Assembly: GCF_000238775.2 (NCBI RefSeq)
Contig: NZ_AFEJ02000001.1
Span: 1,736,001 to 1,800,000, forward strand
Source: Acaryochloris sp. CCMEE 5410
GTDB lineage: Bacteria; Cyanobacteriota; Cyanobacteriia; Thermosynechococcales; Thermosynechococcaceae
Direction: 5' to 3'
Length of the DNA: 64,000 bases
Of the stretch, positions 1 through 64,000 are shown one piece after another; positions within the stretch are counted from its first letter, which is position 1, and every line of letters starts with the position of its first letter. Both the position numbers and the translations under genes were made by a program. The notes beneath the pieces are model-generated. The model did not search any database and was not told the origin of the DNA. It saw nothing but the letters and a program-made list of their open reading frames with translations.

Positions 1-115
1 TCAGATCATCGATACTGTCTTCGCTGACTTGGGCCGCAATGTCTCCGCCTGCATCGATGGGCATTCCCCATAGCCAATTCCAGGTGGCTCTGACGACTGT
101 TTTTGTACGATTCAT
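1..115 (-). CDS. 5' end of an unidentified protein (partial)
   Basis: An open frame begins with ATG at 115 and runs off the left edge of the window. The visible N-terminus starts MNRTKTVVRATWNWLWG and continues for 38 residues. It carries basic residues and several tryptophans near the start and becomes acidic (SEDSIDDL) at the edge. It lies downstream of the DUF1523 remnant on the same strand. I do not recognise the family, and a purine-rich site (AGAGG) lies rather far upstream of the ATG, so the start is uncertain. Confidence 0.4.
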   Translation of the reverse strand, partial: MNRTKTVVRATWNWLWGMPIDAGGDIAAQVSEDSIDDL

Positions 116-187
116 ATTTTTGATATCAACCTCTAAATAAAGCTAAAAATTTTCATAGTTGTTTCAACCCAGAAAAACGATAGAGAA

Positions 188-540
188 TTATTTTGGTACT
201 TCTTGAATTTCGATAATATTTCGGTACCAAGAAAGAAAGGGAACTCTTGTTCCTGAGACTTTTGCGTTATAAGTTTTTCCTTCATCTATTCGTCCATAGA
301 TATCGGAAGAATTGAACTTAAAGAAGGCAATAGAGAGTCTGTGTTTTCAAATGTTTCATTTTCAGTAAAGATGAGGTATCGAGACGAGTTGCCATCAACA
401 ACCCGCTCTGCCTTATCAACGGTGAACGTGACATGGTCTTGGGTTGCATAGTGGAAAACTGGATAAACAATCAGGGGGACTGCGATGAATGAAACGGTGG
501 CTAATGATTGCCAAGTGCATCCTGAATGAGTACTGTGCAT
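188..540 (-). pseudogene. DUF1523-family membrane protein, frameshifted
   Basis: The ATG at 540 opens a frame of 84 codons with an N-terminal membrane segment (about residues 12-28) followed by VTFTVDKAERVV and YLIFTENETFENTDSLL, which match the DUF1523 pattern of an extracytoplasmic domain. The frame then ends early at 286. In the next frame the family's continuation is plain: KFNSSDIYGRIDEGKTY, then RVPFLSWYRNII, ending at the stop at 188-190. A one-base change near 321-333 therefore splits the gene. It is either a recent pseudogene or a sequencing error. The restored product would be about 117 residues with one membrane anchor. Function of the family is unknown. Confidence 0.75.
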
Positions 541-691
541 TGCTTGACTCCTCTCACCTGAGATTTTGTTTAATAATCCTGACTGTCTGTTTTTCCACAG
601 TTGAAAAAGCTATTTCTCGATCTCTCTCATGCAGTTGTTGCTCTCATTGTCTTTAAGATATTGGTGATCAACAATGAGGTTTTTTCTGCTG

Positions 692-730
692 TTTCAGGAA
701 TTGAAATCTGCTTTTTCAGGTTTTTTCAGG
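692..730 (+). repeat. three TTTCAGG repeats upstream of the lipoprotein gene
   Basis: TTTCAGG occurs at 692-698, 714-720 and 724-730, the last two exactly ten bases apart, that is one helical turn. The stretch lies 56-94 bases upstream of the GTG start at 786 in the divergent gap from 541 to 785. One helical turn between copies would suit a regulator site or an upstream activating element, but nothing else in the sequence supports that. The remainder of the gap shows no gene. Confidence 0.3.
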
Positions 731-785
731 TTGTAATTTTGAGCAGGATATAATTCCACTGTGCTGAAGTTCTGCTGAGGGTCCT

Positions 786-1790
786 GTGCGCCGAATAATT
801 GTGATTGGTCTACTGGTGGCGATGATGGTTGCTTGTCGGCCATCCCTGCGATCTACGACAACAGCACCTGTAGACAGCCCCTCCCTGGTGCAGTCTGAAA
901 CTGAGACGCTGAATCTGACCTTGATTCAGCATGCGTCCTGTCCTTGGGCTTATTTTTGGTGTGTGGTGGAAACGGGCATCCATGATGCTGCCCAGGATTT
1001 GGGGGTTGAAGTCACCATTCGTCGTCCCCATACCTTTGACCCTGATGCCGTAACCCAACTGATTGAGTCAGCCATCGATGGACCCATTCGACCCGATGCC
1101 ATTGGGGTGGCCGTCATTGATCCAGATAGATTCCGAGCGCCCCTAACCCAGGCAGTGCAGAAATTCAATATTCCAGTGATTGCCTACAATGCCGGGTCAG
1201 GGCCGAAACAAGACAATATTCCCTACCGAGCCTATATCGGACCAGATGAGCGGCAAGGTGGTTATGAAGGTGGGAAGCGCTTGTTGGCCGAGTCTCCCTC
1301 TGCAGTTAAAGGAGCCTGTATTAATCACCAGCCCGGTGCTTTGAATTTGGAGGCGCGTTGCCAAGGTTTTTTCGATGCTTTGCAGGAAGCTGGTGTGGCA
1401 GCAGAGCAGGTCAACATTACGCCCAACCCAGCGGAATCCGAGAAAATTTTGCAGCGCTATGTTACTCAAAAGCCTGAGGTCAATGTCTTTTTGACTCTCG
1501 GCCCCGAAGCAGCAGTCCCTTTTTATCAGGTCATCTCTAATCGCAAAGACACCTATAGCCACGGCACCTTTGATCTTAGTCGGACTATCCTGACCGCCAT
1601 TGAGCAGGGAACGACGCTATTTGCCATTGATCAACAGCCCTATTTGGAAGGGTATTTAACGGTGCAATGGCTCACCTGGATTCAGCGTCATGGGTTTAGC
1701 CCTCCTAGCGAGATTATTTCCACTGGACCAAGTTTTATCGATGCCACCAATGTCGATCTGATGCAGCAGCAGGTAGGGGAATATCGGTAA
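786..1790 (+). CDS. lipoprotein sugar-type periplasmic binding protein
   Basis: The 334-residue product has a lipoprotein signal (basic start MRRIIVIG, hydrophobic stretch, Cys17 after MMVA), so it should be a lipid-anchored protein outside the cytoplasmic membrane. The body resembles periplasmic binding protein family 1/peripla_BP_4 (RbsB-like): an N-terminal strand LTLIQH, a segment with GIHDAAQDLGVEVTIRRP, a PDAIGVAVID strand, IPVIAYNAG at the hinge and a late FAIDQQPYLEGYLTVQWL motif typical of the ribose-binding group. The start is GTG at 786, preceded by GAGG at 778-781. There are no permease or ATPase genes beside it, so it may serve a transporter elsewhere or act as a sensor. The ligand cannot be named from the sequence. 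Confidence 0.8.
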   Translation: MRRIIVIGLLVAMMVACRPSLRSTTTAPVDSPSLVQSETETLNLTLIQHASCPWAYFWCVVETGIHDAAQDLGVEVTIRRPHTFDPDAVTQLIESAIDGPIRPDAIGVAVIDPDRFRAPLTQAVQKFNIPVIAYNAGSGPKQDNIPYRAYIGPDERQGGYEGGKRLLAESPSAVKGACINHQPGALNLEARCQGFFDALQEAGVAAEQVNITPNPAESEKILQRYVTQKPEVNVFLTLGPEAAVPFYQVISNRKDTYSHGTFDLSRTILTAIEQGTTLFAIDQQPYLEGYLTVQWLTWIQRHGFSPPSEIISTGPSFIDATNVDLMQQQVGEYR

Positions 1791-1809
1791 CGAGCACCTG
1801 AAGAAATTT

Positions 1810-4398
1810 CTAGGAACATACTTTGTTAGTCTTAGTGTTGTTCAAGCCTTTGAGGGTTTGGCATCCTTCCTTGAGGAGTTGATCGAGGGATTTAATGGGC
1901 CATTGATAGACTTCTCCCATCACAGTTCCGACCAAGAGTATTTGTTGATCAGGGGTAAAGCTAAGGCTCGTGACTGGGCGGCGGCTTTGCCATTGGGAAA
2001 AAATTCTGCCGTTGCGATCGCGAATCTGTACCGTGCCATCCCAACCGCTAAGCGCTAGCCACTGGCCATCAGGGCTAAAGCGAATTTGAGTGATACGACC
2101 TTGCCCGTATCGCCATCGTTGAGGAGGGGCATTGGGGTTATCGAGATCCCAAAAGCGAACAATGCCATCTTCACCCGCAGAAACCAAAACCTTGCTATCA
2201 GGACTGATATCTAGACTCCAAATCCAGCCGCTATGTCCATTCCATGCTTTTTGGAGATCCAGAGATTGAGGGTCATCCGATTTAAGACAGGTGGCCTCTA
2301 AGCATAGTTTCCAAAGTTGAATCACGCCGTCTTCTCCAGCGGAGGCCAGCCATTTACCATCGGGGCTAAAGCGAATATCCTTAACGGGGCCTTGGTGTTT
2401 TTGCGAAGTCTGAAAGCGCTGCGTTCCGTCTAAATCCCAGAGACGAACCGTGCCATCCCAACCTGCTGTGGCCAGGTACTGTCCGTGGGGACTAAAGCGA
2501 GTACTCCAAACGGCATCTTGTTTAGTGTTCCAATGCTGGAGGGCCTGTCCAGTGGCGGACCAGAGGCGAACAGTGCCGTTGAGGGAAGCAGTGGCGACCT
2601 GATCCGTTTGAGGGTTAAAGTCTGTGCTGATCACCATCTCTGAGTCGGGATGGACAAGGCGCTGTTGACGACTGTTCTGTAACAGCCGGACCGAATTGCC
2701 CCAACCGGAGACAGCAATGGTTTTGCCATCCGGGCTGATATCTAAATCCCAGATTGCCTCTTCTTTGAGGATCTGTAGATTCCAACGATTCTCTTTGTTC
2801 TGCTTAGAGTCTGGCCGTTCTTGATCCTTGAGAATCTGCTGCAGATCCAGTAAGGGAGTGGTCGTGGGATAGCTAGCAATTGGCTCCCCCTGCACTAAGT
2901 CGCGGAGTTTCTGCCCCGCTTGAATAGCCAGAGCAAGAGCCTCCGTTTGATTTTGATTGCGCTTTGCCTGAGCCACTTGTTTATGCAGGGTTGTTATCGT
3001 GGTTAGGGTCTGCTGGTTTTGATCCGCCAGCCAGCGATCGCTGCCCCAGAAAAGACCGCCAATCAGTAAACCGCCCAAACCCACAGCCGTTAGCAAGTTT
3101 CGCAGAAAAATATTGCGCTGGAGTTTTTCTCGCTCGGCTTTGACCTGGCTAAGGCGAATAAAGTCATAGTCCTGATCGCTGAGGCTTTTGCCCACGGCCC
3201 AGTTCAGGGCTTGTTTTAGCGCTTTTCCTTTTAGGAGCTTGTCCGCCTGGGCGTTGGACTGTTCCCATTCATTAAACGCAGCGGCGTAGGGCCGGAGTTC
3301 TTGCAGGGTTGTCTCAATCCACTGTTGGTTAAAGATCTGACCATAGATGCGGTTATAGACCTTGAGGGTGCCCTCTTGATCTTTCACCAGGCCCGATAGG
3401 CGCAGCTCAATTTGTTCAGGGCTGCTTTTCGTGGTGACGGTGCTAGTGCAAACCTTCTGGTAAAGCCCCAAAAGTTGGACCGATTTGTGGTCGTTTAAGA
3501 GGATACGATCGCAAATCGTTCTCAAATGAACAGGCTCATCATGGGACTCCCAATTCTCCAGAATCTGGGTGTGAACCACCTGCTCTACGGTGATCTCTGG
3601 ATCGCCCCGCAGGGATACTTCCATCAGTTGGCAGAGCTTTTGGGTCAAGAACGGCTGTCCCCCCGTCCACTCTAGAATGTCATGGAGCACATCTTCTGGG
3701 TCTTGCACCTTACCGCGAAAGCCCTGAGCCAGGGGCAGAGCTTCCTGTAGCTGAAACCCTTCTAAATAGATGGCTTTGCCAATATTAAAGGGAGTGCGCT
3801 CATGGTCCTGCATGAGTGCAGAGGGAGTGGCTACACCCAATAGAGCAAAGGTAAGACGGCGATAGGCGGGCTGATCCACCCGCTGATTGTAGAAGAACCG
3901 AATCAGAGCCAGAAAGTCATCAGCGGATACGTTTTGGCTGAGAATCAGATCGATTTCATCGATAAAAACAACGATGTTTTGCGAAATTGTTGGCAGTAAA
4001 ACCTGTTCGATAAAGGTATGCAACCGCTGTACCGGAGTCGCCGGGTCCTGCTGCTTCCACCAGGCTCGCCAGTTAAGGTCGAGTTGGCAGTCACTGACCA
4101 GGGCTTTGATTAGACCGCCGTACCATTTTTCTGGGGTGATGCCCTGGGTGCCAAACCCAGTCAGGTCAATAGCTGCACAGACAACCCCCTCCTCCCGCAG
4201 TTTGTGCATGGTCTGCACCCGCAAACTGGATTTACCCATCTGGCGAGAATTAAGCACATAGCAGAACTCACCGTTTTGCAGATGGTCATAGAAGGTCAGA
4301 TCGCTGCTTCGGGTGACATAACTGGGAGCCGATGCGGGCAGACTGCCTCCTACCTGATACCGATAGTCTGGTTCCGCTACATTATGCGATCGCATCAC
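1810..4398 (-). CDS. AAA-like ATPase with membrane segment and WD40 repeats
   Basis: The 862-residue protein starts with an AAA_35-type NTPase domain: Walker A SRQMGKSS at about 51-58 and Walker B IVVFIDEID at 142-150, followed by the winged helix-like region expected of STAND/AAA_35 proteins (about 250-370). A hydrophobic segment at about 433-452 suggests a single membrane anchor. From about 545 to 850 come repeated units with GKTIAVSGW, VRLW, VRLWDLDG and VRFWDL, typical WD40 blades, probably one seven-bladed propeller. The family is common in filamentous and unicellular cyanobacteria as presumed signal-responsive switches, with no proven function here. Its start overlaps the end of the upstream HTH-ATPase gene by 17 bases, so the two are almost certainly cotranscribed and probably work together. 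Confidence 0.85.
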   Translation of the reverse strand: MMRSHNVAEPDYRYQVGGSLPASAPSYVTRSSDLTFYDHLQNGEFCYVLNSRQMGKSSLRVQTMHKLREEGVVCAAIDLTGFGTQGITPEKWYGGLIKALVSDCQLDLNWRAWWKQQDPATPVQRLHTFIEQVLLPTISQNIVVFIDEIDLILSQNVSADDFLALIRFFYNQRVDQPAYRRLTFALLGVATPSALMQDHERTPFNIGKAIYLEGFQLQEALPLAQGFRGKVQDPEDVLHDILEWTGGQPFLTQKLCQLMEVSLRGDPEITVEQVVHTQILENWESHDEPVHLRTICDRILLNDHKSVQLLGLYQKVCTSTVTTKSSPEQIELRLSGLVKDQEGTLKVYNRIYGQIFNQQWIETTLQELRPYAAAFNEWEQSNAQADKLLKGKALKQALNWAVGKSLSDQDYDFIRLSQVKAEREKLQRNIFLRNLLTAVGLGGLLIGGLFWGSDRWLADQNQQTLTTITTLHKQVAQAKRNQNQTEALALAIQAGQKLRDLVQGEPIASYPTTTPLLDLQQILKDQERPDSKQNKENRWNLQILKEEAIWDLDISPDGKTIAVSGWGNSVRLLQNSRQQRLVHPDSEMVISTDFNPQTDQVATASLNGTVRLWSATGQALQHWNTKQDAVWSTRFSPHGQYLATAGWDGTVRLWDLDGTQRFQTSQKHQGPVKDIRFSPDGKWLASAGEDGVIQLWKLCLEATCLKSDDPQSLDLQKAWNGHSGWIWSLDISPDSKVLVSAGEDGIVRFWDLDNPNAPPQRWRYGQGRITQIRFSPDGQWLALSGWDGTVQIRDRNGRIFSQWQSRRPVTSLSFTPDQQILLVGTVMGEVYQWPIKSLDQLLKEGCQTLKGLNNTKTNKVCS

Positions 4399-5758
4399 GG
4401 CTTAACTCTCGCTGGAAGTACTGCTGATAAAGACTGCAGGAGGGCAGTACCAGATTGCCTTTGAGCTTGACTAAGCCTAGACTTTGCAGGTGATAAATCT
4501 GGAGGGAGTTGAGTTCAATACCTTGGGGTGAATTTGCGATCGCACGATACGCAGCCGTTAAATCCTGGGATTGGATCAGTTCTTCCCTCAACCGGAGCAG
4601 GTGATTAAAGTAAATGCCCGTTTCTTGGTCTGAGGTTTTGAGAATCTCCTGAAAAGTCTTGCGTTCAACGGCCCCTTTATAGAGGGCTAAATGAATCAGA
4701 TAGGGATGCCCACCTACTCTTCCCTGTAAATTTTCCAATTCTGATGGCTGCCACTGCAGGTCATACCGCGCCCCTAAGGCTTGAACTTGTTCGATCTCAA
4801 AGGGGTTTAGGGTAATGGGTTCCCCTACATTCGTCAGGGGGGAATGGTTGATATCGAGAGACACATAGTCTTCCGTAGCGTGGGTGATTACCAGCCGCAC
4901 TTTTTCCCAGATAGCTGAACTTTTGGACTTTTCATGCCAGCTCCTCAGCATCCTCAAGACATCCCCCGCCACTTCGGGGTAAGGGAAAATTTGCTCTACG
5001 CTATCGAGGGCCAATACAAGGGGCGCTTCTAGATTGGGGAGCAGATAGTCTTCAAAATACTGGCTGCAGTTATCAATACTAGTGAGTAGCTCCGTATCCC
5101 AATAGTCATCCAGCTGATTGTCTAGCCCAAGTTGGCGCCCCATCTGGAAACAGAACCAACGCAGAAAGCGTTCTAAGTCATTGATGGAGGCTTGACTCGC
5201 CCACTGAAAATCCAGGTACAGGGTCTGGAGGGGATGGGCCTCCGCCGTTTTCAGAATCCGATTGACTAAGGAGGTTTTGCCCATGCCTTTGGCCGCCTTA
5301 ATGCGGATTAAAGTCCCTGGGTGGGTGATGATTTGGCAGCAGTGACGTTCTACTTCAGATCGGTTGATATAAAAGGAAGAATTTAAAGGGACGGGTCCTT
5401 CTGGATAGGGGCGATAGGCGGTTTGTTTTTCCGGTGATGGTTGGCGTTGATGCAGACGTTCCAGGGCAACTCGCAAATTGGACTTACTCACTTTTTCGTC
5501 TAAAGCCCGTGTCAGTTTCGCCCACAGGGTGGGGGCAATATCACCGGCAATATAGCGATTGGAGTAGTCGAGCTTTTCGGCCATTTCTTCGTAGGTGAGA
5601 CCTGCGAGACAGGCGTCTAGGACATCGACTTCGATGGTTCTCAGGTATTCGTTGTCGCACTTAAAAATGGCCTCGGTTGCAGCGTTGATCAGCTGTTCAG
5701 GCTGTATCACAGCATTTCCACTCCTATGGACCTCATACTTGTCTGCAAGCTCAATCAA
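4382..5758 (-). CDS. HTH (VMAP-N-like) plus AAA_35-type ATPase
   Basis: The 458-residue protein has an N-terminal helical domain (about residues 20-100) with VLDACLAGLTYEEMAEKLDYS and a downstream IAPTLWAKLTRAL segment. This is the arrangement of the helix-turn-helix module found at the N-terminus of vWA-MoxR-associated proteins and many cyanobacterial signalling ATPases. A P-loop NTPase domain follows: Walker A AAKGMGKTSLV at about 155-165 and Walker B LVLALDSVEQ at about 247-256, then IYHLQSLGLVKLKGN as a likely winged-helix tail. No membrane segment or sensor repeat is present. It is the first gene of a two-gene operon with the WD40 ATPase. It may bind DNA or a partner HTH rather than act as a classic repressor; substrate and signal are unknown. 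Confidence 0.8.
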   Translation of the reverse strand: MIELADKYEVHRSGNAVIQPEQLINAATEAIFKCDNEYLRTIEVDVLDACLAGLTYEEMAEKLDYSNRYIAGDIAPTLWAKLTRALDEKVSKSNLRVALERLHQRQPSPEKQTAYRPYPEGPVPLNSSFYINRSEVERHCCQIITHPGTLIRIKAAKGMGKTSLVNRILKTAEAHPLQTLYLDFQWASQASINDLERFLRWFCFQMGRQLGLDNQLDDYWDTELLTSIDNCSQYFEDYLLPNLEAPLVLALDSVEQIFPYPEVAGDVLRMLRSWHEKSKSSAIWEKVRLVITHATEDYVSLDINHSPLTNVGEPITLNPFEIEQVQALGARYDLQWQPSELENLQGRVGGHPYLIHLALYKGAVERKTFQEILKTSDQETGIYFNHLLRLREELIQSQDLTAAYRAIANSPQGIELNSLQIYHLQSLGLVKLKGNLVLPSCSLYQQYFQRELSRDAIA

Positions 5759-6147
5759 TATATGATTCGCTTGCGTTGAGCTACTCTCAGTGTGGAGGAC
5801 AAGCGCTGTTGCCGCAATCGGATTTTTTCAGGTATTTCTGGAAGAAATAACGCGCAATATATGTTTTGAAATCACTCTGGAGAAGATGTGATTGATATTC
5901 CAGGTGTGTGGCCAAAAATCAGAATTGACAGCCGATGTATTAAGCTATCCCTTTATCTATGGACTTTCCAGCATGAACGCATTGTCTGGGGTTAAGCACT
6001 TTTTTGTGTCATATTACGCCAATGTTGGTTGGTGCTTGAGTGTAATGTTCTCCTCAGTGCAGTACAAAACTTAAAGCCATCACCCTCTGTCGTCATCATG
6101 AGCCGCGTTGAGAAGTTGTTTTGGCAGCCCCGTTAAACCCTGCATCC
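5759..6147. other. intergenic stretch without a supported gene
   Basis: This 389-base region lies between the start of the HTH-ATPase gene (minus strand) and the repeat before the DUF559 gene. It presumably holds the promoter of the ATPase operon. A TTTTTTCAGG at 5823-5832 echoes the copies upstream of 786. A 60-codon plus-strand frame at 5892-6074 has no family match that I can see and no convincing ribosome binding site, so I do not call it a gene. Confidence 0.5.
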
Positions 6148-6180
6148 GCCCCCTAAATCCCCCATTCTGGGGGACTTTGA
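6148..6180 (+). repeat. left arm of a perfect 33-bp inverted repeat
   Basis: The arm reads CCCCCTAAATCCCCC, then ATTCT, then GGGGGACTTTGA, with one extra G in front. It is the exact reverse complement of 6616-6648. Each arm is itself close to a palindrome (CCCCC-ATTCT-GGGGG, with AAA and TTT flanks). A weaker match continues outward (TGCAT at 6141-6145 against ATGCA at 6651-6655). Repeats of this CCCCCTAAATCCCCC type are widespread in cyanobacterial genomes. Confidence 0.85.
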
Positions 6181-6225
6181 AATTTATGATTATCCTAAAT
6201 GGGAGATAGGGTTAGAGGTAACACG

Positions 6226-6651
6226 ATGCGAGAGAAACAGACACAACACCACCGCATTCGCGGCACGACCCCAGCAGTCGTTGCCGCCGCGCGACGACTC
6301 AGACTCAATCTGACGACCGCAGAACAAAAGCTGTGGAAAGCACTGCAAAAACGTCAACTCAGCGGCCTAAAATTCCGCTGTCAACACGCCATTGGTTCGT
6401 TTATTGTTGATTTTTACTGTCCCCAATGCCGATTAGTGATTGAGCTAGACGGCGACATCCACAATCAGCAGGTGGAATACGATAAAGCCCGTACCGAGCA
6501 GCTCAACCAGCTTGGTTTCCGAGTGATTCGATTCCATAACTCAGAAGTTATGCACCACCTAGATCATGTACTTCAGCAAATCCGGCAGGCGAGTGAGCAA
6601 AGCATTACTCGACAGTCAAAGTCCCCCAGAATGGGGGATTTAGGGGGCTAA
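6226..6651 (+). CDS. DUF559 endonuclease-like protein
   Basis: The 141-residue product has the DUF559 fold of the Vsr/restriction-like nuclease superfamily. Seen in order are RRLRLNLTTAEQKLWKALQ, then KFRCQHAIGSFIVDFYC, then VIELDGDIHNQ and RVIRFHNSEV. The acidic D in FIVDFY, the ELDGD pair and the following His/Gln are the likely metal-binding centre. I chose ATG 6226 over the in-frame ATG 6199 because AGAGG lies seven bases upstream of it. The gene fills the space between the two 33-bp inverted repeats, and the right arm encodes its last residues (SKSPRMGDLGG) and abuts the stop codon. Single DUF559 genes beside such repeats suggest a small selfish or repeat-associated nuclease. The target is unknown. 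Confidence 0.85.
   Translation: MREKQTQHHRIRGTTPAVVAAARRLRLNLTTAEQKLWKALQKRQLSGLKFRCQHAIGSFIVDFYCPQCRLVIELDGDIHNQQVEYDKARTEQLNQLGFRVIRFHNSEVMHHLDHVLQQIRQASEQSITRQSKSPRMGDLGG
6616..6648 (-). repeat. right arm of the 33-bp inverted repeat
   Basis: This is the exact reverse complement of 6148-6180 and overlaps the 3' end of the DUF559 gene. The stop codon TAA follows at 6649-6651. As RNA, the arm could form its own GC-rich hairpin (five C against five G), which may also end transcription of the nuclease gene. Confidence 0.85.
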
Positions 6652-6870
6652 TGCAGCATACTTGGGACTATTGACTAGAAAAACATTGGATCTAGTTGTG
6701 AGGGATCGTGCTCTCCCTAAAAACATACCCCTAGCTAGCTCAAAAAAGTTTTGTCTTGTACTACAAAGACTCTCTTGCTGTTTTATGGAGATTTTGAGAT
6801 CAAGGCATCAATATCTTGTAAATTTTTCAGTCTTCTGTACTTACTTTTGGCATGATGAAAGCAAATTATA
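6652..6870. other. spacer between repeat unit and ISL3 element
   Basis: There are 219 bases between the end of the DUF559 gene and the left terminal repeat of the insertion sequence. A 69-codon frame (6662-6871) has low-complexity aromatic content and no recognisable motif, and it runs up to the IS end. I see no supported gene. Confidence 0.4.
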
Positions 6871-8255
6871 GGCTCTCCGGGAATTAGCGTGGTAGCCGCT
6901 AGATATAGTGTTTAGGTCACAGCAAATGTCTGATACCCATTGAGGTCAAGAGAAATTCTTTGGAAGAGTCTTTCAATATCGAAAATACCGTAGCATCGCC
7001 TTTTTAAGACCTTGACTCGGTTATTAAATCCTTCCACAAAGCCACTGGTCCACCCCTCCAGGAAATAGTTGGTCATCTCGTCCATCCAATTATTGATAGT
7101 AGTCAGAAAACTATCAAATTCCTTGATATCACTTTTGAGTACTTGTTTACACCAGGCTCGGATGGCACATTTAGCTCCGTGCTTGGTGTACCTGCCCTCA
7201 AATATCTGCGTGAATTTCTCTCGGAGATCATATGCCTGTTTCAGTTGTGGAGAATAAGCAAACAATCGCTCAAGGAGTTGTTGCTCTGACTCTTTCAGAT
7301 TCTCTGGTCGTTTTCTAAAAGGCCACATCGCGCCTTTGATGCTGTCATACTCTTGCTTAGAGAGCTCTCGTCGTAGACGTTTGACCTCACGTTTACGAAC
7401 CGTATCGGCACAATTACGATAGGCTTTGGTCACATGAAAGCGGTCAATGACAATTTTGGCTTGCGGCAATTGTTCTCGGACTGCACTGACAAATCCTTGG
7501 TACATGTCCGTACAGACGCGCTCAATGGTTTGGCGTAAATTGATGGGAATTGATTTAAGAAAATTGGCCACTGTCTGCTGTTTACGGTCGGCTAGAACTG
7601 CCAATATGTCCACCCCATCTGTCGTAGGAATCGTGACCAAAACCACAAAATCACGATGGCCTCGTTTGAGAGAAATCTCATCCATCCCAATAACTTTGAG
7701 GTCTGCATATTCGCTCCAGTCAACTTGAGCGGCAATCCAACGATCAATGATTCCACTGACGATATCCTCACTAACGCCTAGTTTTCTGGCAACATCTGAG
7801 ACCGTTGAATTGATCAAAATTCGCAGAAGCCAATGCTCATATGCTTTTGTATTGGAACTGCGAGGTTCGTGCCATTCTAAATGTTGAGTTGTTGTGGGAT
7901 GGTCATCGCAATACCTGCATCGATAACGCTTGGGCCGAATTTCTAAGTAAACGGGGACTTCAAATAATGGCAGGTGACGAATCCGAAAAGGCTGATCATG
8001 ACAATGGAGGTCAGTAATCTCACGTCCGCATTGATGACAGGTTGTTCCTTGAAGCGTACTCTCAATTTTGATGAGCCAATCCCCTCTCTCAGTCTTCGTT
8101 AGCTCTAGAACTCGAACATCAGGAAGGTTGAGCGGGATGCGAATTGAGTTATCCATGACGCCATTGCTCTGAAGTACTACCTCAGATCATTCCATAGGGA
8201 TGAAAAAGGAAACACACTAAATGTAGGACTGCTACACGCTAATTCCCAGAGAGCC
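6871..8255 (-). mobile_element. ISL3-family insertion sequence, apparently complete
   Basis: The element is 1385 bp. Its ends form an imperfect inverted repeat of about 25 bp: GGCTCTCCGGGAATTAGCGT at 6871-6890 against GGCTCTCTGGGAATTAGCGT read inward from 8255. The ends then share TGGTAGC and TGTAGC. A single full-length transposase lies inside. The eight-base target duplication typical of ISL3 is not evident: the left flank ends AAATTATA and the right begins AAAAATTT. It may have mutated or come from a rearrangement. Confidence 0.88.
6912..8156 (-). CDS. ISL3 family transposase
   Basis: The 414-residue protein has an N-terminal zinc-binding region (CHQCGREI at about 40 and CRYCDDH at about 79-85), a helix-turn-helix stretch (SDVARKLGVSEDIV) and the DDE catalytic core. 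The likely catalytic acids are in KVIGMDEISLKRGH, ERVCTDMYQGF and the late EGFNNRVKVLKRRCYG. The frame is intact and ends LNGYQTFAVT, so the copy could be active. It sits 41 bases inside the left terminal repeat and 99 bases inside the right one, leaving no room for accessory genes. Confidence 0.92.
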   Translation of the reverse strand: MDNSIRIPLNLPDVRVLELTKTERGDWLIKIESTLQGTTCHQCGREITDLHCHDQPFRIRHLPLFEVPVYLEIRPKRYRCRYCDDHPTTTQHLEWHEPRSSNTKAYEHWLLRILINSTVSDVARKLGVSEDIVSGIIDRWIAAQVDWSEYADLKVIGMDEISLKRGHRDFVVLVTIPTTDGVDILAVLADRKQQTVANFLKSIPINLRQTIERVCTDMYQGFVSAVREQLPQAKIVIDRFHVTKAYRNCADTVRKREVKRLRRELSKQEYDSIKGAMWPFRKRPENLKESEQQLLERLFAYSPQLKQAYDLREKFTQIFEGRYTKHGAKCAIRAWCKQVLKSDIKEFDSFLTTINNWMDEMTNYFLEGWTSGFVEGFNNRVKVLKRRCYGIFDIERLFQRISLDLNGYQTFAVT

Positions 8256-8435
8256 AAAAATTTTCAATCAAAGTCCATAAACCTAAAATTACTGGTTGGA
8301 CAAGTGTTTGCTTTAAGATTGCACTCATCTCAATTTGAACGCTCCTTTCTTGGACAACCATGTATAGCCCCAGATCGATATAGAGCTAATTTAAGCAACG
8401 CTAGCCATTCGAAACCTCAAGTACCCTCATCCTTT

Positions 8436-9269
8436 CTACCCTCGCTCAATTGGAACTTCAGGTAATCGACTCCACTCCTGCCAAGAGCCGTCATAATTCC
8501 GAACTTGGGGATAGCCCAATAGATAGGTCAAAACAAACCAGACATAGGCAGATCGCCCACCAATCGCACAGTAGGGAAATATCTCTTTATCGGGTGTAAT
8601 GCCTCGTTGCTGAAAAAGAGAGAGTAGCACATCCGCCGACTTGAATGTGCCATCCTCATTCAGCGTCTCGGCATGGTCCAGATGCACCGCACCCGGAATA
8701 TGGCCCCCAACTTCATCCCCTTGAGGTGGCTCCATCAGGTATAGTTCACCCGCATATTCCGCCTCTGTTCTCACATCTAGCAGAATTTGATCCGGTCTCT
8801 CTAGCGCAGCCAATACTTCGGCTGACAAAACTCGTAAATTGGCATCCGGTCCTTGCACCCGATACTCCGTAGCTGGGAAAGTAGAAAGCTCTGAAACTAC
8901 CGCTCCTCCTTGGGCGATCCATTGCTGATATCCTCCGTTAAGCACCACAATATTTTGATGGCCAAAGAGCCGAAATAGCCAAAATATAAAGGCCCCCGTG
9001 CCAGGGTAGTTACCGTAGGCAACAACGGTTGTATTGGCATCAATCCCAGACTTGCCCAGCAATGCACTAAAGGCGACTGGATCTAAATTGAGAGACAAAT
9101 CTGGCCGCATCAGTTCAGCGATCGTCATAAAGACCGCACCGGGAATATGGGCATTGTCATAAGCCTCTGGACTCATATCCACCTCAAGAATGCGGAGGTT
9201 GGAGTCGTGGAGATGTTCCATCAGCCATTGGGTATCCACTAAGACTTCGGGATGGGCGTATTGAGACAT
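8436..9269 (-). CDS. tandem-rhodanese sulfurtransferase
   Basis: The 277-residue protein contains two rhodanese domains. The C-terminal one has the active loop YCAIGGRS with Cys234, and the N-terminal one has YGNYPGTG in the equivalent place and lacks the cysteine, as usual for thiosulfate or 3-mercaptopyruvate sulfurtransferases. It would move sulfane sulfur from a donor to cyanide or another thiol acceptor in the cytoplasm. The frame stays open upstream to 9473, but the extra residues overlap the divergent regulator gene and look unlike protein. I chose ATG 9269 (MSQYAHPEVLVDTQWL), which has GGGAG about nine bases upstream and matches the usual family length near 280. Only about 90 bases separate it from the LuxR-type gene, which may control it. 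Confidence 0.88.
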   Translation of the reverse strand: MSQYAHPEVLVDTQWLMEHLHDSNLRILEVDMSPEAYDNAHIPGAVFMTIAELMRPDLSLNLDPVAFSALLGKSGIDANTTVVAYGNYPGTGAFIFWLFRLFGHQNIVVLNGGYQQWIAQGGAVVSELSTFPATEYRVQGPDANLRVLSAEVLAALERPDQILLDVRTEAEYAGELYLMEPPQGDEVGGHIPGAVHLDHAETLNEDGTFKSADVLLSLFQQRGITPDKEIFPYCAIGGRSAYVWFVLTYLLGYPQVRNYDGSWQEWSRLPEVPIERG

Positions 9270-9362
9270 GGGCGGTGCTCCCGTGAAAAGAACTACCGCT
9301 AAGATTAAGGAAGTAGGCCACCCAGACCCAGTCCTCGATCGGGTACTCTTTGAGGCATTGTG

Positions 9363-10058
9363 ATGATCACGATTCAAGCGTTGTTTGCCGCCATTCATCA
9401 AGCCCCCACCGAACAAACATTGCGACAAAAAGTCATTCCCCAACTGGGCCATTACTTTGCCAGTACACGGCAAGGGCTATTTTTCTTCGATCAGCTACCC
9501 ATGCTGGAACCTCGGCTACAACAAGTGATGGACCGCGCCCTTTCTCTTGACCACAATCCTGTGGTTCGATATATCACCGAGCGTCATGCGCCCGTACACG
9601 AATCCTTAGTCACTTCCCCCAAAGTCTGGCGACTGATTTGCCCTCGTTTAGATCACTGGCATGTAATGGCCGGTCCACTGGTGAACCAAGGGCAGCTAGT
9701 GGGGGCCGTGGGGCTGACTCGGGAGCAAGCTAAACCTGCTTTTGATAGCCAAGACTTAGCGGATTTAAGCGCCATTTGCCTGCATCTGTCGACTTGGGTG
9801 GCTGCCGTTAAACGCCAAGAAAATGCCCAGAAACAAGAATGCTTAACGCCTCGTGAGTTGGAAATAGCCGAGCTGGTGGCCTCGGGGTTAACCAATGCGG
9901 CCATTGGTCGTGAACTGTGGATTACGGAAAACTCTGTTAAACAGGCCCTCAAGCGGATGTTTCGCAAGCTGGAGGTATCATCACGAGCAGAGTTGGTTGC
10001 CCAGCTCTTTACGGTGACTCAACCCAAGGCTAACCATCACCTCAGTCTTAAATCCTGA
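9363..10058 (+). CDS. LuxR-type transcriptional regulator
   Basis: The product of 231-232 residues ends in a clear LuxR/GerE helix-turn-helix at about residues 160-218 (LTPRELEIAELVASGLTNAAIGRELWITENSV). The preceding 150 residues look like a GAF-type sensor domain, with MAGPLVNQGQLVGAVGLTR as the central strands. There is no receiver domain. GTG 9360 and ATG 9363 are both possible starts; GAGG at 9352-9355 fits ATG better (seven bases). The signal is unknown. It is divergent from the rhodanese gene and lies 55 bases upstream of the disrupted SnoaL-like gene in the same direction, so it may regulate both. Confidence 0.85.
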   Translation: MITIQALFAAIHQAPTEQTLRQKVIPQLGHYFASTRQGLFFFDQLPMLEPRLQQVMDRALSLDHNPVVRYITERHAPVHESLVTSPKVWRLICPRLDHWHVMAGPLVNQGQLVGAVGLTREQAKPAFDSQDLADLSAICLHLSTWVAAVKRQENAQKQECLTPRELEIAELVASGLTNAAIGRELWITENSVKQALKRMFRKLEVSSRAELVAQLFTVTQPKANHHLSLKS

Positions 10059-10113
10059 ATCAGGCGTCAGCGCCATCGGTTCCACCTTTTGCGTATCTAT
10101 CCAGAGCAACCTT

Positions 10114-10726
10114 ATGAGTACCAATCACAATCAACAACGCATCCTTGAGTTTTACGCTGCCTTTGATAACCGCCAGATTGATCAAGCTTTAGAGATGTTG
10201 GCTCCTAATTTTGTTGCCCATATGGCTGGCATGCCAGACCCCTTGGACGGGAGCATGTCACCTTTGCAAGCTAGTATTTATACTCATCTCAGAAATCCTT
10301 GCTAGCCTTGCTTTCAGACATCAAATTTTTAATTCTAAATTTTGTGCATCTGCAAAGGTGACATGCTCCCCCTTGGACGCCGAAGCCTTCAAAGCCTTTG
10401 GCATGAACTTTTATGCCGCCTTTACCGATAGCCACCATCAGTTTGAACAAGTAATTGCAACGGACGATCAAGTGATTACCTGTGGGACATTCCATGCCAC
10501 CCATTTGGGAGAATTTCAAGGACTCCCACCGACGGGGAAACGGGTCAAGCTGGAGGTGATGCATATTGACCGCCTAGAACAGGGGGAAATTGTCGAACAT
10601 TGGGGGCAGGGAGATGCGTTGGGGTTAATGCAGCAATTAGGGATTGTATTTTTACCCGGACCAAAGTTAGTGCCAACGTTGTTGAAAGTTGGCGTCTCAA
10701 AGGTGCTTAAAAGATTCTCCCCATAG
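10114..10726 (+). pseudogene. SnoaL-like/ester cyclase family protein split by a MITE
   Basis: Before insertion the gene encoded about 160 residues: MSTNHNQQRILEFYAAFDNR, a run ending AGMPDPLD, then AEAFKAFGMNFYAAF and GTFHATHLGEFQGLPPTGK to the end. This is the SnoaL/NTF2-like fold of small cyclases and isomerases, including the late VKLEVMHIDRLEQGEIVEHW motif. A 122-bp MITE plus an 8-bp target duplication (130 bp in all) sits after the codons for PLD. It shifts the frame, and a stop follows at 10303-10305. A second frame from 10211 could in theory make a C-terminal piece with a foreign N-terminus. The gene is most likely inactive. Confidence 0.88.
10249..10370. mobile_element. 122-bp MITE with 20-bp inverted repeats
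   Basis: The element begins GGGAGCATGTCACCTTTGCA (10249-10268) and ends with its exact reverse complement (10351-10370). It is flanked by the direct repeat CCTTGGAC at 10241-10248 and 10371-10378, a clean 8-bp target-site duplication. The interior of about 80 bases is AT-rich and cannot code for a transposase. It must have been moved by a transposase supplied elsewhere. The parent IS family is not identified; several families make 8-bp duplications. Confidence 0.93.
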
Positions 10727-10981
10727 ACATAGCCAACGGTTTAAAAAATTATTCGATTGTTAACGGATAAAAAACGGATATTTCCCCAATTAGGCAAATA
10801 TTGAGGAATGTTATGACTGTGTTAAAAGTGTCAACATTTCCACCCCTCTCCCCCTCGCAATATGGGACGATTTAAATGTAAGGGTACGGACTTCTACCGT
10901 ATCGCCAACTGGCACCTCTCTTCCGAATCATTTTAGCGATCGCAAACACCCAGGAAGAGCGATGCTAAAGGAGGATAAGCG
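10727..10981. promoter_or_regulatory. promoter region of the pentapeptide-repeat gene
   Basis: These 255 bases hold no gene. They contain a small inverted repeat (TACGG...CCGTA at about 10884-10900) and a HIP1 octamer near 10936-10943, then the strong ribosome binding site. I cannot assign -35 and -10 boxes with confidence. Confidence 0.35.
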
Positions 10982-11413
10982 ATGAAACGCTCACTATTAG
11001 TGGCTTTTGCATTCCTCACACCCCTACTTTGGGCATGCCCAGTTCAGGCAGCGGACCCTGAACAGGTGCAGCAGCTCTTAGCCACCAATACTTGCCCAGG
11101 GTGTGATCTAACCAATGCCGATCTACGCCAAACTCACCTGATTGGCGCGGATTTGCGGAATGCAGATTTAACCGGGGCTCAATTACAAGAAGCGAATTTG
11201 GAAGGCGCTGATTTAACCGGGGCACGGCTAAAACAAGCCGATTTAACGGATGCCTTTCTCACCAATGCCAGCCTCAATCTCACCCACTTGGAGTCTGTGA
11301 ATTTGACCCGAGCCCGCCTTTACAATGTCGAAGCACGGGGCGCAGTGATTGCTGATCTCAATCTCACGGATGTCAAAATGTGGGGGACGCCCATTAGCGT
11401 CGGTGGAGAATAG
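10982..11413 (+). CDS. exported pentapeptide-repeat protein
   Basis: The 143-residue protein has a signal peptide (MKRSLLVAFAFLTPLLWACPVQA, cleavage near residue 24). The mature part is one run of pentapeptide repeats A(D/N)LXX from about 45 to 130, for example NADLRNADLTGAQLQEANLE, which would fold as a short right-handed quadrilateral helix. Two cysteines (TNTCPGCDL) precede the repeats. AAGGAGG at 10969-10975 is a near-perfect ribosome binding site for ATG 10982. Such proteins are abundant in cyanobacteria, often in the thylakoid lumen or periplasm, with mostly unknown roles. It lies alone and converges on the exported-protein cluster. Confidence 0.88.
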   Translation: MKRSLLVAFAFLTPLLWACPVQAADPEQVQQLLATNTCPGCDLTNADLRQTHLIGADLRNADLTGAQLQEANLEGADLTGARLKQADLTDAFLTNASLNLTHLESVNLTRARLYNVEARGAVIADLNLTDVKMWGTPISVGGE

Positions 11414-11489
11414 GTGTCCCTAACAATCGCAACTTGAGCGGGTAATTACTCCAGTCTAGATGCGGTATAAGTTCTAAATCCCCTAGGAT

Positions 11490-11536
11490 TTCACACCTAT
11501 TAATTCAGCCTTTGCACCTCAATTAATAGGTGTGAA
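11490..11536. terminator. 16-bp hairpin between convergent genes
   Basis: TTCACACCTATTAATT (11490-11505) and its exact reverse complement (11521-11536) enclose a 15-base loop. The hairpin lies between the stop of the plus-strand pentapeptide gene and the stop of the minus-strand DUF4347 gene, the place for a bidirectional terminator. The stem is AT-rich without a long T run. The arm sequence TTAATAGGTGTGA recurs at 16989-17025. Confidence 0.7.
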
Positions 11537-11547
11537 GTAGCAAAGAC

Positions 11548-14500
11548 CTACTTCACTTTGGCCCGAAACCGAACAGCACCATAAGAGGCTACCGGGGCAC
11601 CGATGCCCGTGGCTTGGGGTAGATTTCCTAAGTTGATCACCACGGCACCATTGTCTTCTGCTTGGGCAGGAGCATTGGCACAGGCTGCTGGTAGGGTTGC
11701 GCCAGGTGGATAATATTGAGCCGTGTCTCCATCGGCATCATTCGTAAAAGAAAGGAGACTGCCATTATATTCAACAGAAATCCCCCGATTGGCTCCGACC
11801 CCTCCACTAGGAGCAGGCGGGACGGTGTTAAAGGCATCCGGTACAAAGGTCTGAAAGCTAGGGACTTTATCGCACAATTGGACATTTACCGCAGTGGTAT
11901 TACCCGTGGATAGGAAATAAATGGTGTATTCCACTTCATCGCCAGGCCGTGTTTCCCCGCCATTGGTGGCCCCCAGGAGAAAGGTGTTGGGTGTCGGCCA
12001 AAATTCCGTATCCAGGGGGGTTGGCGCAGGAGTATTCAGGGTGTTGTCATCGTAGGGATAGAGGGGGTCATCAATGTAGGTATTGAGGGCTGTACCATCA
12101 TTGGAGACCAAGCCATTAACGCGGGTGATGCGCTTGACCAGTAAGACATTGGGATTATTCGTGACTGGCAAACAGAAGGTCCAATTATTGAGGGTTGTAT
12201 GCTGGGCGGAGGTATGGTTCGTCGTATCAGGACCCGGACGATAGCGAATAACCACGGTATCGATGGGTTGATTCCCAAAGCCATAGTCCACGCTGGCCCC
12301 CGGCCCGCCGCCAGTTGAGAAATTATTGATGGTCACTCCTGATGCAACATTGCCGACAACCCGAACATTGCTTGGATTATTGGCAACTAATGTTGGTTCA
12401 TAGGCTGTCCCCGTGGTTCCGCCTAAGTAACCCGTCAACACCACTTCATCTTGCCAAGTACCCCCAGAGTTGTTTTGGTCCACATCATCAACAACCCCTT
12501 GAAACCCGGAAATAGGCAACAGATTGCCGGTGACTGGATCGCGCATGGTGATGTGGATCTCAATAAATTGGCCTGGCGTGGCAGCGGTCATATTGGGCCG
12601 ATAGTACAAGGCTGGGTTACGGTTGTTGTCCGTAAAAGTGGTGGAGTCTACTCTCGGTGAAGAGTCTGTAAAGCTATGATTATTCGGGTTTTTGACTTCG
12701 ATGGTATATTGCACACCGTTGACGGTGAATTGCTGGGGGCCAAAGGAGCCATTGGGCCAGTTTGGAGTACTTGGCGGTTCAAACGTACTCCAATCGAAGG
12801 TACCCGTACCGTTGGCACAGCTCCTTGGAGGGAGGGACGTGGGTAATGCGATCGCAAGAGCATAATCTTCCACTTCACCATCCCTGGCAAATCCACCTGG
12901 AGTACTGGCATTAATATCCCCATCCGTCGTAATGCGGAAACGCGCATAGGTGGTCGTGCCCCCTGACATTCCGCTTACCCCAGCCCCCGACCAAGTTAAG
13001 GCCCCATCTGGTGAGCTATTTCCGTTCTGTACCGTTTGGCTTGTATACTCATCGGGGTCAAAAGTACCATTGCCATCAAAATCAACCCAGGCATGCAGGG
13101 TTGCTGGGCCTCCCGTACTATTGGCGACGGAGAGACTCGATGCCTGAATCGAATAGGAGGTATTACTGGCGTTGAGGGTGGCTAAGGTAACGCCGTCCTC
13201 ATCATCAGAGCCATCGTTATCGTCTCCTAAAGCATTGGCTGAAGGAATCGGACCACTCTCACCATCTCTTCTAGTACCGAGTCGAAGCGCAGTAGCTGTG
13301 ACACCTGCATGGGAAGGGATACCATAACTCGATGGCGCATCACTGAAATCGACAACTTGAATATCAGAAATATCAAAGGTCCAAGAGTTTTGGCGGGGGC
13401 AGCTGGCACCGGAACAATTGGCAGATCCCACATCATTACCCGCAACAATCGAAAAGTTAGTAACGGTATCTCCCAAGTAACTGTAAATTTCGTAGCGATC
13501 GTCCGTACCGATACCGCCTTGCACATTGGACGAATTAATAACTCGATGGCGGATTCCTCCAGCTAATGAGGCTGCGAGTTCTAAAAAAGTAGGGTCGTCG
13601 ATAAAGACAGTATCTGCGTTAATGACTTCTACAAATTCTCTAACAGAGTTAGCAGCGCCATTACCGTCAACGTCTTGGGCACTAAAAAAAACATTGGTCG
13701 CAGCTAAAGGAGTGGTTGTTCCCGCTTGAACGAGCTGAAAATCAAATCGGATAGAGGAGATGGCATTGGCTCCACCATCATGACGAATCACAGGTTGGAA
13801 TCGCTCAGGGAAAGAGCCATTATCATCCAAGTTAGTGAGGGTTGCATTATTGATATTGCTAACCGTGACTAGGGCGTCAATACCTTGTCCACCGACAGTA
13901 GCGACATTTTGAAAGCGAAAAACGTTCGTTGTAGCAGGCTCTAATAAGGGTGTTGGGTCATTGAAATTAAGAACGGTAACTTGTAAAAGCTGATTGTAGT
14001 TCGACTGGGCTAGTTGCTGAGAAATTCTATGGGGTTCTAGTTCACCCAGCTGATATTCCAAGGTCCAATCTCCGCCCTGGGTTGCATCACCTGTCAGATT
14101 ATCTGAGGCAGCTATATCAGCGCCGGTTAAGGTAGCAAGACGAGAGACAAAGGCTTGTCCCTTATCTGTTGCAACAACATTGCATCCATAGAGAAAGATG
14201 TCTGCTGTCGGCGATAATGCAGCTTGCCATTGTTGAATCTGTTCAGCCTTGTGGTTGAGGGTTGTTGAAGTGACCCGTGAGTTTCCAAGGTGTAACTGTG
14301 CTGATTCCCCATGGGAAATCAAATGCACTGAATTGAGATTACGATAATGGCTGAGGATATCGCTGATTTGATCTACTCCATCTGCTTGCGGACTGAGAAA
14401 ATGTACCGCAGTTTGACGGGGCAAATTTTTTAGCAATGTATCGGAGTGAGTGACGTTCCCGTCGACAATAACAATGTCTTTAACTGGGTTGGGAAAGGGT

Positions 14501-14772
14501 GAAGTACTAGGTTGCTTAAATTTAGTTTGAACTTTCTTGTAAATAGAAACCCGATCGTTCTTCGCTTGTGAGGATCCCGCTTTGGCTACCGATGAAAAAG
14601 CGCCAAAGCTTACACCGCAAAACATTTCACATAGGATAAGACATACCAGTATCGGAGTGCCTTGGAAAAAAGAGAGATTTTTGGGTGTGGAAAATCTGGG
14701 GAACATCATGTTGGGGGTTTGGATATTGAACGAAATGAAAAGATCTTGTAGAAGGAAAAGGCCATTCAGCAA
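11548..14772 (-). CDS. large exported DUF4347/GEVED/DUF11-like protein
   Basis: The 1074-residue protein starts with a hydrophobic export segment (about 38-62, TPILVCLILCEMFCGVSFGAF). A DUF4347 domain follows at about 100-245, with VDGNVTHSDTLLKNL, VHLISHGESAQLHLG and FLYGCNV. Next come a beta-rich region, a GEVED-type domain with DSDAPSSYG, LGDDNDGSDDEDGV and a calcium-like acidic patch (about 470-640), and a C-terminal DUF11-like domain with NVLLVKRITRVNG and GDEVEYTIYFLSTGNT. The product is probably secreted or on the cell surface. ATG 14772 is the longest start; MMFPRF, about 21 codons later, would give a more normal signal peptide. It is the last gene of the cluster but is separated by 491 bases from the previous gene, so it probably has its own promoter. 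Confidence 0.8.
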   Translation of the reverse strand: MLNGLFLLQDLFISFNIQTPNMMFPRFSTPKNLSFFQGTPILVCLILCEMFCGVSFGAFSSVAKAGSSQAKNDRVSIYKKVQTKFKQPSTSPFPNPVKDIVIVDGNVTHSDTLLKNLPRQTAVHFLSPQADGVDQISDILSHYRNLNSVHLISHGESAQLHLGNSRVTSTTLNHKAEQIQQWQAALSPTADIFLYGCNVVATDKGQAFVSRLATLTGADIAASDNLTGDATQGGDWTLEYQLGELEPHRISQQLAQSNYNQLLQVTVLNFNDPTPLLEPATTNVFRFQNVATVGGQGIDALVTVSNINNATLTNLDDNGSFPERFQPVIRHDGGANAISSIRFDFQLVQAGTTTPLAATNVFFSAQDVDGNGAANSVREFVEVINADTVFIDDPTFLELAASLAGGIRHRVINSSNVQGGIGTDDRYEIYSYLGDTVTNFSIVAGNDVGSANCSGASCPRQNSWTFDISDIQVVDFSDAPSSYGIPSHAGVTATALRLGTRRDGESGPIPSANALGDDNDGSDDEDGVTLATLNASNTSYSIQASSLSVANSTGGPATLHAWVDFDGNGTFDPDEYTSQTVQNGNSSPDGALTWSGAGVSGMSGGTTTYARFRITTDGDINASTPGGFARDGEVEDYALAIALPTSLPPRSCANGTGTFDWSTFEPPSTPNWPNGSFGPQQFTVNGVQYTIEVKNPNNHSFTDSSPRVDSTTFTDNNRNPALYYRPNMTAATPGQFIEIHITMRDPVTGNLLPISGFQGVVDDVDQNNSGGTWQDEVVLTGYLGGTTGTAYEPTLVANNPSNVRVVGNVASGVTINNFSTGGGPGASVDYGFGNQPIDTVVIRYRPGPDTTNHTSAQHTTLNNWTFCLPVTNNPNVLLVKRITRVNGLVSNDGTALNTYIDDPLYPYDDNTLNTPAPTPLDTEFWPTPNTFLLGATNGGETRPGDEVEYTIYFLSTGNTTAVNVQLCDKVPSFQTFVPDAFNTVPPAPSGGVGANRGISVEYNGSLLSFTNDADGDTAQYYPPGATLPAACANAPAQAEDNGAVVINLGNLPQATGIGAPVASYGAVRFRAKVK

Positions 14773-15263
14773 GAAATGTTTATAGTTAGAGTTCGCTGCT
14801 CACAGCCATAGTTCACCATCTATGGATATAGTTCACTTATCGAGCTGTATTTTTTGCATGGCCGAATAAAAAATACTGATAGCCAAGTGCTACCCTAAGA
14901 TTACGAAAGGCGCGACAGTAGATAATCGGATAGAATGCAGTTTTTCTTTATTTGTATAAAAATACGAGATTTTAAATTACGAAAATAATCCGAAATATTA
15001 TTCAGACATAATGCTGGTATAAGGTTTTTAAGGCTTGCAAAAAATTTTCATGTGCAAGACCAAATAACAATTTTTCGATTGTTCAAGCAATTTTCCTTGA
15101 ACTAAAATGTTCAGATAACTTGACGCTTTTATAGCGGATATAATGGTTTCAAGCCGTTAGGATTTGTTCTGAGTTCCCTAGAGTCAAGAACGCTCTAGCT
15201 CTTCTCAACGGAAAGATGATGCTGGCGAGAGATTCAGTGACTTGGGTTGAGAAATCAGACCTG
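14773..15263. promoter_or_regulatory. AT-rich gap before the DUF4347 gene
   Basis: This 491-base, AT-rich stretch should hold the promoter of the minus-strand DUF4347 gene. It contains two ATAGTTCAC copies (about 14802-14837). At 15179-15200 a CTAGAG/CTCTAG pair around nine bases could end the beta-helix transcript. No coding frame is supported. Confidence 0.4.
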
Positions 15264-16955
15264 TTATTTGAGTTCTAAGATGATGATATTGCGAGCAGGT
15301 TCTGAGGTACCGGAGTCAGGATGAATTGCGATCGCACTGAACCGATCGCCGGGTTTGGCATCCGTGAGAGTGATGGCGAACCGCCCCTCTTCATCGGATT
15401 TGACCATGGTCACTGGCTCATTCAGAGGACCTTGCTTACCCTCTTCCATCACCTTGTACAGCACAATTTCAGCCCCTGGATCGGCTTCCCCATCCAGGTT
15501 GACCGCCCCGTCCATTAAGTAAAATTCGGAGCTGAGAAACTGAGGCGTATTCAAGCCTCGGTTGGCGGTATCGCGCTTGCGTTGGTCTGAATTGCGTAAG
15601 GGATTAGGACCATCCCCTACTTGGTAGTCTTGCACTCTAGTACTGGATCGATCCCCTAAGTCCACGCGGTTGATAGAGATGCGGGAGAAGCGGTCAAGAA
15701 AACGGTTTTCGCGAGCAATCAAATCGATGCTGAGGCCGTCAAGATTGGCAAATCGATTGTCGAGGATAAAGTTGCGCTTGCTCGTGGGATAAGACGTGAT
15801 CACCACCCCCGGACCGGGCTGGTTTTGGATGGTGTTGTTGACGACATGGTGATTGTCCCCCATCAGCAAAATGGCAGCCCGACGGAATCGTTGGCCATTG
15901 TCGGCAATCAGGTTTTTCTCCACCATGACTGAGCCTTCAGGCTTGAAGAGGTAAACAGCGCTGCCAGCATTCTGTTGAATCTGATTGGTATGGATCTTGG
16001 TGCCATCAATATCGCCTTCTAAGCGGATGGCGTCGGGCATCCCAGCCAAGCCATTCTGTTCAATGATGTTATTGGCAATTTCCGTTTGTTCGGCGCGGAC
16101 GCTGGTAATTACCGCGCTACCATCATGTTGAGCAATCCGGTTGTTGAGAATGCGTGTGCCAATGCCGTTGTAAATGGATATGCCAAAGGCCGATCGAGCG
16201 GCGTCAGGAGCGTTCCCCTGGGGGGTAATGCCCAACCAGTTATCCTCAATCACAATCCCTTGGGGGGGAATATCCCGCTCATCATCATAGGGATAAGACA
16301 CCCAGGGATTATCTTCCTTGAGACGCTTGGAAGGGAGCAGCCGATGGGCAATAAAAATATCTGCGGGTGGGGTTGTGGCGGTTGTTTTGTGGATGGAAGT
16401 AAATCCATAAAGACTCAATGCTCTGATATGGACCCGATCTGCAGCGAGGGTTAATCCTCGAAACACCTCTGCATCTTCCGCTGGGGTTAAGGCAACGACG
16501 GGTGCTGGGGCACTGGCGTCACCATCCACGAGGGCATACCCCGTTTGGCTGGTGCCATCAATCATTAGACCGGGGTTGGTGATGGTGGGCAGCAGGGTCT
16601 GCAATCGAATCGTGGTGTTGTCGCTGGGTAAGTCAAAATCAATCCGACTATGATCCTTGCTGGGACTGATTTGAGCCCGTTCGGCTTCGCTGAGGTCGCC
16701 CTTATTGAGTACGCCGTTGGTAATTGCGATCGCTTCTCGGAGCGTGACGACTTCATCGGCCTCAATTTCGCCATCCAGCGGACTATTGACCGTAACTTGT
16801 ACGGGGGCAGGAGTTGCCCGAAGGGGCTGTGCTTGGGCCGTACTGAGGAGTCCTGATGCAGCGATTAAAGAGGTTAAGGAAGCCCAGGCAATAGCCGTTC
16901 CAGAAGAGATCTGGGGAAGGCGGGAAATGGATTGGAGCGTGCCGCGAGATTTCAT
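15264..16955 (-). CDS. exported right-handed beta-helix protein
   Basis: The 563-residue product has a signal peptide (MKSRGTLQSISRL, then a hydrophobic stretch ending STAQAQP). A region VTVNSPLDGEIEADEVVTLREAIAITNG resembles the CSLREAI motif found at the start of secreted parallel beta-helix proteins. From about 190 to 420 come repeated turns such as IVIEDNWLGITPQGNAPDA, TRILNNRIAQHDG, TEIANNIIEQNGLAG and VVNNTIQNQPGPG, typical of NosD-like right-handed helices. A C-terminal beta domain (DGEADPGAEIVLYKVMEEG, about 480-563) is Ig-like. I chose ATG 16955 because AGAGG lies six bases upstream; an in-frame TTG at 16976 is less likely. Two tandem ACACCTATTAA motifs lie just upstream. It could be a surface lyase, adhesin or matrix scaffold. 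Confidence 0.82.
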   Translation of the reverse strand: MKSRGTLQSISRLPQISSGTAIAWASLTSLIAASGLLSTAQAQPLRATPAPVQVTVNSPLDGEIEADEVVTLREAIAITNGVLNKGDLSEAERAQISPSKDHSRIDFDLPSDNTTIRLQTLLPTITNPGLMIDGTSQTGYALVDGDASAPAPVVALTPAEDAEVFRGLTLAADRVHIRALSLYGFTSIHKTTATTPPADIFIAHRLLPSKRLKEDNPWVSYPYDDERDIPPQGIVIEDNWLGITPQGNAPDAARSAFGISIYNGIGTRILNNRIAQHDGSAVITSVRAEQTEIANNIIEQNGLAGMPDAIRLEGDIDGTKIHTNQIQQNAGSAVYLFKPEGSVMVEKNLIADNGQRFRRAAILLMGDNHHVVNNTIQNQPGPGVVITSYPTSKRNFILDNRFANLDGLSIDLIARENRFLDRFSRISINRVDLGDRSSTRVQDYQVGDGPNPLRNSDQRKRDTANRGLNTPQFLSSEFYLMDGAVNLDGEADPGAEIVLYKVMEEGKQGPLNEPVTMVKSDEEGRFAITLTDAKPGDRFSAIAIHPDSGTSEPARNIIILELK

Positions 16956-16988
16956 GATGACCTCTTGGGGATACAAACTGGGTAGAGA

Positions 16989-17025
16989 TTTAATAGGTGT
17001 AATGTCATTTAATAGGTGTGATGTC
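16989..17025 (-). repeat. tandem 18-bp repeat upstream of the beta-helix gene
   Basis: TTTAATAGGTGTAATGTC (16989-17006) and TTTAATAGGTGTGATGTC (17008-17025) differ by one base and are spaced 19 bases start to start, near two helical turns. They lie 34-70 bases upstream of the ATG at 16955. The same core occurs in the hairpin at 11490-11536. A paired operator for a dimeric regulator is one reading. Confidence 0.55.
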
Positions 17026-17035
17026 GGAGATAGCG

Positions 17036-17069
17036 CTAACCCTGTAATCCGAAAGAACTACAGGGTTAG
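17036..17069 (-). terminator. hairpin downstream of the outer-membrane protein gene
   Basis: CTAACCCTGTA (17036-17046) pairs with TACAGGGTTAG (17059-17069) around a 12-base loop, starting nine bases after the stop codon at 17078. There is no clear T run after it on the minus strand, so it may attenuate or protect the 3' end rather than end transcription fully. Confidence 0.65.
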
Positions 17070-17077
17070 GGGTTCAG

Positions 17078-20000
17078 CTATCGGTCGACTTCAAAACTAG
17101 GTTGAGTTTGGGGTGCAGGCGCGGGCTCTGCCTCCGGCTCAGATTGGGTATTTACCAGTTCAGCCTTAGGCTTGGCGGTTGTAGTCTTGGACTTGGACGC
17201 CTTATCTTTAGAGGTCGAAGCAGGGGTTGAGGCTTCTTGGACCTGGCCGTTATCCGGTGCAGACTCTTGCTGCTGTGGAGGAGCCACCTTATTTTCACCG
17301 AAGCCAAAATCATCAAAGAGATTGTTGTCGAGCTTCAGGGTGACGCCAAAGTAGGGACCACTAGCAGAGCGAGAGTTACCGAAGTCGCGATCTCCCACAT
17401 CTCCAAACGCATATCCAGCCGCCAATCGTAAGTTGGGATTGAGGTAATACCCCACTTCTGCAGAAGCACCCACCTCGTTAAAACCAGTACTATTTTGGCG
17501 AATCCAGCGGACTTCACCGCCAACATCCCAACGATAGTTGATCCGATAGGTGGCTCGCATTTGAGCCAGGGAAATGCTGCTGGTACCGATTAAATCTTGA
17601 GCCAGGTAAGACTTGCTATGTCGCCAACCAAACTTGCCATAGAGTTCCCAGCGCCAGTTGGGGGCATAGATGGCCTCTGCGGAAATCAGGTGATCCGTGG
17701 AGCCGGTACCGTTGGCAAACAGGAGGGTATCAGGAATCGTGGAAGGATTTTCGCGATACTCATAGCGGAGCAAGCCATTGAACTTGTCGCTATCGGGATT
17801 TCGATAGGCCAGACCCACTTTCAAGTCGCGGGTGGTGCCCAATCCGGTCAGGGTTTGGTTCGAGGCACTGGCTTGCTGATAGCTAGCTAAGACCGTTAGT
17901 TCACGGGTGGCTCGCCCTAAAGCATTAGCCGTAATGATAGTATTGCTGCCCTGAGCTGTATCACTATATTCAAAACGAGCATTGGCTTGGAAATCAGGAT
18001 TATCGGTGTAAGCCAAGCCAACGCTAAAGCTGTCGCCGGGGGTTAAGCCCAAGGCAGACGCACCGGATCCTAAGGCAAAGGGTTGGGCAAACTGTTGGCT
18101 AGCGGCGGTTTGCTGCAAAGCGGTGTTAAACACATGCTCGTAGGAGAAATCTGCCCGTAGCCCCGGAGCGATGGTTAAGCCCTGCTCGACGCCGAAGTAG
18201 CCCGCCATACCCAAGTCACCCATCATGGAGAATTGGCCCCGGAGGGTGGTATCGGTGGAGAAGGTATGTTGTCCCGCGATATCTAGACTGGTAATAAAGT
18301 CATCATCGAACTGGCCCCCAGTCAGGTAGGTGTTGTTAAGACCAATGGTGACCCCAGGATAAACCTCATATTCCAGACCCACGGAAGTGCGGTTAGGATA
18401 AATGGGATCAATCTCGGAAGAGAAGGTGGTCTCGTTCAACGCCCGCAAGGTCAGTTTTCTCGTCAGAGGTATCCGGGCAGTGGAGCGAATCTGGTCCGTG
18501 GTGATGTCCTGGCCCGTGAGACGATCGGTGCGATCGCGGCGGACGTAGTCCAAACTCACTTCCGAATCACCAATCCGCTGCAGAACCCCTGCTGTAATCG
18601 TAGTCAGGGAGTTATTAACGGGATTTCCAGGGGTGGGGGAGAAACCGGGCTGGATTAAATCCTCAAATAAATCGAGGGGACGCGGTGCAACCCCAAAATT
18701 ATCCTCATGGTCAAAGCTGGCCCGTAGTTTAGTGTTCTTGGCGACTGCCGCTAAGACTTCTGCCCCATAACGAGTTTGGCCGGGAACAAAGCTAGTGGTG
18801 GCATTGTTGGAGAACCCCACATCAGCCCGTTTGAAATAAGCTCGACCCGAAATATCGTCCGTGGGCTTTGCTTCAACTTCGACTCGGTAAGCATTACCGC
18901 TGACGGGCGTTGCAAAATCCAGGGAGTTATTGGACCGGGCATATTCCGCGACGATGTAGCTATCCTTGCCAAAGGAAACGAGCGCATCCGCACCGTAGAG
19001 TTCAAAGTCTTGGCTCCCGCGATCCTCACGGAAATAGGTAGCCCCCACCCAACTCTCCTGATCTAAGCTCCGAGAGAAGGTGTACTGGGCACGTCCACCG
19101 TAGGTATCGGTATCAGCACTTTCTCCTTCAAACTGGTAGGTGGTGACAATTCGGCGAACCAGCACAAAGCCGTCATCATCCACATCTGTGCGTAGAATCG
19201 GGCGTTGGAATTTCAACGTCCCGCGATCATAATCCACTTCATAGTCAGCCCCTCGGCTTAGTCGCTCCCGCTTCAAAACAGTACCAGGTCGATTGAGTTC
19301 TTCCAGTTCTAGAAAAACTTGCTCACTTCCCGGAACCAGTAACCGTCGAGATAAGAAATAAAATCCGCTGGTGCCATCGGGAGCAATGGTATCTCGCTGG
19401 AAACCTTCAGTATTATTGCCGTACAGGGCAGTCAACTGCAGATTGCCGATATTGTAGTTGCCCTTAAAGCCATGTAAAGAGCGGCTGGTGGCGGTAAATA
19501 ACTGAGAGGACCGAGAAAACTCTTCGGTGTTGTAATCCCCCCACATAAAGTAATCACTACCAGCACCGGGGACGGGTGAGGTGCGCTCTAATCGTACAAA
19601 TAAGTTATCGGTAGATGGGGCCGTTACATCTGTAGTGGAGTTATCGCCGTAGGTAGCGTAGTTGTTGTAATCACACTCGGTACCCGAGGCTTTGAACAGG
19701 GTAGATTCCCCGTTGCAGTCCTCATTCAGGGGGCGAGCACTATTAAAGGCTCCCGTTAATAACCAATCGCCAATGGAGGTAATCCCAAAGGCTTGGGCAC
19801 GGGCATCAACTTCATACCCATTATCGCCATCGACCGGTAAGAACTCGCGGAAGCTGTCATAGAAGTTGGTGCCCCGACGGCCAATCCGCACATCTACCAC
19901 CCCGGTTAACAGAGCCGAAGGCCGAATAGGGGTAGAAAACTGAAACTGGTGGAACCCTTCCAAACTGGCAGCGCTGGCCCGAACTCGTACCAACCCGGCA

Positions 20001-21106
20001 TTAATGCTGGACTGCAAATCAGCGGTGAATTTACCATCAATGGCTTCCACCTGGAACCCAGGCACGTCGGGTTTGTTATCAGTACCCACGAATTTCCCGG
20101 AGGTGGTTTCTAGGGTAACAATGGCATCCCAGTTCGACTGATTACCATTGGCATCTAACAAGTACCCCATAACCTGAGCCGTAGACCGTCCATCAGCAGG
20201 CACTTTGCTTTGAGCGGTACGCACTTTAATTTGGCTAGGCTCTCCAGGGACTTCCACCTGAATGCTGGCACTGGGGGCCTCTTGACCGACTTCATTGACG
20301 GTAATGGTATTGACACCCGCATCCAAAATGACCCCATACCAGGTTTGTCGGATTTTCTGGGTCGCTGAATTGGTCTCAGTCCGACCCACTTGAGCGCTAT
20401 CAATCGCCTTGCCATTGACCCTTAGCTCAACTTTTTGCTCGGTGCCAAACTCAATAATGACCGTAGTTGCTGGTTTATCAACAACGCTTCCTGACCCAGG
20501 GGTCAGAATAGAAATGCCTGAGGCGGTTGTAGTCGCTGGAGCTTGAGCCGTTGTAGGTGTCTCCGTAGAAACAGAAGCTGGGGATTCAGCTTTAGGCACA
20601 TCCGAAATTGAGGGAGTGTCTTTGATCAACGACTCTTGGGTCTGAGTCGCGGGAATGGCAGGTTGGGTTGGGGAGGATACCGCTTCAATAGTGGCTTCAG
20701 TTGTAGCTTCAGCCGGTTGTTCAACAACGAGGGGGGTATCTTCGGTTAAGCTTTCAGGGCTGGTAGTTTTCTGAGCAGAAGTCATCTCCGTATCAGTCTG
20801 ACCTAGCTGTGGTTCACTGACTGATTGGCTGTCACTAACCGATTGAGGTTCGTCAGCAACACTAGAGTCGGTGACTGCTTCTATATCAGGCTCTTGGGTG
20901 AGCGCTTCTTTAGTAGACGGTGTTTCTAGGGTTGGTTCAGCTTGACTAACGGATTGCTTTTCTGCACTCAAGGTTGGTTCGTCTGCAGTCTGGACCTCCT
21001 CAATCCCTTGGGCACTAGTCAGGGCTGGGGTTAAGACAACACTGGTGCCTGCGACAATTCCGAGAAGTCCAGTTTGCATCCACTGGGAAGAACGTTGACG
21101 TTTCAT
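17078..21106 (-). CDS. large outer-membrane beta-barrel protein with Ig-like domains
   Basis: The 1342-residue protein has a signal peptide (MKRQRSSQWMQTGLLGIVAG, cleavage near TSAQG). A low-complexity Glu/Ser/Thr/Gln-rich stretch runs from about 35 to 200. Two Ig-like domains follow (about 200-400), with ISILTPGSGSVVDKPATTV and VKVRT-type strands. From about 400 there are many short beta strands ending in aromatic residues, typical of a large barrel, including the segment GSEQVFLELEELNRPGTVL and GADYEVDYDRGTLKFQRPI seen in many outer-membrane proteins. After the barrel (ending about 1255) comes a Pro/Glu/Lys-rich tail of about 85 residues, ending PSFEVDR. The gene overlaps the upstream DUF11 gene by one base (TAATG), which implies coupled translation. 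It may export or anchor the DUF11 proteins; that is inference. Confidence 0.82.
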   Translation of the reverse strand: MKRQRSSQWMQTGLLGIVAGTSVVLTPALTSAQGIEEVQTADEPTLSAEKQSVSQAEPTLETPSTKEALTQEPDIEAVTDSSVADEPQSVSDSQSVSEPQLGQTDTEMTSAQKTTSPESLTEDTPLVVEQPAEATTEATIEAVSSPTQPAIPATQTQESLIKDTPSISDVPKAESPASVSTETPTTAQAPATTTASGISILTPGSGSVVDKPATTVIIEFGTEQKVELRVNGKAIDSAQVGRTETNSATQKIRQTWYGVILDAGVNTITVNEVGQEAPSASIQVEVPGEPSQIKVRTAQSKVPADGRSTAQVMGYLLDANGNQSNWDAIVTLETTSGKFVGTDNKPDVPGFQVEAIDGKFTADLQSSINAGLVRVRASAASLEGFHQFQFSTPIRPSALLTGVVDVRIGRRGTNFYDSFREFLPVDGDNGYEVDARAQAFGITSIGDWLLTGAFNSARPLNEDCNGESTLFKASGTECDYNNYATYGDNSTTDVTAPSTDNLFVRLERTSPVPGAGSDYFMWGDYNTEEFSRSSQLFTATSRSLHGFKGNYNIGNLQLTALYGNNTEGFQRDTIAPDGTSGFYFLSRRLLVPGSEQVFLELEELNRPGTVLKRERLSRGADYEVDYDRGTLKFQRPILRTDVDDDGFVLVRRIVTTYQFEGESADTDTYGGRAQYTFSRSLDQESWVGATYFREDRGSQDFELYGADALVSFGKDSYIVAEYARSNNSLDFATPVSGNAYRVEVEAKPTDDISGRAYFKRADVGFSNNATTSFVPGQTRYGAEVLAAVAKNTKLRASFDHEDNFGVAPRPLDLFEDLIQPGFSPTPGNPVNNSLTTITAGVLQRIGDSEVSLDYVRRDRTDRLTGQDITTDQIRSTARIPLTRKLTLRALNETTFSSEIDPIYPNRTSVGLEYEVYPGVTIGLNNTYLTGGQFDDDFITSLDIAGQHTFSTDTTLRGQFSMMGDLGMAGYFGVEQGLTIAPGLRADFSYEHVFNTALQQTAASQQFAQPFALGSGASALGLTPGDSFSVGLAYTDNPDFQANARFEYSDTAQGSNTIITANALGRATRELTVLASYQQASASNQTLTGLGTTRDLKVGLAYRNPDSDKFNGLLRYEYRENPSTIPDTLLFANGTGSTDHLISAEAIYAPNWRWELYGKFGWRHSKSYLAQDLIGTSSISLAQMRATYRINYRWDVGGEVRWIRQNSTGFNEVGASAEVGYYLNPNLRLAAGYAFGDVGDRDFGNSRSASGPYFGVTLKLDNNLFDDFGFGENKVAPPQQQESAPDNGQVQEASTPASTSKDKASKSKTTTAKPKAELVNTQSEPEAEPAPAPQTQPSFEVDR

Positions 21107-22641
21107 TATTTGGACTCCTCCTGGAAGGTAGGTGTGACACCGAAGTTCATGCGTACGGTGCTACCGGGAGAGAGTCTGACCAAACGCGAAGGGCTATTTC
21201 TTTCTATAAAGTGGAGATTGGGGGCCAAGGTGTAACCGGGCAAGGTGGTTAAATCCAGAGCACCAGTGCGAGGTCCAGGCAATACACATCTGACATGGAA
21301 TAAACCATTCTCATCGGTTGTGATGCGATTGCCGTCATCCATCCAGACCACAGCATTGGGAATACCAGGTTCCCCCGTTTGCTGCTCGCCATCGAAGTTT
21401 TTATCGACGAAGACTCGGCCTAGAATATTGCCGCAGTCTGTTAAAATGCCTGGGTTTACCCGCACTCGGTGGACTGCAGGGCCATCCCGAACATCCAGGT
21501 TGTTATCGACTCGGAATCCGAGAACCGAGGCGGAGTTTCTACCATCGCCTCGAATAGCATCTGGGGTAAGTTGTGCTGCATAGACGACGTTGATGACCCC
21601 TTCTAAAGGAATAACTGCGTCGGTCCTAAAGGTTAGATTCTGACCATTTTGCTCAACTGTAATCGGAACTTCAGTTCCATTCAGAGCCCCTCTAACCGAG
21701 TTGGGAAGCAACTTAAAGCCCGTCGGCAAAATATCTTGTACAGAGATGGTGTCTAGCTGCCCATCGGACAGGTTACGGAGAGTCAGGCGATAAATCACCG
21801 AATCTCCAGGGGCGGCATTGGCTCGGTCCCCAGACTTACTAATTTGAATCTGATTGGTCTGGCACAGGGTCGAAGAGAAGTTTAAGGCCAGTAGTTGCAA
21901 CGAGATTCGCTCAGCATCCCCAATCGTGGTTACCGTTTCTTCAAAGTTGGTCTCTCCTTCTGCGGCGATGGGCAAACCATCGAGGGAAGTGGCCCGATAG
22001 GTCACCAGGTTGCGGTTGCCCGTCGGGATAATGGAGGTAATAGTTAGCCGAACGCGACGCTGGTTGTAAATGGACGCGTCCGGCGGTGTAACCACCAAGA
22101 TATAAGATTGACCCACGGAGAGCTGTCCTCGGTTGGGGTCGAGTAGATAGCTGTAGGTCCCTTGGTCGGCATTAGTGAGGGGGAATGGATTGATGTTAGA
22201 TCCATTGGGGGTGATGCCCAGGGGAATACCGTTATTGGGAATATCAGGAACTTCAGTGCGAGTTAACGACACTAAGCTCCCCAATTCCGATTGGGTCGGA
22301 TCATTGGGGTCAATATTGTAGAGACCGACCGTAAACCCGGTGTAGTCCGCGAGAGGTTCTCCGCCACAGCCTAAAACTTGCCCACGGGGATCGAGCAACG
22401 AAGGATCCAACACATTTGAAATCGGATTGGTGAAGCTTTCAATCAGCGTGTTGGTATTGGGGTTGGTGTAAGAATAAGAAGCAGTGTTATTCAGAAGATC
22501 TCTGGAGTCTTCTTCCTCCGTGGTTTGAGCCCAAGAAATGGCAGAGCTCGAAAATAGGCTGCCCAACACTAAAGTTGAAGTCAGAGCACGAGCCCACCTG
22601 GGGAAGGGTTGGTTGGGGAATGGCAAGTGAGGTGGTCTCAC
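21106..22641 (-). CDS. exported DUF11 plus SdrD B-like protein
   Basis: The 511-residue protein has a signal peptide (about 15-40, ALTSTLVLGSLFSSSAISWAQ). After a beta-rich N-terminal part, a DUF11/conserved-repeat domain lies at about 265-395, with ISKSGDRANAAPGDSVIYRL, TLRNLSDGQLDTISVQDILP and GFKLLPNSV. The C-terminus (about 400-505) has the SdrD B-like pattern CGNILGRVFVDKNFDGEQQ, then GEPGIPNAVVWMDDGN and TTDENGLFHV. Both domain types are beta sandwiches known from surface and matrix proteins. The gene shares one base with the barrel gene below, so the two products are probably made together and may interact in the periplasm or outside. No sorting signal is visible. Confidence 0.82.
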   Translation of the reverse strand: MRPPHLPFPNQPFPRWARALTSTLVLGSLFSSSAISWAQTTEEEDSRDLLNNTASYSYTNPNTNTLIESFTNPISNVLDPSLLDPRGQVLGCGGEPLADYTGFTVGLYNIDPNDPTQSELGSLVSLTRTEVPDIPNNGIPLGITPNGSNINPFPLTNADQGTYSYLLDPNRGQLSVGQSYILVVTPPDASIYNQRRVRLTITSIIPTGNRNLVTYRATSLDGLPIAAEGETNFEETVTTIGDAERISLQLLALNFSSTLCQTNQIQISKSGDRANAAPGDSVIYRLTLRNLSDGQLDTISVQDILPTGFKLLPNSVRGALNGTEVPITVEQNGQNLTFRTDAVIPLEGVINVVYAAQLTPDAIRGDGRNSASVLGFRVDNNLDVRDGPAVHRVRVNPGILTDCGNILGRVFVDKNFDGEQQTGEPGIPNAVVWMDDGNRITTDENGLFHVRCVLPGPRTGALDLTTLPGYTLAPNLHFIERNSPSRLVRLSPGSTVRMNFGVTPTFQEESK

Positions 22642-22830
22642 GGGAGATATCTCCTCTGGAACAATCGGATAGAATCGCTGGCTCTTTTACAAGGTTGAAA
22701 AACAGTGTTTTTCAGGTTCAAATGGGTGTAAAAGAAGTATTTTTGGGTATAAGATCCCTATCAGGCTGCGAATCGAGCCTGAAGAATGCTATTTTGCCGA
22801 AGGGAAATAAAATTTAAGGCGGTGATAGTA

Positions 22831-22875
22831 GAGCTATGGGTGCACCGAAAAGAGGGTTGGATTCACCCATAGCTC
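22831..22875 (-). terminator. 12-bp hairpin after the small DUF11-like gene
   Basis: GAGCTATGGGTG (22831-22842) pairs exactly with CACCCATAGCTC (22864-22875) around 21 bases, nine bases after the stop at 22884. As with the other hairpins in the cluster there is no strong T run. The gap on to 22642 otherwise holds only AT-rich leader sequence for the next gene. Confidence 0.65.
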
Positions 22876-22883
22876 TCAGTCCA

Positions 22884-23444
22884 TTACTGAACCGCTACTT
22901 CGTAAACCGCTTTGACAGAAGCCATGGGCTTGAGGGATTCGCTGTAATCCCACTGAACATGGGTGTAAGCTTCAGCAGGGGCGGGCTCCATTTTGACTGT
23001 GCCGTCGGGCTGAGTAACTTCGACCATGGGCTTTTCAGAATAGGACTGGCCACCGTCAATGCTATAGGTGAGCTTGGCACCGTTGGCTCGGGCAGAATCC
23101 AAAACGAAAGCTGTTTTGTTCGGAATAGGCTGGTTGATTTTTAACTCAGCGGCAGGCTTGTCTCCGGCGTTCTCGCTCAGCAAGGTATAGCGGAGAACAT
23201 CACCCGGACGAACAGTAACATTGCCTTCAACGGCTTCCCAGGAGATTTCTTGCTTCCCTTCAGCATTGGTGGTGACGATTTGCTTCTCGGCAGAGAGCAC
23301 CATCTTTACCTTGGGCTGAAGGATCTGCTGGACTAGGGCTTCACCTGCTTTCTGTAGATTTGCAAGAACAGGAGTGCTGCTAGCGAAAGGAACGGCGACG
23401 GCAACTGCTAAGACACCGAGACCAATGGATAAACGACGTTTCAT
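22884..23444 (-). CDS. small exported DUF11-like protein
   Basis: The 186-residue product has a signal peptide (MKRRLSIGLGVLAVAVAVPF, cleavage near VLANL). The mature part holds one beta-sandwich domain of the DUF11 type, with VKMVLSAEKQIVTTNAEGKQ, VRPGDVLRYTLLSENAGDKP and INQPIPNKTAFVLDSARANG. It ends VKAVYEVAVQ without membrane anchor. It lies between the 872-residue protein and the 511-residue protein, separated from each by a hairpin, and is short enough to be a subunit of a polymer or a periplasmic adaptor. I cannot name a specific function. Confidence 0.8.
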   Translation of the reverse strand: MKRRLSIGLGVLAVAVAVPFASSTPVLANLQKAGEALVQQILQPKVKMVLSAEKQIVTTNAEGKQEISWEAVEGNVTVRPGDVLRYTLLSENAGDKPAAELKINQPIPNKTAFVLDSARANGAKLTYSIDGGQSYSEKPMVEVTQPDGTVKMEPAPAEAYTHVQWDYSESLKPMASVKAVYEVAVQ

Positions 23445-23505
23445 GATTGGAAAACCTTTTGAATTCAGAAAAATGCTTTAAGAAATGAAGTGTGATTCCG
23501 CAGGA

Positions 23506-23547
23506 GAGTCAGGCAGTGAAAGGCTCAATGCTTTCACTACCTGACTC
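23506..23547 (-). terminator. 17-bp hairpin after the 872-residue protein gene
   Basis: A 17-base arm at 23506-23522 (GAGTCAGGCAGTGAAAG) pairs with 23531-23547 (CTTTCACTACCTGACTC), with one mismatch and an eight-base loop. It lies seven bases after the stop at 23554. This is the strongest of the hairpins between genes in the cluster. Confidence 0.7.
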
Positions 23548-23553
23548 AATGCA

Positions 23554-26172
23554 TTACTGGATGCGGCGGCGGAACTGGAACTGACCAGTTTGACCGGGGT
23601 CGACTTGACCCACTTCGTTCTCATACTTGTCCACTTTGGTCCCAGCAATGGGGTCGGAAGTGGTTAGAGGACCAGGCACCAAATCTGTATCAGCACTATT
23701 AGTGAAGTACTGCACAATTCCTTGATCAGCACTGGTATTTTGTTCGTGGTCGGTAAAGGATGCCCAGTTGTTGGTATTGGAACCAACTGCAGCATTGCCA
23801 TCTTCAACAATCTCGAAGTCGAAGGCCGTTAGAGTGGAATTGCCACTTCCAGTAACACTAGTCGAAATGTTCTCGTAGGTAATTCGGTACTCGATTTGGT
23901 AATCGGGAAGGACATCCACTGCATCAATATCAGTCTGGTTATCAGTCCAAGGTCGGATAATCACTCCGTTCTCATCCAGAATCTGAACTTCTTTAGTCAA
24001 CTTCATGAAGCCGGTATAGAGTCGTTCAATGGTGACGTTAGTGGTTGATTCAGGAGTGCCGGGGCCGGTGAAATTATATCCAGGCGTGGTGGTAGGATTA
24101 TCATCTGCGAAGGCAAGGATGGGAATAGGAATCTCATCGTTCGGTAAGACACCATTGGGGAGATCTACTACGACGTCATAGTCTAGAGTTTGACCTGCAG
24201 GTAAATCACCCACATTGACGTGCTCTGGAGTGGGATCAGCAGATGGACCAACTGGTCCTGCTGGATCGGTTGTACTGCTGGTGAGGTTAAAGTTAGTTCC
24301 GTCATAGGTATAGACAGCGGACTGAATATCGCCAGCAGCATCAGTAGCAGTAATAGTGACTACAGTGCCAACAGGAATATCACCATCAGCCCCATATTGA
24401 CCCGTTAGTAGACTGTCATCCACCCCTTGAGCCTGAGTAGGCGATATAGGCTGCAGAGTCACATCTGCGATAAAGCCAGAGCTAGCAGGATTCTGTACCG
24501 TGTTGTCAAAGGCCTCAGGGTCAGGGTCAAAACCATCGGTTGGACCTACACCAGCAGGAACGTTTGTAGTCTGGTTCGTAAAGTCATCATTGTCATCCGT
24601 GGGACCATTGGCACCAGGTACACCATCGGGACCATTAAGGATATCGTCACTACCAGCAACATCGCCGATGTTAACAACGTTGTCTTCACCATCGGGGCCA
24701 GTACCGCTGTTATCGTTGCCAGTATCTGTTCCTTGAGTGACGGGGTCAGCTACACCTGTATCTCCGGTGGTAGGAGTAGGGTCATAGTCGGTACCTGTTG
24801 GATCAGGTGGAGTATTGTCATCGTTGAAGTTGTTGGGATTGCTGTCACCCGACTCATCGTAAACAACTTCATTAGTGGTATCGCCAACGGTTTCACCAAA
24901 GATTTGAGCGATGTTAGCCACTTGTCCACCAGTTGCTGGTAATCCAGTGGTTTCAACAGTAAAACGGAAGGGACTGAAAGCACTACCTCTTGCGAGAGTG
25001 GCACCACCTGTATAGATAAAACCAATTCGGGTGACAGTACTTAAAGGTGCAGGTGGAGTTGTTACCCAGGCTGCGCCTGTCGCTGTTGCAGAGCCTGCAC
25101 CAGTAGTAGGTGTGGTTGTATAAACAACTTGCCAGTTGGCAGGAAGGTTAGCTGTATCGACAGAAGAAAGAACAGTTCCTACAGGAATAGCATCAGAAAC
25201 TAAAATTCGATCTACATCACCACCATCTACTTCGATTTCTGTTCCTTCAAGGTCAGCTGCTGTAAACGCGGCGTTGGGAGACGAGCTTGCAACCGACATT
25301 CCCAAGTCATAGGTAATTAAATCATCATTGGCATTGGCAGTCGCACCAGGCGCTAGGTTAGACGCAATCTTAGTTACAGTTGCCAACGCTAAGGGACGGA
25401 CGGAACTTGCAAAAGGAATGCTATCTGTTGCACTCGCCTCACGCTCACCGTTGACGGGAGCTCCATTGCCAGGATTCGCATCGATGGTACGAATGTCTCC
25501 TGTATTGGTATTTCCAGCTGCTGGATCTCCATCGCCTGTATCGGGTTGGTTTTGGGTGCTCGGACTATTGTTGTTAGGACCGGTGCTACCCAAGGTAACG
25601 CCGACATCTGCACCAGCAGGAGTGCCGGGGGCAGGGGTACCCGTAACCTTAACTTTTAGTACGGCATCTGGAGCGAGAGCAGTTAAATTAATTCCGGCTG
25701 CGTCTAATAAGTTACCGCCATTTGCAGGGACCGTTGCGATAACTGCGCCTGTTCCATCAATAATCTCAACAGCTGTTGGAGTGAAGTTTTCAGTGCCAAT
25801 GGTATTGACACCTGGAATATATAGATCAGTAGCGGCGTTACCAACGTTAGTGACATCGAAGACGTACTCTAATGTGTCACCCGCTTCAACAGCACCACCA
25901 TCCAAGTCAGTAAAACCGGCGGGAACTGCGGTCACACCTGCAACTTCTGCAACGGTGACGGTAACAGTATTTGATGTTGCATCAATGGTGGGTCCACCAC
26001 TTGTTTCTGAGTAGGTTGCAGTAGCTGTGTTACTGATTTGTTGACCGGCATCGGTTCCGGCTGCAAAAGCGGGAAGAAGAGGTTGGAAAAGACCACTTGC
26101 CAATAAGGCTGCAATGGCGGCAGGGCCAATCTTCCGTGGTCGTCTAGGGGACTTTGGTGTATCTTGAGTCAT
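23554..26172 (-). CDS. large exported DUF11-repeat protein
   Basis: The 872-residue protein has an N-terminal export segment after a basic start (about 17-38, AAIAALLASGLFQPLLPAFAA). It has repeated DUF11-like units: ISNTATATYSETSGGPTID, LEYVFDVTNVGNAATDLYIP, later LPAGQTLDYDVVVDLPNGV and a C-terminal unit EIVEDGNAAVGSNTN. A Thr/Gly/Asp/Pro-rich acidic stretch (about 450-570) looks like a flexible or calcium-binding linker. The last residues are GQTGQFQFRRRIQ. It heads the cluster and would be the largest DUF11 member, plausibly a filament or surface-layer component. A long structured leader RNA precedes it. There is no clear ribosome binding site before ATG 26172, so translation may depend on leader folding. 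Confidence 0.8.
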   Translation of the reverse strand: MTQDTPKSPRRPRKIGPAAIAALLASGLFQPLLPAFAAGTDAGQQISNTATATYSETSGGPTIDATSNTVTVTVAEVAGVTAVPAGFTDLDGGAVEAGDTLEYVFDVTNVGNAATDLYIPGVNTIGTENFTPTAVEIIDGTGAVIATVPANGGNLLDAAGINLTALAPDAVLKVKVTGTPAPGTPAGADVGVTLGSTGPNNNSPSTQNQPDTGDGDPAAGNTNTGDIRTIDANPGNGAPVNGEREASATDSIPFASSVRPLALATVTKIASNLAPGATANANDDLITYDLGMSVASSSPNAAFTAADLEGTEIEVDGGDVDRILVSDAIPVGTVLSSVDTANLPANWQVVYTTTPTTGAGSATATGAAWVTTPPAPLSTVTRIGFIYTGGATLARGSAFSPFRFTVETTGLPATGGQVANIAQIFGETVGDTTNEVVYDESGDSNPNNFNDDNTPPDPTGTDYDPTPTTGDTGVADPVTQGTDTGNDNSGTGPDGEDNVVNIGDVAGSDDILNGPDGVPGANGPTDDNDDFTNQTTNVPAGVGPTDGFDPDPEAFDNTVQNPASSGFIADVTLQPISPTQAQGVDDSLLTGQYGADGDIPVGTVVTITATDAAGDIQSAVYTYDGTNFNLTSSTTDPAGPVGPSADPTPEHVNVGDLPAGQTLDYDVVVDLPNGVLPNDEIPIPILAFADDNPTTTPGYNFTGPGTPESTTNVTIERLYTGFMKLTKEVQILDENGVIIRPWTDNQTDIDAVDVLPDYQIEYRITYENISTSVTGSGNSTLTAFDFEIVEDGNAAVGSNTNNWASFTDHEQNTSADQGIVQYFTNSADTDLVPGPLTTSDPIAGTKVDKYENEVGQVDPGQTGQFQFRRRIQ

Positions 26173-26208
26173 ATGATGTCGTCTTTGAGTTCTTGGTAAT
26201 GGACAATA

Positions 26209-26326
26209 GGAAGATAGGCATCTTCCGGCAGAGATGAGCTGTGATTGCCCCGCCTAAGGCTGGGTCGATATCCTGTTGTTTTGAGCTGGACCCTCAAAAC
26301 TCAGGGCTAATGGCTCATTCTCTGCC
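26209..26326 (-). ncRNA. candidate structured leader RNA upstream of the DUF11 cluster
   Basis: On the minus strand, 26313-26326 pairs with 26227-26239 to make a 13-bp closing stem with one bulged base. Inside it GTTTTGAG/CTCAAAAC (26293-26300 and 26278-26285) forms an 8-bp hairpin, extended by CAGG with CCTG (26302-26305 and 26272-26275). The hairpin loop carries GGGTC (26289-26293), which can pair with GACCC at 26262-26266 as a pseudoknot, although one base competes with the stem. A further hairpin GGAAGAT-GCCT-ATCTTCC (26209-26226) follows without a gap. The whole element ends 36 bases before the ATG at 26172. It fits no riboswitch class that I can recognise; it could be a riboswitch, an attenuator or a protein-binding leader. 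Confidence 0.5.
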
Positions 26327-27381
26327 TTCATCTCTAGGTGAGGTTTTTAAGATTAAGAGCATAAGCCAGTGAGCTGATAGTGGCGACTAATCCTTTCTTT
26401 GAAAGCCTGTTTTTGGGTTGGAAGCAACGCCGTACAGAATTATCAGTGCACCCAGGTTTTATTAACTTATTTATCAGTCTAGGTTTAGTATGCCCTTTTT
26501 GAAATCCGGGATGACACCTAATTCTGGACAGTGATTCGAGCAGTTTGATTACATTGACTCACTTAATAATCAAAAACTATCCTACCTGAGCAAAAAAGAT
26601 TTTATGAGAATATTTTGTAAAATACATCTATGTCATTAATCCCATTAATGCCTTTACTCAAAAGGATTTTCAAGAATTAATTTCATGTAATATTTATATA
26701 TATTCGCATTTTCAACTAATTAAATAATCAAGGGTTAAATAGCTTTATTCTTACTTTTTTAAATAAGCTCTAATTCTGGGTTACGTATTTATACAGAGAA
26801 AGTTTGTTACCCCTTCAATAGCACCCATAAACATTTGAATCCTTGGATAGAAAAAATAAATAACTCAGTAATAATACGGATGCTAATGGTATCTGCATCC
26901 ATATATAAATCTCTATGACTGGCTTAGGGAGAGGATTGTAGCTTTTGTTACAGTTTGGAGCGCTCCATGCTTTTATTGACCGTCAATGGAGGGGGTTAGA
27001 GGTTCTAGTTATGTTGAAGCAGTAAGAACGATAGACCGTGATTATGCTTTAGAAGCTAGCAGGATTTTATGTAGGGTTTATGGATGGTTATGGGTACACT
27101 TCGGTGGATGTTCCCAGCCTGGATTTCTGAGGGTTGATGAGCACCCTGCATCAAAGGTCCGGTTACTGGGTGTAAAACTGTTAGCCCTTTAAGTTGTACA
27201 GTATCGGCGTTCAGTCCAACTCCATTTAGGCTAAGGCCCCCGGAACGCTCAGGTTGATTGAGCAGTGGTTCCTTAAACGATCGCATCCAGCTATCGCCAG
27301 TTAGAATTAATCCCAACCTTAACTGACTGGAGCCAAAGCGATAGTTAAAGCCTGGTCGATTAACCCTAGCCTTGAGGAGAC
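26327..27381. other. long AT-rich intergenic region
   Basis: About 1 kb separates the leader RNA from the kinase gene. The part 26500-26950 is very AT-rich and probably carries the promoter for the exported-protein cluster. Two palindromes lie close together: GGAGCGCTCC at 26957-26966 and ATTGAC-C-GTCAAT at 26975-26987. A minus-strand frame at 27056-27316 contains some protein-like sequence (LILTGDSWMRSFKEPLLNQP) but no recognised family, so it may be decayed coding DNA. No intact gene is supported. Confidence 0.45.
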
Positions 27382-27498
27382 CTAAAGTCCATGCTTTTCG
27401 GCAAATCGCAATACATCATGCCGTTCACGCAGATTCGCCAGCACCTCTTGTGACCAGATCTATGCTGTGCTTTTCTTACTGCTGGAGGGCGTTTCGGT
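27382..27498 (-). pseudogene. in-frame remnant after the kinase stop codon
   Basis: Reading on in the kinase frame past its TGA (27499-27501) gives 12 codons, then TAG (27460-27462), then WSQEVLANLRERHDVLRFAE and KHGL before TAG at 27382-27384. The second segment looks like a real helical C-terminus. The kinase may once have been about 40 residues longer and lost its tail through nonsense changes, or the tail belongs to an older gene. Support is limited to composition and frame. Confidence 0.4.
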
Positions 27499-29385
27499 TC
27501 AGGCTGTTTTATGGTGAGTCGTTGCTTGAGAGTCGAGTTGAGTCTGTCGACACCATTCTGGGAGATGTGAACGCACATCAACGGTATACAGGGTTGCGGA
27601 TTGTTCTGACCAAGTGCTGACCATAAATCCTTGCTCTGCACAGGCGCAAACCGCGATCTTCTCGCTGGGGTTTGTCGGTAACTGGAAGTGGCTTAAGGGA
27701 TGGCCCTCATGACTCAGGATAAGAACTTGATGAGTTGCCAATAAAACGTATCCCCAAGCAGTGGGAAGAATCTGTTCCGGTTGCAAAGCTAAAGATATTT
27801 TCGTCAGTCGCCAGGGCTTTAAATCAATTAAGAAGGCCATCTGAGGGTCATGTTGACTGACAGCTAACAATCGATAGGGATTGGCAACGCTTTGAGTCAT
27901 TTGTTGCAGCGGGATGGGCATCGAAAAGGGTTGGAAGCCATTACCTCTGCGAGTAAACCCCTGAAAATGACTTTGATCTTCATCTACAGAAATGGCGACA
28001 CCAAAATGGGAGTCCAATACAAATAGCCAGTTGGGTTTACGAATGAGAACAGGCTGGTGGATGGGCTGCATTTGGGGCCATTGATATATTTGTAAGAGCG
28101 CTTGACCGCCTAGCTCAGCTCCTTGAACCGCTTCAAAAGACTGCTGGCCGCAGGTAATAGCTAACCAGTTCAGTTCGGGTCGCCAACCAATTTTGTTGTT
28201 CTGTCTCCAATCAATACCGGAAAGATTTTCGACCGTAGGTAGATCGCAGGGTTGGTAGTCTGCCGTATTCTCAAGGGATAAGGGATGTAGGCGAGAGGGC
28301 TGCTTAAAGGTGTTGCCCTGGATGGTACGGACCCAGGCTTGGCTCCCTCCCCAGAATAAGTCCTTGACCGGTAATGCGAACTGCCACTGCTGCTCTTGAA
28401 ACGGTCCAGGCGCTGGAAAATCGGCGGCATAGGATCGGCAAATTACTTTGTTGTGGCTGCCTAGGTAAACTTGATGGTCCTGTATATGTATACAGTGAAT
28501 GGGACTCGGATATTGTTCTTGTTGAAGATTGAGATGACTCGAGTGCTCTGGCCATTGTTGACTCGGTGCAAGGGTGTAGTTGGAATCTTCCGACGCTAAA
28601 ATATCTGCAGCCAGGGAGACGGCCTTGAGCATTTCCGTCGCACTCTTAAAGCGTTTCTGAGGGAGTTTTTGTAGGGCCGTTTTTAAGACTGAACGGAGGA
28701 GAAAAGGAACTTCCTGGGGAATCTGAGCAACTTCATTGAGATGGGCGGTCATCAGTTCGCCAGGGAGGCCGATAAAGGGACGCTTATCCACCAATAGTTC
28801 ATACAACATCACGCCAACAGCATAGAGATCCGAGGCGTAGGAATGTTGACTGTAAAAGCGTTCGGGTGCCATATAGGCAGGAGACCCGGTGTCTCCTTGG
28901 CCCAAGACTCCATATCCCGCTTCTTCGGCTAACCGAGCAATACCAAAATCGGTGATTCTAGCGGTTGTCCCCTGCTTGGTATAGGTGAGTAAGATATTTT
29001 CCGGTTTGAGGTCGCAGTGAATAATGTCGTTCTGGTGGGCATATTCCAACCCTTTGAGCACATCAATAATGATCTGCAACCGTTGCTGAAAGCTGAGATG
29101 AACGGGATGCTGTATTAATTCCCGTAAGGTACCGCCTTCGCAATAGTCCATCACCAGATATCGTTCTTTGGCGGTATAGGTAATGGTCTGCACAGAGACA
29201 ATGTTGGGATGCTGCAAACTAGCGAGTAACCGCAACTCTCGTAGAAAAAAGCGAGTTGGAAGTTCTCGTTTATTGAGTACCTTGAGGGCTACTAATGATC
29301 CGGTGTTGCGATCTCGTGCACAAAGCACTCGACCAAATTGTCCTTGTCCAACCTGCCCTAAAATGCGATATCGAGTGGGAGACAT
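27499..29385 (-). CDS. Ser/Thr protein kinase with a C-terminal beta-rich domain
   Basis: The 628-residue protein starts with a Hanks-type kinase domain (about 6-270). Present are the glycine loop GQGQFG (13-18), the lysine in LVALKVLN (Lys35), HCDLKPEN with catalytic Asp125, DFG at 146-148 and the APE of YMAPERF. The residue before the catalytic Asp is Cys (HCD) rather than Arg, so this is a non-RD kinase that may not need activation-loop phosphorylation. Residues 290-600 show short strands with Trp/Gln-rich blades and resemble a propeller-like sensor, with no membrane segment. The targets are unknown. It is followed upstream on the same strand by the NlpC/P60 peptidase gene, 114 bases away, so a shared role in wall control is possible. 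Confidence 0.88.
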   Translation of the reverse strand: MSPTRYRILGQVGQGQFGRVLCARDRNTGSLVALKVLNKRELPTRFFLRELRLLASLQHPNIVSVQTITYTAKERYLVMDYCEGGTLRELIQHPVHLSFQQRLQIIIDVLKGLEYAHQNDIIHCDLKPENILLTYTKQGTTARITDFGIARLAEEAGYGVLGQGDTGSPAYMAPERFYSQHSYASDLYAVGVMLYELLVDKRPFIGLPGELMTAHLNEVAQIPQEVPFLLRSVLKTALQKLPQKRFKSATEMLKAVSLAADILASEDSNYTLAPSQQWPEHSSHLNLQQEQYPSPIHCIHIQDHQVYLGSHNKVICRSYAADFPAPGPFQEQQWQFALPVKDLFWGGSQAWVRTIQGNTFKQPSRLHPLSLENTADYQPCDLPTVENLSGIDWRQNNKIGWRPELNWLAITCGQQSFEAVQGAELGGQALLQIYQWPQMQPIHQPVLIRKPNWLFVLDSHFGVAISVDEDQSHFQGFTRRGNGFQPFSMPIPLQQMTQSVANPYRLLAVSQHDPQMAFLIDLKPWRLTKISLALQPEQILPTAWGYVLLATHQVLILSHEGHPLSHFQLPTNPSEKIAVCACAEQGFMVSTWSEQSATLYTVDVRSHLPEWCRQTQLDSQATTHHKTA

Positions 29386-29499
29386 CCCAGCCCATGACCT
29401 CTAAATGCTGATGTCTTTATTGAACCCAGATAGATGGGATGACCTATCAAAAAATATCGACGGTTAGACAGATACCCTGGGTTTCTGCCAGAAATAGGT

Positions 29500-30258
29500 T
29501 TAGAAAGATTGTGTTTGGGGCTGATAGCTCTCGATGATCCGACCAGCACCATGGATCTGGCCATAATAAGCTTCGGTGACAGCATCTCCAGAAGGGGAAA
29601 TGAAGTCAATGCCGATGCCATTGCGGCCTTGATCCGTACCAGAACTATGTATATATTTGCCGTCGCCCAGGTACAAGGCCACATGATTGGCCTTCTCGAT
29701 GGGACCAAAGAAGACTAAATCGCCCGTTTCCAAAATCTGGGTAAAGTCTTGGATTTCAGATCCTGGGTTCGTTAAAGTTTGGGTAAATGCTTCCTGTTGA
29801 TAGGCATCGCGGGGTAGCCAAATACCTTGTTCGGCAAAGGCCCGCTGCATTAGCCCTGAGCAGTCAAAGTTAGGACCAAGGGTGCCTCCCCATAAATACT
29901 GATTGGGTTGGTCCATGGCTGCCAGCATAAAGGCAATGACATATTGCAGGCGAGCCGAGATTTGATCGCGGGTGAGAGACGATGCTTGATAGGACTGGGC
30001 TGCCGGTTCGAGGGCCGTGAGAGCTTCATGACGAATCCAGCCAGGATAGTCATCTTCGCAAAGGCGAACCGAAAGGGCTTGCCCGGGTTGGGGGAGGTCG
30101 GTCAAACCAAACGTCAAATGACGCCCTGGCCAAGCCTGGGTTGCTAAAGCTTTGGAGTTGGGGGCATCGAGTAAATCAAGGGGAGCGGCAATACGATACT
30201 CAACCGAAGATAAAACGCCGTCTTGTAGCTGCGCTTTCAGGGTATCAGTGGACACCAT
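29500..30258 (-). CDS. NlpC/P60 cell-wall endopeptidase with SH3 domain
   Basis: The 252-residue protein has a bacterial SH3-like N-terminal domain (about 15-85) and a C-terminal NlpC/P60 papain-like domain. The catalytic Cys133 lies in FDCSGLMQRAF, a His in ANHVALYLGDG (His192) and the polar third residue in KYIHSSG (His204). It matches the cyanobacterial gamma-D-glutamyl-L-diamino-acid endopeptidases known from structures of Anabaena and Nostoc homologues, which cut peptide stems with free N-terminal L-Ala during murein recycling. No signal peptide is visible, which agrees with a recycling role in the cytoplasm. It follows infA by only 65 bases on the same strand, taking the place usually held by rpmJ and rpsM. 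Confidence 0.88.
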   Translation of the reverse strand: MVSTDTLKAQLQDGVLSSVEYRIAAPLDLLDAPNSKALATQAWPGRHLTFGLTDLPQPGQALSVRLCEDDYPGWIRHEALTALEPAAQSYQASSLTRDQISARLQYVIAFMLAAMDQPNQYLWGGTLGPNFDCSGLMQRAFAEQGIWLPRDAYQQEAFTQTLTNPGSEIQDFTQILETGDLVFFGPIEKANHVALYLGDGKYIHSSGTDQGRNGIGIDFISPSGDAVTEAYYGQIHGAGRIIESYQPQTQSF

Positions 30259-30323
30259 AGCAATGGATAAAGTTGCGATCTCAACTCAAATGCGTCTTGA
30301 GCAATGTACCTGGGGTCGTTGAG

Positions 30324-30548
30324 TTACTTTTTGCGCAAGCGGTAGGTGATCCGCCCTTTGGTCAAATCGTAGGGAGTCAGCTCGACCTTGACACGATCAC
30401 CGGGCAAAATTTTAATATAGTTCCGCCGAATCTTGCCAGAGATATGGGCTAGAACATTAAACCCGTTATCTAGGTCCACGCGAAACATGGCATTCGGCAA
30501 CGATTCTGTGACCGTACCTTCCATTTCAATCGCATCTTGCTTAGCCAA
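30324..30548 (-). CDS. infA: translation initiation factor IF-1
   Basis: The 74-residue S1-like OB-fold protein begins [20 protein letters not shown] and contains [20 protein letters not shown] and [15 protein letters not shown], all typical of IF-1. It binds the A site of the 30S subunit during initiation. The start codon is TTG at 30548: AGGAGG lies nine bases upstream, and no in-frame ATG or GTG precedes it. It ends the ribosomal operon here. The rpmJ-rpsM-rpsK-rpoA-rplQ genes that usually follow in cyanobacteria are missing from this position. Confidence 0.95.
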
Positions 30549-30630
30549 AAAGTTGATCCTCCTAGGGATGAGTTTGAACCGATTTACCGAATGATGGGTT
30601 ATCCAGCTTCTACACAGAGAGTATAAAGAA

Positions 30631-31191
30631 TTATGTGAGATCTGCCAAAGCCGCTTTGATGCGATCGGTCACTGCTTCCACTGTCGTATCGCCATCGATA
30701 TCCGCTAAGCAGTTGCGCTCACGATAGAAATCTAAAATAGGTGCAGTCTCTGTATGGTAGACCTGGAGACGATCTTGGATAACGGCTTCTGTATCATCTT
30801 TTCGCCCTCGGCTTAGCATTCGGGTCACCAACGTCTGTTCAGGGACTTGGAGATTGATGACGCGATCGCAACTTTGGTTCATCTCCTGTAGAAGCTTATC
30901 CAACGTTTGGGCTTGAGGAATGGTCCGGGGAAATCCATCCAACAACCATCCACCAGCAGTATCCGACTGGGCCAATCGCTCTTGGACCATATCAATCACC
31001 ACTTGATCTGGGACCAATTGCCCTTGATCCAAATAGGATTGAACTTTCAAGCCTAGAGGAGTTTTACCCGAAATAGCTGCTCGGAATAAATCCCCCGTCG
31101 AAATATGAGGAATATTAAAGGCTGTTGCGAGGGTAACGGCTTGCGTACCTTTGCCTGCCCCAGGTGGCCCAAACAGAATTAAACGCGCCAC
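30631..31191 (-). CDS. adk: adenylate kinase
   Basis: The 186-residue enzyme converts ATP + AMP to 2 ADP. It has the P-loop [10 protein letters not shown] (7-16), the AMP-binding segment [10 protein letters not shown] and [10 protein letters not shown], and a short LID region ([19 protein letters not shown]) instead of the long zinc-type LID, as is normal for the cyanobacterial form. The start is GTG at 31191, overlapping the secY stop as TAGTG, so translation is probably coupled. The adk gene between secY and infA is the conserved order of the spc operon. Confidence 0.95.
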
Positions 31192-32498
31192 TACTGTTTC
31201 ACCATCCCTTCATACCGTTGGGAAATCACATAGGTCTGAATTTGCTTAGCCGTATCAATGGCAACACCCACCAAAATCAGAAGGGATGTTGCACCAAAAC
31301 CAGAAAAGATACCGCCACCAACCACTCTCTCGGCAGCCACCGGAACCAACACAACAGCTCCCAAGAAGAAAGCACCCAACAGCGTTAATCGGTTCAGAAC
31401 CTTTTCTACATATTCTGTCGTTGCCCGCCCAGGGCGAATCCCAGGGATACTGGCCCCCATCTTCTTCAAGTTCTGGGACATATCAATGGGGTTAACCACC
31501 AAAGATGCGTAGAAGTAGCTGAAGAAAACAATCATCGACAGATAGAAAATCACATAGACCCAAGGTAGAGAACTATTGGGGCTTAGATATCCAGCAAACT
31601 CAATGATAGTTGCATTGTTCGTTAGTCCTGCCAAGGTGCCGGGCAAAATCAGCATGGCCGAGGCAAAAATAATGGGCATCACCCCACCCGAGTTTAAGCG
31701 GAGAGGCAGATAACTCTTTTGTTCTTGATAGGTTCTACGACCGACCTGGCGGCGAGCATAGACAATGGGAATTCTGCGGGTGCCTTCTTGAACGAATACA
31801 ATGCCGACAATCATCAATATGAACACGGAAATCAAGATGATGACCTTAGAGACCTCGCCTTGTTCAGCAATCTGCAGAGCATTCCCTAAGGTGCTAGGTA
31901 GACCCGAAACAATGCTCAAAAAGATCAGTAAGGAGGCACCGTTTCCGACTCCTCTTTCCGTAATCAGTTCACCCACCCACATCACAAACATGGAGCCAGC
32001 GGTTAAGGCTACCACCATCTGGACGATAAAGACAATGCCGGGATTGAACACCACACCCTCGGCACTATTAATTAAGATGGCAAATCCAGTACTTTGGATA
32101 ATGGCCCATCCCAAAGCCACATAGCGAGTAATCTGGGAAATTTTGCGGCGACCTGCTTCCCCTTCATCTTTTTGTAGACGCTCTAGGGACGGCAACGCAG
32201 CGGTCAACAGCTGCAAAATGATCGAGGCATTAATAAAGGGAATAATCCCTAAAGCAAAAATCCCTAGGGCAGAAAAACCACCACCAGAGAAGAAGTCTAA
32301 AAAGCCAAAGACAGGGTTGCCAGCAAAGGTTGATGTAAAAGCAGCACGATTGATACCTGGAACCGGCAGACGAATACCCAACCGGACCAAAATCAACAAC
32401 CCCAGGGTGATAAAGACCCGACCTCTAAGCCCAGCTGCCTGGGCCATTTGCATAAAGGTTTCTTGGGCGGATGGTGTTTTACCTCTGCTGACAACCAT
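31191..32498 (-). CDS. secY: preprotein translocase subunit SecY
   Basis: The 435-residue membrane protein has the ten hydrophobic segments of SecY, beginning with MAQAAGLRGRVFITLGLLIL. The plug region FFSGGGFSALGIFALGI follows the first helix, and cytosolic loops contain RRKISQITRYVALGWA and the conserved ARRQVGRRTYQEQKSYLPLRLN and NLKKMGASIPGIRPGRAT. It forms the SecYEG channel. In cyanobacteria a single SecY serves both cytoplasmic and thylakoid membranes. It lies in the usual place after rplO. Confidence 0.97.
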   Translation of the reverse strand: MVVSRGKTPSAQETFMQMAQAAGLRGRVFITLGLLILVRLGIRLPVPGINRAAFTSTFAGNPVFGFLDFFSGGGFSALGIFALGIIPFINASIILQLLTAALPSLERLQKDEGEAGRRKISQITRYVALGWAIIQSTGFAILINSAEGVVFNPGIVFIVQMVVALTAGSMFVMWVGELITERGVGNGASLLIFLSIVSGLPSTLGNALQIAEQGEVSKVIILISVFILMIVGIVFVQEGTRRIPIVYARRQVGRRTYQEQKSYLPLRLNSGGVMPIIFASAMLILPGTLAGLTNNATIIEFAGYLSPNSSLPWVYVIFYLSMIVFFSYFYASLVVNPIDMSQNLKKMGASIPGIRPGRATTEYVEKVLNRLTLLGAFFLGAVVLVPVAAERVVGGGIFSGFGATSLLILVGVAIDTAKQIQTYVISQRYEGMVKQ

Positions 32499-32540
32499 GT
32501 CAGGGATACCTCTCTAAAAGCCGATTAAAAATGAAAGATG

Positions 32541-32990
32541 TTAAGACTCAGTAGACTGAAAGCTACCACCGGCCCCTTCGATTTTGGCGATTGCAGACTG
32601 GGTTGCTGCTGCGGCCTGCACATTGAGTGCAACCGTTAGCTCACCATCTCCTAGTACTTTCAAAGGTCCATCATTGGATGTAATGATGCCTTCGGCCATC
32701 AGAGACTCAAGAGTGACATCGGATTTCGCTTTCAATTCATTAAGCTTACCTACATTAATCGTAGTGTATTGCTTCTGATTGATCAGCGTAAAATGCTTTA
32801 ACTTTGGCACTCGCCGGTATAAAGGATTTTGTCCACCCTCAAATCCAGGACGAGTCGGGCGACCTGAACGAGATTTTTGACCGCGCATTCCAAAGCCACA
32901 GCTAGCGCCTTGACCAGCAGCGATTCCTCGGCCTAAACGGCGACGTCGATGTTGGGAACCGGTTTTGGGTTTAGGATCGTTTAGTCTCAT
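32541..32990 (-). CDS. rplO: 50S ribosomal protein L15
   Basis: The 149-residue protein has the glycine/arginine-rich N-terminus of L15 ([40 protein letters not shown]) and a C-terminal globular domain ending in the Ala-rich [19 protein letters not shown]. It binds 23S rRNA late in assembly. It lies 42 bases upstream of secY and 59 bases downstream of rpsE. No L30 gene intervenes, as usual for cyanobacteria. Confidence 0.97.
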
Positions 32991-33049
32991 TATCTTGTTA
33001 AGTCAGGGGCTAGAGGTTAATAAACTGGTTCGCTTAGGCTATCAGAGCA

Positions 33050-33583
33050 CTAAGTAGCAGCATAGAGTTTTTCCACTTCAATGCCTCGTTCACCGGCCAC
33101 CTCAGAAAAGGTGCGGAGGGAGGCTAGGGCATTGAGGGTAGCGCGGGCATTATTCAAAGGATTATCGGACCCCAACTGCTTCGCCAACACATTGCGAACA
33201 CCAGCCAGTTCCAAAACGGTACGAACCGCACCACCGGCAATCACACCTGTACCAGGCGCTGCAGGTCGCATCATCACTTTGGCGGCTCCGCCTCGACCAA
33301 TCATCGGATGGGGGATAGAGTTGGACCGAGTCAAAGGAACTTCAACCAGCTGCTTCTTCCCATCGGCAACGCCTTTACGAACGGCACCAATCACATCGCT
33401 GGCTTTACCGACACCGACGCCCACTTGGCCCCGCTCATTGCCAACCACAACAATGGCTCTAAAACTGAGTTTTTTACCACCTTTGACGACCTTCGAGACC
33501 CGTCGAATTTGGACGACCCGCTCTTGCCAGGTGGAGTCTTTTTCCTTGTTCCGGTTGTTTTTGCGACGATTTTCCTTTGCCAT
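33050..33583 (-). CDS. rpsE: 30S ribosomal protein S5
   Basis: The 177-residue protein has a basic N-terminal extension ([20 protein letters not shown]), the double-stranded RNA-binding fold with [21 protein letters not shown] and the C-terminal domain with [20 protein letters not shown]. It contributes to decoding accuracy and mRNA unwinding at the entry site. It lies 14 bases after rplR in the conserved spc order. Confidence 0.97.
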
Positions 33584-33597
33584 GGATAATATCCTAC

Positions 33598-33954
33598 TTA
33601 AAATTCTAAGCCAGCTTCACGAGCAGCATCGGCCAACGCCTTGACTCGCCCGTGATACAAATTACCGCCGCGATCAAACACTACGGCCTTGATTCCCTTT
33701 TCAATGGCTCGCTCAGCCACCAGCTTGCCCACTGCAGTGGAGGCATCACAAGTTGCGCCAGAAGATGATTTGAGATCAGATTCAACGGTAGAGGCTGCAG
33801 CTAAGGTGTGCTGCTGGGAATCATCAATCACCTGAGCATAGATATGCTGGTTCGATCGGAATACTGCTAACCGAGGTCGCTCTGCAGTTCCCACAACTTT
33901 GCGGCGAACTCGCTGATGTCGGCTACGGGTTGCATCTCTGCGAGTAGTTTTCAT
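33598..33954 (-). CDS. rplR: 50S ribosomal protein L18
   Basis: The 118-residue protein starts with a basic tail ([20 protein letters not shown]) and has [20 protein letters not shown] and [20 protein letters not shown], typical of L18, the 5S rRNA-binding protein of the central protuberance. Its start overlaps the rplF stop by one base (TAATG), indicating translational coupling. Confidence 0.97.
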
Positions 33955-34493
33955 TATTTCTTACCTGCCTTACCAACCTTGCGGCGGACATACTCATCGG
34001 CGTAGCGAATTCCCTTGCCTTTGTAGGGTTCGGGAGGACGGACTGCCCGGATTCGAGCAGCAGTGTTGCCGACGACTTCTTTATTGATGCCACTAACGAT
34101 GACATTCGTATTACTTTCCACAGCCACCTGCACGCCTTCAGGCGGCTCGATGGTGACGGGATTGCTATAACCCACGTTCAAGATCAAATTACGACCTTGT
34201 ACTTGGGCTCGATACCCCACCCCTTGGATTTGCAATTTTTTCTCGAAACCTTTGGAGACCCCTTCCACCATGTTGGCAATCAAGGTTCGGGATAAGCCAT
34301 GGCGCTGACGAGCGATGCGTGATTCGTTGCGACGCGTTACCGTAACCAGATTATCAGCCTGCTCAATGGCCACTTCTGGGGTTATCTCTCTGGACAACTC
34401 TCCCTTAGGGCCTTTCACAGTCACGGCTTGCCCTTTAATCGTGACATTCACTTTGTCAGGAATAGGAATGGGTACCTTACCGATGCGAGACAT
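33954..34493 (-). CDS. rplF: 50S ribosomal protein L6
   Basis: The 179-residue protein has the two repeated L6 domains, including [33 protein letters not shown] and the C-terminal signature [15 protein letters not shown]. It binds near the sarcin-ricin loop and factor-binding site of the large subunit. It sits 38 bases after rpsH. Confidence 0.97.
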
Positions 34494-34531
34494 AGTCTAA
34501 CTCCGAATCAATAACTGCAAGGGGGCTGGGT

Positions 34532-34933
34532 TTACCATACATAGCAAAGCACTTCTCCACCAACCCCAGTTTGGCGAGCGTCTCGATCGGTCATAATGCC
34601 ACTGGATGTAGAAATAATCGCGATGCCGATGCCGCCTAAGACTCTCGGTAAGTCACGGCGATTGGAGTAAACTCGAAGTCCCGGCTTGCTGATACGTTGT
34701 AACGTGTTGATGATCGGTTGCCGATTTTTGCCACGATACTTCAGCGTAATGACTAGGCGTCGTTCTACCCCTTCACCAGACTCTTCAAAGCTGGTAATAA
34801 AGCCTTCATCCTTCAGCACCGAAGCCACGCTTCGGGTCATTCGGGTCGACATGACTTGTGTCGTTTGATGCCGTGCTAGATTCGCATTGCGGATCCGCGT
34901 GAGCATATCACCAATAGTGTCATTAGCTGCCAT
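34532..34933 (-). CDS. rpsH: 30S ribosomal protein S8
   Basis: The 133-residue protein begins [20 protein letters not shown] and ends with the S8 signature [20 protein letters not shown] and VLCYVW. It binds helix 21 of 16S rRNA and, in E. coli, represses the spc operon by binding its mRNA; whether this holds here is not visible. The preceding gap to rplE carries no rpsN (S14), which in cyanobacteria lies elsewhere. Confidence 0.97.
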
Positions 34934-34968
34934 AATTACTCCTTATGAACCGCCCCCTTCGAAACAAC

Positions 34969-35514
34969 TTAATTTTCACGGAAGGGCATTCCCAAAACTT
35001 TTAACAGGGCACGACCTTCTTCATCGGTTTTGGCAGTCGTGATAATCGAAATATCCATCCCTCGAATTTGATCAATGCTGTCGTAATCCACTTCAGGAAA
35101 GATGAGTTGCTCTCGCAATCCTAAAGTGTAATTCCCCCGACCATCGAAACTTTTGGGGCTGACCCCCCGAAAGTCACGAATTCTGGGCAAAGCGAGATTG
35201 ACCAATCGATCGAGAAAAGCATACATCCGCTCTCCTCTAAGGGTAACCATGACCCCGACGGGCATCCCTTGCCGAATTTTGAAGCCTGCAATCGCTTTCT
35301 TGGCTCGGGTGACCACAGGCCGTTGGCCTGTAATGACCGCCAATTCTTCCAGAGAACGCTCTAGGGCTTTTGCATTTTGTGATGCCTCACCTAAACCTCG
35401 GTTCACCGAAACCTTGGTGACTTTAGGGATCTCATGGGCATTCTTATACTTAAACTGTTCCTGTAATTTCGGAACGGCCGTATCGAGATAGAGGGTTTTT
35501 AGTCGGACTGTCAT
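34969..35514 (-). CDS. rplE: 50S ribosomal protein L5
   Basis: The 181-residue protein has [20 protein letters not shown], the family segment [20 protein letters not shown] and a C-terminal [20 protein letters not shown]. It binds 5S rRNA and forms part of the bridge to the small subunit. The start at 35514 is preceded by a 50-base gap from rplX. Confidence 0.97.
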
Positions 35515-35564
35515 TACTTTTCTATCCTGTAACGCCCTGGGCTTGGTCAGGGCAAAAATGAGCG

Positions 35565-35912
35565 TTAGTCAATAATTTCACCAGTTTTTTTCAGCATTCT
35601 GACCTTACGGCCTGAATCGTCAAAGGTGTAGCAAACCCGGCTAGCGACGTTTTCCTTGTTGGAGTAAAGCATCACATTAGAACTATGGATGGGAAACTCT
35701 ACAGTGGAAATCTGACCGGATTCACTTTCAGAGCGAGGCTTGACATGCTTGGTTTTGATGTTGACGCCTTCAACCACAACTTGGCTGAGTTTAGGTAAGA
35801 CATCAATCACTTCGCCTACTTTGGCCTTATCTTTGCCAGCAATGACTTGAACTGTGTCTCCCTTTTTGACGTGCATCTTGTAGCGTTTAGCGGTTGACTT
35901 TTTCTTAGCCAT
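35565..35912 (-). CDS. rplX: 50S ribosomal protein L24
   Basis: The 115-residue protein carries a KOW motif ([20 protein letters not shown]) followed by [20 protein letters not shown], the L24 signature. It starts assembly of the large subunit. Its ATG overlaps the rplN stop by one base (TAATG), so translation is probably coupled. Confidence 0.97.
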
Positions 35913-36280
35913 TAGAGCACCTCTGGCGCGAGAGAAACAATTTTAGTGAAGCTCTTGTCTCGGAGCTCACGGGCAACGGGGCCAAACACACGGGTGCCTC
36001 GGGGATTGCCATCTGGGTTAATTAAAACGGCAGCATTATCGTCAAAGCGGATACTCATGCCACTTTCTCGGCAAATGGATTTGCGAGTACGGACAATCAC
36101 TGCTCTGACCACATCAGACTTTTTGACGGGCATATTTGGAGTTGCATCTTTGACCGTGGCAATAATGACATCGCCAACGCCGCCATATCGACGGTTACCA
36201 CCGCCGATAACCCGGATGCACAACAAGCGTTTAGCGCCGCTGTTGTCTGCAACATTAAGTGTGGTTTCTTGTTGAATCAT
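35912..36280 (-). CDS. rplN: 50S ribosomal protein L14
   Basis: The 122-residue protein begins [20 protein letters not shown] and contains [20 protein letters not shown] and the late [20 protein letters not shown], all diagnostic of L14, which lies at the subunit interface. It follows rpsQ by 11 bases. Confidence 0.97.
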
Positions 36281-36291
36281 GATTCAGGTCC

Positions 36292-36543
36292 CTAGGGTCG
36301 ATTAGCAGCCACTAAAACATCTGTTACCGCCCATCGCTTTGTACGACTGAGGGGACGGGATTCTCGGATGCGTACGCGGTCACCGACATGGCAGGCATTC
36401 TCTTCGTCATGTGCCTTATACCGACGGGTCTGACCCACGATTTTTCCATACTTTTTATGGGGGACGCGGTTGGACACGGCGACGACCACCGTCTTGTCCA
36501 TTTTGTCGCTGACCACAACCCCAATTCTTTCCTTAATAGCCAT
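36292..36543 (-). CDS. rpsQ: 30S ribosomal protein S17
   Basis: The 83-residue OB-fold protein has [40 protein letters not shown] and [18 protein letters not shown], the S17 signature. It binds the 5' domain of 16S rRNA early in assembly. A 53-base gap separates it from rpmC. Confidence 0.97.
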
Positions 36544-36596
36544 GTGTTTAACTCCAATCGTCCAAATCCAACATGTAAAGTCCCAAACCTAAATAC

Positions 36597-36791
36597 CTAA
36601 CTTTGCTGCTGTTTTAAAGTTAAGAGTTGGGCAATCTCATGCCGTATGTGCTTGAATCGATGCGGTTGAATCGTTTCCTTGGTTGCTTTTTGGAATCGTA
36701 GATCAAAGAGTTCTTTCTTTAATTCTTGAACCTTGGCATCGATCTCACCCACAGAAAGGTCTTTCAAATCAGCCATTTTTGACAATGCCAT
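36597..36791 (-). CDS. rpmC: 50S ribosomal protein L29
   Basis: The 64-residue helical protein has DLSVGEIDAKVQELKKELFD and the L29 signature FRHEIAQLLT-like segment KHIRHEIAQLLTLKQQ. It sits near the peptide exit tunnel. ATG 36791 is preferred because GGAGG lies 11 bases upstream; a second ATG five codons later is possible. It begins three bases after the rplP stop. Confidence 0.95.
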   Translation of the reverse strand: MALSKMADLKDLSVGEIDAKVQELKKELFDLRFQKATKETIQPHRFKHIRHEIAQLLTLKQQQS

Positions 36792-36794
36792 GAC

Positions 36795-37214
36795 TTAAGA
36801 TTCCTCCTTTGGGCGGGCAACGAACTTGGTTTTGATGGGCATTTTGAAGGCTGCCAATCTCATGGCTTCCCGAGCGGTTGACTCAGGGACACCATTCATT
36901 TCATACATAATACGACCTGGCTTGACTACGGCCACCCAATACTCAGGCGCACCCTTACCAGAACCCATCCGGGTTTCTGCAGGACGCATGGTAACCGGCT
37001 TGTCTGGGAAGATACGAATCCAAATCTTTCCACCCCGACGGACGTAGCGGGTCATGGCTCGTCGTCCGGCTTCAATCTGACGTGAGGTAATCCAGGAAGG
37101 CTCAAGGGCTTGAAGACCGTAATCACCGAAGCTGAGGGTGTTCCCTCGAGTGGCTTTACCGCGCATACGGCCCCGGTGTTGCTTACGAAATTTCGTTTTT
37201 CTGGGACTTAACAT
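36795..37214 (-). CDS. rplP: 50S ribosomal protein L16
   Basis: The 139-residue protein has [20 protein letters not shown], the family segment [20 protein letters not shown] and [20 protein letters not shown]. It shapes the A-site tRNA path and is needed for peptidyl-transfer function. It follows rpsC by 63 bases in the conserved S10 order. Confidence 0.97.
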
Positions 37215-37277
37215 AATCAGGAATCGGGGGTAAGGGAGTAGCTGTGTCTAGCGGCCGGCTAAACAGAATCAAAAGAT

Positions 37278-38003
37278 TTATTCAGAACGATCTTCAAACT
37301 GCTGGCGTCGTCGCTGTTGCTGACGTCGTCGCTGTTGAGGTTCGCGGTTGGTGGGCTGTTCATCTGCGCCGGGGATGACTTCACCTTTAAAGACCCAAAC
37401 TTTCACACCTAAAATCCCGTAGGTGGTGCTGGCAGTACGGTAGGAATAGTCAATGTTGGCACGTAAGGTATGTAGAGGCACTCTACCTTCACGGGTCCAT
37501 TCACTCCGGGCAATTTCAGCACCGTTAAGGCGACCACCCACTTGAATCTTGATGCCTTCGACGCCAGCGCGTTGCGCCCGTTGAATGGCTTGACGCACCA
37601 CCCGACGGAAGGAGACTCGACGGACCAACTGCTGGACAATATATTCAGCAATCAAGGTTGCTTCGGCATCGACGCGAGCCACTTCGACGACATTGATGCG
37701 AATGGGACGATCATCCCCCAGCTCTTTTTGAAGACCGACTCGGAGGGACTCGATACCACTGCCGCCTCGGCCCACGACTACGCCGGGGCGAGCTGTTCGC
37801 ACTTCCAAGTCAATCTGATCAGCCTTGCGCTCGATGCGCACGCCAGCGATGCCAGCATTGCTCAGATTTTTGTTGACGTAATTGCGAACTTTAAAGTCCT
37901 CTTGAAGGAGTTCGGGGTAACGATCGGTATCGGCAAACCAGCGCGACCAGTGATCTTGTGTGATCCCTAGTCTAAAACCGGTTGGATGAATCTTTTGTCC
38001 CAC
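37278..38003 (-). CDS. rpsC: 30S ribosomal protein S3
   Basis: The 241-residue protein begins [20 protein letters not shown], has a KH RNA-binding domain with [20 protein letters not shown] and the C-terminal S3 domain with [20 protein letters not shown]. It helps form the mRNA entry channel. The last 30 residues are a Gln/Arg-rich tail ([20 protein letters not shown]), a variable extension seen in cyanobacterial S3. Confidence 0.97.
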
Positions 38004-38038
38004 AAAAATGTCCTCTGTCTATGGCTCAATAAAGGTGG

Positions 38039-38401
38039 TTAGCTAGCCTCAGCACTCACCGCAATGGTGATATGGCAGGTCGGCTTTTGAATTTGATAGG
38101 CCCGTCCTTGGGCACGAGGGCGAAACCGCTTTAAGCGAGGACCTTGATCCGCATAGGCATGACTGACTACGAGATCTACAGGGTCCAATCCGCGGTTGGT
38201 TTCGGCATTGGCCACCGCCGAACGTAACACCTTTAAGACTGGCTCACAGGCTCGGTAAGGCATAAATTCGAGAACAATCAGGGCTTCTCGATAGCTCCGG
38301 CCTCGAATTTGATCCAAAACCCGGCGCACTTTCCGAGGAGACATGCGGATATATTTTGCTTTAGCGTATGCGCCGTTGATATCTTTGAGTTGCGTTGTCA
38401 T
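38039..38401 (-). CDS. rplV: 50S ribosomal protein L22
   Basis: The 120-residue protein has [20 protein letters not shown], the central hook region and the signature [20 protein letters not shown]. Its long loop lines the nascent peptide tunnel. It lies nine bases after rpsS. Confidence 0.97.
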
Positions 38402-38410
38402 CGCGTTATC

Positions 38411-38689
38411 CTACATCCGTGCTTTTTTGTCGCCTTTGGAATGGCTTTTAAAGGTGCGAGTGGGGGCAAACTCACCCAGCTTATGTCCCACCATCTGTTC
38501 ACTGACGTAAACCGGTACGTGCTGACGACCATTGTGGACGGCAATTGTGTGACCAATCATTTGCGGGATGATAGTGGATGCCCGTGACCAGGTTTTAATA
38601 ACTTGCTTTTCGCCTTTTTCGTTGAGATTTTCCACCTTGGTTAAAAGATGGTCAGCAACGAAGGGGCCTTTTTTCAGAGAACGAGACAT
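38411..38689 (-). CDS. rpsS: 30S ribosomal protein S19
   Basis: The 92-residue protein has [40 protein letters not shown] and the signature [18 protein letters not shown]. It contacts S13 and the head of the 30S subunit. It follows rplB by 41 bases. Confidence 0.97.
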
Positions 38690-38730
38690 GGTTGAGTGAA
38701 TGAAACGTCAAATAAAGTGCAAACGATAGA

Positions 38731-39594
38731 TTAAGACTGGCGACCACCCCGACTCCGCTTGGAAGAACGGCGGCGGCGACGGACAATCAACTTGTTGCTC
38801 TGCTTCTTCTTCTTCCGGGTCTTATAACCCAAGGTGGGTTTACCCCAAGGAGTGACAGGACCGCTGCGACCGATGGGTGCCCGTCCTTCACCTCCACCAT
38901 GGGGGTGATCCACGGGGTTCATCACCGATCCTCTGACCTTAGGACGGCGAGCTTTCCAACGATTTCGACCGGCTTTACCGATGGTGATGTTGTTGGACTC
39001 GACGTTACCAACTTGGCCGATGGTGGCGTAGCACTCTTTCTGGAAAAGACGGACTTCCCCAGAAGGTAGCTTGAGGGTGACCATTTTCCCTTCTTTCGCA
39101 ACGACTTGGGCCAAGGCTCCAGCAGCACGGGCCAGTTGCCCCCCTTTCCCAGGAATCAGTTCAACATTGTGAACTTCAGTACCTAGAGGGATTCTTTCTA
39201 GGGGTAGCGCATTACCCACTTCGATGGGGGCGTCAGGTCCAGCAACGATGGTGGTACCCACCTGAACGTTACGGGGATGGAGGATGTAGCGCTTCTCGCC
39301 GTCTTTATAGTTGACCAAGGCAATGCGAGCATTGCGATTGGGATCGTATTCAACGGTAGCAATGGTGCCAGGGACACCTAGCTTATTGCGATAGAAGTCG
39401 ATGATCCGATAGCGACGTTTGTGACCGCCTCCTCGTCGCCGACTGGTAATGACTCCTCGATTGTTGCGACCTTTGGCTCGATGCTTGGCTTTGACCAAGG
39501 ATTTTTCGGGCCGATCGCGGGTGATCTCGGCGAAGTCAGAACTCGTCTTTTGGCGAGTTCCAGCGGTATAAGGTCTGTAATAGCGGATGCCCAT
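38731..39594 (-). CDS. rplB: 50S ribosomal protein L2
   Basis: The 287-residue protein is the usual length for L2. It has [20 protein letters not shown], the RNA-binding [20 protein letters not shown], and the C-terminal region [20 protein letters not shown] with the conserved histidine near the peptidyl-transferase centre. The tail is very basic ([20 protein letters not shown]). Confidence 0.98.
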
Positions 39595-39632
39595 TGCTAT
39601 ATCACTTCAAAAAAGACGTCAGAGGGAGGCAC

Positions 39633-39935
39633 TTAAACTTCTGGGAACAGGTTAATGGTGAATTCCGGTGCAAGGGTGACGGTCGCCCGTTTGTATTGAG
39701 CTTTATGACCGATAAACTTGCCGATGCGCTTCTTTTTGATCGGCATGTTGCTGGTGGAAATGCCTGTCACTTTGACTTCGAAAAGCTCTTCAATCGCAGC
39801 TTTGATTTGAGGTTTGGTCGCTCTGGGATCGACCTCAAATACGTACTGGTTGTTTTCCAGAAGTAAGGTGGCTTTTTCAGTAACGATGGGCCGCCGAATT
39901 AAGTCGGCTAAACTGGTGGGTGTTACCTTAGTCAC
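39633..39935 (-). CDS. rplW: 50S ribosomal protein L23
   Basis: The 100-residue protein has [40 protein letters not shown] and [20 protein letters not shown], typical of L23, the docking site for trigger factor and SRP at the exit tunnel. I place the start at GTG 39935 because AGGAGG lies six bases upstream. This overlaps the end of rplD by eight bases. A longer in-frame start at 39980 would add residues unlike any L23. Confidence 0.94.
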
Positions 39936-40560
39936 TGTAAACCTCCTGAATTTTTGCGATCGCAGATTGGGTTGCCACAATCTGGTCTGCTGCTAGCAAA
40001 TCGTAGACATTTAAGTTGCTGGCTAAAATCAGCTTCAGCTTTTCTACGTTGCGGGCAGACAGATAGATAGTGTCATGTTTGTCTGCCAAAATCAGCAGGG
40101 TCTTAGAGTCTGCGTTTACACCCCAACGCCCCATTGCTTCTAGCAAATCTTTGGTCTTGGGCCGAGAGAGGTTATCGCCAAAATCTTCTACTACAACCAA
40201 GTCTTCAGCTCGGCTAGCAAAGGCGGTTCTCAAGGCTAACCGTCGCTCTTTGCGATTCATCTTGGTGGAATAGCTCCGAGGCTTGGGGCCAAAGATGACA
40301 CCACCACCCCGCCAAAGGGGAGAACGGCTGGAACCTGCACGAGCGCGACCGGTCCCTTTTTGTCGCCAGGGCTTGCGTCCACCCCCGCGCACTTCAGAGC
40401 GGGTCTTACTAGAGGCGGTTCCCTGACGGGCATTGTTCATTTGACGGCGGAGGGCGCGGTGCACGATATGAGCCGCATTCTCTTCGTTGGCGACTTTCAG
40501 ATCAAGTTCTGCTTGACCTGCGTCCTCTCCTTGCCAATTTCTTACTACACAATTAACCAT
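39928..40560 (-). CDS. rplD: 50S ribosomal protein L4
   Basis: The 210-residue protein contains the extended loop [20 protein letters not shown] and [20 protein letters not shown], which reaches into the exit tunnel, and [20 protein letters not shown]. In E. coli L4 represses its own operon by binding the S10 leader; the leader here (41241 upwards) shows no recognisable copy of that structure. It overlaps rplW by eight bases. Confidence 0.97.
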
Positions 40561-40601
40561 GTTCTTTACTCTTTAGGCGTCTTTAGGCATTCGGCACAAA
40601 A

Positions 40602-41240
40602 CTAGCTTTCGCCCACAATGGTGGCAGGCTGAATGTTAAGCAAAGCACCAGGCTTGCCGGGAACTGAACCCTTGATCAACAAAACGTTGCGCTCGGCATC
40701 TACCCGCACAACGGTCAATTTGCGAATGGTTTTTTTGACGTTCCCCATTTGCCCGGCCATTCGCTTACCAGGATAGATGCGGCCAGGGGTCGTACCTGCA
40801 CCCGTTGAACCCGGTGCGCGGTGGTTTTTAGAACCGTGACCCATGGGGCCTCGTCGGAAATTGTGGCGTTTTTGGTAACCCGCGAAACCACGACCGATGC
40901 TTGTACCGGAAATATCAACCAGCTGGCCTTCGGAAAAGAGATCGGCGGAAATACTTTGCCCAAGCTCATACTCACTGACATCAGCGAGACGGTACTCTTG
41001 CAGATGTCTCACAGGAGTAGAACCGGATTTTTTCAGGTGTCCTAATTCGGGACGTGTTAATGCTTTTTCAGTGGTGCTGCCATAGCCAATCTGAATGGCG
41101 GTGTAGCCATCCGTCTGGGCTGTTTTGATCTGGGTGACCGGACAGGGACCCGCCTGAACGACGGTGACTGGAATCGAACGACCCGCTTCATCAAAAACCT
41201 GGGTCATTCCCAGTTTTGTTCCTAGAATACCGACAGACAC
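40602..41240 (-). CDS. rplC: 50S ribosomal protein L3
   Basis: The 212-residue protein begins [20 protein letters not shown] and has the L3 signature [20 protein letters not shown] followed by [20 protein letters not shown]. It is an early assembly protein. The start is GTG at 41240. It is the first gene of the operon here: rpsJ, which precedes it in many bacteria, is not adjacent. Confidence 0.97.
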
Positions 41241-41591
41241 AGTGAGCAGACTCCCTTACCTAAACACAATAGGGAAACCCCTATAACACAAAAAAATTGA
41301 CCTCAGGTCGCCTAAAAGACGCAACATCGCCGGAACTCTAAGCCAGGTAGACATTAGAGTTAACGCCAATCTGAGGAGCAAGTTAATTGTAGAAACAACA
41401 GAAGCGTGAATAGCTTCTCGGTCTTAAGGACTTGGGTTATTTTCGGAACCCAGTATCCTGCACAAGCACCGATTAATCATCATAGACTAGGAATGAATTC
41501 GTGTCTACATAAATTTTCAATTCATTGGCTTGGCCGTTCATGGTCCTCATAGGGTTAAGGCGGCTATTAGAGTTCTAGGTTGGCAAGCTGT
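41241..41591 (-). promoter_or_regulatory. upstream region of the ribosomal operon
   Basis: These 351 bases contain no gene and should hold the operon promoter. On the minus strand TGTTATAG (near 41279-41287) is a plausible -10 region. About 15 bases further upstream lies an odd palindrome GACCT-C-AGGTC (41299-41309 on the plus strand). No -35 box is convincing, so start sites remain unassigned. Confidence 0.35.
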
Positions 41592-42116
41592 TCATGCACT
41601 TATACCTTGCACTTCTGGTAGAAATTCACTCTCTAGAACTTGCTCGGGTGTATAAGGACTCTCCGTGGGGAATGTGCTGATACCTAGCCCTGTTTCATCG
41701 GCCGCTAGCTGTCGTGCTTTTCTGTAGCTTTCTCCAAAGCTATCTATATAGTAATTTTTCAAGCTCGGACTATCCGTAAAGGCTTCTTGGATGCGGATGC
41801 GATGTTCTCTGATACTCCTTCGCCAGCTGCCGCTCTGTTTGCCGGGTTGGTATTGCCACTTTAATAGGTGCAATAAAAGAATGCGTAAATTACTTCTGAG
41901 GACATTCTTTTCGCTGCGTCCCCAGCTTTCTACCTCTTCGATCAGGTTTTCAAGATCCAGCTCACTAAATTTACTTTGCTTGAGCAATACAACTGCTTGA
42001 TTGATCCACTCAACAAAGTCAGTTTCATATAACTGCTGATGAACTAGGCCATCATTCCTGATCGGTCTGTGGTTATCGCTGGATTGTTCTGAGTTAGGGA
42101 GTTGGGTGCTCGTCAT
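41592..42116 (-). CDS. DUF29 family protein
   Basis: The 174-residue protein contains the DUF29 pattern: YETDFVEWINQAVVLLKQSK, LDLENLIEEVESWGRSEKNV and LLLHLLKWQYQPGKQSGSW with a late RKARQLAADETGL. The family is very common and often multicopy in cyanobacteria and has no established function. I chose ATG 42116 (MTSTQLPN) with TGGTGG upstream; a TTG at 42128 is in frame. Confidence 0.88.
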   Translation of the reverse strand: MTSTQLPNSEQSSDNHRPIRNDGLVHQQLYETDFVEWINQAVVLLKQSKFSELDLENLIEEVESWGRSEKNVLRSNLRILLLHLLKWQYQPGKQSGSWRRSIREHRIRIQEAFTDSPSLKNYYIDSFGESYRKARQLAADETGLGISTFPTESPYTPEQVLESEFLPEVQGISA

Positions 42117-42177
42117 AATTGCCACCAAGACTCTTGACCTACCTCACTAATGTGACATATCCAAAGCTGTCTTGGCG

Positions 42178-42633
42178 TTAAGCCCTTTGGATGTCCAAAG
42201 CGACGTAGTTACCTGTGAATGTGCCGACTAATTGATCCGCTGCATAGATTTCAGCGGTTAGTTGGATTCGACTTTTGCCCTTTCTTTGCAGGATTTTGAG
42301 AAACCGTTGCCATGTTTCTGCTGGGGGTGGTGTGCATCTTGCTTCAAAGTCACTGGTGACAGGCTGTAGGTATTCCACGCTGTTATCTTGGATGACGATT
42401 CTGTAAGGCTTTGATAGAGGTTGAAGCCGAGTATGGACAAAAGTCCAAGCCGACAAGATTCCTAGGGTTGAAATACTACCCCCAAAGCCAGTCTGACGAT
42501 GATTGATATTTGGTTGGAGAGGAACGGACAAGATAACTTGAGGATGTATGGCAGTGACGGTTACGGCCATGGCTGCCGAGATTGGAATATGTTCGTGGAG
42601 ATATTGTTCTACTGCTGTACAGTCTGAAGTCAC
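42178..42633 (-). CDS. YiiD C-terminal-like thioesterase-fold protein
   Basis: The 151-residue protein matches the putative thioesterase domain at the C-terminus of E. coli YiiD (hotdog fold), with LHEHIPISAAMAVTVTAI, NHRQTGFGGSISTLGILSAW and YRIVIQDNSVEYLQPVTSDF. It probably acts on an acyl-CoA or acyl-ACP substrate, but the substrate is unknown. The start is a GTG at 42633 with a weak ribosome binding site. It stands alone rather than fused to an acetyltransferase as in YiiD. Confidence 0.78.
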   Translation of the reverse strand: MTSDCTAVEQYLHEHIPISAAMAVTVTAIHPQVILSVPLQPNINHRQTGFGGSISTLGILSAWTFVHTRLQPLSKPYRIVIQDNSVEYLQPVTSDFEARCTPPPAETWQRFLKILQRKGKSRIQLTAEIYAADQLVGTFTGNYVALDIQRA

Positions 42634-42724
42634 GATGGTGTCTGTAGGGTAGGGCTTCTTGCCTCAGTTTATAGTGATTGGTTCAGTCCCTATCTTCATA
42701 TTCGGCTCATTAGATTCATTGACA

Positions 42725-44017
42725 TCAGTGAGCCAGTAATTGACGGGTTTCTCTTGCAGCAGCGACCATGGCTGCTTTGGGACTGAGCTGTTGGGTAAAT
42801 GCTGCATTGAGATACCGTTGCAGGATATCTGAAGCCTGATCGTATTGAGCAATGGCAGGGCGCAAGACAGTCTGTTCCTGAATCTCTCGGAGTAGGGCGA
42901 AATGAGGATACTGGGCCAAAATATTTGGATCGGCATAGAGAGATTTGAGAGTGGGTAGATATCCAAACTGTTGGACCACCTGCTGTTGAGCTGCTTCGCT
43001 AGAGAAAAACTGAATCACTTGCCAGGCTTCTTCGGGATAGGGACTAGTGGTGGCAATCCCCCAACCCCAACCGCCTTGGCAGGCCTGTGCAAGTTGATTC
43101 GATTGAGACACCATCGTGTGAATGCCGACTTTGCCTTGGACTGAAGAAGTGGGAGCGTTGATCAAAGACCAGGCATAGGGCCAGTTACGCATAAAGACGG
43201 CTTGCCCATTTTGAAAGAGTCGGCGGTTTTCTTCTTCTTGATAGCTGACGGTGCCGGGTGGTGAAAGGCCCTCTGTCAGGGTGTTGACGAGGAAGGCTAA
43301 GGCTGTAACTGCATCTTCTGTATCCAACCCCACTGCCAACGTTTCTGGATCAATCCAATAACCGCCAAACCCTGACAATACCTCCAAAAACATAGCGGTT
43401 GTGCCTTCGGTCTGTTTGCCTGGCCATAAAAAGCCCCAAGGAATGCCTTGGGCTTGCAAGTTTTGGGACATCTGGATCAAGTCAGCAAAGGTCTCAGGGG
43501 GAGAATAGCCATACTGATCGAGTAAATCTTGGCGATAATACAAGGCCCCTACATCTGCTCGTACGGCAGGGTAGCGATAAAGTTTGTCCTGGAATTTCCC
43601 GCCTGACCAAGCACCGGGTAAAAACTGGGCTTCCTGTTCAGAAGTGACTCGTGAGGATAGATCCTGTAGCCATCCTGCAGCCGCAAACTTAGCCACCCAG
43701 GTGATATCCATATAGACCAGATCGTAAGGCGCGTTGCCCAACAGAAACGCTGAAACGTAGAGGTCTTCGACAATATTAGAGGTGCTGGGACCTTCGATCA
43801 CTTCAATATGAATATCGGGATGCTGGGCTTCAAACTCAGCGATCAGCGGTTTCCAGACGGGGACTTCAAAGGCAGCGACCAGAAAGCTAAGGGTGATGGG
43901 TTCCGCCTGGGCTGGAGTGATATAAGAAACGCTCAACAGTACGGTGCATAAAACAATACCCAGACATCTGCCAATGGACTTGAGCAGTGCTGGGTACGGA
44001 TGATTTTTCTGCAGCAT
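42725..44017 (-). CDS. ABC sugar transporter substrate-binding protein
   Basis: The product of 430 residues has a signal peptide (about 10-38, KSIGRCLGIVLCTVLLSVSY, cleavage near AQAEP). It matches the family 1 (MalE/UgpB-like) solute-binding fold: ITLSFLVAAFEVPVWKPLIA at the start, NAPYDLVYMDITWVAKFAAA, YRYPAVRADVGALYYRQDLL and the Trp-rich CQGGWGWGIATTSPYPEEAW late. It would capture an oligosaccharide or a compatible solute such as a trehalose-like sugar for an importer encoded elsewhere. I chose ATG 44017 because the longer start at 44089 overlaps the DUF2085 gene and adds non-signal residues. Confidence 0.85.
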   Translation of the reverse strand: MLQKNHPYPALLKSIGRCLGIVLCTVLLSVSYITPAQAEPITLSFLVAAFEVPVWKPLIAEFEAQHPDIHIEVIEGPSTSNIVEDLYVSAFLLGNAPYDLVYMDITWVAKFAAAGWLQDLSSRVTSEQEAQFLPGAWSGGKFQDKLYRYPAVRADVGALYYRQDLLDQYGYSPPETFADLIQMSQNLQAQGIPWGFLWPGKQTEGTTAMFLEVLSGFGGYWIDPETLAVGLDTEDAVTALAFLVNTLTEGLSPPGTVSYQEEENRRLFQNGQAVFMRNWPYAWSLINAPTSSVQGKVGIHTMVSQSNQLAQACQGGWGWGIATTSPYPEEAWQVIQFFSSEAAQQQVVQQFGYLPTLKSLYADPNILAQYPHFALLREIQEQTVLRPAIAQYDQASDILQRYLNAAFTQQLSPKAAMVAAARETRQLLAH

Positions 44018-44036
44018 TATCAGCAGAAGGTTGAGG

Positions 44037-44561
44037 TTAGGTGCGAGGAGCACGATGAAGGGGCGGCATGATGTAGGCTCCCAGCCCAAGCCCTGAAACT
44101 AGGCCAAACAGTGTGACCACGAAGTTGTTGTATTCCCACCACCCCCAAGACTGGGCATAGAGTTCAAAGGGATAGACCAAACAGAGGCCAATGGTCAGAA
44201 CCAAACCAGGTAAACCATATCGATTCAGCCAATAGGGGGCTTGGCCTTGATTAACGGAGAACAGATAGCGCATGGTTACTAGTCCCATTAGGGTGCCGAA
44301 ACAGCGCATACAGACGGCCATCAGATAGGGCGGCATTAGCGCTAATCCCATTTCGGGTTGGGGACAAACATGATCGCCCATAAAGTAGATGATGCTGGCG
44401 ATCTGAGGCAGGATGGGTAACCCGGTGGATGCTAGGAAGGGAGCGGCCAGTGGGCCAGACACTAATCCCACTAAGATGACGTCGGCAATGATGCTGCGCC
44501 AGGGACGAGGTTGTTTGACGTACTCCACTGATTGGGTGGGCCGTTCCACTGTCCGTACCAT
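44037..44561 (-). CDS. DUF2085 membrane protein
   Basis: The 174-residue protein has four or five hydrophobic segments and the DUF2085 signature: GDHVCPQPEMGLALMPPYLM followed by AVCMRCFGTLMGL. The conserved Cys, His and Arg residues may bind a metal or ligand, but function is unknown. It lies between the corrinoid adenosyltransferase gene (10 bases) and the sugar-binding protein gene (19 bases), so all three may be cotranscribed. Confidence 0.85.
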   Translation of the reverse strand: MVRTVERPTQSVEYVKQPRPWRSIIADVILVGLVSGPLAAPFLASTGLPILPQIASIIYFMGDHVCPQPEMGLALMPPYLMAVCMRCFGTLMGLVTMRYLFSVNQGQAPYWLNRYGLPGLVLTIGLCLVYPFELYAQSWGWWEYNNFVVTLFGLVSGLGLGAYIMPPLHRAPRT

Positions 44562-44571
44562 TAAGATCCTC

Positions 44572-45216
44572 CTAAAATTCGATACCAGGTTGGGCTTTCA
44601 CGCCTTGTTCGCGGAAAGGATGTTTGACCAGAGTCATCTCTGTGACTAAATCGGCCTGGTCGATTAATTCTTTGGGGGCTCCTCGCCCGGTGAGGATAAC
44701 GTGGGTGTCGGCGGGCTTGGACTGCAACCCAGCGATGACGGTTGCACCATCCAAGTAGCCATGCTTAAGGGCAATATTGACTTCATCCAGGAGAACGAGG
44801 CGATAGTCAGGATTCTGGATATAAGACAGGGCTTGTTCCCAGGCGGCTTGGGCTTTGGCGGTGTCACGCTCGCGATCTTGGGTCTCCCAGGTAAATCCTT
44901 CACCCATGGCATGAAACACAAGCTGATCGGGCCAGTTTCCTAGGACAGCTTTTTCGGCAGGTTCCCAAGCCCCTTTGATGAACTGAACAATGGCGACTTT
45001 ATATCCATGCCCTAGAGATCTCATGACCATGCCTAAGGCGGCGGTGGTTTTGCCTTTACCGTTTCCCGTATGGACAATGACTAAGCCTTTCTCTTGCGAT
45101 CGCTCAGCAACCCGCTGATCCTGTACCTGTTTGCGGCGCTGCATTTTCTGCTGATGCTGTTCTGCCGTGAGTTGTGTATCAGGGGATGATGAGGTGGAAG
45201 AGGCCGATTGAGTCAT
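44572..45216 (-). CDS. cobO: cob(I)yrinic acid a,c-diamide adenosyltransferase
   Basis: The 214-residue enzyme (CobA/CobO type) transfers the adenosyl group of ATP to the cobalt of a corrinoid. It shows the modified P-loop VHTGNGKGKTTAALGMVMRS, VAIVQFIKGAWEPAEKAVLG, LVLLDEVNIALKHGYLD and TGRGAPKELIDQADLVTEM, all family signatures. An ATG at 45279 is in frame but would add 21 residues not seen in the family; ATG 45216 gives the usual size. No B12 riboswitch is visible upstream. It works in the same pathway as the divergent CbiG-CobJ gene. Confidence 0.93.
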   Translation of the reverse strand: MTQSASSTSSSPDTQLTAEQHQQKMQRRKQVQDQRVAERSQEKGLVIVHTGNGKGKTTAALGMVMRSLGHGYKVAIVQFIKGAWEPAEKAVLGNWPDQLVFHAMGEGFTWETQDRERDTAKAQAAWEQALSYIQNPDYRLVLLDEVNIALKHGYLDGATVIAGLQSKPADTHVILTGRGAPKELIDQADLVTEMTLVKHPFREQGVKAQPGIEF

Positions 45217-45405
45217 AGGATTATCGGTAACAATGACTGGGCTCTTTAAATAGTAATGGTTTCCGGTCAAAGGGATCATTTGTTGGCTAGAGACCTTGAC
45301 CTATGCCCAGCTTCAATATCTATGCGCCAGGGAGGACTTCCCTATCGCTTGGTTTTGGGACTGGATAAAAGTTTGAGATGAAATGCTAGGGGTTGTGGAT
45401 TAGCA

Positions 45406-45879
45406 TTAACCCCCACTGCAGATGATTTTGCGAAAAGGTAGGAGCGGGGGTTCTAGCAAATTGGATGCGGTCATTAATGTGATTTCACCGGGTTGCCAAG
45501 CTTCATGCTGTTGGTGGTGATCGAAGCGAATGGTGGTGATTTCAAAGGTGTGATCACTATTGCCAGATCGCCACTCAGATTGCACTGAAATATCTCTAAT
45601 TTTGGCCCCACCATATTGATCAATGTCGTTGATTAAAGCGGTATGGGTGCAAGAGTCGTGTTGAGGAATATAGTTCTTATTTTTGGCAATGATGGCTGAT
45701 AGATAATCAGTTCCTACTTGCTCGGCACTGGGATAGGGTAAAACGGCTGGCCCCCACAGTTTATGCAGAAATAGATTAATAAAAACACTGAACAGAAAGG
45801 AGCCCAGCAATAAGCCCGCACTAGTCACCACTAGGGTGGAAGCGATCCTTTGACTCAATCGAAAGGGGCAATGGGGCAT
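45406..45879 (-). CDS. hypothetical protein with one membrane segment
   Basis: The 157-residue product has a hydrophobic segment (about 13-38, ASTLVVTSAGLLLGSFLFSV), then an extracytoplasmic part with conserved-looking HDSCTHTALINDIDQYGGAK and ITTIRFDHHQQHEAW, ending CSGG. The fold may be a small alpha-beta domain. I do not recognise the family. It lies 126 bases upstream of cobO on the same strand and may be unrelated to it. Confidence 0.6.
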   Translation of the reverse strand: MPHCPFRLSQRIASTLVVTSAGLLLGSFLFSVFINLFLHKLWGPAVLPYPSAEQVGTDYLSAIIAKNKNYIPQHDSCTHTALINDIDQYGGAKIRDISVQSEWRSGNSDHTFEITTIRFDHHQQHEAWQPGEITLMTASNLLEPPLLPFRKIICSGG

Positions 45880-46251
45880 TCAAGAATCGAGTAATAGTTG
45901 GAGGGATAAGTGATCTCTAATATGAAATCTCTGACATTGCAGTGATCTAAATTGCTCCTGAATTGTTGTAAGCCTCGGAATCCGATATAACAAATAGCCC
46001 CAGGAGTAGGTAGAAGGTGAAATTGAAAATGGCGGTGAGCATTGGGATGGCTCGATTTTGAACTGGACAATTAACAAGCGTGCCCTTCCACCCCAAGCAC
46101 CCAATTTAGAGAGGTGGAAAATCGTTTCCAGAACTGTAATTCTCCTTGGACTCCCACAACAACTCGGCCATTCTGAAACTGCGCCAACTTACCAATTTTC
46201 TCTATTGGCCATAGTAGACTTCTCCTATACTTCCATCTGCAGGCATTCCAC

Positions 46252-48090
46252 TTGAGTCAACGTTTGTTTCAAACCTTCCAGCCTTTAGCCACCATCGCCA
46301 CCACCCCAAACGCCGTCCGCACCCTCCAACCTCTCTGCCAGCAGACCAAAGCCACCCTCTGGGTCCCCGCCTCCCTCGCCCATATCCCCAACACACAAGT
46401 CTATAGAGGCTCTCTTAAAGACCATCTCCATACCCTGTGGAACGACCACCAGGGGCTAATTTTCTGCCTTGCCACCGGAGCTGTTGTTCGTCTAATCGCC
46501 CCCCTCTTAACCGACAAATCCCAAGATCCTGCCGTTGTCGTTCTTGATGAACCCGGCCAATTCGTGATTAGCCTCTGCAGCGGTCACCTGGGAAAAGCCG
46601 ATCAACTTACCCAGCTCCTCGCCCAACAAATCGGAGCGACCCCTATCCTCACCGGGGCTAGCAATGCCGCTAACTTGCCCAGTATCGATACCCTCGGTGT
46701 ACCTTTTGGCTGGCAACGAGGGACTGGAGACTGGAACGCTATCGCTGGAGCTATTGCCCGAGGTGAAACCGTCACTGTTCATCAAGCCGCTGGTTCAGAA
46801 TTATGGCAAGGTCATTTACCCCCATCTCACACCTATCAATTCGTTACCGATACTGAAGCGCCCCAAATTTGGATCAGCCCCAAAGTCCAATCTGCAGACC
46901 ACCCCTCCGTCCAATGGCATCCCCGCGTTCTCTGGGTAGGCATGGGCTGCGAGCGAAGCACCTCTCAACAGCTGATGGAACAGGCCCTCCACCAAGTCTG
47001 TGAACAACATCAACTGGCTTGGGAAGCCATTGCCGGGGTTGCCACCCTAGACCTAAAGGCTGATGAAGTCGGGTTAGTGGATCTCTGCCAACAGGCTAAC
47101 TGGCCTCTGGAATGCTATTCCCCTGAAGACTTAAAAGCCGTAGCAGTCCCCACCCCTTCCAATGTCGTTAAGGCCGAAGTAGGGACACCCAGCGTTGCTG
47201 AAGCCGCTGCCCTCAAAGCTGCCCAGCAAACCACCCTTCTCGTCACCAAGCAAATCTTTAAAGACCCGGCACAACCTGGGGCGGTCACCGTTGCCATTGC
47301 TCAAGCTGAGCAAGAATATACCGAGCGTACGGGGCAACTGCTGCTAGTGGGAACGGGGCCTGGTGCCCTAGAGCAAATGACCCCTGCGGCCAAAACGGCC
47401 ATTACCCAAGCAGATGTGGTGATTGGTTATACCCTCTATGTAGATCTGGTGCGATCGCAGTTTCGTCCTGGTCAAATCATCGAACCATCCCCCATTACCC
47501 AAGAACGCCAACGCGCCCAACGGGCCATCGATTTAGCCCAGTGGGGCCTGACGGTTGCAGTGATTTCTTCGGGCGATGCGGGTATCTATGGCATGGCCGG
47601 TTTAGTGATGGAAGCGCTCCAGCAGAATGGTTGGGATGGGCAGACCCCAGCCGTCCAAATTTTTCCTGGGATTTCTGCCTTGCAGGCGGCTGCTTCCCAG
47701 GTCGGTACGCCTTTAATGCATGACTTTTGCGCCATTAGCCTCAGTGATTTGCTCACCCCCTGGCCCGTGATCGAAAAGCGTCTTGAAGCTGCGGCTGCTG
47801 CTGATTTTGTGATGGCACTGTACAATCCGCGATCGCAAAAACGAATCGAACATCTGCTCAAAGCTCAGCAAATCTGTTTGCAATACCGAGATCCACAAAC
47901 CCCCGTAGCCGTGGTGCGATCGGTGTATCGTCCAGACCAAACGACTCATCTAGGAACATTAGCTGAGCTGGATACGCTGCCCGTAGATATGCTCAGTACC
48001 GTGATTATCGGCAATGCCACCACCCGGTTTCACCAGGATTGGATGATTACCCCCAGAGGTTATTTCCCTCCTTCCAATTCCTCGACTTAG
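46252..48090 (+). CDS. CbiG-CobJ fusion, cobalamin biosynthesis
   Basis: The 612-residue protein joins two enzymes of the corrin pathway. The N-terminal half (about 20-330) is CbiG: a central GLIFCLATGAVVRLIAPLLT with LDEPGQFVISLCSGH and the C-terminal CbiG domain WVGMGCERSTSQQLMEQAL. The C-terminal half (about 365-605) is CobJ/CbiH precorrin-3B C17-methyltransferase: LLVGTGPGALEQMTPAAKT, ISSGDAGIYGMAGLVMEALQ, YNPRSQKRIEHLLKA. The pair carries out ring contraction (C17 methylation) and acetaldehyde removal. The fusion is known in cyanobacteria. The apparent start is TTG at 46252 with only a weak upstream site, so the exact start is uncertain. It is divergent from cobO. Confidence 0.9.
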   Translation: MSQRLFQTFQPLATIATTPNAVRTLQPLCQQTKATLWVPASLAHIPNTQVYRGSLKDHLHTLWNDHQGLIFCLATGAVVRLIAPLLTDKSQDPAVVVLDEPGQFVISLCSGHLGKADQLTQLLAQQIGATPILTGASNAANLPSIDTLGVPFGWQRGTGDWNAIAGAIARGETVTVHQAAGSELWQGHLPPSHTYQFVTDTEAPQIWISPKVQSADHPSVQWHPRVLWVGMGCERSTSQQLMEQALHQVCEQHQLAWEAIAGVATLDLKADEVGLVDLCQQANWPLECYSPEDLKAVAVPTPSNVVKAEVGTPSVAEAAALKAAQQTTLLVTKQIFKDPAQPGAVTVAIAQAEQEYTERTGQLLLVGTGPGALEQMTPAAKTAITQADVVIGYTLYVDLVRSQFRPGQIIEPSPITQERQRAQRAIDLAQWGLTVAVISSGDAGIYGMAGLVMEALQQNGWDGQTPAVQIFPGISALQAAASQVGTPLMHDFCAISLSDLLTPWPVIEKRLEAAAAADFVMALYNPRSQKRIEHLLKAQQICLQYRDPQTPVAVVRSVYRPDQTTHLGTLAELDTLPVDMLSTVIIGNATTRFHQDWMITPRGYFPPSNSST

Positions 48091-48105
48091 CTCAGGTCAA
48101 ACCAG

Positions 48106-50925
48106 CTAGGTCGGAGGGAGCTTTGCAAACCACCGTCGAATCAACTCCACCTGGAAGCTATACCCTCCATCTATGGGTTGAATTAGGTCTTGCTGTCTCA
48201 AGTGATGAATTAGGCTATCGACTGATTTATCTAGATATTGGGTTAGGTCACTAGCAGCAACCCCATTTCCTTCCCCCTGAGCTGCCATATACCGCAGAAC
48301 TGCTAACTCGTCGGCACTGACTTGATTCTGCTCAATATCGGCAAAGAAGAAACTGGCACTGGCCAAAGCTTGGGGAACCGCTGCTTCCACATCTGCACAG
48401 GTTGCCCGGCGGCGGATCGTGATGTTCTGCTCATTTTTAAGGGCAATAATTTCAGCACAAAGCAGTTGGATCAAGAAAGGATGGCAGTGGGTTAACGCTA
48501 CCACCCGCTGCACTGCATCAGGCTCATATTGCAACTCAAATTCAGGGATAGGACTGGTGATCAACTGCAGTGCTTCTGGTTCCGTCAAATAACTAACCGG
48601 AACCACCTGCAGGTTAATCAAATAGCTGGCCCAACTTTTGAATACCTCCAAGGTATGGGTGCCTGAGAGCAACACTTTAAACCGGGGACGATGTTGAATC
48701 AGATGACGTAGCATCCCCAAAATAGCCGCTTCATCGAACCGTCCCTGCTCAAAGGCACCCACTAAAACTTCAAACTCATCTAGGGCTAGCAATGCCGTCC
48801 GATTGCCCAGCAGAACCGCTATCTGATCCAGCCATTCTTCAAACTGGGTAAATGGATCAACCGCTAAATCACTTCGTTCTAAAGGGGGAAATTTAACGCC
48901 GCGATATTGATTTGCAGCGGCTGACATGGCTTTGGCTAGGTTATATAAAAAGCCTGTGTGATCCTGAGCCCGCGATGCCGACCCTTGCAAATCTACAAAT
49001 AAGGGAATTATCGTCTGGGGGAGCAAACGCCCCAAATTATTGAGCAGTGACGTTTTGCCCATGCGTCGCTGCCCATACAGCAACAAGGCCGGACTGCGAT
49101 CATCTCGCACGAGCTGCTCAATCCGCTGGCTAATGTCTGTCCGCCCCACAAACAGCGCTTGTTGCCCGGTTAAAGGGATGCCGATAATGTAGGGCGAGTC
49201 AATTTCTTGGTTTTGGTCCGTCTCGGTTTGGAGGGTTTCTATCTGTTGGGCAATAATCTGATGCCAGGTCTGAAAAATAGTGCGGAACCTGGCAGTGCGA
49301 TGGCCGTTGTTTGCTGGTCGCAGGACATAGGCCGCGTCCCCTCGTATCACCTGCCGCTGAGCATCCAATCGTTCCAAGACTGCACTCAGGGCCAACCGCT
49401 GATTGTAGGAACTCCTTTGCTGTAAGGCAGCATCCACATCCAAACTCATCTGCTTACAGATGCGGAATAGATAACTTTCCTCCGTCTCTTCACCCAGAAT
49501 CTTCTTCTGAACCTGGCAGATATCTGCGATTGTTTGGCATTGCTCTAACTGGCGAATATCCATTTCCACTTGGGCATGTTGAGCCGCCCATCGTTGCGGT
49601 GTTCGATCAATAAAGTCGATGGCCGCTTGTCCCTCTTGTGGCCAACCCTCTAGAGCCAAGGCTAAATGCTGATCTAGCCCGATTAAGGGCAAATATTGAA
49701 ACTCGTCCCAGAACACCGTATGCCATCGCAGATAGCTAGATTTAGCCTCCATTCTTTGGGTATCCAACCGATACAGACACTGATTCCACAAGACTTGTAA
49801 GGGATACAGCAAAACAGGTCGCCACTGGGCCATCGTTAAGCCCAAAGCGATACAAACCAAGCTTAACGGTAACGTTAATTGCAGAGACAACCCACCAATC
49901 AGACTGGCAAAAATGATATACACTCCACCACTGCCAATGGTGCCCACAACTGCGGCAATCCAAGGGCCAGCAATGGATTCCGTCATCACATAGGGTAGGG
50001 CAAATAAGGTGGTTAAGAGTAGGGCATTGCCACCACCAATCGCCATACCCCGAACCACAGCACTGTTAACGTTTAAGCCCAGTCCCACTGCTGCGCCTAT
50101 AAAGGCTCCTAAACCAAGGCACATCGGGATTGCCATCCGCCATCGCTGTGTTCGCCATCCCAGGGCAATACCGTAAAAGCACCCCATTCCCAACCCTAAA
50201 AGGGCAAAAGAGAAGGGGTTGAGTGGAATTTCCCCCGGACGAAGAAGCTGCGTCGTTGCTTGGGCCACCGCCCATAGACCGCTGAGGCTAAGGACAATCC
50301 CCAACACTGCACCACCGAATTTTTGCGGTACGGGAATGCGATCGCTTCTCCGGGGCGACAAACTCACAGCTACACTAGCCGCCACATTCGAGGCATTAAT
50401 CCCCACCAAGGACACCGGGTGAATAAAGCTCTGTAAAACCCCCACACTTGCTGCGGCTGAGCCAAATCCCCAACCGAGATCAGCAAGGGTGGTCGTTCCC
50501 AACATGGCCCCAAATAGCAGTCCCACCACAATTCCGCTGATAAAACTGCTGGCCAAACTAACGGCGAAGCCCACCACCATTCCCCCGGCTAAGCTGCCAG
50601 CGCCACTCGCAGCCATGCCCACTGCCATTCCAAAGGCGATATCAGCACCAGAAACACCGAATCCCCATAGTCCCAAACCAACAGCACCCCCAACCAGTAG
50701 AGGCAGAATCACATACCCTTGAACCAACAGCCGCTTGAGCACTAAAGGTTGGGGTAGTCTCCAGTCAATCTCGGCTAGACAGAAATCAGGGCGCAGATTG
50801 ATGGGGCGCAGGTGATGTTTCCAGGCCGATGGATGGAAAAAGAACCAACAGAGTAGATGCAAACTGCCCAAAACTAAATTGGGATGGAGGGGCGGAGCAT
50901 GGGTATAGCCCTGTAAGCGCGACAC
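48106..50925 (-). CDS. membrane protein with glycine-rich helices and AAA ATPase domain
   Basis: The 939-residue protein has a long membrane part (about 60-380) with 10 or more hydrophobic segments that are unusually rich in Gly/Ala/Ser (GMAVGMAASGAGSLAGGMVV, IVVGLLFGAMLGTTTLADLG), like glycine zippers. A helical linker follows. A P-loop NTPase domain then has FVGRTDISQRIEQLVRD, Walker A LYGQRRMGKTSLL at about 616-628 and Walker B TALLALDEFEVL at about 710-721. The end (about 865-939) is a winged-helix with VSADELAVLRYMAAQGEG and SLIHHLRQQDLIQPIDGGYS. Its start lies only two bases after the HTH-ATPase stop. Such a large polytopic domain joined to a STAND-like ATPase is unusual; the function is unknown. 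Confidence 0.8.
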   Translation of the reverse strand: MSRLQGYTHAPPLHPNLVLGSLHLLCWFFFHPSAWKHHLRPINLRPDFCLAEIDWRLPQPLVLKRLLVQGYVILPLLVGGAVGLGLWGFGVSGADIAFGMAVGMAASGAGSLAGGMVVGFAVSLASSFISGIVVGLLFGAMLGTTTLADLGWGFGSAAASVGVLQSFIHPVSLVGINASNVAASVAVSLSPRRSDRIPVPQKFGGAVLGIVLSLSGLWAVAQATTQLLRPGEIPLNPFSFALLGLGMGCFYGIALGWRTQRWRMAIPMCLGLGAFIGAAVGLGLNVNSAVVRGMAIGGGNALLLTTLFALPYVMTESIAGPWIAAVVGTIGSGGVYIIFASLIGGLSLQLTLPLSLVCIALGLTMAQWRPVLLYPLQVLWNQCLYRLDTQRMEAKSSYLRWHTVFWDEFQYLPLIGLDQHLALALEGWPQEGQAAIDFIDRTPQRWAAQHAQVEMDIRQLEQCQTIADICQVQKKILGEETEESYLFRICKQMSLDVDAALQQRSSYNQRLALSAVLERLDAQRQVIRGDAAYVLRPANNGHRTARFRTIFQTWHQIIAQQIETLQTETDQNQEIDSPYIIGIPLTGQQALFVGRTDISQRIEQLVRDDRSPALLLYGQRRMGKTSLLNNLGRLLPQTIIPLFVDLQGSASRAQDHTGFLYNLAKAMSAAANQYRGVKFPPLERSDLAVDPFTQFEEWLDQIAVLLGNRTALLALDEFEVLVGAFEQGRFDEAAILGMLRHLIQHRPRFKVLLSGTHTLEVFKSWASYLINLQVVPVSYLTEPEALQLITSPIPEFELQYEPDAVQRVVALTHCHPFLIQLLCAEIIALKNEQNITIRRRATCADVEAAVPQALASASFFFADIEQNQVSADELAVLRYMAAQGEGNGVAASDLTQYLDKSVDSLIHHLRQQDLIQPIDGGYSFQVELIRRWFAKLPPT

Positions 50926-50927
50926 CG

Positions 50928-52022
50928 TTATGTCTGATCCAACAAATATCGATAGGGTTCAATCTGTTTCAACCCTTCGGCTTGCCATGCTGTCCCGGTT
51001 TCGTCATTTTCTAAGGCAAACAACCGTTCAGAACATAAAATTTGAGCCAGGAACGGCCAGCCCCCGCTCTGCTGGCAAATCCAAGCTTGATCCGCGTCCG
51101 TAAAGGGAATCGGTGAACTCGCCATTAGCTCTAAGGTATCTTGCTGCTGCCAAGGGGCTAATGTCGTGGAATAGCCAAAGATATTGAAAAAGGGCGAGCT
51201 GAAGCCACCGTTTTGGGCCAGTTCCATAGGAGTTTCTGGGGCAGAGATCACAAAGGCCAGATTACCTGCCGTTTGATTCGTGGCTAACGATCGGAGGCTT
51301 TCCCAAAAGGCATCGTCTAGCTCAGGACACCGCTGCAAACCCACCCCAATCTCGTCTAGCAGGATGACGGTGGGCTGATGGACGGCACCACTGACCCGAT
51401 CCATAAAGCCATCTAAATCCAGGGCATCAGGAACCGGCAGTCTGAGGGCCGATAGTAAATGGCCCAGTAGTTTATCCTGACTGGACATGCGGGCATCTTG
51501 AAAATCGACAAAAATCCAGTTATAGAGTTCTGGACGTGGCAACCAATTCTGCTTTTGGTGGGGTCGCAGTTGATCTGCTGCAGTCGTGGTGATGGTCGCC
51601 AGGTAGCGGAGAAAAGAGGTTTTGCCCGACCGTCGTGGAGCCATAATCGCCATATTCTGCAATGGATGGTGTTTGAGCAAAGCGAAGCAGCGTTTGAGCT
51701 GTCTTTCTCGACCAAAGAAATGACGGGGATGATGAATGGGTGCCCCGGTGATAAACGGTGACGCTTCCAGAGCAACGGATGGAGCATCCAGTGCCGATGG
51801 GGACTCTGTGTAGGCAATCGCTTGCCAATCCAACCCCAATTGATCACAGATTTCGCGGAAGTTCTCGTAGTCAATGGGTTTCCCTCCCAGAAAATTCTTG
51901 ACGGTTGAGAGGGATGGGCCAATATCGGCGGCGAAGGTCTTTTGACTGGGATACCCGTTCCGTTGCAAAGCCAGTTTCACTTTCGGCAAGTTGTCGATGG
52001 TGACGCGCAGGGATCGTGCCAT
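50928..52022 (-). CDS. XRE-like HTH plus AAA ATPase
   Basis: The 364-residue protein has an N-terminal helix-turn-helix of XRE type (about 10-70, LQRNGYPSQKTFAADIGPSL, NFREICDQLGLDWQAI). An AAA/Orc-like ATPase follows, with FFGRERQLKRCFALLKHHP, Walker A APRRSGKTSFL at about 128-138, and Walker B TVILLDEIGVGLQ at about 218-230. The C-terminus has GGWPFLAQILCSERLFALEN. It is the first gene of an operon with the membrane ATPase and parallels the pair at 1810-5758. It probably senses or regulates through ATP-dependent assembly; the DNA target is unknown. Confidence 0.82.
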   Translation of the reverse strand: MARSLRVTIDNLPKVKLALQRNGYPSQKTFAADIGPSLSTVKNFLGGKPIDYENFREICDQLGLDWQAIAYTESPSALDAPSVALEASPFITGAPIHHPRHFFGRERQLKRCFALLKHHPLQNMAIMAPRRSGKTSFLRYLATITTTAADQLRPHQKQNWLPRPELYNWIFVDFQDARMSSQDKLLGHLLSALRLPVPDALDLDGFMDRVSGAVHQPTVILLDEIGVGLQRCPELDDAFWESLRSLATNQTAGNLAFVISAPETPMELAQNGGFSSPFFNIFGYSTTLAPWQQQDTLELMASSPIPFTDADQAWICQQSGGWPFLAQILCSERLFALENDETGTAWQAEGLKQIEPYRYLLDQT

Positions 52023-52170
52023 TGTTTCGTGCAGAGGCTTTGCTCAAATTGTATCGTCCATCCATTGGCTCAAACTCAGCCCTAAGTCACCCCTAAGTCC
52101 CCTCTCGTCCAACCGTAATCTCAACCTGGGTCCGGTTTAGATAAAGAAGATAAGCATTTGGTGCCGCCCG

Positions 52171-53091
52171 ATGAACACTGCCCATGATATCGCCAGAATT
52201 CAAGCTTGCGATCGCAACGTTGATCCTTGCTTAGGTCAAGTCCGTTGGTCTCCCCAAAAATCAGCTTGGATCAGCAGCATGTATTTAGCAGCGCTAATCG
52301 GTGGACCCTTGACCTTCTCAGGGGATGCATTTCTATTGTTTGCCGTCACCAGCGTGATCACCCTCTGTGCGGGGCATTCCGTGGGTATGCATCGTCGCTT
52401 AATTCATAACAGTTTTGACTGCCCCCAATGGCTAGAACAGGCCATGGTCTACTGCGGCACCTTGATGGGCTTCGCAGGACCATTTTCGATTATCCGTATG
52501 CATGAGTTGCGGGACTGGGCGCAACGACAACCCCACTGTCATGATTATTTTGCCAGCCGCCAGAACCTCTGCAAAGACTGGTTTTGGCTGTTGCATTGCG
52601 ATCTATATCTGCGGTATCCACCAGCCATCCACTATGAAAGACGGGTTGCAACCAACGCCTTCTACAAATGGTTAGAAAAAACTCGATTTTTACAGCAGAT
52701 GCCTTGGGGAATGGTGTTTTACGTGATTGGGGGCTGGCCTTGGGTAGTCTGGGGAATCTGCGTCCGCGTAAGTGTTTGTATCACGGGGCACTGGCTTGTG
52801 GGCTACTTTGCCCATCGGTGGGGCCATCGTGATTGGCATATTGATGGCGCAGGGGTCCAAGGCTATAACGTCCCAGGTTTGGGACTGCTCACCATGGGGG
52901 AATGTTGGCACAATAATCACCATGCTTTTCCCAATTCAGCCCGGTTGGGGCATGGTCCTCATCAAGCAGATCCAGGTTGGTGGCTGATTCGTTGTTTACA
53001 AATGTTGGGTTTGGCCTGGAATATTCAACGACCCCAGGATGTTGAAATCAATCCAAGGCTGAAAACCCTGGAACTCAGCAGAAATAAGTGA
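52171..53091 (+). CDS. fatty acid desaturase family protein
   Basis: The 306-residue membrane protein resembles acyl-lipid or acyl-CoA desaturases. The first histidine box is HRRLIH (74-79) in AGHSVGMHRRLIHNSF, and the third is WHNNHHAFP. In place of the second HxxHH box there is MHELRDWAQRQPHCHDYF, a variant with one early His and Arg-Asp, so metal binding must differ from the classic delta-9 enzymes. Hydrophobic segments fit the usual four-helix arrangement. It would introduce or modify a double bond in a lipid acyl chain, but substrate and position cannot be stated. Confidence 0.82.
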   Translation: MNTAHDIARIQACDRNVDPCLGQVRWSPQKSAWISSMYLAALIGGPLTFSGDAFLLFAVTSVITLCAGHSVGMHRRLIHNSFDCPQWLEQAMVYCGTLMGFAGPFSIIRMHELRDWAQRQPHCHDYFASRQNLCKDWFWLLHCDLYLRYPPAIHYERRVATNAFYKWLEKTRFLQQMPWGMVFYVIGGWPWVVWGICVRVSVCITGHWLVGYFAHRWGHRDWHIDGAGVQGYNVPGLGLLTMGECWHNNHHAFPNSARLGHGPHQADPGWWLIRCLQMLGLAWNIQRPQDVEINPRLKTLELSRNK

Positions 53092-53168
53092 CTACTTGCA
53101 TAAACAGGTAGAGACAAAATGTTGAATTAAGGTGTAAGCCTGAACCGCAACTCCGTTTGTGTACTTGA

Positions 53169-53576
53169 TTAGCCCCAAATACGTTTGCGAAGATCGTCAA
53201 TCGCATCGTGCCAAACATCGTTTCGACCTCCGTCATCCCAAAGTTCCGGCAGTTCGGAACCGGGTCCAAGAATTCTCTCGATTGCCGAATCGGCTGCCGC
53301 CTTGAGATCATGAGGAACGGCTGTCAAATTCGCCTCTACCCATTTATCAAGCTCTTCACTATATACATCACGCAATCCCCATTTTCCTTGTAGACGGGCG
53401 AGCACTTCACAGGCTGCAAGACAATTACATGCTTCGTCGCTATCGAGATAGGCATCGGTATTAAGAACGGCTGTGATGGCAGACTTAACCATGGGTAATC
53501 CAGGATTATCAAGGAATGATCCAGCCCAATCACATGCACTATCATTTCCAAACGTATTTTCGGCCCATGCTCCCAT
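53169..53576 (-). CDS. DUF4259 family protein
   Basis: The 135-residue protein starts MGAWAENTFGNDSACDWAGS, the typical DUF4259 opening, and continues with LDSDEACNCLAACEVLARLQ and the late RNDVWHDAIDDLRKRI. It is a small soluble protein. The family is often found near polymorphic toxin and accessory regions, but its function is unknown. It is encoded just left of the ISKra4-type remnant. Confidence 0.85.
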   Translation of the reverse strand: MGAWAENTFGNDSACDWAGSFLDNPGLPMVKSAITAVLNTDAYLDSDEACNCLAACEVLARLQGKWGLRDVYSEELDKWVEANLTAVPHDLKAAADSAIERILGPGSELPELWDDGGRNDVWHDAIDDLRKRIWG

Positions 53577-53783
53577 AATGTCATCTTCTCCAAAATCAAC
53601 TCAATACAGAGGCTGAGGGGTCGTATTCAGAGGCGCGAGCATTAACTCAAAAGCGTCGACCAATAGAGTATTTTGAGCATTCCTTCACATAATCTAGATG
53701 ATTTAGTCAGCTAATTTACCCGTTTCATGAGTTATCATTCATTGCTGATTTCTCAGCTTCCCTATAAAACAATATAAACATCG

Positions 53784-55285
53784 GATCCTCAGGGGCGTAA
53801 GCACAGAATCGGGGATGTATGGCTCAAAGAAAAACGGGTCAAGGACAATAGATCCTGTACCCGAATCAAAAACTTGTCATGAGCCTAACATCGCAATTGC
53901 CAACCGTACTAGAGCATCACGAATTTCTAGAACAGGTCGAAGCACTCAAGAAGCACCCAGCCTGAGTCAGATGGTTTATATCGTTCTGCAAATGGGTTTG
54001 TTTTGGCTCGCTGGCTTCTGGAGGATGAACTCTCACGGCGAGCAAAACAGTATTGGAATGGCCGAGGTGTCCCACTTGCGGAACCCGCTTGCACTCGAAG
54101 GGATGGGAATCTCGTCAGATGCAGACACTGGTGGGAAATATTGCCTGAAAGCGACGGGTGGGTCGTTGTCCCCACAGGTGTCCAGGTAGTCTATCCGCTC
54201 CTTTGGATCAATCCATTGGGATTACCTCCTATCAGCACAGCAGTGAAGAATTGGTTCGTCTAGGCTGCTTGTTAAGTCTATTTATGCCCTATGAACTGGC
54301 CAGTTGGATGCTGAGTCAGTGGAGTGGTTTATCCGTCAGCTCATCAAGCTTGTGGAGTTGGGTGCAAGTCATGGGCAACAAAGCTTATCAGGAGCTAGAG
54401 ACTCAACTCAAAGCTCAAGCCTCAGGTGACCAGACTCCTTGTGAAGCGATTTCAGAGGTGTTGTCTGCTCTACCTTTGGCCATTGCTGCTGACGGTGTGA
54501 TGGTGCCCTTTCGCCCCACCCCGAAACCCCCAAGGGAAAATCCAGTGGCGAGAAGTCAAAGTTGCTATCTTAGCCCGCCTAGGAACACGGGGCACCCGAG
54601 CACAAAAGCGTGTCCCCCAACTACTACGTCGAAGACTGGTGGCAGTATTGGGCGATATCGACCAGTTCATCCCTTACTGCACCTCGAAGCCCGCAAACAA
54701 GACTTTGAATCGGCCCCAAGCGTCATCTGGTTGAGTGATGGGGGGCGAGGCTTCTGGCGAGTCTACCGCACCTTGTTCTCTCACTGTGCTGTGGCAGTTC
54801 TCGATTTCTTTCATGCAGCAGGCCATCTTGCACGAGCAACAAAAGCGATGTTTGGGGATGCTCGCTCTGCTCAAGCCCAAGCCTGGTTTCGGCGCTGGCG
54901 ACACCAATTGCGACATGGGCAACACCTATTAGTATTGCGGTCCTTGACGATGTTGATTCACTCACAATTGTTTACGGGCAAATCTTTTACGACGTTGCTC
55001 CAGGTACAGGCTTATTTCCAGCGCCATCTGCGACACATCCAATATCGCCACTTTGAACAACTACAGATACCGCTGGGGTCAGGAATGGTCGAAAGTGCTT
55101 GTAAGTGGCTGATTCAACAGCGCTTTAAGGGGGTTGGTATGCGCTGGAGTGAGGATGGTTTCAATCATCTACTCATGCTGCGGCTTGCCTGGGTCAATCA
55201 ACGGTTTGACTCCCTATTCCCAGGGGTAACCATTCCGAAGTCTAAGGCATCCCCGATCCATTAGCTACGCCCGATCCTCAGGATC
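53784..55285 (+). mobile_element. ISKra4-type insertion sequence, decayed
   Basis: The element of about 1.5 kb has imperfect inverted ends. The left end has GATCCTCAGGGGCGTAAGC and ATCGGGGATG (53784-53817). The right end, read inward, has GATCCTGAGGATCGGGCGTA and ATCGGGGATG (55285 to 55248). The transposase gene inside is broken by several frameshifts. I could not define a clean target-site duplication. The right end supplies the last codons of the neighbouring minus-strand gene at 55265. Confidence 0.65.
53878..55264 (+). pseudogene. ISKra4-type transposase with several frameshifts
   Basis: The reading begins with MSLTSQLPTVLEHHEFLEQV and changes frame near 53964 (continues ESDGLYRSANGFVLARW), again near 54243 (continues SSEELVRLGCLLSLFMPYEL) and twice more around 54520-54680. 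There the correct reading QWREVKVAILARLGTRGTRA is out of frame inside an otherwise open frame. The second half is well kept: DGGRGFWRVYRTLF, LDFFHAAGHLARAT, and the family signature PLGSGMVESACKWLIQQRFK with GVGMRWSEDGFNHLL. These match ISKra4-family transposases. At least four shifts make it inactive unless they are sequencing errors or programmed shifts. Confidence 0.82.
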
Positions 55286-55624
55286 AAAAAAATAACGAAT
55301 TATTCTCTCTGCAGCCTCATCCTCGGTAGAGAAGCATTCACGAAAATCATAAGGTCCTGGACCAGGAACACATTCCCTAACTTCAATATTCCAACAACCA
55401 CCTACATACCAAAAGAATATAGATGGGGAATTAGATTTGACCTCTTCTCCACTAGCATCAGTAAAAAATGACTCTGAAGACTCATGACCATTTCCAACAA
55501 TCTCTGCAGACTTGGACACTACACAGCCTGAGGGATAGGCAACATGAGTTTCGGGAAACAAAGGTTTTTCACCTATGAATAAACTATGCCCACAGAGTTT
55601 CTCAATAGTTTTGTGCTGCAGCAT
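55265..55624 (-). CDS. hypothetical protein, C-terminus within the IS end
   Basis: The 119-residue product begins MLQHKTIEKLCGHSLFIGEK and has an acidic-aromatic middle (SIFFWYVGGCWNIEVRECVP) ending RIIRYFFDPEDRA. The last few residues (DPEDRA) and the stop codon lie inside the right end of the ISKra4-type element, so the natural C-terminus may have been replaced. It has no signal or membrane segment. I do not recognise the family; the size and surroundings suggest an immunity-like or accessory protein. Confidence 0.55.
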   Translation of the reverse strand: MLQHKTIEKLCGHSLFIGEKPLFPETHVAYPSGCVVSKSAEIVGNGHESSESFFTDASGEEVKSNSPSIFFWYVGGCWNIEVRECVPGPGPYDFRECFSTEDEAAERIIRYFFDPEDRA

Positions 55625-55669
55625 GAAGATTTAATCCATGAGAAATAAATAGCGTTGATCGATAGACAA

Positions 55670-55835
55670 TTACACCAGTGGTTTTTGCCAAGACAAAATC
55701 ATGTAACGCAACAGCCCCAACCGACTCGTTCCTTCGAGAAGTAGGGTTTGTACAAGTTTAGGTAACAGACTCAATACCTGTAATTGGTGAACAAGATACG
55801 TCTTGCTGAAGTCTCTAGCAACTTCCCGCCCAACC
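55670..55835 (-). pseudogene. 3' fragment of a methyltransferase gene
   Basis: The minus strand encodes REVARDFSKTYLVHQLQVLS, then LLPKLVQTLLLEGTSRLGLL and RYMILSWQKPLV, with a stop at 55670-55672. The part from QTLLLEGTSRLGLLRYMILS onward is nearly identical to the end of the methyltransferase at 57162-58013. No 5' part is present. It is a leftover of a duplicated or recombined methyltransferase gene, 1.5 kb from the intact copy. Confidence 0.8.
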
Positions 55836-55847
55836 TCCTAAACCTTG

Positions 55848-56204
55848 TTATGACTCTTCATTGCTAAAGTCGATGAATGCATCATTATCAACATAAAATT
55901 CGAAGGCTCGAAATAGCTCATCTTCATTTGCATTGGGCAATTGTTGTTTGGCGTTACACACAATTCCTTGAACATCAGAAAACTGAAGTACGTAGCGAAG
56001 ATCGTTCACCACAGCGAATTTAGGCTCTTCATCAATGTCTTCACGATCCTGATTGCGGATAAGTACCGCACAAACACTAGAAAGCTGCCAATCACCATTT
56101 TTAGGTAGATATAAGGCAGCTTTCCAAGGAAATGCTTCAGAATTACAAAGTACATCTCGTAATTGGTGCAAACGTTCTTGCAAATCCAATATCTTCAGGT
56201 GCAA
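55848..56204 (-). CDS. hypothetical protein, possibly DUF7716-like
   Basis: The 118-residue protein has ALYLPKNGDWQLSSVCAVLI, an acidic IRNQDREDIDEEPKFAVVND and LRYVLQFSDVQGIVCNAKQQ with ALEF-like FRAFEFYVDNDAFIDF at the end. This pattern recalls DUF7716 proteins, which occur in toxin-immunity neighbourhoods, but the assignment is tentative. It is cytoplasmic, without signal peptide. It lies between the methyltransferase fragment and the PIN toxin gene on the same strand. Confidence 0.55.
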   Translation of the reverse strand: MHLKILDLQERLHQLRDVLCNSEAFPWKAALYLPKNGDWQLSSVCAVLIRNQDREDIDEEPKFAVVNDLRYVLQFSDVQGIVCNAKQQLPNANEDELFRAFEFYVDNDAFIDFSNEES

Positions 56205-56263
56205 TTGAACGACTAACGTACCATAGTTAATGATCAGCTCGTTAGGCCACTCATGAAGGCTAT

Positions 56264-56728
56264 CTATTCAGTTGCGGTAGCCTCATCAATAACTGCTTGA
56301 GGATGCACAACCATAATATCTGGGATACCCAAGAAATCCCTAGAATTCAGCGTTAGGATACGGTTGATATTTGAAGCCATCATCACAGCAGCGATACGAG
56401 CATCATGAGTTCGTTTACCTTTGATTTGGTTGTCAGTGACCAACTTTAACCACTCAGGAAAAATCTGAGCTGTTTCCTTTGCCATTGGGAAGCGATCCAA
56501 TAGTTGAATCATGACATTTTGTGTTTGCTCAATTGACCATCCCAATCCATTGACATCCACTGGTCGTGTCGCAACAACCCATAACTCGATCAAGACTTGG
56601 GCTGTGAGATAGCACTCATCTCCCTGTGCTAGCAAAGTCGCCACAGCTTCCGTTGCCAAGTTGTGCAGAGTATCAGATGGATTGCTAAACCTGAGAACAA
56701 TATTGGTGTCCAGCAGATATTGAGCCAC
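56264..56728 (-). CDS. PIN-domain (VapC-like) toxin
   Basis: The 154-residue protein has the PIN-domain acids: Asp7 in LLDTNIVLR, Glu48 in VLIELWVVATRP, Asp109 in HDARIAAVMM and Asp131 in NSRDFLG. It should be a metal-dependent ribonuclease, as in VapC toxins, which cut tRNA or rRNA. It overlaps the upstream antitoxin gene by one base, a usual toxin-antitoxin arrangement. The RNA target cannot be predicted. Confidence 0.87.
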   Translation of the reverse strand: MAQYLLDTNIVLRFSNPSDTLHNLATEAVATLLAQGDECYLTAQVLIELWVVATRPVDVNGLGWSIEQTQNVMIQLLDRFPMAKETAQIFPEWLKLVTDNQIKGKRTHDARIAAVMMASNINRILTLNSRDFLGIPDIMVVHPQAVIDEATATE

Positions 56729-56970
56729 TACTCGTAAATACTGCCCCGATCAAACGCATCATCATCTAAAGTGACTGCTGTATTGGGGAGGTGTGTAACC
56801 CACTGACGGAAGTCTTGAGAACGTTCCGTCGGAGTTGCATGTTGCCAAAACGGTAAGGACTCAGCCATTGGCGGAGCCTGCGCTTTGACGGCATTGACAC
56901 AATCAGAAATTGCCTGCAATTGGCTTTCACTAAGCTGATCAATGTCTTTTTTGAGGGTTTCTCGCAGCAT
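56728..56970 (-). CDS. antitoxin partner of the PIN toxin
   Basis: The 80-residue protein has an N-terminal helical part (LKKDIDQLSESQLQAISDCV) and an unstructured acidic end (NTAVTLDDDAFDRGSIYE), which fits a VapB-type antitoxin whose tail blocks the toxin. The N-terminal part should bind its own promoter. It precedes the toxin gene and the two share one base, so translation is coupled. Confidence 0.8.
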   Translation of the reverse strand: MLRETLKKDIDQLSESQLQAISDCVNAVKAQAPPMAESLPFWQHATPTERSQDFRQWVTHLPNTAVTLDDDAFDRGSIYE

Positions 56971-57161
56971 AATCTGAATCTGAACGCTCCGACTGAACTT
57001 TAGGTTAGCTGATCTGTGCTGTCCTCTGCCAATAAGAAACGATGTCTTGCTTCAAGTGCCACTCTGGAAAACTACAGGTTACTCAACTATCCATCCTTAA
57101 TGCAGGGTTAGGGAAGCAAAAAGGAAGTTTCTTGGAGCGAGAAACAAGCAGTCCTTTTCGA

Positions 57162-58013
57162 TTACAACAGCGGCTTTTGCCATGACAAAATCATATAGCG
57201 CAGTAGGCCTAAACGACTGGTTCCTTCGAGCAGTAGCGTTTGTGCGATCGCAGGTAACAAATCCGGTGAAATCTCAATAGCCAGGGGCAGTCGCTGAAAA
57301 AATCCATAGGTAGGCAGCGTATTTTGAGTCACATCCCTAGACTGCATTGCCCCAAAGCCAACCTGCTCAGACAGCACCCGATATTTTTGGAGGGTGTAAG
57401 TAATATCAAACGCCCCATAGAAACTAGGAAAGACAGAATTTGACTGCCAGAAAAAAGCAGGCCATCCTTCCATTTCAAACGGCGCAAAATCAGAAATTGC
57501 CAACCACCCCCCCGGTTTAAGCACCCGCAACGCTTCCTGCAAAAATTGCTTGCGATCTTGAAAGTGAAAAATACATTCAACCGCTAACACCGCATCCACC
57601 GATTGATCCGCAAAGGGCAGCGAACAAGCATTCCCTTGGTGAAATTCAATGGTGTTTTCTGGCCGAGCAGTCACCATCTGTCGGGCATAGGCTAACTGAC
57701 GTTCATCCAGATTCAGTCCCAACAAATTTACGTTCGTAAAACGCTCATTCAAGCTAGCTAAGGTTCCCCCTACGCCACACCCCACATCCAAAATAGTTTG
57801 ATGGTCTTGAACCTGAGCCGCAGAATAAATTTCAACACTCATTTGCTCGGCTGCGGCCCCATAATCCTTGGCTGTATAGGTAGCTTGATCTGGATTGGCC
57901 CAATAGCCCCAATGCACATGGCGACCAAAAGCTTGTTCAAAAATAGCGTCGCCCTGATCGAGTTGTTTCAGAATCAGATCGAAATAGGGAAGCGTCAGTG
58001 CTGAATGTGCCAT
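57162..58013 (-). CDS. SAM-dependent methyltransferase
   Basis: The 283-residue enzyme has a class I methyltransferase fold: motif I ILDVGCGVGGTLASLNERF (about 74-92), LGLNLDERQLAYARQMV, acidic SVDAVLAVECIFHFQDRKQF and RVLKPGGWLAISDFAPF. The length and order resemble tocopherol or sterol/ubiquinone-type methyltransferases, such as the cyanobacterial gamma-tocopherol or MPBQ group, but the substrate is not certain. The start at 58013 is followed by HSALTLPYFDLILKQLDQGD. A fragment of a similar gene lies at 55670-55835. Confidence 0.82.
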   Translation of the reverse strand: MAHSALTLPYFDLILKQLDQGDAIFEQAFGRHVHWGYWANPDQATYTAKDYGAAAEQMSVEIYSAAQVQDHQTILDVGCGVGGTLASLNERFTNVNLLGLNLDERQLAYARQMVTARPENTIEFHQGNACSLPFADQSVDAVLAVECIFHFQDRKQFLQEALRVLKPGGWLAISDFAPFEMEGWPAFFWQSNSVFPSFYGAFDITYTLQKYRVLSEQVGFGAMQSRDVTQNTLPTYGFFQRLPLAIEISPDLLPAIAQTLLLEGTSRLGLLRYMILSWQKPLL

Positions 58014-58075
58014 GGGTGCAATTCATTGTAGAGAGTAGGATTTCGGCGGATGATAAAAGCTGCCTTTGGTGATAG

Positions 58076-58828
58076 TTAAACCTCAATCACCAGATCGGGG
58101 ATAAAACGCTCATTGGGTTCATCTGGGTAACCCCTGGGATTACAAATCACCCGTGTGCTGCCAATAGCGTAGTCATATTCTGAATGGACATGGCCATGAA
58201 CCCATAATGCTGCATGGGAGTTGGCAACAAACGGATCCAGATGCGATGCGTAGGCCGCACTCAACATATCCTCTTGGTAGAGGTGGGGAATGGAACGTTT
58301 GCTGGGGGCATGGTGCGTCACAATCACCACCTTGCGCTGCATCGCCTTGAGCTGCTTCACCTCCTCAGACAACCAGCTCAAGGATTTTTGATGAATGATC
58401 GCCGTATCAACGGATCGCAGCTTGCGATAGTCTGGGCTCACACGGATTTTACGGTAGTCCGTCATGGTCTGAGTTGCCTCGTAGCCTGCAATTTGGGGCT
58501 CACCAAACAATTTAAAGTTCGTCCATAAAGTACACCCCAAAAATGTCACCTCATTAATGACTAAGCGATCATTTTCCAAAAGGTGGATATTTGTATCTGC
58601 GACCAACTGCTTGAGATCATGGATGTGCTTGGGAAAGGCCCTGCCGTAGTACTCATGATTACCCAACACATAAATAACAGGCTGATCTGGAAATCTCGTT
58701 TTTATCCACTCAATGCTTTTTTTACCCACATGAATGTCCCCCGCCAGAATGACTACATCTGCATCTGTGGGTAGAGGAGCGAAATCCTCAAACTCAATAT
58801 GTAAATCACTCAGGATATGGGCTTTCAT
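58076..58828 (-). CDS. metallophosphoesterase
   Basis: The 250-residue protein has all the calcineurin-like phosphoesterase motifs: SDLHIEF (Asp8, His10), AGDIHVG, LGNHEYYGR, VTHHAPSKRS and VHGHVHSEYDYAIGSTRVIC. These bind two metals for phosphoester hydrolysis. The substrate is unknown; the closest types are uncharacterised nucleotide or protein phosphatases. It starts 63 bases upstream of the methyltransferase stop side on the same strand, so cotranscription is possible. Confidence 0.88.
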   Translation of the reverse strand: MKAHILSDLHIEFEDFAPLPTDADVVILAGDIHVGKKSIEWIKTRFPDQPVIYVLGNHEYYGRAFPKHIHDLKQLVADTNIHLLENDRLVINEVTFLGCTLWTNFKLFGEPQIAGYEATQTMTDYRKIRVSPDYRKLRSVDTAIIHQKSLSWLSEEVKQLKAMQRKVVIVTHHAPSKRSIPHLYQEDMLSAAYASHLDPFVANSHAALWVHGHVHSEYDYAIGSTRVICNPRGYPDEPNERFIPDLVIEV

Positions 58829-58884
58829 CCAATCACACGAACTCAGGCTCTAACCAGCACAAATCGGCAAACACGCTTGATCCA

Positions 58885-59412
58885 TCATTTTTGCCCCGTC
58901 AAGCAGGAAATGGCTTCATCCAGGGTCATGATGAGTTCATAGGGGGTGCTTTCGATGCCATCGACTACATCTAGGATATTGAATTCACGCAAGTCATTAT
59001 TTCGTAGCTGATAGGTCAGATATAGCCGATCAAAATAAGGAATTAAGAATGCGTTGAAGTCGTCAGTTATTTCACCCCAATCTCCGAAAGTATGCACTTT
59101 TCTAACTAGATCCCATTCATCATCCGTCAAGATGGCTAGATGGTTATGAGCCAATGTGTTGTGGATCTCTGTGAGATTAAGTCCATTCAATAGCTGTTCA
59201 TATTTCAAGTAATCGATTTTACCCTTAAGCCATTCTGAAGTCGCTTGTAGTCGATTCACAAAACTGGGCAGATAAGCTGAATTATCGAAAGGAGTCAGAT
59301 TTTGCCCACCAATAAAAATCGAGACTTTACGCATCGGCTTTGAAGAGGGATGAAATCCAAGTTGGAAGCCAAAGCGATTCAAGTCACCAACAACCAGATT
59401 GTTATTCACCAT
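58885..59412 (-). CDS. hypothetical protein, perhaps Imm42-like
   Basis: The 175-residue protein begins MVNNNLVVGDLNRFGFQLGF and has VSIFIGGQNLTPFDNSAYLP and a helical middle (RLQATSEWLKGKIDYLKYEQ). The opening resembles immunity proteins of the Imm42 type, which start with a similar IIGDPxxFAIQ motif, but the match is weak. No toxin gene is next to it. No signal peptide or membrane segment is visible. Confidence 0.5.
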   Translation of the reverse strand: MVNNNLVVGDLNRFGFQLGFHPSSKPMRKVSIFIGGQNLTPFDNSAYLPSFVNRLQATSEWLKGKIDYLKYEQLLNGLNLTEIHNTLAHNHLAILTDDEWDLVRKVHTFGDWGEITDDFNAFLIPYFDRLYLTYQLRNNDLREFNILDVVDGIESTPYELIMTLDEAISCLTGQK

Positions 59413-59605
59413 GAGCTAAAGTTGGCCTGTCCATCCGACTATAGGACGAACGAATAAATCTGGCCTTAATTTCATTCACTCTTTGCCTCAGAGCAATGTT
59501 TGATAATGACATGATTGAAATTGGTATAGGTAAGGCATGATACCTGTATTCTTTTAATCTAGGTATCTGTGGGCCTAGTCTTCCCCAGAAACGACCAGAG
59601 ACTAT

Positions 59606-60721
59606 ATGTCGCAAACCTTAGTTCTTAAAATTGGCACTTCCAGCTTAACCAACCCAGACACTGGGCATTTGGCCTTAGCCACCATTGCCTCCCTTGTAGA
59701 AGTCCTTAGCCAACTGCGACAAGTAGGCAACCAAGTCATTCTCGTGTCGTCTGGGGCCGTCGGGATTGGTTGTGCCCGCTTAGGTTTAGCGGAACGTCCT
59801 AAAGCCATTGCCCTCAAGCAGGCCGTGGCAGCAGTGGGTCAAGGGCGATTGATGCGCATCTACGATGATTTTTTTACTAGTTTGCAACAGCCCATTGCCC
59901 AGGTACTGCTGACCCGCGGCGACTTAGCCGATCGCAGTCGGTATATCAACGCCTCCAATACCTTGCAAGAGCTGCTCAAATTAGGTGTGATACCAATTGT
60001 GAATGAAAACGATACGGTCGCCGTAGATGAGCTGCTCCGGTTTGGCGATAACGATACCCTATCGGCCCTCGTGGCAGGATTAGTTCAGGCAGACTGGCTC
60101 TTTATTCTCACGGATGTAGATCGCCTCTATTCGGCGGATCCACGTACCCAGCCTGATGCCCAGCCCATTGTCACTGTCGAGCGGATGGAAGAATTGGCTG
60201 CACTAAACGTCAATGCAGGGGCCCAAGGGTCTCAGTGGGGAACAGGTGGAATGGCTACCAAAATTTCTGCAGCTGCGATCGCAACAAATGCAGGTGTTCG
60301 GACCGTGATTACCCAAGGCAAAACCCCTGAGAACATTCCTCGGATTCTGGCGGGAGAATCCCTCGGCACCCAATTTCAACCCCATCCTCGCCCCCACAAT
60401 GCCCGCAAACATTGGATCGCTCATGCCTTAGTACCAACGGGCAAACTCATTTTGGACGATGGCGCAGCAAAAGCCATTACAACGCTGGGAAAATCTTTGC
60501 TGGCAGCGGGTATTACGGCCGTTGAAGGCGAGTTTCAAAGCCAAGAAGCCGTTTGCTTCTATGATTCTGCGGGCGTAGAAATTGCCCGAGGCTTGGTCAA
60601 CTATAGTAGTGATGAGCTGCAGCGCATACAGGGGCGTCAATCGGAGGATATTCCCCAGGTGCTTGGATATGCCGGAGCAGAAACTGTCGTGCATCGCGAT
60701 AATCTGGTTATTACAGGATAA
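59606..60721 (+). CDS. proB: glutamate 5-kinase
   Basis: The 371-residue enzyme phosphorylates L-glutamate with ATP in the first step of proline synthesis. The amino-acid-kinase domain has [55 protein letters not shown] and [20 protein letters not shown]. The C-terminal PUA domain (about 280-360) has [20 protein letters not shown] and [20 protein letters not shown]. Length is normal for the PUA form. It stands alone: proA is not adjacent. Confidence 0.96.
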
Positions 60722-60789
60722 ATCCCCATATTTATGACCTTATACATCAAAATATCTTCAATATTCGCCCCACAGGCCCGGTACGCCCT

Positions 60790-61701
60790 GTGAGTATTGA
60801 ACTTCGAACTATATTTTTTGGTCGACGCCCCCGTAGGCTAAGAGCGGGCTGGCGAATCGTTGTCCAGAATGGGCTAGAGCTTGTTCTCTACATCTTTCTT
60901 CACTTTATTTTTTTTCGGAATGTCTCAGATGCCACTCAACAAGCCTTTATCTTCGACAAGCTGCTATTCGTTGCCGCAACCACCCTTTCCATTTACTTAG
61001 CCCGTCGTTACCTCGACCGCCACTCCTTCGACTCCATCGGCTTAGAAGTGAATATCTGGATGTTGTGGGATTTACTATTTGGATTCTTGCTGGCTGGGGT
61101 GTTGATGGGGGGGATTTATACCATCGAATACCAAGCTGGCTGGCTGAAGTTCATTGGCTATCGGTGGCAACAAGACTCGATGGGAACCGTTGTCGCTGAG
61201 ACCTTGGCAGGTTTATTAGTTCTTGGGCTATGCCCCTCTTGGCAAGAAGAGCTAACCTATCGGGGCTATTACCTGCAAAATATCAAGGAAGGGCTCAATT
61301 TAGCCTTGGCCATTGTTTTAACGTCCATCTTCTTTGCCGCCCGCCACATCGGTAATGCCAATGCTGGTGCCCTCTCCACCATTATTATTTTTCTCGCTGG
61401 CCTCTGGCTGGCGTTTGCCTGGCTCGTTACCCAGCAACTCTGGTTACCCCTTGGCATTCATGCAGGTTGGAACTTCTTTGAAGGCGTGGTGTTTGGCTTC
61501 CCTGTCAGTGGTTTTACCAGCTTTCATTGGATTGACCATAGGGTAACTGGCCCAGTTTGGATTACGGGAGGAGCGTTTGGTCCGGAAGCCGGTGTGATTA
61601 GTATCGTGGCGATTATTATCGGGTTTGTCGCGGTATTTGGCTGGAGTCGATGGCGTCGTTATCTCGCCCAGCGCCTTCAAGCTCAAAGTTCAAAAACCTA
61701 A
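60790..61701 (+). CDS. CPBP (CAAX protease-like) membrane protein
   Basis: The 303-residue protein has about seven hydrophobic segments. It shows the motifs of the CPBP/ABI family of intramembrane metalloproteases: QEELTYRGYYL with EExxxR, then FFAARHIGNANAG with the metal-binding His, and GIHAGWNFFEG. These proteins process prenylated or other membrane proteins in eukaryotes, and in bacteria often give bacteriocin immunity. The start is GTG at 60790. The gene ends in a TAA that lies in the target repeat of a small MITE-like element. Confidence 0.86.
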   Translation: MSIELRTIFFGRRPRRLRAGWRIVVQNGLELVLYIFLHFIFFRNVSDATQQAFIFDKLLFVAATTLSIYLARRYLDRHSFDSIGLEVNIWMLWDLLFGFLLAGVLMGGIYTIEYQAGWLKFIGYRWQQDSMGTVVAETLAGLLVLGLCPSWQEELTYRGYYLQNIKEGLNLALAIVLTSIFFAARHIGNANAGALSTIIIFLAGLWLAFAWLVTQQLWLPLGIHAGWNFFEGVVFGFPVSGFTSFHWIDHRVTGPVWITGGAFGPEAGVISIVAIIIGFVAVFGWSRWRRYLAQRLQAQSSKT

Positions 61702-61702
61702 G

Positions 61703-61811
61703 TGGTTGTTTGAAAAGGTCAGTCAGTAGTCTAAAACCCTTGATCTCTCGTTGACAGACAGAGCCTAAAATACATGTTTCTCATATAAAGATAGGTCTTT
61801 TCAAACAGCCT
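61703..61811. repeat. 109-bp MITE-like element between convergent genes
   Basis: The ends are inverted: TGGTTGTTTGAAAAG at 61703-61717 and its near complement CTTTTCAAACAGCCT at 61797-61811. They are flanked by a direct repeat CTAAG at 61698-61702 and 61812-61816. There is no coding capacity. The stop codons of both neighbours (TAA of the CPBP gene and TAG of the VOC gene) lie in the duplicated bases. The ends resemble those of IS5-type elements, but the family is not settled. It may also act as a two-way terminator. Confidence 0.6.
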
Positions 61812-62261
61812 CTAAGGCATATCCCCAATTTGTTTAAACTCATGGCCGCCAAAGATCACCTCTGAATTGCGGTAATGCTTGAACTCCAACAGATTGTGAA
61901 ACGGATCTTCTAGGAAAACGGTGAAATGCTCTAGGGTCTGATCCTGAAAGCGTAAACGAGGCGGTTGGTAAAACTTAAGTTGATGCTTTTCAGCTCGATC
62001 CACCAATTCTTGCCAAGCGGATTGTTGAGAGAAAACCAGTCCAAAATGCCGTGGATAGATACCTTTTTGGGGTTCTAGCTGACGGGTGACATGGGCCACT
62101 AACTGATGGCCATAGAGACTCATGATCAGAGATTGGGGACTTTCGCGACCTAGCTCACAGCCTAAGCCTTGCTGATAAAAGGCTTTCGTCTCTGGGATAT
62201 TCGTGACAGGAAAAGCCAGGTGGAATAGGATGAAGTCAGTGGTGGGCGGTTGTGTATCCAT
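61812..62261 (-). CDS. VOC/glyoxalase family protein
   Basis: The 149-residue protein starts at ATG 62261 (MDTQPPTTDFILFHLAFPVT) and has the vicinal-oxygen-chelate pattern FHLAFPVTNIPETKAFYQQG, VAHVTRQLEPQKGIYPRHFG and FLEDPFHNLLEFKHYRN. His14, His80-like and Glu near the end could bind a metal. It matches a VOC dioxygenase-like group of unknown substrate. A longer frame to 62390 overlaps the divergent DUF92 gene and is not supported. Its start codon is only 20 bases from that of the divergent gene. Confidence 0.86.
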   Translation of the reverse strand: MDTQPPTTDFILFHLAFPVTNIPETKAFYQQGLGCELGRESPQSLIMSLYGHQLVAHVTRQLEPQKGIYPRHFGLVFSQQSAWQELVDRAEKHQLKFYQPPRLRFQDQTLEHFTVFLEDPFHNLLEFKHYRNSEVIFGGHEFKQIGDMP

Positions 62262-62281
62262 AGTTTCAATAGTTCCCAAAA

Positions 62282-63052
62282 ATGACTTTGATTGATGCCA
62301 TTGGAGCGTTGAATCCCTGGCTCCTTGCTGCCTTGTTAAATACAGGGTTAGGCTTGGTGGGCTGGAAACTCGTCTCCAAACTGTTAACACCTACAGGATT
62401 AGTCCATGCCTGGATCTTAGGGGTAATCGTCTGGGGTGTGTTGGGGTGGCCAGGATATGGCGTCGTTCTATTCTACTTTTTGGCTGGATCCGCCGTCACA
62501 AAAGTCGGCATGGCTGAGAAAGAAGCCGCTGGCATCGCAGAAAAGCGATCCGGGGCCAGGGGACCTGAGAATGTCTGGGGTTCTGCTGCTAGCTCAACCT
62601 TATGTGCCCTAGCGACTTTAGTTATTCCTTTGCCCTATCGACCTTTGCTTTGTTTGGGCTATGTGAGCGGTTTTAGCACTAAACTCTCTGATACGACTGC
62701 TAGCGAAATCGGCAAAGCCTATGGCAATCGCACATTTCTGATTACGACTTTGCGACCCGTGCCTCGAGGAACTGAAGGGGCTGTTAGTTTAGAAGGGACG
62801 GTTGCAGGTATGTTGGCTTCGGTAGTGATTGCCCTCTTAGCCTGGGCAGTAGGTCTCATCTCTGGGGTCGGGGTAATCTGGTGCGTGATTGCGGCCTTTA
62901 TTGCTACCAATTTAGAGAGCGTGATCGGAGCGACGGTCCAATCCCAATTCAGTTGGCTCACTAATGAAGTCGTTAATGGGATTAATACCCTTATTGGGGC
63001 GGTCGTCGCCATGGGAATGGCTCTAGTGTGGACCGGACTGATTGGAAATTAA
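62282..63052 (+). CDS. TIGR00297/DUF92 family membrane protein (VTE6-like)
   Basis: The 256-residue membrane protein matches TIGR00297/DUF92: LTPTGLVHAWILGVIVWGVL, GSAVTKVGMAEKEAAGIAEK, GARGPENVWGSAASSTLCAL, GYVSGFSTKLSDTTASEIGK and VPRGTEGAVSLEGTVAGMLA. Plant VTE6, the phytyl-phosphate kinase of tocopherol and phytol salvage, belongs to this family, and cyanobacterial members have been linked to the same step. It has seven or so membrane segments. The activity of this copy is inferred from homology alone. Confidence 0.85.
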   Translation: MTLIDAIGALNPWLLAALLNTGLGLVGWKLVSKLLTPTGLVHAWILGVIVWGVLGWPGYGVVLFYFLAGSAVTKVGMAEKEAAGIAEKRSGARGPENVWGSAASSTLCALATLVIPLPYRPLLCLGYVSGFSTKLSDTTASEIGKAYGNRTFLITTLRPVPRGTEGAVSLEGTVAGMLASVVIALLAWAVGLISGVGVIWCVIAAFIATNLESVIGATVQSQFSWLTNEVVNGINTLIGAVVAMGMALVWTGLIGN

Positions 63053-63130
63053 GACATTCCTTCCGTCAGGATGTACAGGGGGAAAATATACGATAGGATG
63101 ATGCATCAATAAGACGGAGGCCAAACAGGG

Positions 63131-63685
63131 ATGGCTTCAAAAGCTGGGATTGTACCGATGGTGCTGGCTGCAGTCGTAGGCGGCTCAGCAGCATTGTTGT
63201 TAACACAACTTTACTTCAGTATTTGGATTGAACCTTCCGTCACCGCTGAGAAGGTCCCCCCCGTGCTGGAAGTCAAACCAACAGTCCCCGATGCCATGGC
63301 CAAAGACCGACCGGAGAGCATCACCAAAAAAATACCTCCCAAATCCATTGACCCTCGTACCGATGTCCTCCGCATTAGTAATCAAACCCAATATCCCATT
63401 CGCATTGTCCTTCGCAGTCATCTCAACCCCAACCATCCCAGTCCCCCTAACATGCCCCATTTTAAAGAGCCGGTCCATTGGGACTTTGCTCCCCAAGAGG
63501 GCAGTATTGACGGTCTTAAAGTCTCCTTACCCTCAGGTCCCATGCAGCTCTATCAAGGCGATGTCTTGATGGCCTTTGCCCTGGATGGGTCGCAAAAATA
63601 CTGGGGTCCTTATGTGGTGGGGGATACCCAGCAGCCCATCCTCGAAAAGATGAATGCCGAGTGGCATTTAGTGATTTTCCCTTAA
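63131..63685 (+). CDS. hypothetical membrane-anchored protein
   Basis: The 184-residue protein has one N-terminal membrane anchor (about 6-30, GIVPMVLAAVVGGSAALLLT) and a short Pro/Lys-rich linker. An outer domain follows with VLRISNQTQYPIRIVLRSHL, HFKEPVHWDFAPQEGSIDGL and SQKYWGPYVVGDTQQPILEK. GGAGG at 63115-63119 supports ATG 63131. The family is one I do not recognise. It ends by overlapping the convergent rdgB-like gene by three bases. Confidence 0.7.
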   Translation: MASKAGIVPMVLAAVVGGSAALLLTQLYFSIWIEPSVTAEKVPPVLEVKPTVPDAMAKDRPESITKKIPPKSIDPRTDVLRISNQTQYPIRIVLRSHLNPNHPSPPNMPHFKEPVHWDFAPQEGSIDGLKVSLPSGPMQLYQGDVLMAFALDGSQKYWGPYVVGDTQQPILEKMNAEWHLVIFP

Positions 63686-64000
63686 GTCTCCAGGGCTAAT
63701 AGTTGGGGTCTCAACACCTTGAAGGCTTCCCCCCGATGGCTGATCTGGCGTTTGACGGCAGCCGATAGTTCGGCAAAGGTTTGTTGCTGAGAGGGAACAT
63801 AGAAGATAGGGTCATAGCCAAAGCCGCCCTCTCCTTGGGGAGACTGAAGAATTTCCCCCGAACAAATACCTTTGGCTTGGCAGGCCACACTGCCATCCGG
63901 TCGGGCCAACGCAATCACGCACACAAACTGAGCACTGCGATCGGCCTTCCCCTGGAGTTCTGTCAGCAGACGCTGAATCCGATCTGTATCGGTTTTGCCA
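63682..64000 (-). CDS. rdgB: XTP/dITP diphosphatase (partial)
   Basis: The 3' end of a HAM1/RdgB gene is present; the 5' part lies beyond the right edge. The visible part has CVIALARPDGSVACQAKGIC, the substrate-binding motif GEGGFGYDPIFYVPSQQQTF and the late AVKRQISHRGEAFKVLRPQL. The family hydrolyses non-canonical purine nucleotides (XTP, dITP) to the monophosphate. It converges on the membrane-anchored hypothetical gene. Confidence 0.93.
   Translation of the reverse strand, partial: GKTDTDRIQRLLTELQGKADRSAQFVCVIALARPDGSVACQAKGICSGEILQSPQGEGGFGYDPIFYVPSQQQTFAELSAAVKRQISHRGEAFKVLRPQLLALET

Follow-up and report, generated by a model that had tools for sequence, protein, structure and literature searches.

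A DUF559 nuclease gene is flanked by triplex-code repeats in several bacterial phyla

Introduction

In the genome of Acaryochloris sp. CCMEE 5410, a gene for a DUF559 nuclease lies between two inverted copies of a palindromic repeat, which raises the question of whether the gene and the repeats belong together and, if so, whether the nuclease may act on the repeats and spread them. Triplex-motif repeats are common dispersed repeats of cyanobacteria and enterobacteria and are linked to genome rearrangement; to our knowledge, neither an enzyme nor an origin was known for them before. DUF559, in turn, is a widespread family for which we know of no assigned function. In the open-access literature, we found no paper that joins the two, each half having been described separately. 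Joined, each gains a testable explanation, in Escherichia coli by way of a single gene, ycjD. A preliminary description of the Acaryochloris locus took it for a unit of about 0.5 kb with one nuclease gene, whose enzyme would spread the repeats much as REP-associated enzymes do, by another chemistry. Here, we follow up this description in the window (the whole 64-kb stretch of DNA that was analysed), in the 8.09-Mb genome to which it belongs (G000, hereafter the own genome), and in genomes of several phyla.

Results

Layout of the element

The inverted arms around the DUF559 gene are real: they measure 41 nt each, pair at 39 of 41 positions (95%), enclose 435 nt, and contain an exact 33-base match between 6148-6180 and 6616-6648 (Table 1). 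At up to two mismatches, CCCCCTAAATCCCCC occurs in the 64-kb window at the two arms only (0.17 occurrences expected). Each arm is made of three blocks, C5-TAAAT-C5-ATTCT-G5, that is, a hairpin followed by a mirror-image third block, and a triplex-motif scan of the whole window at a stem length of at least 6 returned the two arms and nothing else. The left arm folds as a hairpin with a DNA z-score of -2.6, as calculated with a folding tool that models hairpins and not triplexes. Terminator prediction made no call at either arm, which speaks against transcription terminators, and neither a GTAG nor a CGTC tag was found at the palindrome foot when both arms (6140-6180 and 6616-6656) were read. 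The right arm does code for the end of the nuclease (SKSPRMGDLGG), as had been described, with the stop codon (6649-6651) directly after it.

Table 1 Features of the repeated element in the window
Feature	Position	Strand	Basis
Whole repeated element (outer shell, arms and gene)	6053..6763		Extent of homology between own-genome copies; outer edges approximate
Left outer inverted repeat, AGTGCAGTACAAAACTT	6056..6072	+	82% complementary to 6746-6762; related ends in other copies
Shell flank A	6073..6139		Accompanies other copies; orientation to the gene varies
Left arm, triplex motif C5-TAAAT-C5-ATTCT-G5 and surroundings	6140..6180	+	Inverted-repeat match; hairpin fold
DUF559 nuclease gene, from the conserved start	6226..6651	+	PF04480, E = 2.4e-38; EDxHD/Vsr-type fold; comparison of copies
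Right arm, inverted copy, encoding the C-terminal residues of the nuclease	6616..6656	-	Inverted-repeat match
Shell flank B	6657..6745		Comparison of copies
Right outer inverted repeat	6746..6762	-	Complementarity to the left outer repeat; comparison of copies

The claim of a unit of about 0.5 kb with one nuclease gene stands as to the single gene but not as to the length, since homology within the own genome reaches out to about 6053-6763. The element ends in an imperfect 17-nt outer inverted repeat, so that it has the terminal inverted repeats of a MITE or insertion sequence; its single ORF is that of DUF559, and no DDE transposase was found within it. No target duplication was seen at the window unit. 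Just beyond the unit lies an ISL3-family transposase gene (6912-8156, minus strand), and the sequence beside this gene recurs elsewhere in the genome and in congeners.

The nuclease

The longest ORF (6199-6651) matches DUF559-type families only, and the start kept among copies is 6226 (ATGCGAGAG after GGTTAGAGGTAACACG) rather than 6199. Residues invariant over 47 proteins include E42, W46, Q62, D71, E82, D84 and H88, with D95 nearly invariant. Sequence and fold comparisons, the latter using a predicted model with a mean pLDDT of 78, returned 3hrl (an uncharacterised endonuclease-like protein) and 3r3p (the I-Bth0305I catalytic domain; E = 0.0024 by sequence and 2.1e-5 by fold), and then PvuRts1I and Vsr. 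The DUF559 protein is therefore predicted to have the Vsr/EDxHD homing-endonuclease fold, a Vsr-type fold with a conserved acidic/histidine core, and DUF559 had earlier been assigned to the EDxHD homing endonuclease family (PMC9403480). In 14 of the 76 loci of set A, the reading frame extends into the triplex motif, and the C-terminal residues (e.g., SPRMGDLGG or PPELGG) are thus encoded by the repeat. As a separate observation, genomes of family f23 (~2 Mb) contain many DUF559 domains within long open frames of 370-925 aa, which are possibly fusions or run-on frames; the CCCCCTAAATCCCCC motif is missing from these genomes.

Association with triplex repeats across phyla

DUF559 loci were collected by protein similarity (80 loci) and, in cyanobacteria and genomes of other phyla, with the Pfam model (60 loci), which gave 135 distinct loci, and the presence of repeats was no criterion in their selection. 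The 18 non-cyanobacterial genomes searched with the Pfam model were mostly genomes in which a first DUF559 locus had shown repeats, and their extra loci are therefore not fully blind. A motif was scored where a purine stem block was accompanied by its reverse complement and by a third block in mirror image. Such a motif lay within 300 bp of the DUF559 gene at 114 of the 135 loci and on both sides at 75, counts that are not fully independent because some of the loci are related; no motif was nearby at the other 21. At control positions in the same loci, the motif was present on either side in 138 of 3,443 cases (4%) and on both sides in none (0/3,443). The association on either side held in cyanobacteria (67/74), Bacteroidota (21/26), Nitrospirota (6/6) and Proteobacteria (4/5), with 2/6 in Chloroflexi and 14/18 in the others. 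Among other small cyanobacterial genes, the motif was found at 1 of 30 PF02604 antitoxin loci and at 0 of 15 PF13366 nuclease loci; together with the position controls, these two families rule out chance pairing of C-runs. A flank-versus-flank local alignment that makes no assumption about triplexes agrees with the association. The preliminary description had named as fatal to its reading that DUF559 genes should lack the repeats in most genomes, and the reverse was found. The DUF559 gene is flanked by triplex-code repeats in several bacterial phyla, and its recurrence in the cyanobacteria, the Bacteroidota, the Nitrospirota and the Proteobacteria suggests that a widespread class of repeats, for which no enzyme was known, has one of its own.

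Within the Cyanobacteriia, the CCCCCTAAATCCCCC motif occurs in 25 of 32 genomes with DUF559 versus 7 of 17 without (Fisher p = 0.014, descent ignored), and repeat-rich genomes with no DUF559 match exist (e.g., G045, with 50 repeats). The DUF559 gene of E. coli K-12 is ycjD, which has a TM_ECO-type repeat downstream and a degenerate one across its 3' end. As in the window unit, this degenerate repeat codes for the protein terminus; no TM_ECO-type repeat was found on the upstream side of ycjD. Across a spread sample of E. coli, records with ycjD had 14-33 query matches, most of them repeats (median 22, n = 37), compared with 2-20 in records that lack the gene (median 4.5, n = 22), a correlation that is supportive only because it follows phylogroups. 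The copy-number correlations in both E. coli and cyanobacteria are confounded by descent. It has been reported that ycjD replaces eefRABCD in phylogroups A, B1 and C (PMC12817139), and ycjD does not qualify as a clean presence/absence insertion, since in strains that lack it the eef efflux operon occupies this place. Gene-less repeat pairs also occur in E. coli. Two intergenic regions, phnL-phnK (L383, L385-L387) and gudD-barA (L382, L388-L390), were rejected as empty sites, other intergenic sequence replacing the repeat pair there; at phnL-phnK, the sequence that alternates with the triplex-repeat pair between strains is REP-like.

A triplex code in place of one repeat sequence

The arm sequences vary by genome (AAGGGGAGG, AAGGAGGGG, GGGAGAGGGG, GGGGGA and others), with 60 distinct blocks in all. 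When the third block was located by its G positions alone, it was related to the stem by mirror symmetry only on 101 hairpin sides and by direct repetition only on 7, and the third-block letters opposite A were T (65), A (51), C (8) and G (1). This is the purine-motif triplex code, in which G is placed on G-C, and T or A on A-T. The comparison without G-anchoring is weak (p = 0.02) because the third block sits on one side only of each hairpin. One repeat sequence passed on by descent is ruled out as a full account, since the mirror relation is kept even where the arms of two genomes differ in sequence. This covariation of the third block is evidence for a triplex structure rather than proof of its formation in cells, and would be natural-sequence evidence for selection on an intrastrand DNA triplex in bacteria. 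In their work on these repeats, Holder et al. observed the triplex in vitro but did not see a stable one in vivo, in E. coli (PMC4666352).

The repeats might also be terminators or insulators in repeat-rich intergenic DNA, with DUF559 as an ordinary host or defence nuclease for foreign or damaged DNA. Both the hairpins formed by the repeats and a weak likeness of the protein to restriction-type models (PADLOC mREase_II, E = 3.5e-7) would suit such a role, but the repeats stand on both sides of the gene, neither arm is called as a terminator, the mirror third block is conserved, and other small genes, PF13366 nucleases included, are without repeats. We therefore consider this explanation very improbable.

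Copies in the own genome

The strict arm pattern occurs at 18 places in the own genome. Each of the five full-length DUF559 genes, of which two contain an internal TGA, is enclosed by inverted arms, and five more arm pairs, of ~150 bp each, are gene-less, one arm having the loop ATTCT or ATCCT and its partner another loop, mostly ACCAGT or ACTAGT. Between the copies, homology passes beyond the arms into flanks A and B, up to the outer inverted repeats near 6056 and 6762, and the gene-less pairs occupy shells of different sequence. The arm-gene-arm cassette is flipped relative to flanks A and B in three copies, one in the own genome (L030) and two in Acaryochloris sp. IP29b (L042 and L043), and is not flipped in the window copy and several others. 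In a deletion derivative (C1:369305-369635; L035 1819-2146), flank A is joined to the 3' part of the nuclease gene; the left arm is gone, and the loss starts at its outer edge and stops inside the gene. In the right flank of L030 (query 2364-2477) lies a ~113-bp repeat with many copies in several Acaryochloris genomes and no relation to DUF559, probably another MITE.

Empty sites and target duplications had been proposed as a check on the unit, and one case was found, for a gene-less element: C1:3398524 (L033 ~2001-2150; ~310 bp, two triplex arms in a shell) is absent from two congeners (L321 and L322) at a clean site and is flanked by a CTTAG/TTAG duplication. For gene-bearing units, neither a clean empty site nor a target duplication was found. 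In 145 relatives, the sites of L204, L210 and L215 either have flanks that are interrupted where the unit begins or ends, or are altered in some other way, and for the own C1_3339 unit compared with G004 the flanks align only in part; the search left out the own elements C1_3717, C1_4150, C1_172 and C1_369, as well as L182. The duplication at C1:3398524 is typical of a DDE-type MITE, and therefore a transposase supplied in trans may cause some of the movement in the own genome. The unit in the own genome is surrounded by a MITE-like shell, and another enzyme may be responsible for moving this shell.

Boundaries of the unit in other genomes

In four cyanobacterial genomes (L204, L210, L215 and L182), a 601-bp unit composed of two motifs, the gene and two motifs is 94-98% identical, and its similarity generally ends only a few bases away from the outer motif edges, one flank being common to L204 and L182. 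When genome G306 is compared with L215, homology stops one base beyond the right edge of the unit. The Nitrospirota loci show the same boundary pattern at 80-89% identity, including two copies in one genome. Because homology ends at the outer arm edges in many genome pairs, arm, gene and arm behave as one unit.

These boundaries bear on the main rival explanation. In it, a DDE transposase acting in trans mobilises a MITE or insertion-sequence shell with terminal inverted repeats and a 4-5 bp target duplication; the DUF559 gene is a passenger of this shell, and the arms are merely internal hairpins. This model explains the own genome, where the outer inverted repeats, the common flanks A and B and the clean empty sites and duplication at the gene-less C1:3398524 all agree with it, but not the pattern across phyla. 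Other genomes show no shell and homology that ends at the arms, the cassette flips within the shell, and the same arms are found inside shells of different sequence. On this evidence, we regard the gene as unlikely to be mere cargo.

Alternatively, a free-standing homing endonuclease may have landed on pre-existing triplex repeats that are spread by other means, its gene inserting beside or between them. The fold match to I-Bth0305I, the genomes that have repeats without DUF559, and the occurrence of both cassette orientations are in keeping with such an insertion; a single target would, however, be split by it, whereas full arms are observed on both sides, and the moving units bring their own arms. 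This makes homing into existing repeats a rather improbable account.

Discussion

The reading that we favour, with somewhat more belief than doubt, is that triplex repeat and nuclease form a selfish mobile unit, which also leaves gene-less repeat pairs. In such a unit, the nuclease would recognise the hairpin or triplex into which the repeat can fold, most likely on DNA that is single-stranded in the course of replication, and would nick or cut at or beside the repeat; repair of the break would then copy the unit, or a gene-less arm pair, into new places. Recombination from arm to arm could account for the flipped cassettes and for the deletion with one end at an arm edge. The working would be like that of REP/RAYT (an enzyme, its own palindromes and non-autonomous derivatives), with hydrolysis of the homing-endonuclease type replacing HUH chemistry. 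In the own genome, the unit is also carried in the MITE-like shell, perhaps moved by a transposase in trans. More tentatively, DUF559 nucleases specific for intrastrand triplex DNA could, with their repeats, constitute a class of mobile element found throughout bacteria, in which a three-stranded structure code, and no sequence, marks the ends; its non-autonomous derivatives might then be the E. coli orphan PIT/TM repeats and the cyanobacterial CCCCC repeats, a generalisation that we hold to be possible rather than probable.

Comparison with known systems

The window arms share with the triplex motif repeats (TM_ECO/PIT; PMC4666352) the hairpin with a mirror third block and the G/C-rich composition. 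The TM_ECO/PIT repeats are likewise dispersed and lie between genes, are abundant in both cyanobacteria and enterobacteria, and form inverted pairs that have two loop types, and the gene-less pairs of the own genome resemble the inverted pairs of TM_ECO type A and type B in E. coli (PMC4666352). The stems differ in length (5-6 nt in the window arms versus 9 in TM_ECO), so the arms depart from the 9-nt-block consensus of TM_ECO while having the same architecture. The 2015 survey of Holder et al. searched for mobility genes and found none linked to triplex repeats (PMC4666352), whereas DUF559 is linked to them here in many phyla.

With the EDxHD homing endonucleases (I-Bth0305I, PDB 3r3p) and Vsr, the nuclease shares the predicted fold and the acidic/histidine core. 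Unlike the EDxHD homing endonucleases, it is associated with no intron or intein, and its gene has its own flanking repeats, which are common to the gene-less pairs. Prokaryotic MITEs resemble the element in their outer inverted repeats and in the 4-5 bp target duplication of its gene-less relative, but the unit encodes a nuclease and no DDE transposase, and units elsewhere end at the arms.

The anatomical parallel that was proposed, REP/RAYT with its REPINs (PMC3116915, PMC3733652), also has one enzyme gene with palindromic repeats in inverted orientation on either side, and there, as here, repeats and pairs are also dispersed without the gene. The RAYT enzyme is a Y1 HUH transposase, whereas a nuclease of predicted Vsr/EDxHD fold is found here, and REP palindromes carry a GTAG or CGTC tag, whereas the arms carry the triplex code; because enzyme and tag differ, the DUF559 unit is not a member of REP/RAYT. 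The idea of a REP-like enzyme of another chemistry fits the anatomy, with its dispersed palindromes, gene-less pairs and dedicated nuclease. The earlier picture has changed in two ways, since an intrastrand-triplex code, and not a single repeat sequence, is what is conserved, and since the unit of the own genome is nested in a MITE-like shell.
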